From a virus, in the IMG/VR virus record IMGVR_UViG_3300022752_000098, positions 1 to 53,354 of that record: 53,354 nt of DNA; one strand, 5' to 3'. The notes beneath the pieces are model-generated. The model did not search any database and was not told the origin of the DNA. It saw only the letters and a list, made by a program, of their open reading frames with translations. The position numbers and the translations under genes are program-made. Within the stretch, counting starts at the first letter, position 1, and the number at the start of each line of letters is the position of its first letter. Of the stretch, positions 1 through 53,354 are shown piece by piece.

Positions 1-1
1 T

Positions 2-802
2 TGGTATTCATTGATTTTAAACTCTACAGGCGGATCCAATACTGCTTCTGGTGTATTTTCAATGTACAGTAACACAACTGGTAGTAGCAATACAGCATAC
101 GGTTATCAGTCTTTATATACCAACACTGTAAACGGAAATAACACGGCAATTGGTCGTTCAGCATTACAAAATAGTGATGCGGCTGATAATACGGCGTTGG
201 GACATAGTGCTGGATTAGCTGTTACAAGCGGTCAACAAAATACACTGATTGGTCGAGCCGCGGGAAATTCAGGCACGAACAACCTGACAACTGGCTCCAA
301 CAACATTCTGCTTGGCTATAACTCTGAGGCATCTTCTGCCACAGTCAGCAACGAAGTCACAATCGGTAACACTTCTATTACCAGCACGCGCTTGCGTGGC
401 GTTGTTGAACACAACATGGCTATCTTTGAGCAAGCCACTATTTCCGCAACTGCGGCAACAGGAACAATTGCTTATTACGCCCGTAGCCAATCAGTTCTGT
501 ACTACACATCCAATGCTTCTGCAAACTGGACAGTTAACTTAACTGGTGCATCAGGCGTTACTTTGAACAGCATTATGCAAACAGGTCAATCAATGACTGT
601 TGCGTTCTTGGTTACTCAAGGTTCAACTGCTTATTACAACAGCGCAGTTCAAGTAGATGGGTCTTCTGTTACACCTAAGTGGCAAGGTGGTACTGCACCT
701 AGCGCTGGTAACGCAAGTTCTGTTGATACTTATGTCTATACTGTGATTAAAACTGGTAGTGCGGCATTCACTGTGTTGGCTTCACAAACCAAGTTTGCAT
801 AA
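2..802 (+). CDS. tail fibre protein, C-terminal part (5' end outside window)
   Basis: The frame is open to the left edge, so this is the 3' part of a longer gene. Roughly the first 115 residues are short repeats of the form NTAxGxxSL (SNTASG, NNTAIG, DNTALG), the head-repeat style of trimeric fibres. Residues about 140-263 form a C-terminal domain (YYTSNAS, GQSMT, LVTQGS, KWQGG). The start of that domain is seen again at the end of the cut fibre gene at 52469. The next fibre gene follows 10 nt later. The likely role is a trimeric, receptor-binding distal fibre. The fibre call is inferred from composition and context; an internal Met near nt 60 is unlikely to be the true start. Confidence 0.7.
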   Translation, partial: WYSLILNSTGGSNTASGVFSMYSNTTGSSNTAYGYQSLYTNTVNGNNTAIGRSALQNSDAADNTALGHSAGLAVTSGQQNTLIGRAAGNSGTNNLTTGSNNILLGYNSEASSATVSNEVTIGNTSITSTRLRGVVEHNMAIFEQATISATAATGTIAYYARSQSVLYYTSNASANWTVNLTGASGVTLNSIMQTGQSMTVAFLVTQGSTAYYNSAVQVDGSSVTPKWQGGTAPSAGNASSVDTYVYTVIKTGSAAFTVLASQTKFA

Positions 803-811
803 GGACTGACC

Positions 812-2713
812 ATGCCAATTATCGGTGCTAAAGGTTCCCCATCGTCAGGCGGTTTTGGGCAGTTTGCTCAGAGCGGTGCTGTCAATTACATTGAAGATGT
901 GTTTAGTACATGGCTATATAATGGCAATAGCACATCCCAGACCATCACCAATGGTATTGATTTGACAGGTAAAGGTGGGCTAGTTTGGATTAAGTATCGT
1001 AATTTTGGTGATGACCATGTTTTATTTGATACCGCTAGAGGCGCAACAAATTATCTTATTACAAACACCACAGACCCCCAATCAACAATCGCGCAATCAC
1101 TTACGTCATTTAATTCAACAGGATTTTCTCTTGGTTCGTCATCTCGAGTAAATGGAACTACCACATCTCCAGCAAACTATGTCTCATGGACATTCCGCAA
1201 GCAAGCAAAGTTTTTTGATGTTGTGACTTTTACATCTAATGGTTCTGGTGGAGGAACTTTTTCTCACAACTTGGGTTCTGTTCCCGGATGTGTAATTATG
1301 AAATCAACAGATGTGGCTAGTAGTTGGATAACATATCATCAATCTACTGGAACATCTAAATATTTAGAACTGCAAAGTTCTGCCGCACAACAAAACGCAA
1401 CAAATTGGATTAGCGTAGATAGCACAACCGTAACAGTTGCAAGCGGTTGGCTTGGGGCAAATAGGTCAATAGTTGCCTATCTTTTTGCTTCCAACGCAGG
1501 AGGCTTTGGTCTGACTGGTACAGACAATGTTATTTCGTGTGGGTCGTTTACTACTAACGGCTCTGGAAATGTATCTCAAGTTAGCCTTGGTTACGAGCCT
1601 CAATGGGTTTTATACAAAACAACAGATGTAGCGGACAACTGGCGACTTGTTGATTCAATGCGTGGTATGCCAGTAACCGCACCTACTGGAGAGCCTGTAT
1701 TAAAACCAAATTTGTCTGACGCAGAACAGGCAGATGCTGGTGTTGTTGTTCCCAATGCAACTGGTTTTTCTATCAATGGTGCTTCTCCATCTTTTACATA
1801 CATCTACATAGCCATTCGTAGAGGCCCAATGAAAGTGCCTACGGATGCGACTAAGGTGTTTAAACCAGATTTTCTTTATGGAACAGATACAAATGTTCAA
1901 CGATACTTAGGTTCTGTTGCAGACTTCAACATTGTTGGTTTTAGAAATGGTAGTGCTGGTAATGCTCAACAATTTAGTTCAAGATTAACAGGTGGAAATA
2001 CTTTACAAAGTAGTTCAACTAATGCGGAAGCAGCTAATTCAATAACTTGGGATACAAATTTAGGAAGTAACCCAGGCGCTGGAACTTTAAACACAAATTT
2101 TATTAACTATGCTTTTGCACGAGCGCCCAGCTTCTTTGATGTGGTTTGCTATACAGGGAATGGGACTTATGCCGCCCGGAATCATAATCTTACTGTAGCC
2201 CCAGAACTTTCTATTACAAAACAAAGAGATGGCAGTTTTTTCTATTGGACTGTTATTTATGCAACATCTTCTACGCTGGGTAATTACCTATCTTTAAACA
2301 GAACGGATGCCGCTGGTTTTTTTGGATCAACTGGGTTTACAGCAACTCAATTTGGATTGGCTGATGACACAAATACTAAAACCTACGTTACTTACCTTTT
2401 TGCAACCTGTCCCGGCGTTTCCAAAGTAGGCTCATACACAGGCACAGGCGCAACGCAGACTATTTCTTGTGGCTTCACGGGCGGTGCAAGGTTTGTCCTC
2501 ATCAAGCGCACCGATAGCACAGGCGATTGGTATGTTTGGGACACGGCCCGTGGCATGACAGCAGGTACAGACCCATCACTGTTACTAAACTCTACAGCCG
2601 CTGAAGTAAACGCCAACAGCATCTACACAACAACTGGCGGCTTTCAAATAGTCAGCACAGCGGCTGGCATCAACGCCTCTGGCGGGACATACATTTTCCT
2701 TGCCATTTCTTGA
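812..2713 (+). CDS. large tail fibre / receptor-binding protein with repeated domains
   Basis: This 633-residue protein consists of about three copies of a roughly 200-residue unit, each with an aromatic core such as WIKYRNFGDDHVLFDTARG or IKRTDSTGDWYVWDTARG and an intervening YTGNGT or SYTGTGA strand. From memory this resembles the domain family catalogued as DUF7483, common in uncultured phage tail proteins. It has no catalytic motif that I recognise. It lies between two other fibre genes and a fibre-assembly chaperone, so host-surface recognition is the likely role. The internal repetition suggests growth by tandem duplication. The start ATG at 812 is 10 nt after the preceding stop. Confidence 0.7.
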   Translation: MPIIGAKGSPSSGGFGQFAQSGAVNYIEDVFSTWLYNGNSTSQTITNGIDLTGKGGLVWIKYRNFGDDHVLFDTARGATNYLITNTTDPQSTIAQSLTSFNSTGFSLGSSSRVNGTTTSPANYVSWTFRKQAKFFDVVTFTSNGSGGGTFSHNLGSVPGCVIMKSTDVASSWITYHQSTGTSKYLELQSSAAQQNATNWISVDSTTVTVASGWLGANRSIVAYLFASNAGGFGLTGTDNVISCGSFTTNGSGNVSQVSLGYEPQWVLYKTTDVADNWRLVDSMRGMPVTAPTGEPVLKPNLSDAEQADAGVVVPNATGFSINGASPSFTYIYIAIRRGPMKVPTDATKVFKPDFLYGTDTNVQRYLGSVADFNIVGFRNGSAGNAQQFSSRLTGGNTLQSSSTNAEAANSITWDTNLGSNPGAGTLNTNFINYAFARAPSFFDVVCYTGNGTYAARNHNLTVAPELSITKQRDGSFFYWTVIYATSSTLGNYLSLNRTDAAGFFGSTGFTATQFGLADDTNTKTYVTYLFATCPGVSKVGSYTGTGATQTISCGFTGGARFVLIKRTDSTGDWYVWDTARGMTAGTDPSLLLNSTAAEVNANSIYTTTGGFQIVSTAAGINASGGTYIFLAIS

Positions 2714-2714
2714 T

Positions 2715-3242
2715 ATGACTAAAGACCCGTATCTCAAAGCGTACACGCAACAAAAATCTAACGCTAAACAGCGTGGGGTTGAGTTTGTGTTGACGTTTGA
2801 TGAATGGAAACAAATTTGGCTTTATTCGGGTAAATGGGAACAAAGAGGTCGGGGTGCAGAAAAATACTGTATGTGCCGTGTCGGTGATGCTGGTTGTTAT
2901 CAAGTAGGCAACGTGTTTATTGGTCTTGGCAAACACAATGTTCGTGACGGTAATTTAGGCAAACTTGATAGCAATGAAACCAAACGCAAAAAATCTGAGG
3001 CGTTGCGTGGTATGCCTCACCCTTGGAGTGCTGGTAAAAACAACGCTATGCACAGGCCTGAAGTGAAAGCAAAACTAAGCGCATCAATTAGTGGTTCAAA
3101 ACATTATTCTGCCAAAATGGTTGGAACGCCACATGGCATTTGGGGTTCTGCTGTTGAATGTGCAAAAGCATTGCGTATGCCAGAACCAACAGTAAACTGG
3201 CGTTGTAGGAATCAAAAATTAGGCTTTGCCTACCTTACATAA
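2715..3242 (+). CDS. homing-type endonuclease with NUMOD DNA-binding motifs
   Basis: I start the gene at ATG 2715, just after the stop of the fibre gene, rather than at an upstream TTG (2700) inside it; the product is 175 residues. Residues about 50-76 (YCMCRVGDAGCY, GNVFIGLGKHN) match the core of small phage HNH-like nucleases. Residues about 107-127 (GKNNAMHRPEVKAKLS) look like a NUMOD3 motif. The C-terminus (GIWGSAVECAKAL to GFAYLT) looks like a NUMOD1 helix-turn-helix. Nuclease core plus NUMOD motifs is typical of free-standing homing endonucleases, and the gene sits as an insertion between fibre and chaperone genes. Family assignment is by eye. Confidence 0.6.
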   Translation: MTKDPYLKAYTQQKSNAKQRGVEFVLTFDEWKQIWLYSGKWEQRGRGAEKYCMCRVGDAGCYQVGNVFIGLGKHNVRDGNLGKLDSNETKRKKSEALRGMPHPWSAGKNNAMHRPEVKAKLSASISGSKHYSAKMVGTPHGIWGSAVECAKALRMPEPTVNWRCRNQKLGFAYLT

Positions 3243-3251
3243 AGGAACATC

Positions 3252-3758
3252 ATGCAAGTAAGAATCAGAGAAACAGGCGCAGTCATGTACGAAAGTCAAT
3301 TTCGTGCATACACAAAAGCTAATGGTGGCCCATCATGGGAAACAACAACAACTGAAGTCTTAGAGGCTTTAGGTGCTGATGTAGTCTTGGAAGGCGCACA
3401 AGCAACAGGTGGGACTGTTTATCAATACTCTCAACGTGATGGCGTTGAACAGATTGATGGCAAGTGGTACACAAAGTATATTCTTGGCCCAGTGTTCACA
3501 GACCGCGCCGCATCAGAAGGCCAGCCTGCCCAGACAGCCGCCGAGCAGGAAACTGCTTACAAGGCAATGAAGGACGCAGAGCAAGCTACATCTGTACGCA
3601 ACCAGCGTACCCAACTGCTCAAAGACTGCGACTGGACACAGATTGCCGACAGCACCGCAGATAAAACTGCATGGGCAACATACCGCCAAGCTTTGCGCGA
3701 CATCACCACGCAGGCAGGCTTTCCTTGGACTATCATTTGGCCAACACAACCGGAGTAA
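3252..3758 (+). CDS. phage tail (fibre) assembly chaperone
   Basis: This is a 168-residue protein. Its C-terminal third (LLKDCDWTQ, WATYRQALRDI, GFPWTIIWP) carries the signature of the Phage_tail_APC family of tail assembly chaperones. The N-terminal half is probably specific to the partner fibre. It lies directly downstream of the fibre cluster, as expected for a chaperone that folds or trimerises fibres and is absent from the virion. It has a clear AAGGA ribosome site before ATG 3252. The family signature is strong; the identity of the partner fibre is inferred from position. Confidence 0.75.
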   Translation: MQVRIRETGAVMYESQFRAYTKANGGPSWETTTTEVLEALGADVVLEGAQATGGTVYQYSQRDGVEQIDGKWYTKYILGPVFTDRAASEGQPAQTAAEQETAYKAMKDAEQATSVRNQRTQLLKDCDWTQIADSTADKTAWATYRQALRDITTQAGFPWTIIWPTQPE

Positions 3759-3761
3759 ATC

Positions 3762-3971
3762 ATGGATACACAAACACCAGAGCAAATTGCTCGACACTAC
3801 AGTGCCGCAATGGACAGCGTTAACCTCATCAACGGCGGCAAGCCTGAGCACATGAGCGACATAGACTGGGCCGATTGCTTGCGCCGCAACAAAGAGCATT
3901 TGAACATCATGTTGGCTAAAGACTTTTGGACGACGGAAGACTTGACACCACTTCGTAACGCCTCGGTATAA
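3762..3971 (+). CDS. small conserved phage protein
   Basis: A 69-residue acidic protein starting IARHYSAAMDSVNLI and ending WTTEDLTPL. I recall similar proteins next to fibre chaperones in uncultured phages, but no function is known to me. There is no membrane segment or metal site. It begins 4 nt after the chaperone gene, so it belongs to the same operon. Confidence 0.55.
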   Translation: MDTQTPEQIARHYSAAMDSVNLINGGKPEHMSDIDWADCLRRNKEHLNIMLAKDFWTTEDLTPLRNASV

Positions 3972-3979
3972 GGAAAAAC

Positions 3980-4135
3980 ATGAAATTGCACATTGACATT
4001 GAAGTTGTAAACCAAGTTCTTGGCTACCTTGGCACACGCCCCTATCAAGAAGTTTATGGGTTAATCCAAGCGATTCAAGAAGCCGCAAAACCACCAGAGG
4101 TTCCAAAGGTTGAAGATGGAACAAGTGGAGACTAA
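3980..4135 (+). CDS. very small hypothetical protein
   Basis: A 51-residue reading frame (MKLHIDIEVVNQVLGYL to EDGTSGD) with AAGGA upstream of its ATG. It fills the gap between neighbours and overlaps the next gene by 20 nt. It is hydrophilic with one short helix and no recognisable domain. It is supported by position and ribosome site only. Confidence 0.5.
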   Translation: MKLHIDIEVVNQVLGYLGTRPYQEVYGLIQAIQEAAKPPEVPKVEDGTSGD

Positions 4136-4310
4136 GCTTGCTGTGCATGAAGCCATCTGCTCAGAGCGCTACAACAGCATAGACCGCTCTTTGCGCGATG
4201 GGGACAAGCGCATGACCAAGATCGAATACCTCTTGTATGGGGTGATCGTCTGCGTGTTGTTTGGCCCCGGCGTCGCGGGCGAGTTCGTCAAAAAGCTTTT
4301 GGGGCTATAG
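4116..4310 (+). CDS. small membrane protein of the lysis region
   Basis: A 64-residue product from ATG 4116; an upstream TTG at 4110 is less likely. An N-terminal charged helix (VETKLAVHEAICSERY) is followed by one membrane segment near the C-terminus (YGVIVCVLFGPGVAGEF). This topology is often seen beside phage holins. It may be a holin regulator or spanin-like part, but that is inferred from its place directly before the holin group. Confidence 0.5.
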   Translation: MEQVETKLAVHEAICSERYNSIDRSLRDGDKRMTKIEYLLYGVIVCVLFGPGVAGEFVKKLLGL

Positions 4311-4311
4311 C

Positions 4312-4404
4312 ATGAGGGATTGGGTCGAAGCATTCATTGCGGCGACTCTTTTAATTGCGTTTGTCATCTATGGCACGTACATAATTGCATGGAGTTGGAG
4401 TTGA
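4312..4404 (+). CDS. 30-residue single-pass membrane peptide
   Basis: ATG 4312 follows the preceding stop by one base. The product is MRDWVEAF, then a strongly hydrophobic stretch, then the end IIAWSWS. It is almost entirely one transmembrane helix and lies in the lysis cassette. It could be a pinholin-like or antiholin peptide. It is too short for family recognition, but I recall near-identical peptides in related phages. Function is inferred from location. Confidence 0.5.
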   Translation: MRDWVEAFIAATLLIAFVIYGTYIIAWSWS

Positions 4405-4405
4405 T

Positions 4406-4675
4406 ATGAATTGGTCAGACGCACTCAAAGCAGTAATACCTATCGTTGTCATGTCGTTGGCGTGGCTACTGGGGCAGGTCAACTCTTTCTCTGAGCGCCT
4501 GACTAAGATTGAAGGCCAGATGCCTGCTTTGATTACCAAAGAAGGCGTACCTACGGACAGCCCTATCAGCGCCGAGCGTCGCGCCATTATGAAAGAGCAA
4601 TTGATGAACCACATCAACGAGTTGCAAGTCAAAGTTCGCTTGCTTGAAGAACGTGAAAAGTTAGGGAAAAAATAA
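4406..4675 (+). CDS. membrane-anchored coiled-coil lysis protein (possible i-spanin)
   Basis: I choose ATG 4406, one base after the previous stop, over an upstream TTG at 4385; the product is 89 residues. Residues 8-25 (KAVIPIVVMSLAWLLGQV) form an N-terminal membrane anchor. The rest is charged and helical, with a coiled coil at the end (NELQVKVRLLEEREKLGKK). This fits an inner-membrane spanin or a holin partner. No lipoprotein partner with a lipobox was seen nearby. Its stop overlaps the holin start (TAATG). Confidence 0.45.
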   Translation: MNWSDALKAVIPIVVMSLAWLLGQVNSFSERLTKIEGQMPALITKEGVPTDSPISAERRAIMKEQLMNHINELQVKVRLLEEREKLGKK

Positions 4676-5169
4676 TGTTTGAAATCCTATCTGGCGGTAT
4701 TCTGGGATCTGTGTTTGGCGGTCTGTTCCGCCTTGCGCCCGAGGTACTAAAGTTCTTTGATAAGAAAAATGAACGTGCCCATGAGCTATTGATGTTCTCC
4801 CGCCAGTGCGAACTGGAGCAACTGCGTGGCCAGATGAAGTTAGCTGAGATTGGCGCTCAACGTGAAGCCGCTATTGACGTAGGTGTCATGGATGCGTTCA
4901 ACAACGCCATCACTCAGCAGGCCGAGATGGTCAAAGCCGCAGGCGGTTGGGTTGCTAGTCTGTCAGCATCTGTGCGTCCAGTGGTCACATATTGGGTGCT
5001 GTTTGTCTGGTCGTTTATTCACGTATGGTTTGCATGGAACGCATGGCTTGCTGGTGCGCCAGCAGTAGAAGTGTTTAAAACCATGATGACACCTGACTTC
5101 TCCGCCTTGTTGTCTGGGACAATTAACTATTGGTTCCTCGATAGAACTCTGAAGCAACGTGGGTTATGA
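4675..5169 (+). CDS. holin, GTA-type three-helix family
   Basis: A 164-residue protein with an N-terminal hydrophobic Gly-rich segment (GGILGSVFGGLF), an amphipathic charged middle, and two strong membrane segments (about residues 103-128 and 142-157, including VTYWVLFVWSFIHVWFAW and TINYWFLDRTLK). This is the pattern of the holins of three transmembrane segments first known from gene-transfer-agent release. It overlaps the endolysin start by four bases (ATGA), which suggests translational coupling. It would form inner-membrane holes that let the endolysin reach the cell wall. Confidence 0.8.
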   Translation: MFEILSGGILGSVFGGLFRLAPEVLKFFDKKNERAHELLMFSRQCELEQLRGQMKLAEIGAQREAAIDVGVMDAFNNAITQQAEMVKAAGGWVASLSASVRPVVTYWVLFVWSFIHVWFAWNAWLAGAPAVEVFKTMMTPDFSALLSGTINYWFLDRTLKQRGL

Positions 5170-5606
5170 ACTTAGAGATAGCCTCAGCGCTGTGTCGCCA
5201 GTTCGAGGGCTACAAGGCTAAACCGTATTTGTGTCCTGCGGGTATTGCTACGATTGGCTATGGTTCTACCTACTACCACGATGGTCGTAAGGTAACCCTT
5301 GAAGACCCACCGATGGATGAGCCTATGGCTAGAGCGCTTTTGATGGTGGAGCTAGAGCATACGTACTTGCAGGGAGTCCTGCGGAACTGCCCCATCTTGG
5401 CAACTGACGAGCGCAAGTGCAACGCAATTGTGGACTTCTGCTACAACCTTGGCACTGGAAGACTCCAGACCTCCACCCTAAAGCGCAAGATCAACGCTCA
5501 AGACTGGGATGGGGCTAAGGAAGAGCTTATGAAGTGGAACAAAGGCGGCGGTAAGGTTCTGGCTGGTCTAACCAAGCGCAGAACGGCTGAATGCGCCTTG
5601 TTTTAA
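5166..5606 (+). CDS. endolysin, GH24 lysozyme
   Basis: A 146-residue lysozyme of the T4/lambdoid GH24 family, which hydrolyses the glycan strands of peptidoglycan. The catalytic pattern E-x8-C-x5-T is intact: E14 in QFEGY, C23 in LCPAG and T29 in ATIGYGS. The conserved end of the fold (FCYNLGTG, WNKGGGKVLAGLTKRR) is also present. There is no signal peptide or SAR segment, so export depends on the holin that overlaps its start. Length is normal for the family. Confidence 0.93.
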   Translation: MNLEIASALCRQFEGYKAKPYLCPAGIATIGYGSTYYHDGRKVTLEDPPMDEPMARALLMVELEHTYLQGVLRNCPILATDERKCNAIVDFCYNLGTGRLQTSTLKRKINAQDWDGAKEELMKWNKGGGKVLAGLTKRRTAECALF

Positions 5607-5629
5607 ATTAAAAGGCATATTAAAATGCC
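5599..5629 (+). promoter_or_regulatory. weak promoter candidate / small hairpin before the virion operon
   Basis: In the 47-nt gap after the endolysin there is TTGTTT (5599-5604), an AT-rich spacer and a TATTAAAAT -10-like stretch. The stretch overlaps a 5-bp hairpin GGCAT/ATGCC (5614-5618 with 5625-5629). This is the only visible start signal for the long structural operon that follows. Evidence is weak. Confidence 0.25.
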
Positions 5630-5653
5630 ACAACGAATCTACGAGGTGAACGC

Positions 5654-6289
5654 ATGGCGACTGCAAGTGTTATGACCTATGACAGTTTGGTCGAGAACAT
5701 CCAGTCCTATCTGGAGCGTAATGACGCCTCCACGTTGGACAAGATCCCCCTGTTTATCATGCTAGCTGAGCAGGTTATAGCCTCTCAGATCAAGTTTTTG
5801 GGCAATTTGACGGTTAACACCAGCACAATGACTGCTGGGGCTAACGTGATTGACAAGCCTGCTCGTTGGCACAAAACCGTCTCTATGAACATCACTGTAG
5901 CTGGTGAGCGCCAGCCAGTCTTTAACCGCAGGTATGAATACCTTCGTGAATACTGGCCAGACCCTGCCGCTACGGACATCCCTAAGTTTTACTGCGACTA
6001 CGACTACACCCACTGGATGGTGGCGCCTACGCCTGCCTCGGCTTACAATTTTGAGGTTTTGTATTACGAGCGCGTTCAACCTTTGGACAGCTCTAATCAG
6101 ACCAACTGGTTCACAATTTATGCGCCTCAAGCCCTGCTGTACGGCTCTTTGCTTCAGGCTATGCCATTCCTCAAGAACGATGAACGAGTACCTATGTGGC
6201 AGGCTCAGTACAAGCTAATCATGGACGTTTTAACAGCAGAAGACAAGTTGCGTCTTGCAGACCGTCAAGCAATCGCTAACGACAGCTAA
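5654..6289 (+). CDS. phage adaptor (head-tail connector) protein
   Basis: A 211-residue protein starting MTYDSLVENIQSYLERND, with the blocks LFIMLAEQVIA, KPARWHKTVS, YEYLREYWPDP and APQALLYGSLLQAMPFLKNDERV. From memory this is the pattern of proteins annotated as phage adaptor in marine and freshwater podoviruses, which form the ring below the portal. It has a good ribosome site (GAGGTGA). A second, unrelated-looking connector candidate lies at 48712. Confidence 0.65.
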   Translation: MATASVMTYDSLVENIQSYLERNDASTLDKIPLFIMLAEQVIASQIKFLGNLTVNTSTMTAGANVIDKPARWHKTVSMNITVAGERQPVFNRRYEYLREYWPDPAATDIPKFYCDYDYTHWMVAPTPASAYNFEVLYYERVQPLDSSNQTNWFTIYAPQALLYGSLLQAMPFLKNDERVPMWQAQYKLIMDVLTAEDKLRLADRQAIANDS

Positions 6290-6297
6290 GGATTAAC

Positions 6298-7527
6298 ATG
6301 AGCTACAACTCACCATTCACAGGTAACGTCATTCAACCGACGGACGTCTCTTATCGTTCTGTTACGCTGAGTGCTAACACCCAATTACAGTGGCCTATCA
6401 ACGGCAACGCCACAGATGACTATGCGGCTAGGATCATGGACGTTACCGCATCCGCGGCCAGCCTTAGCCTGTACATGCCTCCAGCGAACCAAGCCTCTGT
6501 AGGTCAAGATGCCTTGATTCGTAACGTTGGGTCTAACACTTTTACGGTCAAAGATTACGCTGGCGCAAATACGATAATCTCTATCGCCGCAGGTCAGTCT
6601 AAGTACGTTTACATCACAGCCAACCCAACAGTTACAGGGACGTGGGGCAATATTGCTTTTGGCACTGGAACTTCTTCTGCTGATGCCGCGACGTTGGCAG
6701 GCTTCGGATTGGTTGCAAGCGGTACAACACTGAACCAAAGCCACCCAGCTCAATCAATCGTGACTGGTGGAGTTTTTGCTACTACAGATAGAGCCCAGAC
6801 ATTGGTTTGGTCTGGTGGTGCTGGTACTTACACGCTCCCATCTACATCTACCCTTGGCAATAATTGGTTTGTGCTGTTTAAGAACAGCGGTACAGGTTCA
6901 ATGGTGATTTCAGCGGGTGACAACATTGACGGGGCGTCTACCAAGACGTTTGCCCCAACAGAGTCAGCATTTATTGTATGTACAGGTACAACCTACATTA
7001 CTGTGGGCTACGGTGTCAGCTCACAGTTTTTCTACACTTCATTGATTAAAGCTGTAACAACTGGTTCTTACACACTAAGTGCTAGTGAGGCGTCTAACAC
7101 CATTCAGACGTACACAGGGACGCTTACAGGCAACGTGACAGTGGTTTATCCACCTGTGGTGAACTTGTATGTGATCAAGAACTCCGTGACCGCTGGCGGC
7201 TATACGCTGACCGTAGGAACTGGTTCTGGAACATCTGTGGTTATTCCTTCTGGTCAGCAGGTGACTTTGGCTTGCGATGGTACTAACTTTTTTAACGCCA
7301 ATACATCACAAGCTGGATCAATTCTCACTGTCTCATTGTCTGATGGCACTGTCAGTGCACCTTCATTAAGCTTTGCAAGTGAGACAAACACTGGTGTTTA
7401 TCGTGCTGGAGCTGGACAATTTAACACCGCTATTTTGGGTGTTGTGAGATCTACATTGTCTGCAACAGGTTTGGCGATTGCTGGTACTGGTAACTTCACG
7501 GGTGGCGTTGCTGGGGGCACGTTCTAA
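6298..7527 (+). CDS. tail fibre-like structural protein
   Basis: A 409-residue beta-rich protein dominated by Gly, Thr, Ser and Ala. The N-terminal block (residues about 1-110: LSANTQLQWPINGN, IRNVGSNTFTVKDYAG) resembles virion-anchoring domains. The C-terminus (SLSFASETNTGVYRAGAG, ATGLAIAGTGNF, GGTF) is the typical end of fibre proteins that hand over to a chaperone or tip. It ends in a TAATG overlap with the next gene. The fibre at 50643 ends in a similar GGTF. A receptor-facing or spike role is inferred. Confidence 0.6.
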   Translation: MSYNSPFTGNVIQPTDVSYRSVTLSANTQLQWPINGNATDDYAARIMDVTASAASLSLYMPPANQASVGQDALIRNVGSNTFTVKDYAGANTIISIAAGQSKYVYITANPTVTGTWGNIAFGTGTSSADAATLAGFGLVASGTTLNQSHPAQSIVTGGVFATTDRAQTLVWSGGAGTYTLPSTSTLGNNWFVLFKNSGTGSMVISAGDNIDGASTKTFAPTESAFIVCTGTTYITVGYGVSSQFFYTSLIKAVTTGSYTLSASEASNTIQTYTGTLTGNVTVVYPPVVNLYVIKNSVTAGGYTLTVGTGSGTSVVIPSGQQVTLACDGTNFFNANTSQAGSILTVSLSDGTVSAPSLSFASETNTGVYRAGAGQFNTAILGVVRSTLSATGLAIAGTGNFTGGVAGGTF

Positions 7528-9767
7528 TGACAAAAAAAGTCTTCGCGCTTGACACAAAGCCGGGCATCCAGCGCGATGGCACTGTCTTCGACAAAGAGTT
7601 CTACAACTCAGGTCGTTGGGTAAGGTTTCAGCGCGGTCGCCCTCGTAAGGTAGGTGGTTATAGGCAGATCACTGCTGGGATTTCAGGCCCCTCTCGCGGG
7701 ATCTACGTCAACCCACAGCAAAGCTTTAACAACGTGTTTAATGGGCACTCCAAGGGTTTGCAGGTTGTTCCTATTGACAACAACGGCGTGGGAGCTGGCG
7801 TGACTGATTTTACGCTGTCAAACTTTACCGCCTCGGACAATAACCTTTGGCAGTTTGATACGTTCTATGACGTAAGTGGTTCTGGGGATAACTTGCTGTT
7901 GGCGCACCCCGGTCAATCTCTTAACCTCATCGACAACAACATCAACACCCCTGTCTTAGGTGGAAACATCACTGGCACTAGTTTGTCCGCTATTGGTGTT
8001 TTTACTGATTCTATGTATTTGAACAGCACCACCACTGCTTACCTATCAACACAAAACCTTCAGATTGGCGCTGGTCAATCTATCTCTGGAACTGGTATTC
8101 CCTCTGGTACTACTGTTGTCTCAACCAACCTAGCCGTGCCTGTTCTGAATGCTGTAGCCGTAACTGGTATTGCTGGACAATGTTCTTGTACCTCGACAAC
8201 AGGTTTGTATATTGGTCAGACGGTAACTGTCTCTGGAACTAATACTGGAACAGCAACAGGTATTACCTCTGGAGTTAGGTATTACATCATTGCCACGAAC
8301 TACGCCACGACATTTACCTTGTCTGCCACTTCTGGCGGTGGAGCAATTGTTACCACGGCAGGAACAACTACTGGTTTGGTTTTCACCCTTGGACAGATTC
8401 AAAACGTGGTGATCTCTGCCGCGGCTACAACGTCTGGTGCTTCAACCATCACGTTTAACAACAACATCTCGGTTTCTGGTGGCGTTGTTTCTCTTCATCC
8501 TTATGTGTTCGTGTACGGTAATGACGGTTTGATCAAGAACTGTTCAGCGGGCAACATAAATGATTGGGTCTCAGCAGACGCTAATGAGGTCTCTGTAGCG
8601 ACTGGAAAGGTTGTCCAAGGGCTACCCGTCAGGGGCGGCTCAAACGCGCCTTCTGGGCTGTTTTGGAGCCTTGACAGCCTCATCCGTGTGTCATTCATTG
8701 GTGGTGCTGGAACTCCTCCCCAATACTGGCGCTATGACTTGATCTCTTCTCAGTCTTCTATCTTGTCTTCTCAGTCCGTTATTGAGTATGACGGTATCTA
8801 TTATTGGTGCGGTGTTGATCGATTCTTGCTTTACAACGGTGTTGTTAAGGAGATTCCGAACAACATGAACCAAAACTACTTCTTTGACAACTTAAACTAC
8901 GCCCAGCGCGAGAAGGTTTGGGTCTCAAAGGTTCCTCGTTTTGGTGAGATTTGGTGGTTCTACCCACGCGGTGATGCAACAGAGTGTACGGATGCGATCA
9001 TCTACAACATTCGTGAGAATACTTGGTACGACGCAGGCGAGGCTTTGGGCGCTCGTCGCTCTGCTGGTTACTTCTCTCAGGTCTTTCACTATCCAACTTG
9101 GGCGTCATGGGAGACCAATGAAGTTGGTGGCGTGAACGCAATCACATTAACCGCTGGTGGTACTTCTTACACCAACGGAACCTACACCAACCAAGCGCTT
9201 ACAGGTGGAAGCGGATCAGGCGCAACGGCTACGATTGTTGTGGCTGGAGGTATTGTTACCTCTGTGACAATCTTCTCCAAGGGCAAGAACTACGTTGTTG
9301 GTGACACCCTATCTGCCTCACTCCCAGTGGGTTCAGGTTTGATTATCACGGTCAATCAGGTGGTTAACTTTGTATCCTTGTGGCAACACGAGATTGGCAC
9401 TGATGCGGTTCAAGACATTTCAGCGTTTGCGATTGAGTCTTTCTTTGAGACAAATGACTTGGGTTTGGTCTCTGGAGGCCCATCCCAACCATCGCCAGTA
9501 GGTGAGAACAGATGGCTTCGCCTAGAGCGTATTGAGCCTGACTTTATCCAAGAAGGCGAGATGGCGGTCTACGTGACTGGTAGACCATTTGCGCAATCAA
9601 CGGACACGACGACAGGCCCTTACCCATTTGACCCAGATACTGGAAAAGTTGACATGCGCGAACAGCGTCGTGAGCTTCGCTTGAAGTTTGTCTCCAACGT
9701 GGCTGGTGGGGACTACCAAGTTGGTAAGATTCTCTTAGATGCTGATATTGGCGACGTGAGACCGTAA
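7527..9767 (+). CDS. tail hub / DNA-stabilisation-type virion protein
   Basis: A 746-residue protein. The N-terminus (RDGTVFDKEFYNSGRWVRFQRGRPRKVGGYR) and the propeller-like middle and end (YYWCGVDRFLLYNGVV, FGEIWWFYPRG, NENVWYDAGE-like blocks, RRELRLKFVSNVAGGDYQVG) resemble the tail accessory proteins that close P22-like tails. Residues about 209-290 form a Gly/Thr-rich inserted module (GQTVTVSG, FTLSATSGGGAIVTTAGT) that also occurs in the head protein at 45386. A second insertion is near residues 535-615 (TLTAGGTSYTNGTY, GATATIVVAGGIVT). The assignment as hub is moderate; a virion protein is near certain. Confidence 0.65.
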   Translation: MTKKVFALDTKPGIQRDGTVFDKEFYNSGRWVRFQRGRPRKVGGYRQITAGISGPSRGIYVNPQQSFNNVFNGHSKGLQVVPIDNNGVGAGVTDFTLSNFTASDNNLWQFDTFYDVSGSGDNLLLAHPGQSLNLIDNNINTPVLGGNITGTSLSAIGVFTDSMYLNSTTTAYLSTQNLQIGAGQSISGTGIPSGTTVVSTNLAVPVLNAVAVTGIAGQCSCTSTTGLYIGQTVTVSGTNTGTATGITSGVRYYIIATNYATTFTLSATSGGGAIVTTAGTTTGLVFTLGQIQNVVISAAATTSGASTITFNNNISVSGGVVSLHPYVFVYGNDGLIKNCSAGNINDWVSADANEVSVATGKVVQGLPVRGGSNAPSGLFWSLDSLIRVSFIGGAGTPPQYWRYDLISSQSSILSSQSVIEYDGIYYWCGVDRFLLYNGVVKEIPNNMNQNYFFDNLNYAQREKVWVSKVPRFGEIWWFYPRGDATECTDAIIYNIRENTWYDAGEALGARRSAGYFSQVFHYPTWASWETNEVGGVNAITLTAGGTSYTNGTYTNQALTGGSGSGATATIVVAGGIVTSVTIFSKGKNYVVGDTLSASLPVGSGLIITVNQVVNFVSLWQHEIGTDAVQDISAFAIESFFETNDLGLVSGGPSQPSPVGENRWLRLERIEPDFIQEGEMAVYVTGRPFAQSTDTTTGPYPFDPDTGKVDMREQRRELRLKFVSNVAGGDYQVGKILLDADIGDVRP

Positions 9768-10027
9768 TGGCGAACATTCTCAACGTCTCACAGGTCTACG
9801 ATCCAAGGTATCATTCGTTTGAATCTTGGGCTTGCCTTATGGTTGAGCTTTATGGTGCTCAGAACTTGTCGATTCCTACACCGAACACAGATTGGAAAGA
9901 GTGGGCGGCGGGTTTGAAGGGTATTGATGTGTTTACGAACGAAGGCATCCCCGGGCCGTACATCTATAACGACTGGCAAGAATGGGCTGAAGCGCTCGTC
10001 AACGCAGTTAACCCAGCGGTAAATTAA
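9767..10027 (+). CDS. small conserved virion-region protein
   Basis: An 86-residue protein rich in Trp, with a twice-repeated pattern DWKEWAAGL and DWQEWAEAL. Its start overlaps the stop of the hub gene (TAATG). I recall this protein in many uncultured phages next to the large internal protein, but no function is known. It may be a minor structural or ejected protein, inferred from position. Confidence 0.6.
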   Translation: MANILNVSQVYDPRYHSFESWACLMVELYGAQNLSIPTPNTDWKEWAAGLKGIDVFTNEGIPGPYIYNDWQEWAEALVNAVNPAVN

Positions 10028-10029
10028 AA

Positions 10030-13000
10030 ATGGCAGAATCAATAATTACTACTCCGCCTGCGACTCTTCCTAGCTACGAGCGTGCGTATTCCGCTTTTGG
10101 TGGGAAAGAAGCCACTGATAACTTGCTTACGCAGTTAAGGGGTATGGGGTTATCTGAAGATGTTATTGAGTCTGCCATATCCCCGTACTACCAAACAGCT
10201 CCTACAGCAACAACTGGTGCTTTGAGTCAAGCCACAACTGGTACAGCAAATACTGGTGGTTTGTCTACTATCGCTAACCCATTGGTTACTGGTAACTGGG
10301 GTAATGACAATCTAACTTTAGCTGATGCCAAAACGGCTGGTTATACCGCTGGATCTACTACTGGGGCTACTACTGGATCAACAAGTGGTCTATCTACTAT
10401 TGCCAACCCATTGATTACTGGTAATTGGGGTAACGATAATTTGACATTGGCTGATGCGGCAAATAAAACCGCAAATACAGGCGCTTTAACACAAGTCACA
10501 ACTGGCGCAGACACTACAACAACTGGTGGCTTATCCACTTTAAACAACACGTCTGTTGTTACACCACCAGTTGCTGATCCTTATGATGCAATTTCAGCCG
10601 CATGGGGTCGCGGAGACTATGCGGCTACCAATAAACTTATTGCCGACTCTGGCTTAACAAAAGCAGACATCCAGTCTCATTACAACCTTGATGATGCAAC
10701 CATGAATTGGGTGCTCGGTCAGGGCATCAAAACTGCTGATACACCTGCTGTAACTACTGGAGCAGACACAACTAGCGGTTTGTCTGTCCTAAACAATACC
10801 GCTACAAGCACTGGAACTTCAGTTGGCACAAGCGTATCTACTAAAACGTCTACTGGCACATCGACACTGCTTGATAATTTACATGCGGCTTACCAGAAAC
10901 AAGGCGCAACAACTGGGACTATTGAAACAACCGAACAAGGTGATAAGGTAGTTTACAACCCCTCTGATTTGGGTGACGGTTGGATGGCGTGGGAGTTGCC
11001 TGCGGAGATTGTTGGCTATCAAGGTCAAGGTCAAGATGCAACACCAATTACAGCGCCAGCTCAGCTTGGTGGTTTTGCCAAGCATGTTGGCGATGTTGTA
11101 AATTATTACGACACAAACGGCACGTTCTTGTATTCCGCAAAAGATACAAGTACGTGGCAACAGGTTCTGTCTGATTTGCAACCACTTGTCATGGCGGCGT
11201 CTGGTTATTTGACCAGCCCAGCAGGTTTGGGTCTTGGATCGACCGTAGGTTCAACGGTTTCAAATACTCTTGGTCTTAATTTAAGTAATGCGGCGAACTC
11301 AGCGCTTGGTACAGGTTTATTAACTGGAACTCTGGCTCAAGCGACTGGTGGTGACTTTGTAACTGGTGCACTTGCTGGCGCCGCTACAGCTTCTCCTAAC
11401 CTGACAATTGGTGGAACAAGCCTTACGCTTGGGAATGTAAACCTCGCCTCCAAGTTATTGAAAGCTACAGATGTTGCATCTGTTTTGAACATCTTGTCTT
11501 CGGACAAATCCATCTCCAGTGCTATGAGTGGAGCTGTTGGCGCTGATACATCTGCCAAAGTGAGAGATGGGTTGTCTGTTGCCAGTGCAATTACAAACTT
11601 GCAATCTGGCAATACTGGCGCGGCTCTGAGCAACATTGCTAGTTTGACAAAGAGCTCAGATTTAAATATTGCTGGCGCGGCAACTTCATTGGTTCAGGCT
11701 ATTCAATCAGGAAACCAAAGCAACATTACGAATGCTTTTAACAACCTTGCAAATGCCACAAAAGCTAGTACAGCAACAACAACTGGAACTACTGGTACAG
11801 CCACAAAGACCTCTGGTTTAGACGCTGGATCTTTGACCAACTTGCAAGCCTTGTACGACAATAATTCAACCGCATTGGGTACACCGATTACTGGCGGATT
11901 GTCTGGTACAGATTCGTTTTCTACCGCGCTGAACAACTTGTCTGACACGCAACTTGCAAGTGTCAGTAAATTTGCCGACACCATGGCAAGCATCGAAGGT
12001 CAAGAGGGAACAAAGACAGCACTAGCATTTATTCCATTGGCTATTGATATTCTTGGTCATGGAGCTGTTGCGCTTGCCGCTTGGTTTGCAAGAGGGCCTA
12101 GCGGCGAAAAACCGACAGAACAAGAAGCAAGTTCTGTCGCCGCTACTGTTAACTTTATCAAAGACCCTAGCACAACCAAAGAGTCTCTAAAGGCGGCTGG
12201 TATCAATGTTACTGATGAGCAATTTAATCAGTTAAAAATAGCCGCGGCTGATCCGACAACTCAAGAAGCAATTGACACAATTTTTGTCACAGCCAAAAAA
12301 GAAAAAACCGTTCTGACCGAGGAAGAGAAAAAAGAACGTGACCAACAATTTGCTGATAAGTTTTCTCAATACGCTTCTAACTCAAGTTCTAGCGCAAGCA
12401 ACGATATAGCTTTGTCGGCATTCATTGCTTCTAAGAATGCTGGCGCTAGTGATGCTGATGCATTTGCGGCATCTCAGTTAGCTTCTGGTAAGTCCTTATC
12501 AGGCTCTTCAACTGCTGGTTCTACCTCTGCTTCCGCTGGATCAACTGCTGGATCATCTTCTGCGGCGGCTGGATCTACATCTACTAGTGGATCTACTGCT
12601 GGTGGATCTACTGCTGGAGGTTCTGGCGATGCTGGAGCGGCGGGTGCGGCTGGAGCTAATAGTGCTGGTTATGAATACGCCAAGAACAATCAAGGCTTGG
12701 ATTCGTACTACAACAGCATCAATGCCTTCTTAAGCGGCAATCCAACGCCTACACAAATTGCTGAAGCTAAAGCAAAGTTCGGTATCAGTGATGCAGACAT
12801 TGCCGCCGCCAAAGCACGTACAGGAACTACTGGTACTGGCTCTGGTTCTGCAACTACTGGAACTGGTGGCGGCAGTGGTACAGCGACTACTGGTACTGGT
12901 GGTGGTGTTCAAACAGGTACATCTGTTACCACAGGTACAAATGTTTCAACCAGCACATCTGTATCAACAGGTACTAATACTTCGACAAGCACGTCTGTTT

Positions 13001-14376
13001 CTACAGGTACATCAATTAGTACATCGACTGGCGTAAGTACATCAACAAACAGTAGCACTTCCACAGGTACATCTACTGGGACAAGTACAGGAACATCTAC
13101 AGGTACTTCCACGGGAACCAGCACAGGGACTTCAACTGGAACAAGTACGGGAACTTCCACAGGAACCTCCACGGGAACATCTACAGGAACTTCTACGGGA
13201 ACAAGTACAGGCACCTCAACTGGAACAAGTACTGGGACATCAACAGGTACTAGCACAGGTACTTCAACTGGTACATCTACGGAAACCAGCACTGGAACAT
13301 CTACAGGAACATCTACAGGAACATCTACAGGAACATCTACAGGAACGTCTACTGGTACATCGACTGGTACTTCTACTGGAACATCCACAGGAACCAGTAC
13401 GGGCACAAGTACGGGCACAAGTACAGGGACTTCTACTGGCACATCCACTGGAACTTCAACAGGAACTTCAACAGGAACGTCTACTGGTACATCTACAGGT
13501 ACAAGTACTGGAACCTCTACTGGCACTTCTACAGGAACATCGACAGGCACTGGAACGGGTACTGGGACAGGGACAGGGACTGGAACTAGAACTGGAACTG
13601 GGACAGGTACTGGAACGGGTACGGGTACAGGCACAGGCACAGGCACAGGCACAGGGACAGGGACAGGTACAAGCATTTCCACAAGTACTTCTATTCCAAG
13701 AACCACATCTACTTTTGTTGCTGGCACACCAGCTCAAGGTGGGCGTGGTAAACCAACCGAGTTCTTGAAGGAGCAACTCCTTAAGACTTACATGACCAAA
13801 GAAAGTTTTAAGGATCCCTTGGCACAATTTAATAAAATTCGCCAAGACATGGCTAAGGAAAACATGATGCAACAAGGCGTAGACCCTCGCTTGGCGGCGA
13901 TTTTGGCGGCTAAATCTGTTGGTGAAGAGCCACCACCAAAACAAACGTACAACTACGGCGAAGAGCCTGAGAGCATTGACGATATCCTTGGTCTAAAGAC
14001 TGAAGGTGATCGGGGTTATGCCCAAGGCGGATACGTACAACCACTTATGGCTCAAGGTGGCATGGCTTTGCCACTCTTGGCGGCAAAAGGTGGACTCCCT
14101 GCCATGCACAAGGGTCGCGAAGACTTCCGTGACGGCAAACACGTAGCTGGTGAGGGTGATGGTCAGTCTGACGACATCCCTGCCATGTTGGCTGACGGTG
14201 AGTTTGTTTTCCCTGCGGACGTGGTTTCTGCACTAGGAAATGGCTCAACAAAGGCAGGAACGGATAAACTATACGAAATGATGCATTCAATTCGTGATAG
14301 AGCGCGGTCTAAGGGGGCAAAAGACCTTCCCCCACCCGCATTGAAATCACCACTAGATTACCTAAAGAAACGGTAA
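10030..14376 (+). CDS. giant internal virion protein with Thr/Ser/Gly repeat
   Basis: A 1448-residue protein, 2 nt after its neighbour. The N-terminal part has duplicated segments (STIANPL, GNWGNDNLTLADA at residues about 77-100 and 120-143). The middle (residues about 380-720) is Ala/Leu-rich with hydrophobic patches including a likely membrane helix (FIPLAIDILGHGAVALAAWFA). Residues about 960-1220 are a low-complexity TSTG array. The C-terminus (residues about 1240-1448) is ordinary sequence with GYAQGGYVQP and GEGDGQSDDIPAMLADGEFVFPADVV, an ending I know from ejected or structural proteins of related phages. The likely role is a tape-measure-like or DNA-ejection protein. Function is inferred from size, position and the transglycosylase gene nearby. 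Confidence 0.6.
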   Translation: MAESIITTPPATLPSYERAYSAFGGKEATDNLLTQLRGMGLSEDVIESAISPYYQTAPTATTGALSQATTGTANTGGLSTIANPLVTGNWGNDNLTLADAKTAGYTAGSTTGATTGSTSGLSTIANPLITGNWGNDNLTLADAANKTANTGALTQVTTGADTTTTGGLSTLNNTSVVTPPVADPYDAISAAWGRGDYAATNKLIADSGLTKADIQSHYNLDDATMNWVLGQGIKTADTPAVTTGADTTSGLSVLNNTATSTGTSVGTSVSTKTSTGTSTLLDNLHAAYQKQGATTGTIETTEQGDKVVYNPSDLGDGWMAWELPAEIVGYQGQGQDATPITAPAQLGGFAKHVGDVVNYYDTNGTFLYSAKDTSTWQQVLSDLQPLVMAASGYLTSPAGLGLGSTVGSTVSNTLGLNLSNAANSALGTGLLTGTLAQATGGDFVTGALAGAATASPNLTIGGTSLTLGNVNLASKLLKATDVASVLNILSSDKSISSAMSGAVGADTSAKVRDGLSVASAITNLQSGNTGAALSNIASLTKSSDLNIAGAATSLVQAIQSGNQSNITNAFNNLANATKASTATTTGTTGTATKTSGLDAGSLTNLQALYDNNSTALGTPITGGLSGTDSFSTALNNLSDTQLASVSKFADTMASIEGQEGTKTALAFIPLAIDILGHGAVALAAWFARGPSGEKPTEQEASSVAATVNFIKDPSTTKESLKAAGINVTDEQFNQLKIAAADPTTQEAIDTIFVTAKKEKTVLTEEEKKERDQQFADKFSQYASNSSSSASNDIALSAFIASKNAGASDADAFAASQLASGKSLSGSSTAGSTSASAGSTAGSSSAAAGSTSTSGSTAGGSTAGGSGDAGAAGAAGANSAGYEYAKNNQGLDSYYNSINAFLSGNPTPTQIAEAKAKFGISDADIAAAKARTGTTGTGSGSATTGTGGGSGTATTGTGGGVQTGTSVTTGTNVSTSTSVSTGTNTSTSTSVSTGTSISTSTGVSTSTNSSTSTGTSTGTSTGTSTGTSTGTSTGTSTGTSTGTSTGTSTGTSTGTSTGTSTGTSTGTSTGTSTGTSTGTSTGTSTETSTGTSTGTSTGTSTGTSTGTSTGTSTGTSTGTSTGTSTGTSTGTSTGTSTGTSTGTSTGTSTGTSTGTSTGTSTGTSTGTSTGTSTGTGTGTGTGTGTGTRTGTGTGTGTGTGTGTGTGTGTGTGTGTSISTSTSIPRTTSTFVAGTPAQGGRGKPTEFLKEQLLKTYMTKESFKDPLAQFNKIRQDMAKENMMQQGVDPRLAAILAAKSVGEEPPPKQTYNYGEEPESIDDILGLKTEGDRGYAQGGYVQPLMAQGGMALPLLAAKGGLPAMHKGREDFRDGKHVAGEGDGQSDDIPAMLADGEFVFPADVVSALGNGSTKAGTDKLYEMMHSIRDRARSKGAKDLPPPALKSPLDYLKKR
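10258..10329 (+). repeat. 72-nt coding repeat, copy 1
   Basis: Encodes GLSTIANPLVTGNWGNDN and onward. It is repeated in frame at 10387-10458 with one conservative residue change (V to I) and several synonymous differences, so this is an old, protein-level duplication inside the 1448-residue virion protein. Confidence 0.85.
10387..10458 (+). repeat. 72-nt coding repeat, copy 2
   Basis: Second copy of the 24-residue unit at 10258-10329. Spacing between copies is 57 nt and the frame is kept. Confidence 0.85.
12931..13680 (+). repeat. TSTG low-complexity array (12-nt unit) with GT-only tail
   Basis: About 250 residues of Thr, Ser and Gly inside the 1448-residue protein. The unit is Gly-Thr-Ser-Thr. 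Four exact 12-nt copies of GGAACATCTACA lie at 13294-13341. Elsewhere the Ser and Thr codons vary freely (TCT, AGT, TCC, AGC, TCA, TCG; ACA, ACT, ACG, ACC). Positions about 13546-13668 are pure Gly-Thr. A single Glu and a single Arg interrupt the array. Confidence 0.95.
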
Positions 14377-14386
14377 GGAGCACACC

Positions 14387-15427
14387 ATGGGACTATTTAC
14401 TGGAGCCGCACCACCAGACGTAACCAAGACGCAAACAACGACGTCTACCACGCCTGACTACTACACGGACTATCTGTCCAAGCTTTCGCAGGCTGGGCAG
14501 TCCTACATGGGTTCTTTTGATCCAACAACAAAAGCCTATACCCCGCCGAACCAAGCTGATTTGATTACAGCGGGATCTCCTTACGTTGCACCGCTGACTG
14601 AAGAACAGAAAAACGTATTTAGTTACGCGCCTACAGCCTTGATGCGTTATCAAGATCCTCTTAACCAAGCTTTGACAGCAGGCAAGTCGGGCATGGATGT
14701 TAGCCAAGCTGACATCTCTAAGTTCTACAACCCATACGAAGAGGCTGTGGTTGGTGGACTAGGTGCACAAAGCGCTACAAACGTACAGCGTAATCTGATG
14801 CCTCAGCTTAAGGCTGGCTTTGTTGGCTCTGGTGGTTTGGGTAGCCAACGCTATGCAAACGCTCTTGGTCAGACCATGGGCGACGTAAACACTAATCTAT
14901 TGCAAGAGCAGAACAAGACTCGCATGGCTGGCTACAACACAGCACTTGATGCGGCTATGAAAGAAGCTCAGTTGTCAAACCAAGCATCTGCCGCACTGAC
15001 AGGTCTAGGTTCTGCTGAACAACAAGCCGCAACAACTGGTTTGAAGACTGGTGCTGATATTGGTGCTTTAGAGCAGGCGTACACACAGTCACAGATCAAT
15101 GCACCTCTGACTATGTCTTCTAATGTGGCTCAGTTGCTCAAGGGGTACACAGTGCCAACGGCGCAGACGCAGACGTATAAAGGCCCCGGCGACGTGTACC
15201 AGCCCTCCCCACTATCTCAGATTGCTAGTCTTGGCACTCTGTTGGCTAGTGGCTTCAACAATGCTGGTTCTGGTTGGGGTAACTTGTTGCTTAAAAAATT
15301 AGGTTCTTCTGCAACTTCTGCTGATGCCGATAAAATATTAAATGAGTACTTTAAAAGCAATAGTAATAGTACATTTGTAGATGAAAACGACAATCCTGTA
15401 AACGATACAACTGATTACGAGGATTGA
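14387..15427 (+). CDS. internal virion / ejection protein
   Basis: A 346-residue protein. N-terminal TKTQTTTSTTPDYYTDYL is followed by mainly helical Ala/Gln/Leu-rich sequence (FYNPYEEAVVGGLGAQSATN, GSGGLGSQRYANALGQTM, LLQEQNKTRMAGYNTALDAAM). The acidic end is VDENDNPVNDTTDYED. It lies between the giant internal protein and the transglycosylase gene, a typical place for DNA-ejection proteins. I recall this family only as phage structural or tail protein; no enzyme motif is seen. Confidence 0.6.
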   Translation: MGLFTGAAPPDVTKTQTTTSTTPDYYTDYLSKLSQAGQSYMGSFDPTTKAYTPPNQADLITAGSPYVAPLTEEQKNVFSYAPTALMRYQDPLNQALTAGKSGMDVSQADISKFYNPYEEAVVGGLGAQSATNVQRNLMPQLKAGFVGSGGLGSQRYANALGQTMGDVNTNLLQEQNKTRMAGYNTALDAAMKEAQLSNQASAALTGLGSAEQQAATTGLKTGADIGALEQAYTQSQINAPLTMSSNVAQLLKGYTVPTAQTQTYKGPGDVYQPSPLSQIASLGTLLASGFNNAGSGWGNLLLKKLGSSATSADADKILNEYFKSNSNSTFVDENDNPVNDTTDYED

Positions 15428-15430
15428 AAA

Positions 15431-16978
15431 ATGGCACTTCCATCAAGCTTACTTAAAAAGCCTGTTGATCTTTCTGGTGATTCACCAGAAGATGAAGAAT
15501 ATAAACTTGACTTTAAAAAGTCTCAGGCTGATCTAAAAGCGGCTCTTGCCGCTCGTGAAAATCAACTGTTTGATCCAGTTCTGTTGGCGTTAGCCCAAGG
15601 GTTTGCCGCTCCTACTCGTTCTGGTGGCTTTGGTGAGTCATTAGGTACTGCCGCAGGCTTGGCTAATACTGCCGCACAAGCTCAGCAAAAAGGCTTGATG
15701 GAAAACGCACAGATGCGTATGCAATTAGCCCAGATGGGTTTAGAGCAAGGACGTAAAGAAAAAGCTCAAAACATGGTTAGCGGGTTGTTCAATCCTTCCG
15801 AGGGTGCACCAACTGTCGGTGCGCCTGCTGGGGCTTCCGTTTCTGAATCTAACCAACCATCTGCTCAGCCTACTGGTGGTATGCGCTCAATTACTGGTGC
15901 TGATATTTTCAAAATCAGTCAGTACGACAAAGACATGGGCGATGCTCTAGCCAAAGCAGTTGGCGTAGATAGGGATCGTTTCAAGATCTCGCAGAATGGT
16001 ATTGTGTTTGATACGGCTACAGAGAAGTACTTGAACATACCGATCCCCGGTCAAACTCAGTCTAAGTTTGATACGCCATTCGGCTCATTCAACATGACCC
16101 CTAACGAGTACGCACAGCTTGGTCAAGCAATATCTCAGGGTAAGGGCAGGGAATGGATGGACATGTGGCGTCAAGGCAAGATTGACGTATCTGGTCAACC
16201 TATCGCTGGCGCCGTACCCTCCCCTGCTAATGCCCCTGCTGGCGCTCCAGCACCAAATATTGTTGGACGTCAAACAACTTCTGATGCCGATATCGCCGCC
16301 GCCGCTAAGAAGGTAGAAGCTGAAGGAACTGCCAGAACTCGTATCGCACAAACCACAGAGGTCAAAGATGCCGCCAAAGCCGCTGTAACCTTGATTCCTT
16401 TGTACGACAGGGCTGAAAAGCTGTTGAAGACTAAAGGCATTGACACTGCTTTAGGTGTCCTTGAGAAGCCTGACTTCTTGGCTCAGATTGGTACTATTGC
16501 TGATGAAGGCATTCGGGTTGGCCCGTATGCCATCAACGCGCCAAGTATTCGTAAGATCGTTACAAACTTTGCACAAGATCAAAACGTGATCAATGCTCTT
16601 ACTGAGCTGGGTCAAGTAGAGGCAATGTGGCAGTTCGCTCAGCGTAAAGGTTTGGGTTCTGGAACGTCTGTGTCTAACATGGAACAGCAGTTGGTGAACG
16701 CGATGGGGCCGAACTTCAAAGACCCCAAAGACGCCTACGTCAAGAAACTTCAGTTCATGCGTGAGAAGGCTAACTTTGAGCAATTGCTTGGCAAAGAACT
16801 TTACCGCACTGGTTTGCAGTATGAGGACTACGTCAATTCAAACGACTTTGACCGCATTTTTGCTGACTACAGAACACGCTTAGAGCGCATCGGTGAAGTT
16901 AAGATGCCCCCAAAGCTTGGAGGCCCTGTTAACCCAGCGGCTGGTAATGATCTGCGTAAAAAGATAGGACTTCCATAA
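15431..16978 (+). CDS. internal virion protein, helical
   Basis: A 515-residue protein. Residues about 25-120 are coiled and Ala/Gln/Met-rich (ALAARENQLFDPVLLALAQGF, QMRMQLAQMGLEQGRKEKAQNM). A Pro/Ala linker lies near residues 255-280. The C-terminal half is helical (AAVTLIPLYDRAEKLLKTKGID). It ends in a TAATG overlap with the transglycosylase gene. A role as part of the ejected internal core is inferred from context. Confidence 0.55.
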   Translation: MALPSSLLKKPVDLSGDSPEDEEYKLDFKKSQADLKAALAARENQLFDPVLLALAQGFAAPTRSGGFGESLGTAAGLANTAAQAQQKGLMENAQMRMQLAQMGLEQGRKEKAQNMVSGLFNPSEGAPTVGAPAGASVSESNQPSAQPTGGMRSITGADIFKISQYDKDMGDALAKAVGVDRDRFKISQNGIVFDTATEKYLNIPIPGQTQSKFDTPFGSFNMTPNEYAQLGQAISQGKGREWMDMWRQGKIDVSGQPIAGAVPSPANAPAGAPAPNIVGRQTTSDADIAAAAKKVEAEGTARTRIAQTTEVKDAAKAAVTLIPLYDRAEKLLKTKGIDTALGVLEKPDFLAQIGTIADEGIRVGPYAINAPSIRKIVTNFAQDQNVINALTELGQVEAMWQFAQRKGLGSGTSVSNMEQQLVNAMGPNFKDPKDAYVKKLQFMREKANFEQLLGKELYRTGLQYEDYVNSNDFDRIFADYRTRLERIGEVKMPPKLGGPVNPAAGNDLRKKIGLP

Positions 16979-18186
16979 TGGCTGAATCACAAAAACCAAT
17001 GGCGTTTCTTGAAACTCTTGATAAGACGCAAGAAAAATTTGCAGATGAGATTATTGAAAAGTCTAAAATGAAAGGCATGGATCCTCGCCTTAGTTTGGCT
17101 TTGGTCTATCGAGAGAGCAAGTTTGATCCCAACGCTGTAGGTGGAGTTGGTGAGATTGGTCTTTTTCAAGTCAAGCCTTCTACTGGCAAGTTGATGGGTT
17201 ATTCGGAAAAAGATCTTAGAAATCCTTCCAAAAACATTGATGCTGGGTTGCAGTATTTAAACCAGAACTTGATCAAGTTCAATGATCCAGTGCTGGCTGT
17301 GGCTGGGTACAACGCAGGCCCTGACCACCCGTACTTTGCAGACCCCAAGATTCCTTTGCCTGAGAGCACGGTTAATTACGTCAGAGACATCAAAGATCTT
17401 GGTGGGTTTACTGAGACACCTAAAGAAGACACATCACCTCCTCCCCCTCCTCCTTCAGAGCCTGCGTCAGAGGATGACCTGCGCAAGCAAAAAGCCGCCA
17501 TGATTGGTGGGTTAGGTGGGTTTGGTGCGGGTGCGGCTCAGACGATGTTTGGTGGTGGTGGGCAAGGTGGTGTGACGACGAACGCGCAGACCCCCGGCGG
17601 GCGCTACGCCGCCAAGACTGGTTACGGCATAGGAGAAGGCTCCACCAAAGAGGTTATAGATCGCTACAAGAGGTTTGCGCCACAACCCTTGGGTGAGCAG
17701 ATGTTGGCTGATCCTAAGAAGAGCTCCATGGGGGCAGGCCCTCGGAGCTTGCAGGTGGTGCCCGGGACTGTTGCGCCGCTCTCCATCAACAGACAGGTTC
17801 CTACTCCACCTCCAACTCCCACGCTTCAAAACATACGTCAAGGCGCGCAGGCTATGGGGAATGTGATGGGGAGGATCCCCGTGGTGCCCGGAGTCCTTGG
17901 CGGAGCCACCACAGGCTACCAAGGTCAGGAAGCATTTGATCGTTACCAAAAGGGTGACATGACAGGAGCTACCATCGCTGGTATGGGCGCTCTAGGAGGG
18001 CTTGCATCAATGGTTCCTCACCCAGCTACCAGAGCACTCGGTGCTCTGGTAGCTACGGTCTCTCCTGCCGCTCTAGCGGTGCTTGACAAGATGCGTACAA
18101 TGAACCAACAACCCAAGGTTCCTGCATCGCCTGAAGAATTACAGAATGCAAAAAATCCTGCTTTCATGTATCCTAGCATCCGTTGA
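16978..18186 (+). CDS. virion lytic transglycosylase (SLT domain)
   Basis: A 402-residue protein. Residues about 20-140 are a Slt/GEWL-type transglycosylase domain with catalytic E46 in ALVYRESKFD, then GEIGLFQVKPSTG and VAGYNAGP. This enzyme cleaves peptidoglycan glycan strands and would open the wall during DNA entry. A Pro-rich linker (residues about 152-165, PPPPPPSEP) leads to a Gly-rich, hydrophobic C-terminal region (GGLGGFGAGAAQTMFGGGG; MGALGGLASMV) that may enter the membrane. It is the last gene before a strong terminator, closing the structural operon. Confidence 0.85.
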   Translation: MAESQKPMAFLETLDKTQEKFADEIIEKSKMKGMDPRLSLALVYRESKFDPNAVGGVGEIGLFQVKPSTGKLMGYSEKDLRNPSKNIDAGLQYLNQNLIKFNDPVLAVAGYNAGPDHPYFADPKIPLPESTVNYVRDIKDLGGFTETPKEDTSPPPPPPSEPASEDDLRKQKAAMIGGLGGFGAGAAQTMFGGGGQGGVTTNAQTPGGRYAAKTGYGIGEGSTKEVIDRYKRFAPQPLGEQMLADPKKSSMGAGPRSLQVVPGTVAPLSINRQVPTPPPTPTLQNIRQGAQAMGNVMGRIPVVPGVLGGATTGYQGQEAFDRYQKGDMTGATIAGMGALGGLASMVPHPATRALGALVATVSPAALAVLDKMRTMNQQPKVPASPEELQNAKNPAFMYPSIR

Positions 18187-18227
18187 GTTGTCCTTTCATA
18201 GAGCTAAACGCAGTTGCCTATGAATTT

Positions 18228-18258
18228 GCCCTCCCCTAATACGGGAGGGCTTTTTTTT
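18228..18258 (+). terminator. rho-independent terminator of the virion operon
   Basis: A perfect 8-bp GC stem GCCCTCCC (18228-18235) with GGGAGGGC (18243-18250) and a 7-nt loop, followed by eight T. It lies between converging operons and has the T-run only on the + side, so it ends rightward transcription. Confidence 0.9.
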
Positions 18259-18481
18259 ACAGCTCTTGCTCAAACCTCTTAGCATCCACAAGGTCGTCAA
18301 ACTCGTGGCATTCCTTACGGTCTCTAGGGTTTTCATTGAACTCTGGTTTGGCAAAGTCCCTGACCACGTAGTACCGCTGAGCGTCCTCTGACCAAGCTTT
18401 GATTTGATCAAGAAAGATTGGAAGCTGGGAGGGCTTCCAGTCCTCGCCGAACAGCTCATTGACAAACTGCTTAGGCGTCAT
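18257..18481 (-). CDS. small hypothetical protein
   Basis: A 74-residue acidic protein (MTPKQFVNELFGEDWKP, ending FDDLVDAKRFEQEL). It is the last gene of the leftward operon, its ATG overlaps the previous stop, and its stop lies at the T-run of the opposing terminator. No function is recognised. Confidence 0.6.
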   Translation of the reverse strand: MTPKQFVNELFGEDWKPSQLPIFLDQIKAWSEDAQRYYVVRDFAKPEFNENPRDRKECHEFDDLVDAKRFEQEL

Positions 18482-18705
18482 AGGTTCTCGCGGTATTCAC
18501 CAAGGGCGCGAGCTACGTTGGTGTTGAGCGAGTTAACAAACTTGATGCACATGTCGCGCTCTGTTTTAACAATAGCAGGCATAGCCGCCATGATGAAGCC
18601 GTCAGCCAGATTCTGAAGATCTTCCTCGAGAAAGTTATAGTTTTCCTCAAGTTGGATCTTAAAAAAGGCTTGTTTGATGTCGTCTGGGGTTAGATAGGGG
18701 TTCAT
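18478..18705 (-). CDS. small hypothetical protein
   Basis: A 75-residue, mostly helical protein (LTPDDIKQAFFKIQLEENYNF, GFIMAAMPAIVKTERDM). It overlaps both neighbours by four bases, so it is translated as part of the recombination operon. No family is recognised. Confidence 0.6.
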   Translation of the reverse strand: MNPYLTPDDIKQAFFKIQLEENYNFLEEDLQNLADGFIMAAMPAIVKTERDMCIKFVNSLNTNVARALGEYRENL

Positions 18706-19463
18706 GTGTGTTTGTTTTTTGCTTGCCAGTATTTGAGGAGGTGATAAAACATCTCCTCCCCGCGTTCGAGGTCTTCTTCAGACCATTCTTTGGTGACGCA
18801 GAGCCCGGGCTCCGTGACCGACACAAAGACGTTTGCGCATCTTGCACGAGGAAGATTTACCCCCAAGCGATAAGCGGCTAATTGCATCAGGTGCTCGTCA
18901 TAAACGTCCACCTTGTTTGGATCTGTGAATTCCTTTGTTTTAAAGTCAATCACCACGCCATCGCCGTCTTCGGTGTGTAGGTCTAGCTTGCCTCCAAACC
19001 CTAGCTCATTGGCGAAGGACTTCTCAGCAACCCACGTAGGCTCACCAAAGTGCTTCTTGACCTCCTCACCTACACCCAATTGGTACTCGACCATGTTAGC
19101 GATCATGACGCCTTCGTACCAGCTCTCAAGCGCTGTGTGCACCTCTGTACCGCGCTGGGCGGCGGCGCGAGCGTGTTCCTTGGAGTCTTTGATGACCCGC
19201 TGGACGTAGAGGTCTTCTGCCTCATCTGGCGCCCTTGGGAGGGTCATGGCGGCGAGCATCATTTGGTTGAGCTTCCACGCCTCGAGACCCGGCTTCGCGG
19301 CACAGCCAATGATCGTTGTTACCGATGGCACAAGATCTAGCTTGCGCGCATCCGCTAGTGTAGTGTTGCGTAGATTCCCGTTCTTGGCTTCTACGGTGTA
19401 TTTTGGTGCACCTTGGCGAGTGTACCAATGGGAGCTTTCACTTGCTCGTACAGTTATTGACAT
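18702..19463 (-). CDS. PD-(D/E)XK exonuclease, RecB/Cas4-like
   Basis: A 253-residue nuclease. GTEVH (residues 105-109), E147, D161 in GGKLDLH and D173-F-K175-T-K177 give the H...E...D...DxK order of RecB-type PD-(D/E)XK exonucleases. It would resect double-stranded phage DNA during recombination or repair. The SSB-like gene in the same operon fits such a module, but no RecT/Beta-type annealing protein was recognised. The start has only modest ribosome-site support. Length is normal for phage exonucleases of this class. Confidence 0.8.
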   Translation of the reverse strand: MSITVRASESSHWYTRQGAPKYTVEAKNGNLRNTTLADARKLDLVPSVTTIIGCAAKPGLEAWKLNQMMLAAMTLPRAPDEAEDLYVQRVIKDSKEHARAAAQRGTEVHTALESWYEGVMIANMVEYQLGVGEEVKKHFGEPTWVAEKSFANELGFGGKLDLHTEDGDGVVIDFKTKEFTDPNKVDVYDEHLMQLAAYRLGVNLPRARCANVFVSVTEPGLCVTKEWSEEDLERGEEMFYHLLKYWQAKNKHT

Positions 19464-19471
19464 TTTGTCCT

Positions 19472-19834
19472 TCAGTGGTTAATTTTTGATCGCCAGACAT
19501 TGAGCTTCATGCCGTGCACCTTGCGGCTTTCGGCTGTAGTGATGCCTGCGTACTCGATGACGTTGTTCTTTTTTGCCATGTTCACAATGTGCCCCCAAGC
19601 GCGAGGCTCAGGTGGTGGGGGAACGTCTAAGCTGTCACGCCTAACTTGCTCTGTGGTGAACTCATGGTGCAACTTTGCGTACTGAACAAACGTCTCGTAG
19701 GCAATTGTTTTCCATTCTTCGCCAGCGTTATCAGCCGCAACCTTTGCCAAGGCGTGGCCAAGCTGTAAACCCGTAGGTGGGGGCAGATGCCCCCCAAACA
19801 GGTCAAGTGTTAATTCGTCCCGTTCGTTTTTCAT
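19472..19834 (-). CDS. conserved phage protein, probable winged-helix
   Basis: I start at 19834 (MKNERDELTLDLF), five bases upstream of which lies the HNH stop, instead of a longer frame entering the HNH gene; 120 residues. The C-terminal half (FTTEQVRRD, PPPEPRAWGHIVNMAKKNNVIEYAG, VWRSK) looks like a winged-helix DNA-binding domain often seen in phage recombination regions. Role unknown; DNA binding is inferred from fold resemblance and operon. Confidence 0.55.
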   Translation of the reverse strand: MKNERDELTLDLFGGHLPPPTGLQLGHALAKVAADNAGEEWKTIAYETFVQYAKLHHEFTTEQVRRDSLDVPPPPEPRAWGHIVNMAKKNNVIEYAGITTAESRKVHGMKLNVWRSKINH

Positions 19835-19836
19835 GA

Positions 19837-20262
19837 TCAGAACTCTTCCCTTAGCTCTTTGTGACGTTGTTTGTGGCAAGGCTCGCAGAGCCACATAACG
19901 TCAAGAGGTTTGTCGTAGTCTTCATGATGTGCAAGAGACTTAACTTCTGCACAACGAACACAAGGTTGCCGAATAAGTTCGCCAGCACGAATTGCTCTTG
20001 CAACGGCTGAGTGAGCCACTGTTCTGCGCTTGTCTTCAGCTCTCCAAGCCCTAGTAACTTCCGTTTGAAGCTTGAGTCTGTGTGGCAATTTGCCGCGCTC
20101 TCTGTCGTATTCACGAATTTTTTCAAGGTTTTTTTCACGGTGTTTCCCTACGTCGTTTTTGGTACAGGCCTTGCATTTATTCAAATAACCGTCGCCCATT
20201 TGTGAGTGTTTATAAAACTCTGTGAATGGCTTGACTGTTTTGCATTTAAAACATTCCTTCAT
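19837..20262 (-). CDS. HNH endonuclease with two zinc-binding clusters
   Basis: A 141-residue protein. C4/C7 and C30/C33 form an N-terminal zinc cluster. C101/C104, H112-H113, and C126/C129 with H130 and H134 form an HNH core (SLAHHEDYD, MWLCEPCHKQRH). Such free-standing HNH proteins are common mobile nucleases in phages. It has a perfect AAGGAGGT ribosome site five bases before ATG and a TATAAT box just upstream, unlike its neighbours, which suggests an independent expression unit inserted between the SSB-like gene and the winged-helix gene. Confidence 0.8.
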   Translation of the reverse strand: MKECFKCKTVKPFTEFYKHSQMGDGYLNKCKACTKNDVGKHREKNLEKIREYDRERGKLPHRLKLQTEVTRAWRAEDKRRTVAHSAVARAIRAGELIRQPCVRCAEVKSLAHHEDYDKPLDVMWLCEPCHKQRHKELREEF

Positions 20263-20267
20263 GACGC

Positions 20268-20294
20268 ACCTCCTTATGTTGATGCGCCATTATA
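20268..20294 (-). promoter_or_regulatory. -10 box (TATAAT) and strong SD of the HNH gene
   Basis: On the minus strand TATAAT (20289-20294) lies about 30 bases before the HNH ATG, and AAGGAGGT lies at 20268-20275. No good -35 is visible at 17 bases. It may be a minor internal promoter. Confidence 0.4.
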
Positions 20295-20304
20295 CCCGTT
20301 CTAA

Positions 20305-20973
20305 TCAAAAAGGAAGGTCATCCTCCATATCATCAAAGCCAGAGCCAGATGAGCCTGAAGCCGCTTTAACGGCGTTTTGGGCGGGTTTTTTGGCTTGCTT
20401 AGCCTGCCACTCAGGTGAAGCCTGAATTTTCTCCTTGAGCCCTTTACCGAACGTCTCAAAAAGATCGTAGTCGGGCTCAGCCAAACGGAAGATTTGGTTG
20501 GGGTTTACGGCAGGGGGTAAGCCAGCTTGTTTGACAATGGGTGGGACGGGAGAGATGCTACCAACGTTGGAGTACATCTTGCCGTTCTTGCCCGGTCTCT
20601 GGATCACGTTCAACATGCACCAAGCCCCAAGGATGGAGGAGATGTCAAAGCGGCGCATCTCTTCCTCTGTAAACGGCTTGTTTCTCCAACCTTGCAGGTC
20701 AGTGCGCAAGTTAGCCTTCTCGTTCCAGCTTAGTGTGTAATTCTTGAAGATGGCTAGAGGGTTACCAGTGTTGGTGACCAGCTCGTTGCCGCTGTCGTCT
20801 TTGCCATGGAGCTCCCAGCCCAGCATGATCTTGCGCTGTTGCTTTGTCTCGCCCATGTATTCGACTGTTTGAGTTCCAAGGTCAACGATGCGATAGCAAC
20901 GCGCCAAGTGAAGCCCTGCGGGTACTGGGGTGAACTCACCGCCAGTGGATGTGTTTTCTACAATAAATGTCAT
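20305..20973 (-). CDS. single-stranded DNA-binding protein-like
   Basis: A 222-residue protein. A folded N-terminal part (FTPVPAGLHLARCYRIVDLG, QRKIMLGWELHG, FKNYTLSWNEKANLR) is followed by an Ala/Gly/Ser linker and the acidic tip DDMEDDLPF. The tip matches the DDxPF tail by which SSB proteins recruit partner enzymes. Together with the exonuclease gene downstream, a role in covering single-stranded DNA during replication and recombination is likely. The body is not a textbook OB-fold by eye, so this is inferred from tail and context. Confidence 0.65.
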   Translation of the reverse strand: MTFIVENTSTGGEFTPVPAGLHLARCYRIVDLGTQTVEYMGETKQQRKIMLGWELHGKDDSGNELVTNTGNPLAIFKNYTLSWNEKANLRTDLQGWRNKPFTEEEMRRFDISSILGAWCMLNVIQRPGKNGKMYSNVGSISPVPPIVKQAGLPPAVNPNQIFRLAEPDYDLFETFGKGLKEKIQASPEWQAKQAKKPAQNAVKAASGSSGSGFDDMEDDLPF

Positions 20974-21134
20974 GATTTTTCCTTAAAAATTTCGTTAAAT
21001 TGGCTAGTAAATTGGTTAATAAATTCGTCAAGTATTGGGCTGTTTTTCTTTGCCTCCTCAAGTAAATATTTGCTGTATTCCTGTTGTTCAACAGGGTCGT
21101 TTTTCCATTGTTCGTACTCTTGATTTGTTGCCAT
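20970..21134 (-). CDS. 54-residue hypothetical protein
   Basis: ATG at 21134, stop overlapping the SSB-like start (TCATGA pattern). The product begins MATNQEYEQWKNDP and is fully charged and helical (EQQEYSKYLLEEAKKN, FNEIFKEKS). The frame fills the gap exactly and couples to its neighbour, which supports it as real. No function is recognised. Confidence 0.55.
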   Translation of the reverse strand: MATNQEYEQWKNDPVEQQEYSKYLLEEAKKNSPILDEFINQFTSQFNEIFKEKS

Positions 21135-21142
21135 GGTTATTC

Positions 21143-21352
21143 TCAATCTGAGTCTCCAAAAAATAATGCCATACCCACGTAGTCAGGAAGCTTCATGCCG
21201 CCGTTGTAGATGTGGTTGATGTCAATGTTCTCGTTCATGCCTTCGGCAATGCCAGCGTAGTAATGAAGCTGTTCTGTGTTCCAGTCCAGCACCATCAAAA
21301 AGCCAAGCCGTCCCTTACTCGTGTCATACCAAATTGTGTCCTGTAGGTTCAT
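21143..21352 (-). CDS. small hypothetical protein
   Basis: A 69-residue protein (LQDTIWYDTSKGRLGFLMVLDW, HIYNGGMKLPDYVGMALFFGDSD). Its ATG overlaps the stop of the upstream gene by four bases. It is a compact, probably beta-rich fold. No family is recognised. Confidence 0.55.
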   Translation of the reverse strand: MNLQDTIWYDTSKGRLGFLMVLDWNTEQLHYYAGIAEGMNENIDINHIYNGGMKLPDYVGMALFFGDSD

Positions 21353-22242
21353 TGTGTTTCCAATGCATATATTTTGTTAATCTTTGAACCGATACCAGCA
21401 TTCACAACTGTTGAGTTCACCCAAGTATTGCCTATTGGTAACCTACGAATATGACCACGACGAAGGTGCTCTCTGGGTGATCTATGGCTTGCATCACCAA
21501 AGCCCTTGGCGGATTTTGATTGACTTGCAACTGTCAAGACGTGATAGTCATTAAAGGGTAGCGCTCCTCGCTTCATTGCCCCTTTATTCATCTTGCGCTG
21601 TGGAAGTGATTCAATGCCCACATTCTTGCAAGACAGTGCTTCTATTAAACCCATCACCGAGTTGCACTCGTCCATCATGTCGCAGTAGGCGTTTTCTTGC
21701 CATTTTTCCCCAAAATGTTTTTCAGCCAAACCACAAGTGTCGTGAAAATACACGCCCAATTTTTCAACTGATTTGCTACCAAGTACTTTTTCAAGCTGGT
21801 CATCTTTTATAAAATCGTCTTCTTTGGCGTTTGTTAACACACAAGCTAAATACGGTTGAATTTGCCAGCGTTCAATTAAATTAACATTGAAGCAAACCAT
21901 TGACGCAACGGTAATTACATCTTGATGTTGCGATGCAATAACAATTCTTTTTCTTGCTGGCGAGACTTTGGTGGCTCCAAAATATTTTTCTGAAATACCA
22001 CCCTTATTGGTACATTCATATTCAATGACAATTGATTCATATGGGAGTTTGATAATTTCAGGCAAAGCGGCAAGTTCGGTGTCAAAAATTTTGCCGTTTT
22101 CTGGCATAACAAACTTAACTGCGTTGAAAGCCGTATGGAAGATTGTTTTGACAAAACTTTCATATTCGTCAGTGTCACAAATTCTTTTGTATGAACCAAG
22201 GATAGATGGCGCGGCTTTGCGCAAGTAATCATGTGGTTGCAT
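21349..22242 (-). CDS. conserved protein of unknown function with basic C-terminal motif
   Basis: I start at ATG 22242 (MQPHDYLRKAAPS) because it overlaps the preceding stop (TGATG), rather than at TTG 22254; 297 residues. The last 80 residues hold an Arg/His-rich block (RKMNKGAMKRGALPFND, SHRSPREHLRRGHIRRLP, WVNSTVV), which I recall as a widespread motif in phage and plasmid proteins with no known role. The N-terminal two thirds are mixed alpha/beta. A nucleic-acid-binding role is possible from the basic motif. Confidence 0.6.
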   Translation of the reverse strand: MQPHDYLRKAAPSILGSYKRICDTDEYESFVKTIFHTAFNAVKFVMPENGKIFDTELAALPEIIKLPYESIVIEYECTNKGGISEKYFGATKVSPARKRIVIASQHQDVITVASMVCFNVNLIERWQIQPYLACVLTNAKEDDFIKDDQLEKVLGSKSVEKLGVYFHDTCGLAEKHFGEKWQENAYCDMMDECNSVMGLIEALSCKNVGIESLPQRKMNKGAMKRGALPFNDYHVLTVASQSKSAKGFGDASHRSPREHLRRGHIRRLPIGNTWVNSTVVNAGIGSKINKIYALETQ

Positions 22243-22340
22243 CAAGGTCTCCAAATAAACACATCAAGGGCCAAGATGACTGCGCCAATGGCAAACAGGA
22301 TCACATTGACGGTGAGGGTGCGGAATTCTTTGTCGGTCAT
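22242..22340 (-). CDS. 32-residue membrane peptide
   Basis: ATG 22340 overlaps the preceding stop (ATGA) and its TGA overlaps the next ATG. After MTDKEFRTLT comes one membrane helix (VNVILFAIGAVILALDVFIW). Tight coupling on both sides supports it as a real gene. Function unknown. Confidence 0.55.
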   Translation of the reverse strand: MTDKEFRTLTVNVILFAIGAVILALDVFIWRP

Positions 22341-22570
22341 GCTTTTCTCGCTTTCAGCATGGCATCTGCAATTGAATAAGATTCTTCCGCAATGATTGGA
22401 AAAAATTCATCCCAATCGGCATAGTCATCGTTATCAGTTTCAAACTGAGTTCTTCGATGAGAAGCCATAGTTTGCATAGCTTTAGCCGCAAAGTAATCAC
22501 GCAAAGTCATGCCTTCAATTTTTTCTTTGTACATATTTTCATGTGGGAATGCGTACTCTTTTTTCATCAC
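22337..22570 (-). CDS. small conserved phage protein
   Basis: A 77-residue protein with EGMTLRDYFAAKAMQTM and EESYSIADAMLKARKA. This GMTLRDYFAAKAMQ pattern is very common in small early phage genes of proteobacteria. No function is known. It overlaps both neighbours by four bases. Confidence 0.7.
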   Translation of the reverse strand: MMKKEYAFPHENMYKEKIEGMTLRDYFAAKAMQTMASHRRTQFETDNDDYADWDEFFPIIAEESYSIADAMLKARKA

Positions 22571-22785
22571 AAATCCAATGCAAAAAGGGTTGTGAAGATA
22601 GCGAACAAGAAGACCATGTACGCAACCCAGCCATAGACACGGCGCTCTGAGAACTCAGGCTCAATGCCAAGCAGAGCCATCTGAATGCGTTCAGCATCAG
22701 CGCTCATGTAGTTTTTGGGGGGAGGGCTGTACATACAGCCAATGCGAAGACCAGACTTGGTCGTGAGGGGAAGGTGTTTTTCCAT
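22567..22785 (-). CDS. small C-terminally membrane-anchored protein
   Basis: I choose ATG 22785, which has GGAG six bases upstream and lies downstream of the predicted leftward promoter. The longer frame to 22845 would begin upstream of that transcript. The 72-residue product has a soluble N-terminus (LPLTTKSGLRIGCMYSPPP) and a C-terminal membrane helix (YGWVAYMVFLFAIFTTLFAL). It is the first gene of the leftward operon. Function unknown. Confidence 0.6.
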   Translation of the reverse strand: MEKHLPLTTKSGLRIGCMYSPPPKNYMSADAERIQMALLGIEPEFSERRVYGWVAYMVFLFAIFTTLFALDL

Positions 22786-22820
22786 TTGATTCTCCATAAC
22801 CGCCGTATCGGCGTGCACGA

Positions 22821-22850
22821 ATCTTAACACGATGTTAAAAACCATTGCAA
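22821..22850 (-). promoter_or_regulatory. leftward early promoter
   Basis: On the minus strand TTGCAA (22845-22850), an 18-base spacer and TAAGAT (22821-22826) face the recombination operon. The first gene starts about 30 bases after the expected start point. A 15-nt palindrome overlaps the -10 box, so the promoter is probably repressed by a phage regulator. Confidence 0.55.
22824..22838. promoter_or_regulatory. operator-like palindrome TTAAC-N5-GTTAA, site 1
   Basis: The sequence TTAACACGATGTTAA has two perfect 5-nt half sites. It overlaps the -10 box and spacer of the leftward promoter. The same half sites and the same inner GAT occur at 28255-28269, again overlapping a TAAGAT box. Confidence 0.55.
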
Positions 22851-22897
22851 CACAATCCTGAGTAAGTTGTGGGGTTTCTTTTAATTCAAAGTTAATG

Positions 22898-22903
22898 TAT
22901 ACT
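22898..22903 (+). promoter_or_regulatory. candidate -10 box for the structured region
   Basis: TATACT preceded by TG. The -35 region is poor. An RNA starting 6-8 bases later would begin exactly at the first stem of the structured region (22909). Confidence 0.35.
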
Positions 22904-23000
22904 CTGCCGCGTTGGTGGTGTATTGGGTTAGCGCCGATACAGACTTAACCGTCGGACGAAACGCTTAAAAGCACACTGCTTTATGTGAGCCACCAACGCC

Positions 23001-23086
23001 AACACGCATGGGGATTGACTCGGCAACCAAGGTAGGCGTGGGCTGGAACGATAAGCCCGTTACCACGCACAGTCCCCAGCCGTGTT
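23001..23086 (+). repeat. hairpin unit 1 of a duplicated 17-nt arm pair
   Basis: Left arm 23001-23017, right arm 23070-23086; 15 of 17 positions pair, one as G-T, with a CA/GC internal mismatch. The 52-nt insert folds into GCGTG/CACGC around GGCT/AGCC. Confidence 0.85.
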
Positions 23087-23161
23087 GATGGATGCATACA
23101 TCAATCGTCTTGGACACGCAGACGTTAACGTGAGGTGGATCTCGGTGGAATCCCGAGAGCT

Positions 23162-23223
23162 AACATGCATGGGGATTGTCCTCTGGGGGTTCCCGGAGGC
23201 CCGGAACAGTCCCCAGCCGTGTT
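23162..23223 (+). repeat. hairpin unit 2 of a duplicated 17-nt arm pair
   Basis: The left arm differs from unit 1 at one base (C to T, changing a C-G pair to T-G). The right arm is identical over 17 nt. The same CA/GC internal mismatch is kept. The 28-nt insert is unrelated and folds as CCTC/GAGG around GGG/CCC. Confidence 0.85.
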
Positions 23224-23300
23224 GGCGAACTGTAGTGGAGTGCAACCCCTCATAGTTGTATCTAAAACACGCTGATCGCCAACAAACAATTAAGGACACG

Positions 23301-23504
23301 ATGACATTGCGGGAGTATTTTGAGTCGGAGCCGTTGGGCGCACGTGGTGAGATGGCTAAGTATTTGGGCATTAGCCTGACATGGATGTCGCTGTTAATCC
23401 ATGAGCGTAGAACTGCGTCTGCCGCTTTGGCGGTAAAGATTGAGAAAGCAACTCAAGGGCTGGTCACAAGAAAAGACTTGCGTCCAGATTTGTTTTTCGT
23501 GTAA
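23301..23504 (+). CDS. Cro/YdaS-like helix-turn-helix regulator
   Basis: I start at ATG 23301 with AAGGA five bases upstream; longer frames would enter the structured region. The 67-residue product begins MTLREYFESEPLG. A helix-turn-helix (RGEMAKYLGISLTWMSLLIHER) is followed by ALAVKIEKATQGLVTRKDLRPDLF, the ending typical of YdaS/Cro-type phage regulators. It is the first gene of the rightward early operon and the only obvious transcription regulator in the window, so it probably acts on the nearby early operators. DNA target is inferred. Confidence 0.8.
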   Translation: MTLREYFESEPLGARGEMAKYLGISLTWMSLLIHERRTASAALAVKIEKATQGLVTRKDLRPDLFFV

Positions 23505-23607
23505 CATAGTTTGAAACACGGCTAGGTTTGGGGTAGCTCCCCTTACCGAAAAGCGTCCCATCCCCGCCTGCCGCAGTTTCTTTAGGGATGTGAATTTTGG
23601 GATCGGT

Positions 23608-24390
23608 ATGCACTACTATCAATTCAACATTGGTGACTATGCAAGTCACACCCGCCACCTCGATATGTACGAGGATTTGGCTTATCGTCGTTTGCTCGAC
23701 ATGTACTATCTTCACGAACGCCCGTTGAACGCCGATTCAACGGCTGTTGCCAAGCAAATTGGTATGCGGGAGAAGGTTCAAGTTGTTCAGGATGTCTTAA
23801 ATGAGTTTTTCCAACTTGGTGATGAGGGTTGGGTAAATGATCGTGCGGACAAAGAAATTAAGCATTTTCACTCAAAAATTGAGCAAGCTTCACGCGCCGG
23901 CAAAGCATCTGCTGAACGCAGGAGTAACGCCCGTTCAACGGACGTTCAACCAACCAATAAACAAGAACCAAGAACCAATAACCAAGAACCAAGTTTTACA
24001 GTATCTAAAGATACTGTTCGTCCGCCAGAAGGCGAACCAGAGGAAAAACCGAATCCCAAGTTACCCGGTTGTGATCACAAAGGTGTGTTGGCTCTTTACC
24101 ACTCTACTTTGCCAAACCTTCCTGTTATCGAGATTTGGAACGAGACCCGTGCTGGTTACTTAAGACAAAGATGGCGAGAGGTTGCGCTGGACTTATCCAA
24201 GGATGGCCCAGTTACCCATGCTGACATCATGGCTTGGTGGAAAACATTCTTCGAGCACATCAAGGGCTCAAAGTTCCTGACTGGACGAACACAGAGCAAA
24301 GACAAGCCGCCGTTCTTGGCTGACCTAGAGTGGGTCATCAAGCCAACCAACTTCGCAAAAATAATTGAAGGCAAATATCACAGGGATTGA
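23608..24390 (+). CDS. replication protein, DUF1376 (YdaU-like)
   Basis: I start at ATG 23608 (MHYYQFNIGDYASHTRHL), the usual beginning of this family, not GTG 23590; 260 residues. The N-terminal DUF1376 domain (LDMYEDLAYRRLLDMYYLHERPLN) resembles the DNA-binding part of phage replication initiators. A Gln/Asn/Pro-rich linker (residues about 105-150) leads to a C-terminal helical region (LRQRWREVALDL, WWKTFFEHIKGSKFLTGR) like those of primosomal or helicase-loader proteins. It would bring the host replisome to phage DNA. Confidence 0.75.
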   Translation: MHYYQFNIGDYASHTRHLDMYEDLAYRRLLDMYYLHERPLNADSTAVAKQIGMREKVQVVQDVLNEFFQLGDEGWVNDRADKEIKHFHSKIEQASRAGKASAERRSNARSTDVQPTNKQEPRTNNQEPSFTVSKDTVRPPEGEPEEKPNPKLPGCDHKGVLALYHSTLPNLPVIEIWNETRAGYLRQRWREVALDLSKDGPVTHADIMAWWKTFFEHIKGSKFLTGRTQSKDKPPFLADLEWVIKPTNFAKIIEGKYHRD

Positions 24391-24392
24391 TC

Positions 24393-24806
24393 ATGGCATT
24401 AAAAAACTTTTCAAAATTCAACAAAACCGAAGCCGATGAAGGCCCAAACAACCACAACTGCTTTGCCAATGGTTGCCCTATGGCTGGCTCAATCTCAACT
24501 GGTGGACATTGGGTCTGTGCCTACCACCATCAATCCCTGCCAACGGAATGGCCTCGCGTGACAGAATCCCTGCGCGACTGCGAGAAGATTCGCCTTGCGA
24601 TCAATGAGGTGATGGTGATCGACATGATCTCTTGGGGCGCCAAGGTCAATGGTTACCCACCCAAGTGGCAAGAGTTTGCCGCACTGTTTGACAACGAGCC
24701 TGAGCTCCAGCCGAAAGAGCACGAGATAATTCGAAAAACTAAGTACGAGTACCGCCTGCGTAATGAGCTGGCTATTCGTGCGGGACTGGCAAAGAGGAAA
24801 GCATGA
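24393..24806 (+). CDS. conserved phage protein with putative zinc site
   Basis: 137 residues from ATG 24393. The motif CFANGCPMAG to HWVCAYHH (C-x4-C, then C-x2-H-H) suggests a zinc-binding N-terminal domain. The rest is helical. It follows the replication protein with overlap and precedes RusA, so it may help replication or recombination. Function is not known to me. Confidence 0.6.
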   Translation: MALKNFSKFNKTEADEGPNNHNCFANGCPMAGSISTGGHWVCAYHHQSLPTEWPRVTESLRDCEKIRLAINEVMVIDMISWGAKVNGYPPKWQEFAALFDNEPELQPKEHEIIRKTKYEYRLRNELAIRAGLAKRKA

Positions 24807-25021
24807 CAAAAGATGAAGCTCAAAAAATCCTCGACCAGATCCGCGAAGGGTTTGGCAATGCCTACACCGAGGCTTGCGCCATCGAATGTCTCTATCTCAC
24901 AGGAGACCTTGGAACACATGAGGCAGTGCGAAGCACGGGAGTGGATGAGACGATACGAGAAGAAAGCTATCGAGCTAGGCTCAGAGAGCGCGCGATTGTG
25001 GTGGGCAAAAGTAAAGAGTGA
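24803..25021 (+). CDS. small early protein, overlapping its downstream neighbour
   Basis: A 72-residue frame whose ATG overlaps the preceding stop. The first 50 residues (TKDEAQKILDQIREGFGNAYTEA, LYLTGDLGTHEAVRSTGV) look like other small phage proteins. The last part overlaps the next gene out of phase by 104 bases and ends in basic, less protein-like sequence. The end may have been altered by a past frameshift. Confidence 0.5.
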   Translation: MTKDEAQKILDQIREGFGNAYTEACAIECLYLTGDLGTHEAVRSTGVDETIREESYRARLRERAIVVGKSKE

Positions 25022-25112
25022 CATTGAAAAGCGGCGTGGCACTGATGCCATGCTAGATCTTACTAACCGAATGAACAAGGAGCGTGGAAATGGCAAAAGT
25101 AGAACTAAGTGA
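24918..25112 (+). CDS. small conserved phage protein (CEAR motif)
   Basis: A 64-residue product from ATG 24918 (MRQCEAREWMRRYEKKAIEL, RLWWAKVKSDIEKRRG). From memory this matches small phage proteins of the DUF7696 type. The part of the frame upstream of this ATG is not protein-like. It overlaps both neighbours. Confidence 0.5.
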   Translation: MRQCEAREWMRRYEKKAIELGSESARLWWAKVKSDIEKRRGTDAMLDLTNRMNKERGNGKSRTK

Positions 25113-25338
25113 CTTTCAGCGTAAATTCTTTGCGCAAGGGACTGGTCAGCAATTGTTTACAGCTAAGGAGTTCGAGGAAGGCATGGCGCAAGCCAAAGCT
25201 GAAATCATGGCTGTGGCGATTCAAACAACCAAACAAGCTATCGGCATTGAGCGAGAAGCCTGCGCGCAGATTGCCCAACAAGCTGGCTTTGACGAGCTGG
25301 CTTATGCAATTCGCACGAGAATGCACCGTGCGGGTTGA
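25090..25338 (+). CDS. small hypothetical protein, helical
   Basis: 82 residues from ATG 25090, with AAGGAGCG ten bases upstream (GTG 25084 is the alternative). Sequence such as EFEEGMAQAKAEIMAVAIQTTKQAIGIEREACAQIAQQAGF is amphipathic helix. It overlaps the previous gene by 23 bases and the RusA start by 11. No function is recognised. Confidence 0.5.
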   Translation: MAKVELSDFQRKFFAQGTGQQLFTAKEFEEGMAQAKAEIMAVAIQTTKQAIGIEREACAQIAQQAGFDELAYAIRTRMHRAG

Positions 25339-25687
25339 GTTGGACTTTCCGCCGGCGGAGTTGTTTCCCAATCGTGCCAAAGGTGTCCACTGGGGCAAGC
25401 TGTACAAGCTCCGATCGGACTACCGTGACAGCAGTACTTGGTTGGCTAAACACCAGATCAAGAACTGGAAGCATGGTGGCGGCAACATTAAGCTGACGGT
25501 TACGTTTGAAATGCCCGATAAGCGTAAGCGTGACGCAGATAACTGCCTTGCCGCGGCAAAGGGTGCGTTGGACGGGTTAGCTGATGCTTTGTTGGTCAAT
25601 GACCAGCTCTTCCAGCCAATCTTGATTTACAGGCAAGAGGGCAAGAAGCCCGGCAAACTTATCGTAGAAATTGAGGAGCTGACATGA
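25328..25687 (+). CDS. rusA: RusA-type Holliday junction resolvase
   Basis: I place the start at GTG 25328 (first residues VRVELDFPP), giving 119 residues, normal for RusA; the longer upstream frame is a shadow of the previous gene. The catalytic signature is present: D69 and D71 in KRDADN, K78 and D92 in LVNDQLF correspond to the acidic residues and lysine of RusA. It resolves Holliday junctions and branched DNA before packaging. It lies in the replication operon between small helper genes. Confidence 0.85.
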   Translation: MRVELDFPPAELFPNRAKGVHWGKLYKLRSDYRDSSTWLAKHQIKNWKHGGGNIKLTVTFEMPDKRKRDADNCLAAAKGALDGLADALLVNDQLFQPILIYRQEGKKPGKLIVEIEELT

Positions 25688-26037
25688 GCGAGAAAATGAT
25701 TGACCCTAATGACGCTGTGGACTTTATGATTGCCCACTCTGCCAAATACGCCGAGGCCGAGGCCAACAAGGTGTTTATGGAGGAGCTGAGAAAAACAATC
25801 AAAGCCGAGGAGATGAAAAACGCTGAAGCCTACGGCAATGGCGAGTACAAGACCGCCGCCATGCAGGAACGCGAAGCCTACGCCTCCCCACGCTACAAAG
25901 AGCACCTAGAAGCCCTCAGACAAGCCGTACAGGAGCGCGAGCGTCTTCGGTGGCTCCTCATAGCCTGTCAGGAAAGAATCGCCGTATGGCGTTCTATGGA
26001 AGCTTCTAACCGCCACGTTGACAAGGCTACCCTGTGA
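25684..26037 (+). CDS. conserved coiled-coil phage protein
   Basis: A 117-residue, highly charged helical protein (EANKVFMEELRKTIKAEEM, YKEHLEALRQAVQERERLRWLLIACQERIAVWRS). I recall this protein next to RusA or NinB-like genes in many phages, without known role. It overlaps RusA by four bases and the next gene by four bases. Confidence 0.65.
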   Translation: MSEKMIDPNDAVDFMIAHSAKYAEAEANKVFMEELRKTIKAEEMKNAEAYGNGEYKTAAMQEREAYASPRYKEHLEALRQAVQERERLRWLLIACQERIAVWRSMEASNRHVDKATL

Positions 26038-26306
26038 ACAACAACTTAACCGCCAAAGAAAAAGCCTACGTCGGGCTGGTGAAGGAGCTCCCATGCTCAG
26101 TGTGTGATGCGGAGGGCCCAAGCGACGCCCACCATGTCAAACAACACCGTCAGTACACCGTGGTGGCATTGTGTAAGTCCTGCCATCAGGGGAGCAAGAT
26201 GGGCTGGCACGGGGAGAAGAGGGCTTGGGCTATAGCCAAGATGGAAGAGATCGATGCCCTGAACGTGACGATTCAGAGGGTAATTGAGCTGTTGATGAGA
26301 CGTTAA
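26034..26306 (+). CDS. Ref-like HNH nuclease
   Basis: A 90-residue protein with C21/C24 (PCSVC), H33-H34 (DAHHVKQHRQ) and C47/C50/H51 (LCKSCHQG). This spacing and the AHHV...H...VV.LC..CHQG pattern match the Ref (recombination enhancement function) family known from phage P1, a RecA-dependent HNH nuclease, here without the long N-terminal extension. It ends the early rightward operon and fits a role in recombination-linked DNA cleavage. Confidence 0.7.
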   Translation: MNNNLTAKEKAYVGLVKELPCSVCDAEGPSDAHHVKQHRQYTVVALCKSCHQGSKMGWHGEKRAWAIAKMEEIDALNVTIQRVIELLMRR

Positions 26307-26331
26307 GGTTGTCCCATTTTTATTCTTTTTT

Positions 26332-26337
26332 TTGACA
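26332..26337 (+). promoter_or_regulatory. consensus -35 box (TTGACA) before an orphan gene
   Basis: TTGACA lies after a T-run in the 85-nt gap before 26392. No strong -10 is found at 17 bases (TTCATG region), so the promoter may need help or be weak. The T-run (26323-26333) without a GC stem is not a convincing terminator. Confidence 0.35.
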
Positions 26338-26391
26338 CAAAACTAGCCTACGATTTCATGGCAACAATCGGTTGCGCTTACGGGAGAAGTC

Positions 26392-26646
26392 ATGAAATTT
26401 GAAATGGAATTGGGTTTTATTGAAAATGAGAAAATTACAATTGAAACGTGGGACTTTGACAAAATTCAAATCATCAGAGATTTCATTGCTTTTCAAGAAG
26501 AACACGGCTGGGCTGTTGAATATGAAGCAATTGACTGTGATGAGGATGATTTTGAAGAAGACACAGAAGAAGAAATAGCTGTTGCAGACTCAAAAACCAA
26601 AGCAGAAGTGGCGCCCTTTGCTTTATACGCCCACGAGCCTTTGTAG
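26392..26646 (+). CDS. small acidic orphan protein
   Basis: An 84-residue protein with a good ribosome site (GGGAGAAG). Residues 1-45 are mixed (FEMELGFIENEKITIETWDFDKIQIIRDFIAF). Residues about 48-62 are almost all acidic (AIDCDEDDFEEDTEEEIA). It has its own upstream -35 box and downstream hairpin, so it is probably a single-gene unit. Strong acidity recalls DNA-mimic anti-restriction or anti-defence proteins, but that is inference only. Confidence 0.6.
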   Translation: MKFEMELGFIENEKITIETWDFDKIQIIRDFIAFQEEHGWAVEYEAIDCDEDDFEEDTEEEIAVADSKTKAEVAPFALYAHEPL

Positions 26647-26654
26647 CCTATAAG

Positions 26655-26798
26655 CTACTTTGCCAAAAGATAAAGCCCCACATTGCTAAAGGCGTACCCT
26701 GCGTACACAATAGCCATGTGTGGGTTTTCTTTTACGAGCTGTTCTCCAGCTATGTAGGCATAGATAAACCCAGTGATGATGATTAAAGTTGCGCTCAA
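26655..26798 (-). CDS. 47-residue membrane protein with TTG start
   Basis: The TTG at 26798 overlaps the phosphoesterase stop (TTGA), so translation is probably coupled. The product has an N-terminal membrane helix (SATLIIITGFIYAYIAGEQL) and a second hydrophobic segment (MAIVYAGYAFSNVGLYLLAK). I recall close relatives of this peptide in other phages. It is the last gene of the leftward three-gene unit. Function unknown. Confidence 0.65.
   Translation of the reverse strand: MSATLIIITGFIYAYIAGEQLVKENPHMAIVYAGYAFSNVGLYLLAK
26677..26733 (+). terminator. terminator candidate for the acidic orphan gene
   Basis: CCCACA (26677-26682) pairs with TGTGGG (26719-26724), extended inside by GCTA/TAGC and GCGTAC repeats, followed by TTTTCTTTT. 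It lies inside the convergent membrane-protein gene. The long loop makes it uncertain. Confidence 0.4.
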
Positions 26799-27787
26799 AA
26801 TTCACTCACGTCGTACACGGAACCCCTGAACTCGATGAGTCCTTCGCCAAACTTATGGACAAGCTCTGGCCACAACAATCGCCCATTGAAAAAATTTAAC
26901 ACTGCAAAACCACTACGGTGGTTGCTTGGATTTAGTTCGGCATAGGTAAATTGAGGGCCGTCAATTTCAGCCAATGTGCCGGTATCAACGCCAAACCTGT
27001 TTCCTCGGAGATCTTGGAATGGGGTCACCTTGAGCGCATGTAAGTGCCCACATACCGTACTGACCCCCGCATTCAAGGTTGAGTTGTGTGTACTATGCAC
27101 GCCATTTTTGTAACGGTGTTTGACAATGACGTCATCGGTAGGCCACACCGCCCAACAGAAGTCCCAATTTGGGATATGGTCTGTCAACTTAAAGCCCTGA
27201 ACATCTTTAAATTGTGGTGCGTGTTGGGCTAAACGATTGCCAAATCTGATGTCGTGGTTGCCCCATGTAAACAGTAGCTTTACATTGTGACGGGCGGCTT
27301 TGGCGACCTCCTCAATCTCACCCAACGCACCTTGCGTAGCTTTGAGTTCTTGAATAACAGAAGTTTGGGGAAGTTCAGTAACGTCATGACGTGATATAGA
27401 GGCTCCATCAAACGCATCCCCGTTACATATCACCGCATGGGGCTTGAATTCTTGAATGGCCCACAATAAACCTTTAAAGGCCGTTGATCTTTGACCGGGT
27501 ATGAAGTGCGCGTCACTGAAAACAATTACACATGAGTCCAACATGCCAAGTTTTACTTGTCTTAATGGCGAGAAAGATTTTGGCCTCGTAAGGTCATATT
27601 TAGCACTACGGAAGTCTGAAGCAGGTAATTTGACGTCATGGGTTTCTTCCATACTACGTCTGCGGTAGTTCACTGCTCTTTCGGTAATACCTAAAATTTT
27701 TGCTATTTTTGTAACAGATTGATGTGTGTCCCACAAATCCATAAACTGTTCATCTGTACAGGAATTCATGCCGTTAGTTGATACCAT
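26795..27787 (-). CDS. calcineurin-like metallophosphoesterase with N-terminal HTH
   Basis: A 330-residue protein starting at ATG 27787 (AAGGA six bases upstream). Residues about 16-45 form a helix-turn-helix (THQSVTKIAKILGITERAVNYRRR). Residues about 85-255 are the phosphoesterase: D92-x-H94 in FSDAHF, G123-D124-x2-D127 in NGDAFDG, G176-NHD in WGNHD, and GHLH at 247-250. All metal-binding motifs are intact. It could act on nucleic acid ends, cyclic nucleotides or RNA; the DNA-binding domain favours a nucleic-acid substrate. It overlaps the zincin gene by 14 bases. Confidence 0.85.
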   Translation of the reverse strand: MVSTNGMNSCTDEQFMDLWDTHQSVTKIAKILGITERAVNYRRRSMEETHDVKLPASDFRSAKYDLTRPKSFSPLRQVKLGMLDSCVIVFSDAHFIPGQRSTAFKGLLWAIQEFKPHAVICNGDAFDGASISRHDVTELPQTSVIQELKATQGALGEIEEVAKAARHNVKLLFTWGNHDIRFGNRLAQHAPQFKDVQGFKLTDHIPNWDFCWAVWPTDDVIVKHRYKNGVHSTHNSTLNAGVSTVCGHLHALKVTPFQDLRGNRFGVDTGTLAEIDGPQFTYAELNPSNHRSGFAVLNFFNGRLLWPELVHKFGEGLIEFRGSVYDVSEF

Positions 27788-28148
27788 GAGAATCCTTAGT
27801 CAAAAGTTGCTCTAACAGATTGATGATGCGGTGCTCCTGTTTTTCCAGCTCGTCTTCACTTGTCTTAGGATCTTGAGCCGCCGTCATAAGATCGTGCAAA
27901 AAAACATGAAGCAACTCGTGCAGAGCTGTTCTCTCAAGACTCTTGGGTGTGATCTTTTCAGAACCCCAATCACCCAGTCGGTACGTTGCAAGCCTTGCCC
28001 CATCATTGAACTCAACGGAAGCCATAGCTTGCTTGGCTGGCTTGAGTCCTTTTTCAATACGCCAATCACCAAGACTCAATATTTGTTGCCACTTTTTGAC
28101 ACTTTGTGCAAAGTATGCGGCATCGTGTGGTGTAGGAATGTTAGGCAT
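27774..28148 (-). CDS. zincin-like metalloprotease
   Basis: A 124-residue protein with the zinc motif HELLHVFLH (H77, E78, H81, H85), an extended HExxHxxxH form that gives three histidine ligands. The motif sits in a helix (RTALHELLHVFLHDL), with an acidic helical C-terminus. It is the first gene of the leftward unit read from the AT-rich region. The natural target is unknown; a host or phage protein cleaved early in infection is possible. Intact catalytic residues suggest activity. Confidence 0.7.
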   Translation of the reverse strand: MPNIPTPHDAAYFAQSVKKWQQILSLGDWRIEKGLKPAKQAMASVEFNDGARLATYRLGDWGSEKITPKSLERTALHELLHVFLHDLMTAAQDPKTSEDELEKQEHRIINLLEQLLTKDSHGIN

Positions 28149-28203
28149 TACAAGACCTTATACAAACTTTATTACACTTTTATTTAATAAATAAATTATC
28201 GAT

Positions 28204-28223
28204 TATTAGGGTTTGTCCTAATA
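28204..28223. promoter_or_regulatory. inverted repeat TATTAGG-N6-CCTAATA
   Basis: Perfect 7-bp dyad with a 6-base centre (GTTTGT), midway in the divergent region. It is suited to a dimeric regulator but unlike the TTAAC/GTTAA sites, so a second regulator is implied. Confidence 0.5.
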
Positions 28224-28254
28224 AAAATATTTTTAAAAAGATCACACAAGCGCT

Positions 28255-28272
28255 TTAACTTGATGTTAAGAT
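28255..28272 (+). promoter_or_regulatory. operator-like palindrome site 2 with -10 box
   Basis: TTAACTTGATGTTAA (28255-28269) followed by GAT makes a TAAGAT box at 28267-28272, facing the rightward gene at 28314. The -35 region is weak (ACACAA or similar). Half sites, spacing and relation to the -10 are the same as at 22824. Confidence 0.55.
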
Positions 28273-28313
28273 AGCGTCACTGCAATAAGCAGGTTATTTG
28301 AAAGACATACATT

Positions 28314-28628
28314 ATGACTATAGCAACACAAATCCAGACAGAAGCCCTGATCTCCACAATCACTTCTGACATCGACGCACTTTATGTGCTTGACCAACAA
28401 GCCAAAGCATTGGCTGAGCAAGTCAAAGCTCTCAAAGAATCCATTGCCAACAAGTATGGCGAAGGCGAACACAAAGGCGAACTACACAGCGTGACAGTCC
28501 AGTTGGTTCAGGTCTCTGGCACAGTTGACTACAAAAAGCTGTGCATCTCCTACGGCATCGGCGACGAAGTCTTGGCTACCTTCCGCAAGGCAAGCCGTGC
28601 CGACATTCGCGTAACACCAGCCAAGTAA
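28314..28628 (+). CDS. conserved phage protein, coiled-coil N-terminus
   Basis: A 104-residue protein. The N-terminal helix (LYVLDQQAKALAEQVKALKESIANKYG) is followed by a small domain (ELHSVTVQLVQVSGTVDYKKLC, FRKASRADIRVTPAK). I recall this family as widespread in phages and usually uncharacterised. It is the first gene of an early rightward operon under the 28255 control site. Confidence 0.65.
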   Translation: MTIATQIQTEALISTITSDIDALYVLDQQAKALAEQVKALKESIANKYGEGEHKGELHSVTVQLVQVSGTVDYKKLCISYGIGDEVLATFRKASRADIRVTPAK

Positions 28629-28638
28629 GGAGCCAACC

Positions 28639-28800
28639 ATGACTACTTTATTCAAATTGGAAGAGCACCTCATGATGTTGTTGGTCGAAGACAAGATCTG
28701 TTTTGAAGAGGGCGACTGGGATCGTCTGGAAAGCATTCGTTTGGCAATAGACGACACACGCGATCAGATCGAATCTTTTAACAAGAAGGTAAAAGCATGA
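28639..28800 (+). CDS. 53-residue hypothetical protein
   Basis: ATG 28639 with AAGGAG upstream. The product (MTTLFKLEEHLMMLLVEDKI to SFNKKVKA) is a single amphipathic helix pair. Its stop overlaps the next start (ATGA). No function is recognised. Confidence 0.55.
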   Translation: MTTLFKLEEHLMMLLVEDKICFEEGDWDRLESIRLAIDDTRDQIESFNKKVKA

Positions 28801-28976
28801 CCACCGAAATCGAAACATCATTCAACACGGAGGCTGAAGTTCGTGTCAGCCTCGATCAGTACGACGACGGCGTGTGGCTGTCCCTGCAAGGGCGCCGTGC
28901 CAGCATGGGCGTCCCCCTTACACGTGCAGAAGCCGAGCAACTCTTGGCTAACCTGCAAACTGTCCTTAAACAATGA
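28797..28976 (+). CDS. 59-residue conserved phage protein
   Basis: The product (EVRVSLDQYDDGVWLSLQGRR, PLTRAEAEQLLANLQTVL) is a strand-rich N-terminus followed by a helix. I recall similar small proteins in many phages. It overlaps both neighbours by four bases. Confidence 0.55.
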   Translation: MTTEIETSFNTEAEVRVSLDQYDDGVWLSLQGRRASMGVPLTRAEAEQLLANLQTVLKQ

Positions 28977-29152
28977 GCGAAACAATCATGAGTGACTACA
29001 TCAAAGGATTCGACGCAGGCGTTGACTGCGTTTTGACCGAAATTAAACGCTTGGAGAAAATCGGGCCTATAAGCCTCGATCAGCTACTCAAGCACCTTGA
29101 CCCTCAACGAGACCAGAAAACGGCTCAAAAGCCCGAAAAAGGGGCTCCATGA
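28973..29152 (+). CDS. 59-residue hypothetical protein
   Basis: Starts at ATG 28973 overlapping the previous stop; a second ATG at 28988 is possible. The sequence (MSDYIKGFDAGVDCVLTEIKRLE, ending QKPEKGAP) is helical with a basic tail. No function is recognised. Confidence 0.5.
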   Translation: MSETIMSDYIKGFDAGVDCVLTEIKRLEKIGPISLDQLLKHLDPQRDQKTAQKPEKGAP

Positions 29153-29397
29153 GCATGGCTGTGATCAATAGCGTAAGAGTTGCGCTTCGCGGAATACCTG
29201 ATGGCATGACCTTAGAAGAACTAGCGGATCTGCTAAACCGACCAAGAACAAACATCAGAAAGGTTTTAAAGAACATGCCTGACGTGTACATAGACAGATG
29301 GGAGCCCGCACCACGTAAGCAGTACAAAGCTGTTTGGTGCGCTTGCATCCCCCCAAAAGATTGTCCAAGACCAGAAGGAGCTAGTCATGATAATTAA
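29149..29397 (+). CDS. small helix-turn-helix protein
   Basis: An 82-residue protein. Residues about 17-45 (DGMTLEELADLLNRPRTNIRKVLKNM) form a winged helix-turn-helix, followed by DVYIDRWEPA. It may be a DNA-binding regulator of the early region. It overlaps its neighbours (four bases upstream, 11 downstream). Confidence 0.6.
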   Translation: MSMAVINSVRVALRGIPDGMTLEELADLLNRPRTNIRKVLKNMPDVYIDRWEPAPRKQYKAVWCACIPPKDCPRPEGASHDN

Positions 29398-29677
29398 ACG
29401 TGCGATTGCTGTAGACAGCCTTACCAAAGTTTGCGAGGAAAGCCTAAGTCTTATCAAGCAATTGATTGACGCTGACAACGAGGTGTATGCCAAAGGATAC
29501 GAGGATGGCATGGCGGCTCAGGCTCAAGTGCAAAAGACTTTAAGACCTTGGGTAGGGCTGACGGTCGAAGAAATTGAGGCAATTGGCAAGCCGCACGAGG
29601 AAAAAGACAGAAGTATTCAGGCGTGGGGGCTTTTTGCTTGCGATATTGAAGCCAAACTCAAGGAGAAGAACACATGA
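29387..29677 (+). CDS. small phage protein with WVGLT-EEI motif
   Basis: A 96-residue protein. An N-terminal helix (SLTKVCEESLSLIKQLIDAD) is followed by RPWVGLTVEEIEAIG and a C-terminal helix. The WVGLT.EEI motif recurs in the next gene. It is common in small phage early proteins; no function is known. Confidence 0.6.
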   Translation: MIIKRAIAVDSLTKVCEESLSLIKQLIDADNEVYAKGYEDGMAAQAQVQKTLRPWVGLTVEEIEAIGKPHEEKDRSIQAWGLFACDIEAKLKEKNT

Positions 29678-30099
29678 CCAAAAATGAAGCACTACGCCTT
29701 GCAATTGAATCGCTGTGTTGTGTGCGAGACATGGTTGGGCATCCTGACAATTTGGAATACATCGACCATCAGGTTGCCAAGATTGAGGCCGCACTAGAAG
29801 CGAAGGATGAGCCTGTTGGTAAGTTGCAGAAGCCTACGGGTGAACGTGCTTGGTTCACGATTTTTGAGTTAAACGCATGGGCTGACAAGAAGTTATCCGA
29901 GAATCCACATTGGGTAATGCCGAAAGATGAGCCTGAGCGTGATGACCCCCCACCACAGCGCACATGGGTAGGGCTGACGGATGAGGAGATCCAAAAGGCT
30001 TTGGGTGTAACGCCTGAAAGTTCTAACTGGAATATGATCATGGTGCTTGAATGGGCAAAGAAGATTGAAGTCGCAATACTAGAGAAAAACAATGCCTGA
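29674..30099 (+). CDS. small phage protein with WVGLT-EEI motif
   Basis: A 141-residue protein with an N-terminal helical domain (NEALRLAIESLCCVRDMVG), a linker with PPPQ, then RTWVGLTDEEIQKALGV and EWAKKIEVAILEKN. The shared C-terminal motif with 29387 suggests an old tandem duplication or a shared interaction module. Function unknown. Confidence 0.6.
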   Translation: MTKNEALRLAIESLCCVRDMVGHPDNLEYIDHQVAKIEAALEAKDEPVGKLQKPTGERAWFTIFELNAWADKKLSENPHWVMPKDEPERDDPPPQRTWVGLTDEEIQKALGVTPESSNWNMIMVLEWAKKIEVAILEKNNA

Positions 30100-30295
30100 A
30101 CCTAAACTGAAGTTGGTATTTGAAGAAGGTTGCTTTGACGGGTTTGATGGAACGCCTGACGAGCTGGCTGAGATGATTGCTGAGCTACACCGTTTGGCGG
30201 CAGACGGAACCATCATGGACGGAGCTGTTCCCTTGGATGATGATCAAATCGAAGAGCTCAATGAAGCTAAAAGCAGACGGGAGCAGAGGCAATGA
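30092..30295 (+). CDS. small acidic hypothetical protein
   Basis: A 67-residue protein (KLVFEEGCFDGFDGTPDELAEMIAEL, DDDQIEELNEAKSRREQRQ). It overlaps the preceding gene and the next by a few bases. It is acidic with a basic tip. No function is recognised. Confidence 0.55.
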   Translation: MPEPKLKLVFEEGCFDGFDGTPDELAEMIAELHRLAADGTIMDGAVPLDDDQIEELNEAKSRREQRQ

Positions 30296-30978
30296 CCAGA
30301 AGAGTAGCAATTGTCAGCCCGTCCTATGACGGTAAGATCGTGTGTGACCACGCCATAGCATTGGTAACCATCTTTCAGAGAGCGGCGTCAGAGCGTCCAG
30401 ATCTACACCTAAGCCTGCAATACTGGATGGGTGAAGCTCTCCTACAAAAAGCCAGAAACAACCTGTTCTGCGATGCTTATGACAACGGAGTCGACGACAT
30501 TGTGTTTTTGGACGTAGATCAGGGATTTGACGCTCAGGCGTTTTTTGACGTGCTTGACCATCCTGTCGATGCTGTAGGCATAACAGCAAGGATGAAAACA
30601 GACGAGGAACGGTACACACACCGCCCAGAAGACCCCAAAAAGCACCGCTGGAACCAAGAACTGAAGCTATTGGAGGTTGAGTACCTTGCCACAGGATTTT
30701 TGCGTTTAAGCAGAAAAGCCATGAAAGCCTTATACGACGCATCTGTACCATACAACGATGGCAAGGAACGCAGACTTATCTGTGACGTGCAGATCATCAA
30801 TGGTGGAATGATCTCAGAAGACATCCAGATCGGCAAAAAGCTCAAAGAAGCTGGAATACAGAGCTATTTGGATATTAGGCACACATGCTCCCACTTTGGC
30901 GTCAAAAAGTATGAGGGCGACTACCAGTACAAGTACGCTGAGTCAGTTCTTGCTGAACTTATGGAGAAAGACAAGTGA
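30292..30978 (+). CDS. glycosyltransferase, GT-A type
   Basis: A 228-residue protein with VAIVSPSYDGKIVCDHA, LLQKARNNLFCDAYDNGVDDIVFLDVDQGF (D74-V-D76 is the DxD metal and sugar-nucleotide site) and later ATGFLRLSRKAMKALYD and HFGVKKYEGDYQYKY. This matches phage GT-A glycosyltransferases of about this length. It could modify phage DNA bases, virion proteins or host surface sugars. It precedes the packaging genes, and a second glycosyltransferase lies just after TerL. Confidence 0.75.
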   Translation: MTRRVAIVSPSYDGKIVCDHAIALVTIFQRAASERPDLHLSLQYWMGEALLQKARNNLFCDAYDNGVDDIVFLDVDQGFDAQAFFDVLDHPVDAVGITARMKTDEERYTHRPEDPKKHRWNQELKLLEVEYLATGFLRLSRKAMKALYDASVPYNDGKERRLICDVQIINGGMISEDIQIGKKLKEAGIQSYLDIRHTCSHFGVKKYEGDYQYKYAESVLAELMEKDK

Positions 30979-31142
30979 CGGAGCAGGAGACGATTGAAGA
31001 GCTACAGGTCAAAGTGCAGGAGCTTGAGTCAAAGCTGAAACATGCTCAGGCAAAAGCCGCAAAACTGGAAAGCGAAAACAAAGCCTTTAAAGCAACCATC
31101 AAAGACATGGACAGAAGGATCATGAGAGGGTTGAAAGACTGA
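30975..31142 (+). CDS. 55-residue coiled-coil protein
   Basis: GTG start at 30975 overlapping the glycosyltransferase stop. The product (EETIEELQVKV-like start, ELESKLKHAQAKAAKLESENKAF) is one continuous heptad-repeat helix with a basic end (RRIMRGLKD). It may oligomerise or act as a small adaptor. Function unknown. Confidence 0.55.
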   Translation: MTEQETIEELQVKVQELESKLKHAQAKAAKLESENKAFKATIKDMDRRIMRGLKD

Positions 31143-31145
31143 CCA

Positions 31146-31175
31146 TTGCAAACAAAACAAAACGTGCGTTAAACT
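31146..31175 (+). promoter_or_regulatory. promoter of the packaging / head operon
   Basis: TTGCAA (31146-31151), 18-base spacer, TAAACT (31170-31175), then AAGGAG and the TerS ATG at 31199. The -35 and spacer length equal those of the leftward promoter at 22821-22850. A GTTAA direct repeat (31168-31172 and 31179-31183) overlaps it. Confidence 0.45.
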
Positions 31176-31198
31176 TCACGTTAAAAGGAGTTCCAGCA

Positions 31199-31756
31199 AT
31201 GGCAAAGAAACCAAAGAGTCTTTCCAGCGACACTGTCGCCGATGTGACAGGTAAGCCGCAAACAAAAGTAGAGACAAAGATGGGCAGACCTTCCATATAC
31301 ACGGAAGAGTTAGCTAACGATATATGCGTAAGGCTAGGACTAGGTCAGAGCTTGCGCAAGATATGCTTAGATGAGGATATGCCAAGCCTGCGAAGTGTGA
31401 TGGGTTGGTTGACAACGAAGCCTGACTTCTTGCAACAATACACCCGCGCACGGGAAATCCAAGCCGAGACTCAGTTTGATGAATTAATAGACATAGTTGA
31501 CCAACCGCCTGAGCTGAGCCACGTCGTGGACAAGAACGGTGAGCTGGTTGAGGTCAAGTTCGACTCCTCTTACGTACAATGGATGAAGCTTAGGGTTGAC
31601 ACCCGCAAATGGACAGCCGCTCGCATGGCGCCCAAGAAGTATGGTGAGCACAAGCAACTAGAACAGGCTCAAGACCTCACTGTCATTGATGTCAACGTCA
31701 GAGACATGATGGACGTGGCTGTCAAGCGCCTAGAGTTGATCAGGATCGCTGAATGA
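31199..31756 (+). CDS. terS: terminase small subunit
   Basis: A 185-residue protein. A basic N-terminus leads to the DNA-binding helix-turn-helix (GRPSIYTEELANDICVRLGLGQSLRKICLDEDMPSLRSVMGWL), followed by a helical oligomerisation region and DTRKWTAARMAPKKYGEH, a signature of this TerS family. It would recognise the packaging start site and deliver DNA to TerL. Its stop overlaps the TerL start (ATGA). Confidence 0.85.
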   Translation: MAKKPKSLSSDTVADVTGKPQTKVETKMGRPSIYTEELANDICVRLGLGQSLRKICLDEDMPSLRSVMGWLTTKPDFLQQYTRAREIQAETQFDELIDIVDQPPELSHVVDKNGELVEVKFDSSYVQWMKLRVDTRKWTAARMAPKKYGEHKQLEQAQDLTVIDVNVRDMMDVAVKRLELIRIAE

Positions 31757-33186
31757 GCGCTGTTATTGAGCAGGACATTTTGGACATCTTGCAAGACGAG
31801 GATCTTCGCAAGAGTCTAGGCCCACTCCACGGAGCCGCCTACGCCACACGCATTAAATGGCTCTCAGGGGCGTTTAATCATCAGAAGCTACCCCAAGGTG
31901 AGTGGTGGTCTATCTGGCTCATGCTGGCTGGTCGTGGCGCTGGCAAGACCCGTACCGCGGCTGAACAGCTCTGGTGGTGGGCGTGGGAGAACCCTAACAC
32001 ACGGTGGCTAGTCTCCGCCCCTACATCGATGGATGTCAGGGGTACGTGCTTTGAGGGTGAATCAGGACTCATTGCCGTGATCCCACCTGTATTGATACGA
32101 GACTACAACAAAGCTTTACACGAGATCGTATTGGTCAACGGTAGCCTGATCAAAGGTATCTCAGCGTCAGAGCCTGATCGTTTCCGTGGTGGTCAGTACC
32201 ATGGTGCATGGCTAGACGAGCTTGCGGCATGGGACTACCTTGACGAAGCTTGGTACAACATCCAGTTTGCCGTGCGTCTAAAAAAGGACGACGGCAGGAC
32301 TCAGATCATTGCCACAACTACCCCACGTCCCAAAGACTTGATTGTGGAGCTCGTAGGGCGCGAAGGAGACGACGTAGCCCTTACGACGGCATCTACCTAC
32401 GTCAATTTAGCTAACCTTGCTCCAAGCTTCCAAAAGCAGATTCTTGCATACGAGGGAACTAAGATTGGTAGGCAGGAGATCCACGCTGAGCTGATCGACC
32501 CAGAAGAGTCAGGCATCGTCAAGCGCGAGATGTTCAAGCTATGGGCGCCTAACAAGGCGTTCCCTAAGTTCGAGTACATCTTGCAAAGCTATGACTGCGC
32601 CAGCTCGGAGAAGACTGTCAACGATCCGACAGCGGCCATCACGTTTGGTGTGTTCAAGCCACTGGATGGCCCCATGTCCGCAATGATCATCGACTGCTGG
32701 CAAGACCGCCTCCAATACCCAGATCTGCGCCCCAAGGTGATTGAAGAGTACGACGTGGTTTACGGCGAGGGCAAGAACAAGAAGCGGGTTGACCTGATCC
32801 TCGTGGAAGACAAGTCCGCAGGCATAGCTCTTATACAAGACTTACAGCGTGGTCATCTGCCTGTGAGGGCGTATAACCCGGGCCGAGCCGACAAGATCCA
32901 GCGCCTGAACATCGTCTCCAACATCATTGCCGCTGGGCGTGTATGGATCCCTGAGAGCAGTGTGCGTAAGGGTTACGTCAAGGACTGGGCTGAGGGCTTT
33001 GTCTCCCAGATCTGTAGCTTCCCTGACTCGACCCATGATGACTTCGTGGACGCCTGCACCCAAGGGCTACGGTTCCTGCGTGATGCTGGCTGGCTAGACA
33101 TTGATGGCGCGCCACGGGACGACTACGACATGGACGACTACATTGACAGCGGTAGACGCAAACTGGAGAACCCTTATGCCGCATAA
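31753..33186 (+). CDS. terL: terminase large subunit
   Basis: A 477-residue packaging motor. The ATPase part has Walker A GRGAGKT (60-66) and Walker B AWLDE (D155, E156), plus the coupling motif ATTTPR. The RNase-H-like nuclease part has D281 in SYDCAS, E352-D353 in LVEDKSAG and D429/D430/D433 in HDDFVDA. It cuts concatemeric DNA and pumps it through the portal. All key residues are present and length is normal. Confidence 0.95.
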   Translation: MSAVIEQDILDILQDEDLRKSLGPLHGAAYATRIKWLSGAFNHQKLPQGEWWSIWLMLAGRGAGKTRTAAEQLWWWAWENPNTRWLVSAPTSMDVRGTCFEGESGLIAVIPPVLIRDYNKALHEIVLVNGSLIKGISASEPDRFRGGQYHGAWLDELAAWDYLDEAWYNIQFAVRLKKDDGRTQIIATTTPRPKDLIVELVGREGDDVALTTASTYVNLANLAPSFQKQILAYEGTKIGRQEIHAELIDPEESGIVKREMFKLWAPNKAFPKFEYILQSYDCASSEKTVNDPTAAITFGVFKPLDGPMSAMIIDCWQDRLQYPDLRPKVIEEYDVVYGEGKNKKRVDLILVEDKSAGIALIQDLQRGHLPVRAYNPGRADKIQRLNIVSNIIAAGRVWIPESSVRKGYVKDWAEGFVSQICSFPDSTHDDFVDACTQGLRFLRDAGWLDIDGAPRDDYDMDDYIDSGRRKLENPYAA

Positions 33187-33829
33187 AGTTGGGGTCATCA
33201 TCCCTACCTACAAAAGACCAGACCTACTTCGTCAGGCGGTGCTCCAATGGATTGTCCAGACTGTCAAGCCTGATGTCCTGTGCATCAACCAAAACGGTAG
33301 CGAGGAGAGCTACGAGTGGGTGATTGAGGATTTAAAGCCCCTGATCAATATTAAGTTTATTCATGTACCTAGCACGATCAAGCAACACCTGTGGTATGCC
33401 CTACCCCTGAGTCAGCTCCTCGTGGAAGGGTGCGACGTGTTCCTATGGGCAGACCATGACGACATTTACTACCGTGACCATGTGGAAAAGAAGCTTGCCG
33501 CGCTGGAGGGGCATGACGTTACATTGTCAGACACTTGTGGGGTCTTGTTCCTAAAATCGCATGATTACAAGTACCAAAAGCCTGAGAAGTTCACCGCCCA
33601 CGCCCCCGGCGGCATGTCCTCCTCCACCGCCTTCAACAAGAACTTCGCGCTGGCGCTGATGCTGGATCTGGTCACTGATGAGCAATACTACTACTCTGAT
33701 AACGTGTTGGCATTCACGACAATGCCCAAACACAGTAAGAACGTGACTCAGGACGTGACCACGGTATACGTCTCCCATAAAGGCTCACACAGTTCTGGGC
33801 ATTGGGCTGAAAGCGTCCTAGGTGCATAG
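33176..33829 (+). CDS. glycosyltransferase family 2-like
   Basis: 217 residues from ATG 33176 (GGAG nine bases upstream), overlapping TerL by 11 bases; the longer frame from 33101 only shadows TerL. KVGVIIPTYKRPDLL is the nucleotide-sugar binding start. FLWADHDD (D93-H-D95-D96) is the DxD metal site. A later APGGMSSSTAF may form the acceptor site. Placement inside the packaging operon suggests late expression and possibly virion glycosylation, for example of Thr/Ser-rich virion proteins. That link is inference. Confidence 0.75.
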   Translation: MPHKVGVIIPTYKRPDLLRQAVLQWIVQTVKPDVLCINQNGSEESYEWVIEDLKPLINIKFIHVPSTIKQHLWYALPLSQLLVEGCDVFLWADHDDIYYRDHVEKKLAALEGHDVTLSDTCGVLFLKSHDYKYQKPEKFTAHAPGGMSSSTAFNKNFALALMLDLVTDEQYYYSDNVLAFTTMPKHSKNVTQDVTTVYVSHKGSHSSGHWAESVLGA

Positions 33830-33885
33830 ACACAGCATGAGCACCAAGGTATCATTGGGGCAACAGCAACTCAGCAGGATAAGCC

Positions 33886-36800
33886 ATGGCTGACGAAAAC
33901 AAACCAGCGTTCTACCCACGAGTTGGGCGCACCATAGCCAAGAACTTTAGGTCGGCTCAGCCACCAGCCTTTGTTGAAGATCCTAGAGCGATGGATCTGC
34001 CCCAGTACGGCGACGTTGATTTGAGCGTTCCATCTAAGGAAAACCTTGAGATGGCTCGTCGCATGGCTGAGCGCGATGCCCAACTCAAGCGCCAGCAAGA
34101 GGCTGACAGATCACCACTCGAGAAGCTTGCTGGTGGCATACAAGCTGGTAGGTTCCTCGGCTCAGCCCTAACCCAAGGCATCAACTCAATCCCTACTCGC
34201 ATCTTTAAGGGTGATGAGGCGGCTGACAAGTTCATGCAAGAGCGCCTGTATAAGCCTGAGCAACCTCTGGCGTATGAGTACGCAGGTGACGTAGGTGACT
34301 TTCTCGAAAAGCTTGAGACTGAATACAAGATCCCACCAGTGCTACCCGAGGCGGTGGCTTTGCAGTTCCTGTCAGGCCCAGCCACGTCCCAAGCCATGAA
34401 GGCGGCAGGTAAAGGCGTAGAGCGAGCTGGTATGGCGTTAGAGCGTGGCATGGAGCCAGTCGTCAAGGGCGCCTTAGAGCGTGGTGGTCTACCTCGTGAG
34501 ATGGCTATGGCGATGGGTGCTAACACGCAGGCGAACGTGATGAAGCCTTCAGGTAAGGGAGCAAACTGGTTAGGCGGCAAGCGTGGAAGCGTGGAAGCTC
34601 AGCTTGGCAAGATGAAGATGGCTGACTATACAACTCCCGAACAAATGACTGAGTTGCAAAAGTCAATTGATACAGCCAAAAGAATCATGGGTGATGACCC
34701 TGAAGTTCAACGTGCCGTCAATCAAATGGAAAATGAGTTGTCAACTGCTAAGCGTAACAACGCCATCAACTCTTGGATTGATAGCAATCTGCGCAATTAC
34801 GTGAAGAACCAGATGGCTACGCCTGACGATCCAGTCCGTAAGCTTGCAGAAGAAGGCATTTTGCACATGGCTCCTTATGGAGAACAGGGCGTTGTGTCGT
34901 CCCGTTTGATGAACAAGCGTATGGGTTTAGGGCAAGATCCGTTAGGCATGGGGCGCAGTGATCCCGCTAGATTCTGGGAGCGCATGAGCGACATCTCTGT
35001 CGATGCATACCCTGCTGGCTCATACAAATACGGCTCACTAGATGAGTCGATCCTTGCGGATAATCCATGGCTTCAGAAGGTTCCTGACGACACCATGATT
35101 TACTCTGGCAAAGGGTTGAGTGGCGATCTTGGCTTTGATCACATCATTGATGTACTGCGTCAAGATGTCCGTGAAGGCCGCATTCGTCCAGAGCAACTAA
35201 ACAAAGTCAGCATGGAGCAAGCTGTGCGACGTGTTCATGAGTACGACCAAGAGATGGCTAAGAAGATGGCTGAGGCTCAAGTTAAGGCTACCGAGGGTAT
35301 GCCTGTTTACAAAGAATATCCAGAGGGCTATAAGTGGATTGAACTTACTACGCCAGAGCCAAAAATACCCGAAGGTTCTGTGTTTGAAGAGTACAACGGT
35401 ATGCAACGCTTATTTGGGCCTAATGGTGAGTCGCTCAGTGTTGGCGCAACCAAAGAAGAGGCCACAAAACTCTATAAGCGGCAAGAGCGAGAAAAGCAAC
35501 TTGAAGAAGCCTTGCAGTACGAAGGCAACACTATGGGCCACTGCGTCGGAGGCTATTGCCCTGACGTGCTGGAAGGCCGCACACGGATCTTCAGCCTGCG
35601 CGATACCAAGGGTGAGCCACATGTGACGGTTGAGGTTCAACCAAACCAGCATTTAGATTACAACTCTTGGTTCAATAAACAACCAGAAGAAATTCAAAAC
35701 AAGATTGCTCAACGTAGGTTGCAAGACAAAAATCACGACATATACGAAGGCCCAGAATATCTTGCCGCTCGTGAAGCTTTGGCTCCACGCATTGTTCAGA
35801 TTAAAGGTAAACAGAACCGCGCACCAAAAGAAGACTACCTGCCATATGTTCAGGACTTTGTAAGAAGCGGTAATTGGTCTCAGGTTGGTGACTTACAAAA
35901 TACTGGCTTAATTCGCAAGAGTGACTTGATCGATAAGTTTTCTCCAGATGAATTAGATGCTATAGGCGCTGGTGAATTTCTTACCAAAGGCGAACACGAT
36001 GATTTGTTGCTAAAAGCATTGCGCCCACCAGCCGAAGGCATGAAGCGTGGCGGTGTGGTCATCTCCAACAACCCAGACACCATGATGCTGGAAGTTAACA
36101 ACCAGAAGATGAAGAACGGCGTTCCTGCATACGGCGGTGCTGGTGCTGTTCTCAAGGAAGGTCTGAAGGCGGTTAAGCCACCAAAAATTGAGGTTCCTAT
36201 TCGCTTTCCAGTCTCAAGAGGCCCTAGCATTCCAGAGATCAGGGCTATGGCTGAGCGCATGGCTCCTCAAGTCATGGGTGAGTTTGTTCGCGCCGCACCA
36301 ACGCCAAGCAACCCAAAGCCAAGCACAAGCGTAATTGGCAAAACTCAGAAACAGTTTGAGCGTGAAAAGACGTTGCCGATTGAGTACGAGAACATTAAGC
36401 CAGAAGTAACGCCTGAAGAGTTTGACTACGCCAAGAAGAAGGGCGCTTTGCTAATTGGTGCGCAGGGGGATGTGACGCCCGGCAACCGCATGTTGATGTC
36501 AATCGATGAGCAACCGCTGTCCGTTCCTGTTCACCTGCAAGCTGGGCCTGAGTGGGAACTGTACAACCCCACAGCATGGGCGGCCTCAGACCAGATGGCT
36601 AAGACTTACATGAAGAGAGCAGGTCAAGCCGCAGAGGCTTATGACGCTGACCCGTATCTGCACTATCACAAGATGACACCAGATGCGAACTTCTATGCCA
36701 TGCATCACCTAAACTCAGTCCTTGGACATTTGCGACCAGAAGAACTGATGTTGCGTGACCCCAAGCTGTATCAACAAATGGTAGAAGAGATCCGCACACG

Positions 36801-37389
36801 CGACGTAGGCTATGGTAAGCATCCTGAGTTTGAAGGGTTTGAAGACCCGCTGAACTTACAGATCCACGCCCAAATGGATCCTAACTTCCGTCGCCATCTT
36901 AGCGCTATCTTCAATGGCCCCAAGTTTACTGAGCGCTACGGCTTGAACAGTGGTCAGGATGTATTAGCCGCCACATCGTTGCCAGAGCTTCGTGACTTAG
37001 AAGCTGGCGCTAGTGGCTATGCTGTCGTGCCGTTAGACGTTAAGGCTCCCTTGAAACACTTTGGGGCTGAGAGCCAAACCTACGATACTGGCTTCCCCAA
37101 GGCTGGCCCTTCTGGACGTTCTAAGTATCCTTCGCCCTACCAGCTAATCTATCGTGATACGCTGAATTGGATGAAGGAGAACCCTTCTGAGAATAAGTCG
37201 AGTGAGTTTGGTCGCATGAATATGATCGTGCCTAAGCAACAGATTGACAACGAGCTAATCGAGGCCATTGGTGAGTACCAACGCCGCATGAAGGAGCTGA
37301 CAGGCAAGAAGAAGGGTGGAGCTGTCAAGAAAGCCGCTGGTGGCGCTATTACTGGTGACGACTTAATCTTAGAAGAGAGACCACTATGA
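33886..37389 (+). CDS. giant polyvalent-type protein with PcfJ-like domain
   Basis: A 1167-residue protein between packaging and portal genes. The N-terminal about 200 residues are basic and helical. Around residues 540-600 the sequence MGHCVGGYCPDVLEGRTRIFSLRD plus PHVTVEV matches the PcfJ-like motif seen in mobile-element and phage polyvalent proteins. Residues about 719-744 hold a KRGGVVISNNPDTMMLEV module. Residues about 860-1130 form a further domain (LSVPVHLQAGPEWELYNPT, YLHYHKMTPDANFYAMHHL). The end is GGAVKKAAGGAITGDDL. It is probably packaged and ejected with the DNA as a multi-domain effector; this is inferred from architecture and position. Split for reading: no run above is contiguous with the next. 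Confidence 0.6.
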   Translation: MADENKPAFYPRVGRTIAKNFRSAQPPAFVEDPRAMDLPQYGDVDLSVPSKENLEMARRMAERDAQLKRQQEADRSPLEKLAGGIQAGRFLGSALTQGINSIPTRIFKGDEAADKFMQERLYKPEQPLAYEYAGDVGDFLEKLETEYKIPPVLPEAVALQFLSGPATSQAMKAAGKGVERAGMALERGMEPVVKGALERGGLPREMAMAMGANTQANVMKPSGKGANWLGGKRGSVEAQLGKMKMADYTTPEQMTELQKSIDTAKRIMGDDPEVQRAVNQMENELSTAKRNNAINSWIDSNLRNYVKNQMATPDDPVRKLAEEGILHMAPYGEQGVVSSRLMNKRMGLGQDPLGMGRSDPARFWERMSDISVDAYPAGSYKYGSLDESILADNPWLQKVPDDTMIYSGKGLSGDLGFDHIIDVLRQDVREGRIRPEQLNKVSMEQAVRRVHEYDQEMAKKMAEAQVKATEGMPVYKEYPEGYKWIELTTPEPKIPEGSVFEEYNGMQRLFGPNGESLSVGATKEEATKLYKRQEREKQLEEALQYEGNTMGHCVGGYCPDVLEGRTRIFSLRDTKGEPHVTVEVQPNQHLDYNSWFNKQPEEIQNKIAQRRLQDKNHDIYEGPEYLAAREALAPRIVQIKGKQNRAPKEDYLPYVQDFVRSGNWSQVGDLQNTGLIRKSDLIDKFSPDELDAIGAGEFLTKGEHDDLLLKALRPPAEGMKRGGVVISNNPDTMMLEVNNQKMKNGVPAYGGAGAVLKEGLKAVKPPKIEVPIRFPVSRGPSIPEIRAMAERMAPQVMGEFVRAAPTPSNPKPSTSVIGKTQKQFEREKTLPIEYENIKPEVTPEEFDYAKKKGALLIGAQGDVTPGNRMLMSIDEQPLSVPVHLQAGPEWELYNPTAWAASDQMAKTYMKRAGQAAEAYDADPYLHYHKMTPDANFYAMHHLNSVLGHLRPEELMLRDPKLYQQMVEEIRTRDVGYGKHPEFEGFEDPLNLQIHAQMDPNFRRHLSAIFNGPKFTERYGLNSGQDVLAATSLPELRDLEAGASGYAVVPLDVKAPLKHFGAESQTYDTGFPKAGPSGRSKYPSPYQLIYRDTLNWMKENPSENKSSEFGRMNMIVPKQQIDNELIEAIGEYQRRMKELTGKKKGGAVKKAAGGAITGDDLILEERPL

Positions 37390-38969
37390 GCCTCATTGGA
37401 GCCTTGACCCAAGTTGGCGGTAAAGCCGTCAAGAAGACTGCACCTTTCTACTCTGCTGTAGATGAGGCGTTAGCTAACCTAAAGCGCAACAAGGGTACGG
37501 GCATTGAGTTCTTGACGGAAGTGCTGAAGCAACCCGGTGTCAAGAAGGCGGAGATAGCTGACCGCAAGCTTGAGCAGGCATTCAAAGCCAAGGGCAAGAT
37601 GACCAAGGAAGAGGCACAGCAAGTCCTCGCTGACAACCCGCCACCTAAGCTTCAAGAAAGGATACGCGAAGAGCTTACCGACAAAGAGCGTCAAGAAATG
37701 ATTGACGACAACATGGAGCGGTATGACTACAGGCGCTACAACGACGTTCCTAGTTCGCGTATGCAAGAGTGGCATGATGAAATTGATGCCGAAGACGTGC
37801 AACATGCCGCGCACAGGTTGCCCGGTGGGTCAAACTACCGCGAGATCTTGTTGAAGCTACCCAAAGAATTCAGCGATATAGAGTCAAGACGCATGATGTC
37901 CCTTGAGGCTAACCTGCGTCGTGGTGAATTGCCAGAATCTCAAATGCAAGAGCTTTTGGCTTTACAGGCAAAAAAACAAAATTCACAAGAGCCATATTAT
38001 TCGTCTCATTATTTGACTGACCCCAACCTTTTAGCGCACATGCGTGTCATAGACCGCAAAGGCCCGAATGGTGAGAAGATCCTGCACGTTGAAGAGATCC
38101 AATCTGACTGGCATCAGGAAGGCCGCAAAAAAGGCTATCAACTTTCCGATAAAGATTGGACAAAAGAAGATGCTGACAGATTGGAAGATTTGGTTGCCAA
38201 TCAACGCAACTTAAATGATTCTGATAGAAAAGAGTTGCAAGCATTAAGAGACAAAGGCACTATCATTAGGGAAAAAATAGGTGTACCCGACGCACCATTC
38301 AAAAAGAATTGGCACGAGCTGGCTATGAAGCGCCTGCTTAACTACGCCGCTGACAATGGGTACGACAGCATCGCCATAACGCCCGGCTCAGAGCAAGCCA
38401 AGCGTTGGAAAAACGAAGCACTCAAGGTTCACTACGATCAAAAGATCCCACAGTTCTTGAATGAGTTTGGCAGACCGTACGGCGTAGAGATGGGACAGAT
38501 GCCATTTGATGCAGGCGGCTATAAGGTTAACCGCGACAACTTCCCACTGCCATATCGTGTAGAACTGCAAAACTCGCCTGACATCATTTCACGCCACGCT
38601 ACACCAGAGGAGGCTTGGGCAGAGGCTGAAAGACTTGGATCAATCCCCCTGCACCACTTCAAGGTCACGCCAGAGATGCGTGAGTCCATCAAGCAAAAGG
38701 GCTTACCCCTGTACCAACAGATCGGCATCCCAACTGCTGGCGCTGGTGCGGCTTCTCAGATACCTGAAACAATGCAAGAACCCGTGCTTGAACCAGAAGT
38801 TAAAAAGGCTGATGGCGGCGCAGTAAATTTCAACACAGCACCTGATATGTCTGACGGAGGGCGTATCATGCAGGGTGCTCCATTTAAACGTGGAGGTAAA
38901 GTCAAGTTGACAACCAACCGCGATACCATGTTCATGGAACTGAGCAACAAGAAGCTCAAAAGGAAATAA
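37386..38969 (+). CDS. polyvalent-type protein, partner of the preceding gene
   Basis: A 527-residue protein overlapping the previous stop by four bases. N-terminal helical region (residues 1-120), then the block NYREILLKLP, LAHMRVIDRKGPNGEKILHVEE, IQSDWHQEGRKKGY and later PDAPFKKNWHELAMKRLLNYAADNGYD, which I recall from large polyvalent proteins of phages and mobile elements. The last 28 residues repeat the GG-V...DTM...E...N...K module of the preceding protein. No catalytic residues can be named with certainty. A virion-carried effector acting in the new host cell is inferred. Confidence 0.6.
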   Translation: MSLIGALTQVGGKAVKKTAPFYSAVDEALANLKRNKGTGIEFLTEVLKQPGVKKAEIADRKLEQAFKAKGKMTKEEAQQVLADNPPPKLQERIREELTDKERQEMIDDNMERYDYRRYNDVPSSRMQEWHDEIDAEDVQHAAHRLPGGSNYREILLKLPKEFSDIESRRMMSLEANLRRGELPESQMQELLALQAKKQNSQEPYYSSHYLTDPNLLAHMRVIDRKGPNGEKILHVEEIQSDWHQEGRKKGYQLSDKDWTKEDADRLEDLVANQRNLNDSDRKELQALRDKGTIIREKIGVPDAPFKKNWHELAMKRLLNYAADNGYDSIAITPGSEQAKRWKNEALKVHYDQKIPQFLNEFGRPYGVEMGQMPFDAGGYKVNRDNFPLPYRVELQNSPDIISRHATPEEAWAEAERLGSIPLHHFKVTPEMRESIKQKGLPLYQQIGIPTAGAGAASQIPETMQEPVLEPEVKKADGGAVNFNTAPDMSDGGRIMQGAPFKRGGKVKLTTNRDTMFMELSNKKLKRK

Positions 38970-38972
38970 GCT

Positions 38973-41531
38973 ATGGCGACACAATTCCCACAAGACCCAA
39001 ACGCAGGTCGCTTTATTGATGGTCTGAGAGATCAGCAAGCTGAGGCTGACCAAGACATGGAGTTTGAGATCCCTACTGACGACCAAGAGATTGAGGAGCT
39101 CCCAGACGGGTCTGCCATTGTGCGTATGCCAACCAAAGGCCCGATGGAGGACGAAGACTTCTACCAGAACTTGTCTGATGTGCTTGATCCATACGACCTG
39201 AACAAGATCGCTATGCGCTATATGGACTTGGTCGAGAACGACAAAAAGTCCCGTGAGGAGCGCGACAAGAAGTACGAAGAGGGTTTGAAGCGCACGGGTA
39301 TGGGGAATGATGCCCCCGGCGGTGCAACCTTCATGGGCGCATCAAAAGTGGTACACCCAGTGATGGCTGAAGCCTGCGTTGACTTCGCTTCTCGTGCCAT
39401 CAAGGAGATGTTTCCACCTGATGGGCCAACCCGCACCAAGATCTTGGGCAAGGTTGACGAGGAGAAGATCACCAAAGCCGAGCGTAAGCGCGACTACATG
39501 AACTGGCAGTTGACTGAGCAGATCGAAGAGTTCCGCGACGAGCAGGAGCAGATGCTGACTCAGCTCCCACTAGGTGGCTCACAGTACATGAAGCTCTGGT
39601 ACGACGAGAAAAAGAAGCGTCCCTGTGCTGAGTTCATGCCAATCGACAACATCCTGTTGCCTTTTGCCGCGGCTAACTTCTACACAGCCCAGCGCGTCAC
39701 TGAAATGCAGACGATCACCGAGTGGGAGTTCAAGAACCGCATTCGCTCAGGTCTGTACCGTGACATCGACCTGATTCGCGTCAGTGCTGAGCCAGAGGAA
39801 ACCCACTCTGAGAAAGCTAACAACAAGATTGAAGGTCGCAAGTACGAAGATAACGAAGACGGTCTGCGTAAGGTCTACCACATCTACACATGGCTTGAGC
39901 TTGATGACGACCCACTGACAGACGGTGAGTCCGCCCCATATATCCTGATGGTTGACGAGCATGAGAATGAGTGCGTTGGTCTCTACCGTAATTGGGAAGA
40001 GGGCGACGAAACCATGACCAAACTTGATTGGCTGGTCGAGTTTAAGTTCATCCCATGGCGTGGTGCGTACGCTATTGGCTTGCCACAGCTTATAGGAGGG
40101 CTGTCAGCGGCTCTTACAGGCTCTCTGCGCGCTTTATTGGACTCTGCCCATATCAACAATGCGGCAACCATGCTCAAGCTCAAGGGAGCGAAGATCTCGG
40201 GTCAGTCCCAACAGGTTGACGTAACGCAGGTTTGTGAGATTGAAGGCGCCCCCGGTGTTGACGACATCCGCAAGATCGCTATGCCTATGCCTTTCAACCC
40301 ACCTTCAGCCGTGTTATTCCAGCTTCTAGGCTGGTTAGATGGCGCGGCTAAGGGGGTAGTGACCACCGCAGAGGAAAAGATTGCTGACGTCAACTCCAAC
40401 ACCCCTGTTGGAACCACCCAAGCGCTGATTGAACAGGGTGCGGCAGTATTCTCTGCCATCCACGCACGTTTGCACGACAGTCAAGGTCGCGTTTTGAAGA
40501 TCCTTGGACGCCTGAATCGCTGGTATTTGGATGAACAGCGCAAGGGTGAGATCGTTGCTGACCTTGAAATTAACAAGGAAGACTTCGCATCGAACACAGA
40601 TGTGATCCCTGTCTCTGATCCGCACATCTTCTCTGAGACCCAACGTATGGCGCAGACTCAGTCAGTGATGGCGATCATGGAAAAAAATCCAGATTTGTTT
40701 AACCGCAAGGTAGTGATTGAGCGTTTCTTGAAGCAGATCAAGGTGCCCGGGATCAACGAGCTGATGAAAGACGTCCCCAACCCCGAAGAGCGCCCAGTTG
40801 CCGACGAAAACGTCGCCATGGCTCTCGGTCAGATGGGTTTTGCCTTTATTGATCAAGACCACTTGGCTCACATTCAGGGTCACTTGGACTTTGCTAAAGA
40901 TCCAGCCTTTGGTGCTAACCCCATGATCGCGCCAGCTTTTATCCCTCAAGTCATGGAGCACATCAAACAGCACATCACCTTGTGGTACTTGAAGCGCATG
41001 AACGGTTATGTAACCAAATCTACTGGTAAAAAAGACGCAGATTACGCAAATCCCAAGTTTACAGCCGAGATTGACAAGATATACGCCTTGGCATCTCAAC
41101 ACGTTGCTATGGACAGTGAGAAAGCGTTCAAGGGTGTCATGCCTGTCATCCAGCAGATGATCCAAATGATGCAACAGAACAAGCAACAAGCTCCCTTGCC
41201 ACCCGAAGCGCAGGTTCTCATGCAGACCAGCATGGCGGAAACCCAGCGCCGTGCCGCAAAAGACCAAGCTGACTTACAGTTGGCTGACAAACGTCTCATG
41301 CTAGAAGGTCAAGCGGACGCCGCAAGACTGCAAGCTGAGATGGCTAAGCAACAACAGTCGGATAGCGTCAAGATGTCAGTCAATTCTGCTGACAACCTGA
41401 CCAAAGAACGTATTGAATCTGCAAAATTGACGCGAGACGCGGCGAAATTGCAAAACGAGCAGGCTCAGACTGCACTGAAGCTTCAAAAAGAAGCACAACA
41501 AACCCTAGGAGATCGAAATGGCTACATCTAA
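38973..41531 (+). CDS. portal protein
   Basis: An 852-residue protein. An acidic N-terminus (MEFEIPTDDQEIEELPDG) precedes a long portal body (WQLTEQIEEFRDEQEQMLTQ, GGSQYMKLWYDE, FMPIDNILLPFAAANFYTAQRV, GLPQLIGGLSAALTGSLRALLD). The C-terminal 200 residues form a long helical barrel-like coiled coil rich in Gln and Lys. Size and order after terminase fit the portals of podoviruses of this group. It forms the DNA channel and anchors the adaptor. Confidence 0.85.
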   Translation: MATQFPQDPNAGRFIDGLRDQQAEADQDMEFEIPTDDQEIEELPDGSAIVRMPTKGPMEDEDFYQNLSDVLDPYDLNKIAMRYMDLVENDKKSREERDKKYEEGLKRTGMGNDAPGGATFMGASKVVHPVMAEACVDFASRAIKEMFPPDGPTRTKILGKVDEEKITKAERKRDYMNWQLTEQIEEFRDEQEQMLTQLPLGGSQYMKLWYDEKKKRPCAEFMPIDNILLPFAAANFYTAQRVTEMQTITEWEFKNRIRSGLYRDIDLIRVSAEPEETHSEKANNKIEGRKYEDNEDGLRKVYHIYTWLELDDDPLTDGESAPYILMVDEHENECVGLYRNWEEGDETMTKLDWLVEFKFIPWRGAYAIGLPQLIGGLSAALTGSLRALLDSAHINNAATMLKLKGAKISGQSQQVDVTQVCEIEGAPGVDDIRKIAMPMPFNPPSAVLFQLLGWLDGAAKGVVTTAEEKIADVNSNTPVGTTQALIEQGAAVFSAIHARLHDSQGRVLKILGRLNRWYLDEQRKGEIVADLEINKEDFASNTDVIPVSDPHIFSETQRMAQTQSVMAIMEKNPDLFNRKVVIERFLKQIKVPGINELMKDVPNPEERPVADENVAMALGQMGFAFIDQDHLAHIQGHLDFAKDPAFGANPMIAPAFIPQVMEHIKQHITLWYLKRMNGYVTKSTGKKDADYANPKFTAEIDKIYALASQHVAMDSEKAFKGVMPVIQQMIQMMQQNKQQAPLPPEAQVLMQTSMAETQRRAAKDQADLQLADKRLMLEGQADAARLQAEMAKQQQSDSVKMSVNSADNLTKERIESAKLTRDAAKLQNEQAQTALKLQKEAQQTLGDRNGYI

Positions 41532-41673
41532 CCCTTACCACAACGAAGCAGTGCCCATGCACAAGCGTATTGCCGCAGGCGAAAAGCTTGATGGCACGTC
41601 CTTGAAGTCAACTGGCGGTCAACAACCTGCCAAAAAACAAGGAGGCGCTCTATCGCAAGCTAAAAAGAAATAA
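41518..41673 (+). CDS. 51-residue Lys/Gly-rich protein
   Basis: ATG 41518 with AGGAG upstream, overlapping the portal end by 14 bases. The product (MATSNPYHNEAVPMHKRIAAG, ending AKKQGGALSQAKKK) is basic and probably unstructured. It carries a short K-x-GG-A-L element like those in other proteins of the region. A minor virion or head-assembly peptide is possible. Confidence 0.55.
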   Translation: MATSNPYHNEAVPMHKRIAAGEKLDGTSLKSTGGQQPAKKQGGALSQAKKK

Positions 41674-41865
41674 ATGTTATTCAATTTAGGTGATCTGATC
41701 GGCGCAATAAAGGCGCGCCAAGCTGAAATAGCTCATTCCTTAGCGGCTGGAAACGTCGCGTCATGGGAGGCGTACCAACGCACGGTCGGACAGAACTTGG
41801 GATTGCAGGAAACCCTCGATCTCATTAACAAAATGTTAAAGGAAAATGAAGAAGATGAGCGATAA
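41674..41865 (+). CDS. 63-residue conserved helical protein
   Basis: Its ATG follows the preceding TAA directly. Sequence LIGAIKARQAEIAHSLAAGNVASWEAYQRTVGQNLGLQETLDLI is an amphipathic helical hairpin. I recall the WEAYQRTVGQNLGLQ pattern in small proteins beside phage portal genes. Function unknown. Confidence 0.6.
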   Translation: MLFNLGDLIGAIKARQAEIAHSLAAGNVASWEAYQRTVGQNLGLQETLDLINKMLKENEEDER

Positions 41866-42289
41866 CCCCGAAGTGTTGGAAAACGCTGAAGTGAAGTGGG
41901 CATTCCCCGCTGTGAACCCGGGTGCTAAGCCATTAGGTGGTCGAATTTTGGTGCAATTACGTCGCACACGACAGAAAACGACAGGCGCAGGGATCATTTT
42001 GGTGGAAGAGACCAAAGAGAGCGAGAAATGGAACAACATGGTGGCAAAAGTCATCGAAGTTGGCCCTCTTGCATTTAAAAACCGAGACACCATGCAAGGT
42101 TGGCCAGAAGGCTCGTGGTGCGAAGTTGGTGATTACATCCGAGTCCCCAAATGGGGCGGAGATCGTTGGGAAGTTAAGGTCACAGGCGAGGACGATCACG
42201 AAGATCCAGCCCTTTTTATGATCTTGAACGACCACGAAATCATTGCCAAAGTCATTGGTGATCCCTTAGCTATGAAAGCATTTTTATGA
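41846..42289 (+). CDS. GroES-like co-chaperonin
   Basis: A 147-residue Cpn10-type protein. GGRILVQLRRTRQKTTGAGIILVEE contains the strand and mobile-loop region (residues about 31-57), followed by MVAKVIEVGPL and GDYIRVPKWGGDRWEV of the beta-barrel and FMILNDHEIIAKV at the end. Such phage co-chaperonins (like T4 gp31) replace host GroES to fold large capsid proteins in GroEL. No GroEL is present, so the host GroEL is used. ATG 41855 is an alternative start. Confidence 0.8.
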   Translation: MKKMSDNPEVLENAEVKWAFPAVNPGAKPLGGRILVQLRRTRQKTTGAGIILVEETKESEKWNNMVAKVIEVGPLAFKNRDTMQGWPEGSWCEVGDYIRVPKWGGDRWEVKVTGEDDHEDPALFMILNDHEIIAKVIGDPLAMKAFL

Positions 42290-43233
42290 CCACAGAAAAC
42301 GAACTTGAAAAGATTGTTGTAACGGAAGAGGCGGACGGTTCAGCCGTTATTGACCTGCCTGACAGCATTGAATCCCCTGACAACGACGACGACGACCGAG
42401 ATATGGCGTCTGGTGGCTCGTCTAACGACGATGTAGCCCCTGAAGACGAGACAGAGTACCAACGTGCTCGTCGTGAGAAAAGACGCGCTAAGCGTGATTT
42501 AGCCAAGAAGACAGGCGTAGAGAAGGACATGAAACTCCAGCACTTGGAACGCAAGAACCAAGAATTGATGGAGCGTTTGTCCGTGGTAGAGCGCAAAACG
42601 CACTCTGCTGACTTAGCCCGTATTGATAAAGCTATTGAAGACCAAGAGCTACGTCTTCAGTACGCCAAGATGAAGATCGCTGAGGCGGCTTCTGCGGCGG
42701 ACGGTAACGCCATGACTGACGCACAAGAGATGATGTATGAGGCTCGTCGTCAGATTGAGGCTTTGGCGTCCTTTAAGAAGTCTGCTGTTGAACCACGCCA
42801 AACCCAAGGAAACGTCCCAGATCCTCGCTTACAACGTTTAGCGGCGAACTGGATGGAAAGAAATGATTGGTACGACCCAAGCGGTCGGGATACCGATTCC
42901 AAGATTGCAAAGCAGATTGACGAGACTCTAGTAGCTGAAGGTTGGAACCCAACTGATCAAGAATATTGGAATGAACTCGATAATCGCTTGCATAAGTACT
43001 TGCCACACAAGTACAATGACAGCACGGACGTACGTTCGTCTACTAAGAGACCAAGGAGTGTTGTAACAAGTTCTGGTCGCGAAAGCGTCAACGGAAGCAC
43101 CAACAGGAACACATTTGTACTGAAACCAGAACAAGTGCGTGCAATGAAGGATGCTGGCTTTTGGGATGATCCCGAGAAGCGATCCAAGATGATTAAGCGA
43201 TATGCGCAAGAAGCTAGAAACAACTCTTACTAA
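42286..43233 (+). CDS. scaffolding protein
   Basis: A 315-residue protein. An acidic N-terminus (EEADGSAVIDLPDSIESPDNDDDDRD) precedes a long coiled coil (RARREKRRAKRDLAKKTGVEKD, QHLERKNQELMERLSVVERK) and a C-terminal region with FVLKPEQVRAMKDAGFWDDPEKR that could bind coat protein. Position between portal/co-chaperonin and capsid is typical. It would guide procapsid assembly and leave before packaging. Confidence 0.8.
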   Translation: MTTENELEKIVVTEEADGSAVIDLPDSIESPDNDDDDRDMASGGSSNDDVAPEDETEYQRARREKRRAKRDLAKKTGVEKDMKLQHLERKNQELMERLSVVERKTHSADLARIDKAIEDQELRLQYAKMKIAEAASAADGNAMTDAQEMMYEARRQIEALASFKKSAVEPRQTQGNVPDPRLQRLAANWMERNDWYDPSGRDTDSKIAKQIDETLVAEGWNPTDQEYWNELDNRLHKYLPHKYNDSTDVRSSTKRPRSVVTSSGRESVNGSTNRNTFVLKPEQVRAMKDAGFWDDPEKRSKMIKRYAQEARNNSY

Positions 43234-43243
43234 GGAAACAAGT

Positions 43244-43795
43244 ATGACCGAATCACGTTTGAAAAAATCTCTGAACGCAGGTGGACGCAATGATCGCGCA
43301 AGCGAGGACGCAAGTCGCGCCGCTCCAGAAACAAAGTTCGTAAGCTCACAGGAACGTCGAAAGATGTGGAGTGATGAATGGAACCAATCAGCACTGCCAA
43401 AAGTACCAGAGATGCCGGGCTGGCACCTCATTTGGCTCTCAACCACCAACGCATACGACACCATTGATAAAAGGGTGCGACTTGGATATACACCCGTGAA
43501 AGCGGACGAAATGTCTGGGTTCGACAACTACAAAGTCAAGGCTGGAGAACACGTTGGGTACATATCATGCAACGAGATGTTGCTGTTCAAATTGCCCATG
43601 GATGTCTACCAAGACGTCATGACGCAACTGCACTACGAAGCTCCCATGGAAGAAGCGGACAAAGTCCGTATTCAACTTGAGAACCTTCAAGGTCAGCGGG
43701 ACAGTAGCGGTAAGTCGCTGGTACGGTTGGAAGGCGAAGGTATGGGTAGGTTTGACCAATCTCAATCTAATCGTGCCCCCATTTTTGAGGGCTAA
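43244..43795 (+). CDS. head-region protein of unknown function
   Basis: 183 residues from ATG 43244 (AAGGAAACA upstream); the longer frame from 43202 enters the scaffold gene. A basic N-terminus is followed by a folded domain (MPGWHLIWLSTTNAYDTIDKRVRLGY, VGYISCNEMLLFKLPMDVYQDV). It lies between scaffold and capsid genes. A minor head or assembly role is inferred from location. Confidence 0.6.
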   Translation: MTESRLKKSLNAGGRNDRASEDASRAAPETKFVSSQERRKMWSDEWNQSALPKVPEMPGWHLIWLSTTNAYDTIDKRVRLGYTPVKADEMSGFDNYKVKAGEHVGYISCNEMLLFKLPMDVYQDVMTQLHYEAPMEEADKVRIQLENLQGQRDSSGKSLVRLEGEGMGRFDQSQSNRAPIFEG

Positions 43796-43813
43796 CCTCT
43801 AAGGAGTAAGACT

Positions 43814-44383
43814 ATGTCTGCAACATCTGCTCCGTTTGGCTTTCGCCCTGTTTACCACCCTTCTGGGTTGGATCGAGCAGTTGCGTTGGCTAACGGTATT
43901 CCCAGTGCTTATGCCACTGGTATTCTTAAAAACCAACCCGTAGCTTTGGATACGAACGGTAACATCATTCCCGCAACAGCAGGTAGTGCCTTCATTGGCG
44001 TATTTGCTGGTGTGGAATACACTGATGCTTCTGGTCGTAGACAAATCAACAATCAATGGCCTGCCAATACAGCGTATCAAGCTGGCTCATGCATTGTGTA
44101 CTACTATCAAGATCAACAGATCGTGTATGAAGTGCAATCCAACGCAACGCTGGCTCAGACCGCTATTGGTGACCAAGCAAATATGGCTTCCGCAACAGCA
44201 GGTAGTACAACTACTGGCTTGTCAGCGGCTATGCTTGGAACCGTAGTCGGTGCAGGCTCGCAAGGTGATTTCCGAATCATCGACATCGCCCCATATGCAG
44301 GTAATGCATTTGGAGACCCGTTTGTGATAGTGCGCGTGCAAATTAGCCGCCACCAGTACACAGCTAACATCGTAGCCATTTAA
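43814..44383 (+). CDS. probable capsid decoration / head protein
   Basis: A 189-residue Ala/Gly-rich beta protein (FGFRPVYHPSGLDRAVALANGI, GSAFIGVFAGVEYTDASGRRQ, GNAFGDPFVIVRVQI). It is directly before the major capsid gene with a strong AAGGAG ribosome site, which suggests abundant product. I recall relatives next to capsid genes in uncultured phages. A decoration or stabilising role is inferred. Confidence 0.65.
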   Translation: MSATSAPFGFRPVYHPSGLDRAVALANGIPSAYATGILKNQPVALDTNGNIIPATAGSAFIGVFAGVEYTDASGRRQINNQWPANTAYQAGSCIVYYYQDQQIVYEVQSNATLAQTAIGDQANMASATAGSTTTGLSAAMLGTVVGAGSQGDFRIIDIAPYAGNAFGDPFVIVRVQISRHQYTANIVAI

Positions 44384-44395
44384 AGGAGTCCCATT

Positions 44396-45313
44396 ATGGC
44401 CGCACCAATGCGCAGTACGGACTTTAGAAGTATCGTTGAACCTATCCTTAACGAATGCTTTGATGGAGTCTATGATCAACGTGCCGATGAATGGTCTCGT
44501 GTTTTCACGGAACAAGACGGCATTCCACGTAACTACCACGAAGAACCCGTCTTGTACGGTTTCGGCGCGGCACCTCAGTTGCCTGACGGCACACCAGTGT
44601 CGTACCAACAGGGTGGTGTTCTGTTCTTGAAACGCTATGTGTACTCTGTGTACGGCTTGGCATTTGCTTTGACCAAAGTTTTGGTTGAAGACGGTGACCA
44701 CATCCGTATCGGTCAGGTGTACGCACGTCACTTGGCTCAGTCATTGATTGAGACTAAAGAGACTTTGTCTGCTAACGTGCTGAACAACGCCTTCACTGGC
44801 GGTGCTACAGCAGGTGGCGATGGCGTGTCATTGATCAACACATCGCACCCTATCGTCAGTGGTACATTCAGCAACCAATTGGCTACAGCCGCTAATCTGT
44901 CACAGACATCGCTTGAGCAGATGTTGATCCAGATTCGTCAAGCTGTGGACAACAACGGTAAGAAGATTCGTTTGGTTCCACGTCAACTCGTCGTGGCTCC
45001 CGGCAACGTCTTCCAAGCTGAAGTTCTACTGAAATCAGTCTTGCGCGCAGGCAATGCAAACAACGACATCAATCCTGTCAAGTCCATCGGTCTGTTGGAC
45101 GAAGGCGCGGCTGTGTTGTCACGTTTGACTAACGCCTCAGCGTTCTTCGTACAAACCGACGCGCCTGAAGGCATGAAGATGATGATGCGTCGCAAGCTCG
45201 AGAAGACCATGGAAGGCGACTTCGAAACTGACTCTATGCGCTACAAAGCGACAGAGCGTTACGACGTGGGCTTCACTGATCCTCGTGCGATGTACGGCAC
45301 TCCCGGCGTCTAA
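44396..45313 (+). CDS. major capsid protein
   Basis: A 305-residue protein with AAGGAG upstream. It starts MRSTDFRSIVEPILNECFDG and has VYSVYGLAFALTKVLVEDGDH, IRLVPRQLVVAPGNVFQAEVLL and FFVQTDAPEGMKMM. These fit the HK97-like coat proteins of this phage group, including the capsid pattern of P-domain strand and C-terminal YDVGFTDPRAMYG. It follows scaffold and decoration genes and ends at a strong terminator. Confidence 0.85.
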   Translation: MAAPMRSTDFRSIVEPILNECFDGVYDQRADEWSRVFTEQDGIPRNYHEEPVLYGFGAAPQLPDGTPVSYQQGGVLFLKRYVYSVYGLAFALTKVLVEDGDHIRIGQVYARHLAQSLIETKETLSANVLNNAFTGGATAGGDGVSLINTSHPIVSGTFSNQLATAANLSQTSLEQMLIQIRQAVDNNGKKIRLVPRQLVVAPGNVFQAEVLLKSVLRAGNANNDINPVKSIGLLDEGAAVLSRLTNASAFFVQTDAPEGMKMMMRRKLEKTMEGDFETDSMRYKATERYDVGFTDPRAMYGTPGV

Positions 45314-45320
45314 AGCCAAC

Positions 45321-45360
45321 AGGGGCTGGCATAAAACCTAGCCCCTTATTTTTAATTTTT
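45321..45360 (+). terminator. terminator after the capsid gene
   Basis: AGGGGCT (45321-45327) pairs with AGCCCCT (45340-45346), extended by G-T and G-C, followed by TTATTTTTAATTTTT. It probably reduces read-through from the highly expressed capsid gene. Confidence 0.85.
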
Positions 45361-45385
45361 GGTCAAACTTTTCAAGGAGCAGACC

Positions 45386-46633
45386 ATGCCTCAATTTTCA
45401 GATGATCTTTTTCTAGGCCCAGCCGAGACCTACATTGGTACGGGCTTGCGCAATTACTCTACTACCGCAATCGGTGGTACTGGTAGCGTTTCTTCTACAA
45501 CACTGACAATCACTTCTGTGGGCTTTGGCGCTCCAATCGTGGTTGGTATGTTTGTTGATGGCGCTGGCGTAACTGACGGTACTTTTATCACTGCCTTTGG
45601 CACTGGTACTGGTGGTGCTGGTACTTACACCCTTAATCAAGCAATCAACATAGCAAACACTGTTGCGTTGACTTTGCATGATTTAGAGGCTTTTGACAAT
45701 CCATCTCCAATGAGCCTTGGTGTTGGCCCTCTGGGTCGCATCTACGTTTGGGATGTGGTTCCTCAAGCCGCTGTTGCAAACAATATTGCCACTGCACAAA
45801 CTCCCACAACCGCTGGTTCTTTAACCTTAACGGCTGGAACCAGTGTGAAGTCGGTCACCACAACCGCTGGCAGTTCAGCCTTTTCGCTTGATGTGCCTCG
45901 CGGTGTTAGCGTGACAACTGCAACCGCCGCTGTTGCGACATTGTCAAGCGTTGTGATTGCTAACACATCTGGTGGTATTACCTTCACCTCGCAAGCAGGT
46001 TTGGTAACTGGTCAGCGTTTGACTATCTCTGGCACTTTAGGTGGCACAGGTACTATCACAGGCTACACCAACCCAACGACCTACATCCTGACTGCTGTGA
46101 CATCAACTTCTGCGACTCTGACCACAACGGCAGGCGCGGCAGTTGTAACTACCGCAGGTACACCAACAGGTTTGACTTACACCTTGGGCGTTGCTCCAGT
46201 GACTGTTACAGTCTCCGGTTTTGACGTCTACGGTCAAGCGATGAGCGAAGCAATCACTTCTAGCGCCGCTGTAAGCACTGCTGTAAGTGGTTTAAAAGCC
46301 TTCTACCTCATTACTTCTGTAACTGTAAGTGGCGCTACTGGTACTGCTTTGACTGTTGGTACAACCAACGTGTTGGGTTGCCCAGTTCGCGTTCCTAACA
46401 TTGCTTATGTAGCAAGCGTTAAGAGCAACAATGTTTTGGCGCAAGATGGCGGTACTTTTACTGCCGCTGACACTGCAACTGCTACGACCACCACTGGTGA
46501 TGTTCGCGGTACATACACCCCTGCTACTGCCTCGAACGGTATCGTTCGCACAGTGGTAGGAATCTTGTTGCCAGCAATCGCTGTCGGCCCTAACGCAACT
46601 CGCGTTGGCGCTCTCGGTGTAACTCAAGCCTAA
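45386..46633 (+). CDS. head fibre / decoration-type virion protein
   Basis: 415 residues from ATG 45386 (AAGGAG nine bases upstream); TTG/GTG starts further up are in the terminator tail. A folded N-terminal part (FSDDLFLGPAETYIGTGLRN) is followed by a repeated Gly/Thr/Ala beta sequence. Residues about 188-269 are the same inserted module seen in the tail hub protein (GQRLTISG, TYILTAVTSTSATLTTTAG). It lies next to the capsid gene, so it is likely exposed on the head or vertex. Confidence 0.6.
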   Translation: MPQFSDDLFLGPAETYIGTGLRNYSTTAIGGTGSVSSTTLTITSVGFGAPIVVGMFVDGAGVTDGTFITAFGTGTGGAGTYTLNQAINIANTVALTLHDLEAFDNPSPMSLGVGPLGRIYVWDVVPQAAVANNIATAQTPTTAGSLTLTAGTSVKSVTTTAGSSAFSLDVPRGVSVTTATAAVATLSSVVIANTSGGITFTSQAGLVTGQRLTISGTLGGTGTITGYTNPTTYILTAVTSTSATLTTTAGAAVVTTAGTPTGLTYTLGVAPVTVTVSGFDVYGQAMSEAITSSAAVSTAVSGLKAFYLITSVTVSGATGTALTVGTTNVLGCPVRVPNIAYVASVKSNNVLAQDGGTFTAADTATATTTTGDVRGTYTPATASNGIVRTVVGILLPAIAVGPNATRVGALGVTQA

Positions 46634-46645
46634 TAGGAGAGCGAC

Positions 46646-47731
46646 ATGGGACAATTTAAACCAATGGTCAAAATGATGACCACTGAGCCAACAGTTGAGT
46701 TAAAGCTCAAAAAAGGCGGATCCGTGAAGAAGGCTATGGGCGGCATGATGGGTGCGCCCATGGATGCTCCTATGGCATCTTCAATGCCTGCTCGCGGTGG
46801 CATGATGCCCGTTGCTCGTCCTAAGCGTCCTTCTATGGCGGCACGTCGTGCGGCTATGATGGGCATGAAGGAAGGTGGCGAGTCTAAAGGTATGCACAAA
46901 GCTGAGATGACGAAGATGAAGGGTCTTGAAAAAGAGCTGAAGTCTCACGAGTCTAAGCCAGCTAGCAAGGGCCATAAAGGTCTGAAGTCTGGTGGTATGG
47001 CTTGCGCTACTGGTGGCGTTTTGAAGTCAACGAAGCCCGGGAACTACGCCACAGGTGGTGTAGTTAACGGTCAAGGCGGCTACAAAAAGGGCGGCAAGGT
47101 CAAGATGGCGGCTGGTGGCGTTCCAAAGAGCGGCATCATCAACACCGAAGGCCAAGGCGGCGAGTATCGCGACACCAAGATGCACACAGCTACACCTGAC
47201 AACAACTCAGCCCCAACAGGCGAAGTGAAGATGGGTAACGCTGGTGGTTACAAAAAAGGCGGTGCAACAAAAAAGCATTACGCTACGGGGGGAGCTGTTA
47301 ACGACAGCGGCCGCGCCGTAGCATATCCTGCTAAGAAACCATCCGCTCCTGTCAGCAATGATCGTCAATCAGGCGCCTTTAAAAAGGGTGGCAGTGTAAC
47401 CCCAGCCCAGAAGAAAGAGCAATCTGCCTTCAAAGCTGAGGGCGCAACAGCAATGAAGCAAGCGAAAGCCCAGAGCAACCTGAAGTATCAATCTGGCGGT
47501 GCGGCTAAATTAACTGACGCATCAAAAGGCGCTTACGACAAATCAATCGGCCCATCTGAGGAAGATATGGACATGGCTAAAGCCATCCGTAGCATCCCTA
47601 GCAAGCTGTATGAGGGTGCGAAGAGCCTGTTTACTAGCAAGGACGACAAACCTTCTGGTTCTGTCACCAAGACTGAGAAGTCCGTGACAGTGTCCCCACC
47701 TAAGAAACGTGGTGGTGCAGTTAAGTGCTGA
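46646..47731 (+). CDS. very basic Lys/Gly/Met-rich virion-region protein
   Basis: A 361-residue, strongly basic, low-complexity protein. The GG-V element recurs: LKKGGSVKKAMGG, ATGGVLKST, ATGGVVNGQGG, YKKGGKVKMAAGG, KKGGATKKHYATGGAVND, FKKGGSVTP and a final KKRGGAVKC. No folded domain is obvious except a possible helix near residues 300-335. Basicity and position suggest an internal head protein that binds DNA, possibly ejected. Function is not known. Confidence 0.6.
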   Translation: MGQFKPMVKMMTTEPTVELKLKKGGSVKKAMGGMMGAPMDAPMASSMPARGGMMPVARPKRPSMAARRAAMMGMKEGGESKGMHKAEMTKMKGLEKELKSHESKPASKGHKGLKSGGMACATGGVLKSTKPGNYATGGVVNGQGGYKKGGKVKMAAGGVPKSGIINTEGQGGEYRDTKMHTATPDNNSAPTGEVKMGNAGGYKKGGATKKHYATGGAVNDSGRAVAYPAKKPSAPVSNDRQSGAFKKGGSVTPAQKKEQSAFKAEGATAMKQAKAQSNLKYQSGGAAKLTDASKGAYDKSIGPSEEDMDMAKAIRSIPSKLYEGAKSLFTSKDDKPSGSVTKTEKSVTVSPPKKRGGAVKC

Positions 47732-47737
47732 ACCTAA

Positions 47738-47767
47738 GTAGGGGGCTTCGGCTCCCTGCTTTTTATT
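47738..47767 (+). terminator. terminator with TTCG loop
   Basis: A 9-bp stem (47738-47746 with 47751-47759, two G-T pairs), stable TTCG tetraloop and a T-rich tail TTTTTATT. It ends the capsid accessory unit. Confidence 0.9.
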
Positions 47768-47779
47768 GGAGAATGAATA

Positions 47780-48184
47780 ATGGCTGATGCAGTTACAAGT
47801 CAAACGCTCTTAGATGGTGAGCGTCTTGCAATCATGAAATTTACAAACATCAGTGATGGCACTGGTGAGACAGCAGTTACCAAAGTGAACGTAGCTAACC
47901 TTACCGCTAGCGCATCAGGTAAACCTTGCACTGGCGTGACTGTTAACAAAATTACTTCTGTTTGCCACGGCTTAGAAGTTCGCATGTACTGGGATGCAAC
48001 AACTGACGTTCCTTTTTTCCTGTCAACCATCAACACCAATTACGAAAACGATTTTTCAAGATTTGGTGGCATTACAAATAATGCTGGAACGGGTAAGAAT
48101 GGAAACATTGTGTTTAGCACATCAGATGCAAGTTCTGGTGATACATACACAGTTGTCCTTGAGATGGTTAAGTCTTACGCCTGA
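47780..48184 (+). CDS. conserved small virion protein
   Basis: A 134-residue protein (SQTLLDGERLAIMKFTNISDGTGE, VTVNKITSVCHGLEVRMYWDA). It is beta-rich. I recall this family in many uncultured phages between capsid and adaptor genes. A head-surface or vertex protein is likely, inferred from position and composition. Confidence 0.6.
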   Translation: MADAVTSQTLLDGERLAIMKFTNISDGTGETAVTKVNVANLTASASGKPCTGVTVNKITSVCHGLEVRMYWDATTDVPFFLSTINTNYENDFSRFGGITNNAGTGKNGNIVFSTSDASSGDTYTVVLEMVKSYA

Positions 48185-48186
48185 TC

Positions 48187-48702
48187 ATGCCAAGCAAATC
48201 ACCTGCCCAACATCGTTTGATGGAAGCCGCCGCCCATACCAAGGGTGGCTTTGGTGGTGTCCCCCAAAAGGTCGGCAAAGAGTTTGCCAAGGCCGACAAG
48301 GGTAAACAATTTAAGGAAGGTGGCTTGTATGCCAATATCCATGCAAAACAGCAAAGAATTTCTGAAGGCTCTGGTGAAAAAATGCGTAAGCCCGGTAGCA
48401 AAGGTGCTCCAACGGCTAAAGCTTTTAAAGAGTCAGCCAAAACAGCCCGAATGAAAGACGGTGGCCCAAGTTTGGCCATTGGTCGCGGTGAGAAGCTTCC
48501 TGCCAAACAGGGCGCTGGCTTGACCGCCAAAGGTCGCGAAAAGTACAACCGCGAAACAGGGTCACATTTAAAAGCTCCACAACCCCAAGGCGGCCCTCGC
48601 AGGGACTCGTTTTGCGCGAGAATGGGGCCAGTAGCAGAAAAGAGCGAAAAGGGCAGTAGAGCGCGTGCATCGATGCAACGCTGGAATTGCCCCGGCTGGT
48701 AA
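48187..48702 (+). CDS. basic DUF6321-like protein
   Basis: A 171-residue basic protein with three parts: MPSKSPAQHRLMEAAAHTKGG and GVPQKVGKEFAKADKG; GLYANIHAKQQRISEGSGEKMRKPG; and a C-terminal AGLTAKGREKYNRETGSHL, APQPQGGPRRDSFCARMG and RWNCPGW, which recalls DUF6321. Parts are repeated as separate small genes in other phages, so this looks like a fusion. A nucleic-acid-associated or head-internal role is possible. Confidence 0.6.
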   Translation: MPSKSPAQHRLMEAAAHTKGGFGGVPQKVGKEFAKADKGKQFKEGGLYANIHAKQQRISEGSGEKMRKPGSKGAPTAKAFKESAKTARMKDGGPSLAIGRGEKLPAKQGAGLTAKGREKYNRETGSHLKAPQPQGGPRRDSFCARMGPVAEKSEKGSRARASMQRWNCPGW

Positions 48703-48711
48703 GGAACACAA

Positions 48712-49782
48712 ATGGCGTACTCAGACACATACGGTCAAACAGTCAATGTCCAAACCCTGATTGATCATGGTGCGAGGCGTGCCGGCAAACTTGCCGAAGA
48801 GCTGACCTCTGAGCAGTTAGTTTCAGCTCGTCAGTCTTTGAGCTTCTTGCTTCAGAACCTGATCAACATCGGCATCCAGTATTTCGCCATCGATAAGATC
48901 GTTTTGGGCGTTTCTGCGAACAATTACATATACAGCCTGCCCGTAGGTGCAAACGACGCTCTAAACGTGCTCTATCGCAAGATGAGCCGCCCTTCTTGTA
49001 GCTACAGTTCTTCTGCTGGTGGTACGGTTTCCAATGTTGGTGACAACAACGTAGACACCTATTGCCAACAAACCAGTGCAAACGGCAATATTTCAGCCAA
49101 TTTTGGGACAAACAACCCAATTTATGCTGGCTCAATCGGCATCTTGCCCTACGTTTCAGGCGGCGGTAGCGCAACTTGGACGCTGACACTGGAATATTCG
49201 ACCGATAACAGCACTTGGACGACGCTTGACAGCCTTGGAACCGTGACTGTGACCGACAACCAGTGGATCTGGACGGATATTAACCCCGGTCAGTCCGTCC
49301 AGTACTACCGCGTACGTGCTTCTAACGGTACGACGCTGGCTTTGCGTGAGTTTTACGTCGGAAACAACTCAACCGAGATCACAATGTCTCGTTTGAACCG
49401 CGACGACTACACAAACCTGCCAAACAAGAACTTTACGGCCAACCAACCGTTTCAATTTTGGTTTGATCGTACGATTCCTCAGCCCACTTTGTACTTGTGG
49501 CCAGTCCCCAGTGATCCATTTGTCCAAATTACCGTCTGGTACAGCAAGCAGATCATGGACGTTGGTTCTTTGACAGACGAGCTGTACATTCCGACCCGTT
49601 GGTATGAAGCAACATTGATGATGCTGGCTCACCGCATGAGCCTAGAGCTCCCCGGTGTTGACATGGCGCGTGTCCAGTACCTTGAGGGTCAAGCTGAGAA
49701 GTATCTGAACATGGTTGAGCAGGAAGAGCGCGACAAGTCGCCGATCTACTTTGCCCCAAACATAGGAGTTTACACACGATGA
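48712..49782 (+). CDS. head-tail connector / adaptor-like protein with inserted domain
   Basis: A 356-residue protein. The N-terminus (VQTLIDHGARRAGKLAEELTSEQLVSARQSLSFLLQNL) and C-terminus (YLWPVPSDPFVQITVWYSKQIMDVG, LPTRWYEATLMMLAHRM-like, GQAEKYLNMVEQEERD) form a helical ring-protein core like podovirus adaptors. Residues about 100-215 are an inserted beta domain (WTLTLEYSTDNSTWTTLDS, YYRVRASNGTTLALREFYVG) of jelly-roll or Ig type. It would sit below the portal and display the inserted domain. Confidence 0.65.
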   Translation: MAYSDTYGQTVNVQTLIDHGARRAGKLAEELTSEQLVSARQSLSFLLQNLINIGIQYFAIDKIVLGVSANNYIYSLPVGANDALNVLYRKMSRPSCSYSSSAGGTVSNVGDNNVDTYCQQTSANGNISANFGTNNPIYAGSIGILPYVSGGGSATWTLTLEYSTDNSTWTTLDSLGTVTVTDNQWIWTDINPGQSVQYYRVRASNGTTLALREFYVGNNSTEITMSRLNRDDYTNLPNKNFTANQPFQFWFDRTIPQPTLYLWPVPSDPFVQITVWYSKQIMDVGSLTDELYIPTRWYEATLMMLAHRMSLELPGVDMARVQYLEGQAEKYLNMVEQEERDKSPIYFAPNIGVYTR

Positions 49783-50294
49783 CCGTTTGCTCCGTCTATT
49801 GGATTCGCGCACCGCACCACAGTGACATGTTCACTGAGGGTTATGTCGGCGTGTCCAAAGATGCAGACAAGCGCTGGAACTACGGTCACAAGTGGGCTCA
49901 TAAGAACAAGCGTCATGACAACGCGATTTTGTCAAATGCAATCAACAAATACGGTTGGGATACCCTGATCAAAGAAGTTGTGCTGGTCGCAGGCTCTGAA
50001 TACTGCTACGACATTGAAAGCAAGCTTCGTTCTGAAGAGTTAATTGGCTGGAACATTGCTGTTGGCGGATTTAAGCCACCAGTTACAAAGCCACGTGGCG
50101 AAGACTATGTCAGCCCATTGAAAGGCGTTTCACGTCCAACACCGTGGCTCGTCGGCAAAACAAAGCCCATGCCCGAAAACTTCTTCAGCAAAGGCGGAAA
50201 AGCTGGCAAAGGCCGTAAGCAGACACCTGAGCAGATTGCCAAACGTGTTGCCTCTCGCCGTGCTACTCTTGCCGCGCAAGGGAGAACTCACTAA
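49779..50294 (+). CDS. GIY-YIG homing endonuclease
   Basis: A 171-residue protein. VYWI (residues 6-9) and GYVGVS (21-26) are the two GIY-YIG strands, with R32, E80 (DIESKL) and N92 as expected catalytic residues. The C-terminal part has GKAGKGRKQTPEQIAKRVASR, a NUMOD3-like DNA-binding motif. It is a free-standing homing endonuclease inserted between the connector and the next conserved gene, overlapping both by a few bases. Confidence 0.85.
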   Translation: MTVCSVYWIRAPHHSDMFTEGYVGVSKDADKRWNYGHKWAHKNKRHDNAILSNAINKYGWDTLIKEVVLVAGSEYCYDIESKLRSEELIGWNIAVGGFKPPVTKPRGEDYVSPLKGVSRPTPWLVGKTKPMPENFFSKGGKAGKGRKQTPEQIAKRVASRRATLAAQGRTH

Positions 50295-50641
50295 TGCCTA
50301 TCTTTCTAGACACCCGTGGAAATGCTACTTTATCGATAGCGATCTGTGATCGTTGCAAGATGAAGCGCGACCACGACCAGATGCGGCCTGACCCAAATTT
50401 CCCGGGGTTGCAAGTGTGTGGACAAGGCTGTGCAGATGAGAAAGATCCCTATAGACTTCCAGCCCGAAAAACTGAGAGAATAACGATCAGATTCCCACGT
50501 CCTGACGTGAGCGTTGCCGCCAATGACAACAACATTGTTACAACCCAAAATGGTATCACTGGTGGTAGCTTTATCATCTCGACCGAAGGTAATACTCAGA
50601 ATCCTGAGAACAACGGTAACCTTGACCAACTGAGCCCATAA
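50294..50641 (+). CDS. zinc-ribbon phage protein
   Basis: A 115-residue protein. CDRCKMKRDHDQM and VCGQGCADEKDPYRLPARK supply four cysteines for a zinc ribbon, followed by ITIRFPRPDVSVAANDNN and a Gly/Asn-rich tail. I recall this protein upstream of fibre genes in many phages. Exact role unknown; a minor virion or assembly factor is inferred. Confidence 0.65.
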   Translation: MPIFLDTRGNATLSIAICDRCKMKRDHDQMRPDPNFPGLQVCGQGCADEKDPYRLPARKTERITIRFPRPDVSVAANDNNIVTTQNGITGGSFIISTEGNTQNPENNGNLDQLSP

Positions 50642-50642
50642 T

Positions 50643-52469
50643 ATGTCCGCACAAGTAACGATCACACAATTACCTACGGCTGGCGCGATTACTGGCACGG
50701 AGCTTGTTCCGATTGTCCAAAATGGTCAGACCGTAAAGACCACGACTGCCGCACTTGCAGGCTCTCCCGTTCAAACTCAGACGTTCATTACAAAGAACCA
50801 AGAGCCAACTCTAAACAACAGTCGTGCCTTGTCCAATGGGACGGGTATAGGGCTTGTTGATGGTGGCCCCCAGTCTACCCTTCAGATTACTTTAAACGCC
50901 GCCTCTGGTAGCTTAGAAGCGGCTTCTAATGGGATGATTGCCAAGACCGCAAGCAACGCTGTTGTGGCAAGGACAATGACCTCCTCTACGGCTGGATTGT
51001 CTATCACCAATGGGGACGGGGTAGCGGGTGCGCCAGTATTTGCTTTGACTGGTGTTGCTTTGGCTGTGGCTGGGGCAACGGGTTTGGGCGCCTTGACGCT
51101 AACCAGCCCAACTACGGTTTCAACAAGACAAATTCTTGGAACAGCAGGTCAAATTAACGTTACCGATGGTAATTTCGTCAACTCGCCCGTTATTGGAATT
51201 GCAAGCGACGCGGTGTTACCCGGCACTGGCGGGGTTGTCATCCCCGTGGGAACGACTGGGCAACGCGGATCATCTACGTTAGGAAACATTCGTTACAACT
51301 CATCAACTGGCTTGTTTGAGGGATTTAACGGTGCTTGGACTTCATTTGCCTCTGGTTCTGGTGTTACATCTATTGCTACGGGTACGGGACTCACCGGAGG
51401 CCCAATCACCTCCACGGGTACTATCTCTCTTGCTGATACGGCGGTGACCCCCGGCGCCTATACCAATGCCAATATTACGGTTGATCAACAGGGTCGCATT
51501 ACTTTGGCTTCAAGTGGTGCGGCTGGAGGTGTAACAACATTTAGCGCAGGCACTACTGGGTTTACTCCTAACACTGCAACCGCTGGCGCCATCACTTTGG
51601 CGGGGACTTTGGCACTTACCAACGGCGGCTCAGGTCAAACCACAGCTCAGGCGGCAATGAACGCTTTTGCGGGTGCGGTCACAAGTGGATCGTACCTGAG
51701 AGGTAACGGAACGAATGTGGTGATGAACACCATACAAGTTGCCGATGTTCCTACGCTTAATCAAAATACGACGGGTACTGCGTCTAATGTTACAGGTACT
51801 GTGGCAATCGCAAATGGTGGCACTGGTCAGACCACAGCCTCCGCGGCATTCAATGCTCTGTCGCCTATCACCACAACTGGTGACTTGATTCTTGGCAATG
51901 GCACTAACAGCGCTACCAGATTACCGATTGGTCTAAACGGTTATCTTTTATCGTCTAATGGCACAACTGCCTCATGGCAACCAGCCCCTGCTGGTGGTGT
52001 GACGACTTTCAGCGCAGGAACCACTGGTTTGACGCCAAACACGGCGACTGGTGGTGCAATCACTTTGGCTGGCACTTTGGCAGTTGCCAATGGCGGAACA
52101 GGTCTTACTGCTGGAACTAGCGGCGGAATACTTGCTTATACGGCAACAGGAACTTTAGCGTCTTCGGCATTGTTGGCGGCAAACGCTTTAATGGTTGGTG
52201 GCGGCGCTGGAGTTGCTCCAAGCACCGCCACTACTGGTACAGGTGTTGTAACGGCTCTAGGGGTCAATACAGGCACGGCAGGGGCGTTTGTAGTCAATGG
52301 CGGCGCATTAGGTACACCATCAAGCGGTACGGTAACTAACCTAACAGGTACGGCATCGATTAACATCAACGGAACTGTTGGTGCTACAACCACAAACACG
52401 GGCGCGTTTACTACTGTAGCCGCAACGACAGTAACTGCAACAACTGGCATCTTCGGAGGAACTTTCTAA
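50643..52469 (+). CDS. long tail fibre protein
   Basis: A 608-residue protein. The N-terminal 40 residues (TITQLPTAGAITGTELVPIVQNGQTVKTT) are a common virion-anchoring module. The rest is a repetitive Gly/Thr/Ala/Asn shaft with units such as TTFSAGTTG, ANGGTGQTT and GDLILGNGTNSATRLPIG. It ends GIFGGTF and overlaps the next fibre gene (TAATG). The shaft repeats are shared with the next gene at the DNA level. It is probably trimeric and receptor-facing. Confidence 0.75.
   Translation: MSAQVTITQLPTAGAITGTELVPIVQNGQTVKTTTAALAGSPVQTQTFITKNQEPTLNNSRALSNGTGIGLVDGGPQSTLQITLNAASGSLEAASNGMIAKTASNAVVARTMTSSTAGLSITNGDGVAGAPVFALTGVALAVAGATGLGALTLTSPTTVSTRQILGTAGQINVTDGNFVNSPVIGIASDAVLPGTGGVVIPVGTTGQRGSSTLGNIRYNSSTGLFEGFNGAWTSFASGSGVTSIATGTGLTGGPITSTGTISLADTAVTPGAYTNANITVDQQGRITLASSGAAGGVTTFSAGTTGFTPNTATAGAITLAGTLALTNGGSGQTTAQAAMNAFAGAVTSGSYLRGNGTNVVMNTIQVADVPTLNQNTTGTASNVTGTVAIANGGTGQTTASAAFNALSPITTTGDLILGNGTNSATRLPIGLNGYLLSSNGTTASWQPAPAGGVTTFSAGTTGLTPNTATGGAITLAGTLAVANGGTGLTAGTSGGILAYTATGTLASSALLAANALMVGGGAGVAPSTATTGTGVVTALGVNTGTAGAFVVNGGALGTPSSGTVTNLTGTASININGTVGATTTNTGAFTTVAATTVTATTGIFGGTF
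51525..51635 (+). repeat. fibre shaft repeat A, copy 1
   Basis: A 111-nt in-frame unit encoding VTTFSAGTTG and AITLAGTLAL. Copy 2 lies at 51993-52103 in the same gene with high residue identity and mostly synonymous base changes. Confidence 0.85.
51804..51977 (+). repeat. fibre shaft repeat B, copy 1
   Basis: A 174-nt unit encoding AIANGGTGQTTASAAFNAL and GDLILGNGTNSATRL. A second copy of equal length lies in the next fibre gene at 52748-52921, with only a few residue differences. Confidence 0.85.
51993..52103 (+). repeat. fibre shaft repeat A, copy 2
   Basis: Second copy of the 111-nt unit at 51525-51635; the frame is kept. Confidence 0.85.
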
Positions 52470-53354
52470 TGTCTCAAGCAGGTTATACCCCAATATCGCT
52501 GTACTACAGCACGACGGCTTCCGCTGTCCCAAGTTCTGGCAACTTGGTTGCTGGCGAACTTGCGCTCAACACGTTAGACGAAAAACTGTATTTTAAAAAC
52601 AGCGCAGGCACTGTCAAACTGCTTGCAAGTAATGCAGGCTCATCGGCAACAGTCTCAAGCGTTGCTGTTTCTGGTGGTACGACTGGATTGACCACGTCGG
52701 GAGGCCCGATCACGACGTCTGGCACAATTACGCTGGCAGGAACATTAGCGATTGCTAACGGCGGTACAGGACAAACAACAGCGTCTGCCGCATTTAATGC
52801 TTTGTCTCCAATCACAACTACTGGTGACTTGATTCTTGGAAATGGTACAAACAGCGCCACGCGCCTTGCAATTGGTGCAAATGGTTATGTTTTAACTTCT
52901 AACGGTACAACAGCATCATGGTCTGCGGGAGGCACGGTAACAGCGGTATCAGTTGCATCTGCTAACGGCTTTGCAGGAACAAGTTCTGGTGGTGCAACTC
53001 CAGCCTTGACGTTGTCAACAAGCATTACTGGCGTTTTGAAAGGTAACGGAACCGCTTTATCTGCGGCAACTGCTGGTACGGACTATGTAGCGCCCGCTAC
53101 AGCAACAACCTTTACAGCAACACAAACATTTAGTGGATCAACAAGCGTATTTGGTGCTTCACTTCTAGATGCTAACGAAACAGTCAACGTGGTGGGTTCT
53201 GCGCCCTCTAGCACGACCAATCTATATGTCCAGTCTGGCTCTGTTCAATACTACACAAGCAATGCCGCTAACAACTTTGTTGTGAACTTGGCGTTTTCTA
53301 GCGGTACTTCCATGAACACCGCCTTGTCAACAAACCAATCTGTTACTGCGGCTT
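52469..53354 (+). CDS. tail fibre protein, N-terminal part (3' end outside window)
   Basis: The frame is open to the right edge (295 codons seen). The N-terminus (GYTPISLYYSTTASAVPSSGNLVAGELALNTLD) is a fibre-anchoring module, followed by shaft repeat B and a further Gly/Thr shaft. The last visible part (LYVQSGSVQYYTSNAANNFVVNL, STNQSVTAA) begins the same C-terminal domain that ends the fibre at the left edge of the window. It starts in a TAATG overlap with the upstream fibre. Confidence 0.75.
   Translation, partial: MSQAGYTPISLYYSTTASAVPSSGNLVAGELALNTLDEKLYFKNSAGTVKLLASNAGSSATVSSVAVSGGTTGLTTSGGPITTSGTITLAGTLAIANGGTGQTTASAAFNALSPITTTGDLILGNGTNSATRLAIGANGYVLTSNGTTASWSAGGTVTAVSVASANGFAGTSSGGATPALTLSTSITGVLKGNGTALSAATAGTDYVAPATATTFTATQTFSGSTSVFGASLLDANETVNVVGSAPSSTTNLYVQSGSVQYYTSNAANNFVVNLAFSSGTSMNTALSTNQSVTAA
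52748..52921 (+). repeat. fibre shaft repeat B, copy 2
   Basis: Partner of 51804-51977. The two copies encode nearly the same 58 residues but differ at many third codon positions, so the duplication is not recent or has been diversified. Confidence 0.85.

Follow-up and report, generated by a model that had tools for sequence, protein, structure and literature searches.

A hairpin stretch ahead of a phage regulator gene is one copy of a widespread, apparently undescribed kind of RNA array

What is a gene-free stretch packed with successive hairpins, lying between a promoter and a regulator gene in a viral genome? The question is raised by a 53,354-nt IMG/VR virus record (IMGVR_UViG_3300022752_000098), which as a whole is called the window here. 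The original prediction, made from the sequence alone, was of a structured RNA or leader with five stems, two of them built on the same 17-nt arms. Most of its details held: the two hairpins on duplicated arms have unrelated inserts (52 and 28 nt), right arms identical over 19 nt, left arms that differ at one base over the 17 nt first noticed (C/T, both pairing with the same G), arm mismatches that are G-T on the + strand, and the CA/GC internal loop in both copies. The further stems, i.e. the outer stems of units T0 and T2 and the small hairpin between units, were also recovered (Table 1). However, the promoter described as leftward was not supported, since TATACT points to the right, with the array and the regulator ahead of it. 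Array sequence begins 6 nt past this box, at about +1, and a consensus promoter scan of the window gave nothing above threshold.

Table 1. Features of the hairpin array and its immediate surroundings, in window positions.
Feature	Position	Strand	Remarks
TATACT, probable -10 box	22898-22903	+	sequence; inferred, no good -35 by consensus scan
T0 (T-frame unit)	22909-22999	+	outer stem GCGTTGGTGG/CCACCAACGC around body a
T0 outer-stem arms	22909-22918/22990-22999	+	
Body a in T0		+	GGGTTAGCGCC hairpin and CACTGCTTTATGTG hairpin
H1 (H-frame hairpin)	23000-23087	+	arms 23000-23017 and 23070-23087; CA/GC internal loop
H1 insert	23018-23069	+	52 nt
Small inter-unit hairpin	23085-23104	+	TTGATGGATG/CATACATCAA, 90% complementary
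Body c	23104-23160	+	CGTCT-TGGACACGC-AGACG hairpin and CTCGG-TGGAATC-CCGAG hairpin (5 bp, 7-nt loop, T-arm-like)
H2 (H-frame hairpin)	23161-23224	+	arms 23161-23178 and 23207-23224
H2 insert	23179-23206	+	28 nt
T2 (T-frame unit)	23221-23283	+	outer stem GTTGGCGA/TCGCCAAC; first 4 nt double as end of H2 right arm
T2 outer-stem arms	23220-23228/23276-23284		
AAGGA, probable ribosome-binding site	23292-23296	+	sequence; directly 3' of array
YdaS/Cro-like regulator gene	23301-23504	+	67 aa; PF15943, E 2.4e-12; PHROG 35

The hairpin region as a whole folds at -150.4 kcal/mol, with z-scores against shuffles of -3.6 on the + strand and -1.9 on the - strand, and the units T0, H1, H2 and T2 taken singly reach -3.65, -3.0, -4.88 and -3.16, respectively. 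The arm matches in the window also exceed those of all 100 shuffles, so that structure goes beyond chance and the claim that this is not random intergenic DNA stands. Body c alone folds no better than its shuffles (z +0.4), and the case for its structure rests on covariation for that reason. A leader with five stems is nevertheless an understatement of the stretch, which exemplifies a type of phage RNA array that is found widely and seems not to have been described: its structured modules sit in conserved frames, are shuffled and accessory, and are under selection on the + strand; this much is shown by comparison of sequences, without expression data.

The 17-nt arm pair belongs to what we call the H frame (ACGCATGGGGATTG-body-CAGTCCCCAGCCGT). 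A scan found its exact 18-nt right arm in at least 120 IMG/VR viral contigs, and in almost all of those inspected the left arm lies 24-104 nt upstream of it, enclosing 178 distinct inserts of 24-104 nt. Among 84,980 bacterial genomes the 19-nt arm had a single exact match, without a left arm, in an apparent coding gene of a Victivallaceae MAG; it is likely a chance match, and a bacterial-chromosome origin of the window arm was rejected. A coding role of the inserts was also rejected, their lengths being evenly spread modulo 3 (66/62/57) with no periodicity of 3.

Covariation had been proposed with the original prediction as a check, and compensatory changes keep the pairing in all four sets compared (185 distinct H frames, 112 bodies a, 44 bodies c and 100 bodies b), thereby meeting the criterion of compensatory base changes across homologues for a structured phage non-coding RNA. 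Pairing in the H stem reaches 99.1%, and 54 cells are double-compensated, against at most 53% and no more than 6 when one strand is slid by 1-2 positions. G·U cells outnumber A·C cells by 51 to 4 (the constant U·G pair left out) and the + strand is therefore the folded strand, although this bias alone cannot separate RNA from single-stranded DNA folded on the same strand. The claim of a structured + strand RNA is thus strongly supported, transcription itself being inferred. Of the 185 H frames, 150 retain the CA/GC internal loop. The frame also occurs with other stem sequences, such as CAACAGGTAAGAGCATT...AGTGCTCTTTCC-GTTGTGGTG in contigs bearing body b and in phage IME207, and the same plan with different stems and with AUU..AGU and GUUG kept is found in P1 and in lambdoid and Klebsiella phages. 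The broad descriptor used here (six free base pairs, AUU..AGU, then a GUUG stem) imposes pairing, and its matches are by themselves no evidence of covariation.

The second frame, T (GTTGGTG-body-CACCAAC), usually opens directly behind an H frame, as is the case for most H frames, and is followed by AAC-YTA and then by the next unit or a gene. Its bodies are tRNA-like or carry a kissing loop. In Rfam scans several T units (L060, L081, L074 and L016) score as tRNA (34-48 bits), their T stem taking the place of the acceptor stem and their inner arms being enlarged; ARAGORN, in contrast, called no tRNA in L016, L074 or L081. Long extra stems are seen in tRNA-like T units at L074 1921-2033, L016 4108-4220 and L081 6178-6281. 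The likeness to phage tRNA clusters, which extends to D-arm- and T-arm-like hairpins and to the arrays adjoining tRNA genes in D3, P1 and metagenomic phages, is incomplete, since the arrays have no CCA end, their anticodon region is enlarged or replaced, kissing loops take the place of D/T loop contacts, and the units are usually coupled to H frames. The window units are not tRNAs, and neither ARAGORN nor the Rfam model RF00005 found a tRNA gene in the window.

Clustering of the H and T bodies gave 62 recurring families plus many singletons (a few T entries being minus-strand artefacts), and the repertoire is therefore far from exhausted. The same bodies recur in different frames, genomes and orders. 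Body a, which the window holds in a T frame, lies in an H frame in L006 and L010; it was found at 110 loci, and its first hairpin has 209 double-compensated cells compared with 28-83 when slid. Body c occurs at 111 loci, among them the Pseudomonas phages D3 and PAJU2, and has 16 and 57 double-compensated cells. Body b ([stem]-AAUGCGCAGGCUGAUGCGC-insert-GCCGGAGAUCAGCACCGGC-[stem]), which adjoins body c in D3, is laid out as in a tRNA with acceptor-, D-arm- and T-arm-like parts; in its outer stem pairing is at 95% and 184 cells are double-compensated, and its loops GCUGAU and AUCAGC, 98% complementary with 4 compensated cells, likely form a kissing loop, as inferred from their sequence. Rfam scans gave no support to the "skipping-rope" or other published motifs as a source of body b. 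As for the inserts of the window, that of H1 recurs over 51 nt with 100% identity in the unrelated, terminase-adjacent array of L457, and that of H2 is identical in the relatives L036 and L472 at another array position, with other neighbours in L472; the T2 body had no match at any other locus.

Among 75 loci related to the window YdaS/Cro gene, 42 relatives could be anchored and classed, the 27 more distant loci without an anchor being left aside. In 34 of these close relatives the -10 box and the ribosome-binding site have nothing between them, TATACT being less than 60 nt away from where YdaS/Cro starts; the 8 filled ones differ in composition, from single T units to T-H-T and T-H-T-H-T. 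TATACT is kept with or without an array, even where a relative has no other part of the leader in common. The leader claim thus holds only locally, because arrays elsewhere come after a gene or are found in the midst of tRNA genes, and no array is present in most of the relatives whose promoter and gene are the same. A second fixed site, next to the terminase small-subunit gene, has H arrays at 18 loci, T units only at 2, a single arm at 3 and nothing at 47, and in the closest relatives the array lies behind the hairpin of the upstream gene and ahead of the terminase promoter. At this site the arrays of L549, L550, L074 and L540 start right after a G+C-rich hairpin; in the empty relative L553 a T run comes after this hairpin, which gives the impression that a terminator tail has given way to the array.

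Gain or loss of a unit is also directly seen in P1, whose array of units on the H/T plan lies between tRNA-Thr and tciA. The P1 record OP279344 has precisely one T+H unit more than NC_005856, where the flanks of the missing unit join within identical frame sequence (CTTACCGTTGTGATGAA), and P7 lacks a different pair of units. Horizontal exchange is suggested by the body-b segment of P1, which shares 96-97% identity with its counterparts in mEp460 and in IME207, a phage that differs otherwise. In the lambdoid phages IME10, mEp460 and Erwinia phage 59, body b is part of the early-region leader on the cI side, and the D3 and P1 arrays lie inside tRNA clusters. Two annotated P1 genes, plp and upl, run over array units on the opposite strand (L620 545-1114; NC_005856 69472-70041), and it is possible that both are spurious ORFs.

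In regards to transcription, that of the window array on the + strand is inferred from the conserved TATACT directly upstream, the ribosome-binding site directly downstream and the co-directional neighbours. Across loci, crude gene calling gave 98 of 131 arrays a downstream gene that runs in the same direction, and promoter-like sites lie upstream of 22% of arrays against 9% in shuffles, an enrichment of only about 2.5-fold. An intrinsic terminator ends 10 of 166 arrays. In L022, L107, L111, L007 and L075 a short stem and a strong intrinsic terminator come after the final H frame, and with these the array would be a small RNA in its own right.

How, then, might such arrays work? H and T frames would alternate, each displaying a variable body, many of them tRNA-like D-arm/T-arm or kissing-loop folds, and identical frames would let homologous recombination add, drop or swap whole units between phages; this last step is shown for the P1 comparison and its generality is inferred. 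The + strand would be transcribed from whichever promoter adjoins, in the window presumably the one ahead of the YdaS/Cro gene. The product would most likely act in trans, given that the array is dispensable at its site, that its placement with respect to genes varies (within 5' leaders, after genes, inside tRNA clusters or ahead of a terminator of its own) and that bodies are kept across unrelated hosts. In the absence of expression data we lean only slightly (a probability of roughly 0.55) towards accessory trans-acting RNA cargo over an ordinary leader, and this reading is inferred. More speculatively, the likeliest task of the modules would be an accessory one in phage-host conflict, as decoys or inhibitors. 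They would titrate RNA-acting proteins of the host or of rival phages, above all those directed at tRNA. A role against tRNA-depleting defences has been proposed for phage tRNAs (PMC10264068), and the altered anticodon regions of the tRNA-like T units would be in keeping with a decoy; however, no target or partner protein has been identified, and the counter-defence step rests on the accessory distribution and these precedents, not on a test.

The trans-acting reading must be weighed against transcription control in cis, in which an antiterminator like HK022 put, or a nut-like site, lets polymerase pass downstream terminators. The put RNA acts directly on polymerase (PMC9378689) and is likewise a structured RNA in an early phage leader, and this best of the cis rivals is favoured by the window array following the promoter of a rightward early operon and by body b in the cI-side leaders of the lambdoid phages named above, upstream of N-like genes in Erwinia 59. 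It fits poorly, however, with the 34 of 42 anchored relatives that have the same promoter and gene and no array, and with the terminase-site arrays, which lie ahead of the promoter and not downstream, leaving the cis position that put requires unmet. Nor does it account for bodies that are wholly different among relatives at one site or that lie inside the tRNA clusters of D3 and P1. Compared with put (no sequence comparison with it was made), the arrays are dispensable, occupy many unrelated positions and have interchangeable bodies, and we consider this explanation unlikely.

Trans-acting base-pairing sRNAs or sponges of the AgvB, AsxR or Pas type, which would rewire host mRNA or sRNA networks instead of acting as protein decoys, are considered about as unlikely. 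Such prophage sRNAs, with STnc100, are also accessory, mobile and variable RNA genes in similar places (PMC13192938), but they are single genes without frames or arrays, the arrays match none of the Rfam models of AgvB, AsxR and STnc100, most arrays lack a terminator and poly-U tail of their own (present in 10 of 166), and the bodies are compact double-stranded folds with closed loops. Least credible of all is a DNA recombination cassette, with an attC-like or single-strand site and bodies that are passengers without RNA function. The layout of R-box, unpaired spacer and L-box is similar to that of attC, and cassettes are gained and lost at frames. However, passengers would not covary strongly as the bodies do, the attC core GTTRRRY/RYYYAAC is not met (GTTGGTG/CACCAAC misfits at the last two positions), recognisable tRNAs occur among T bodies, the frame stems vary with compensation instead of holding one recombinase site, and homologous recombination within the frames that phages share accounts for the swaps. 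Type III toxin-antitoxin RNA arrays share with attC cassettes, and with the arrays, repeated structural frames and gain or loss of units, whereas array bodies are diverse folds and not genes or identical repeats; no ToxN-type gene was found among the nine neighbouring window proteins scanned, downstream of the array being the YdaS/Cro-like gene and then DUF1376/replication genes. The Rfam model of C4 (C4/P4-type antisense immunity RNA) had no gathering match in the window or in 14 loci.

The novelty of the arrays is provisional. No Rfam 15 family matches the array, an Rfam scan being another of the checks proposed with the original prediction; the whole window has no gathering match, and a relaxed threshold added only a sub-threshold int-alpA and one chance-level match. 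No description of such arrays was found in the open-access literature searched, subscription papers and most preprints being outside its scope, and the nearest described cargo RNAs are the prophage sRNAs Pas, AgvB and STnc100 (PMC13192938). Phage annotation assumes that only proteins and tRNAs are exchanged as cargo, while here RNA folds are the exchanged units, as indicated by dozens of recurring bodies, a conserved scaffold, the precise loss of a unit in P1 and presence or absence at fixed sites. A bolder reading, which we would not yet favour over its negation, is that of combinatorial RNA counter-defence: a two-frame scaffold common to P1, lambdoid and freshwater metagenomic phages would carry interchangeable decoys against RNA- or tRNA-directed defences, and recombination in the frames would make it an RNA anti-defence island. 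The array of P1, a model phage, lies in plain view under two opposite-strand ORFs, which makes the question directly testable with a laboratory strain, and the large, unsaturated pool of compact natural folds should also be of interest to RNA structural biologists.

Two further elements were observed near the arrays. The sequence AAAGCCGTTACWCATGC...GTAACGGCTTTTTT and its variants recur just downstream of the array in L010, L027, L051, L108, L112 and L115 and may represent a conserved terminator or a further RNA motif. The int-alpA RNA (Rfam RF02996) is also a phage RNA motif and is separate from the H and T units: its sub-threshold match in the window (23515-23590; 23.8 bits, cut-off 35.8) lies between the YdaS/Cro and DUF1376 genes, a similar element is found at the same place in L002 and L036, and matches or near-matches lie near the arrays of L372 (40 bits) and L256 (33 bits).
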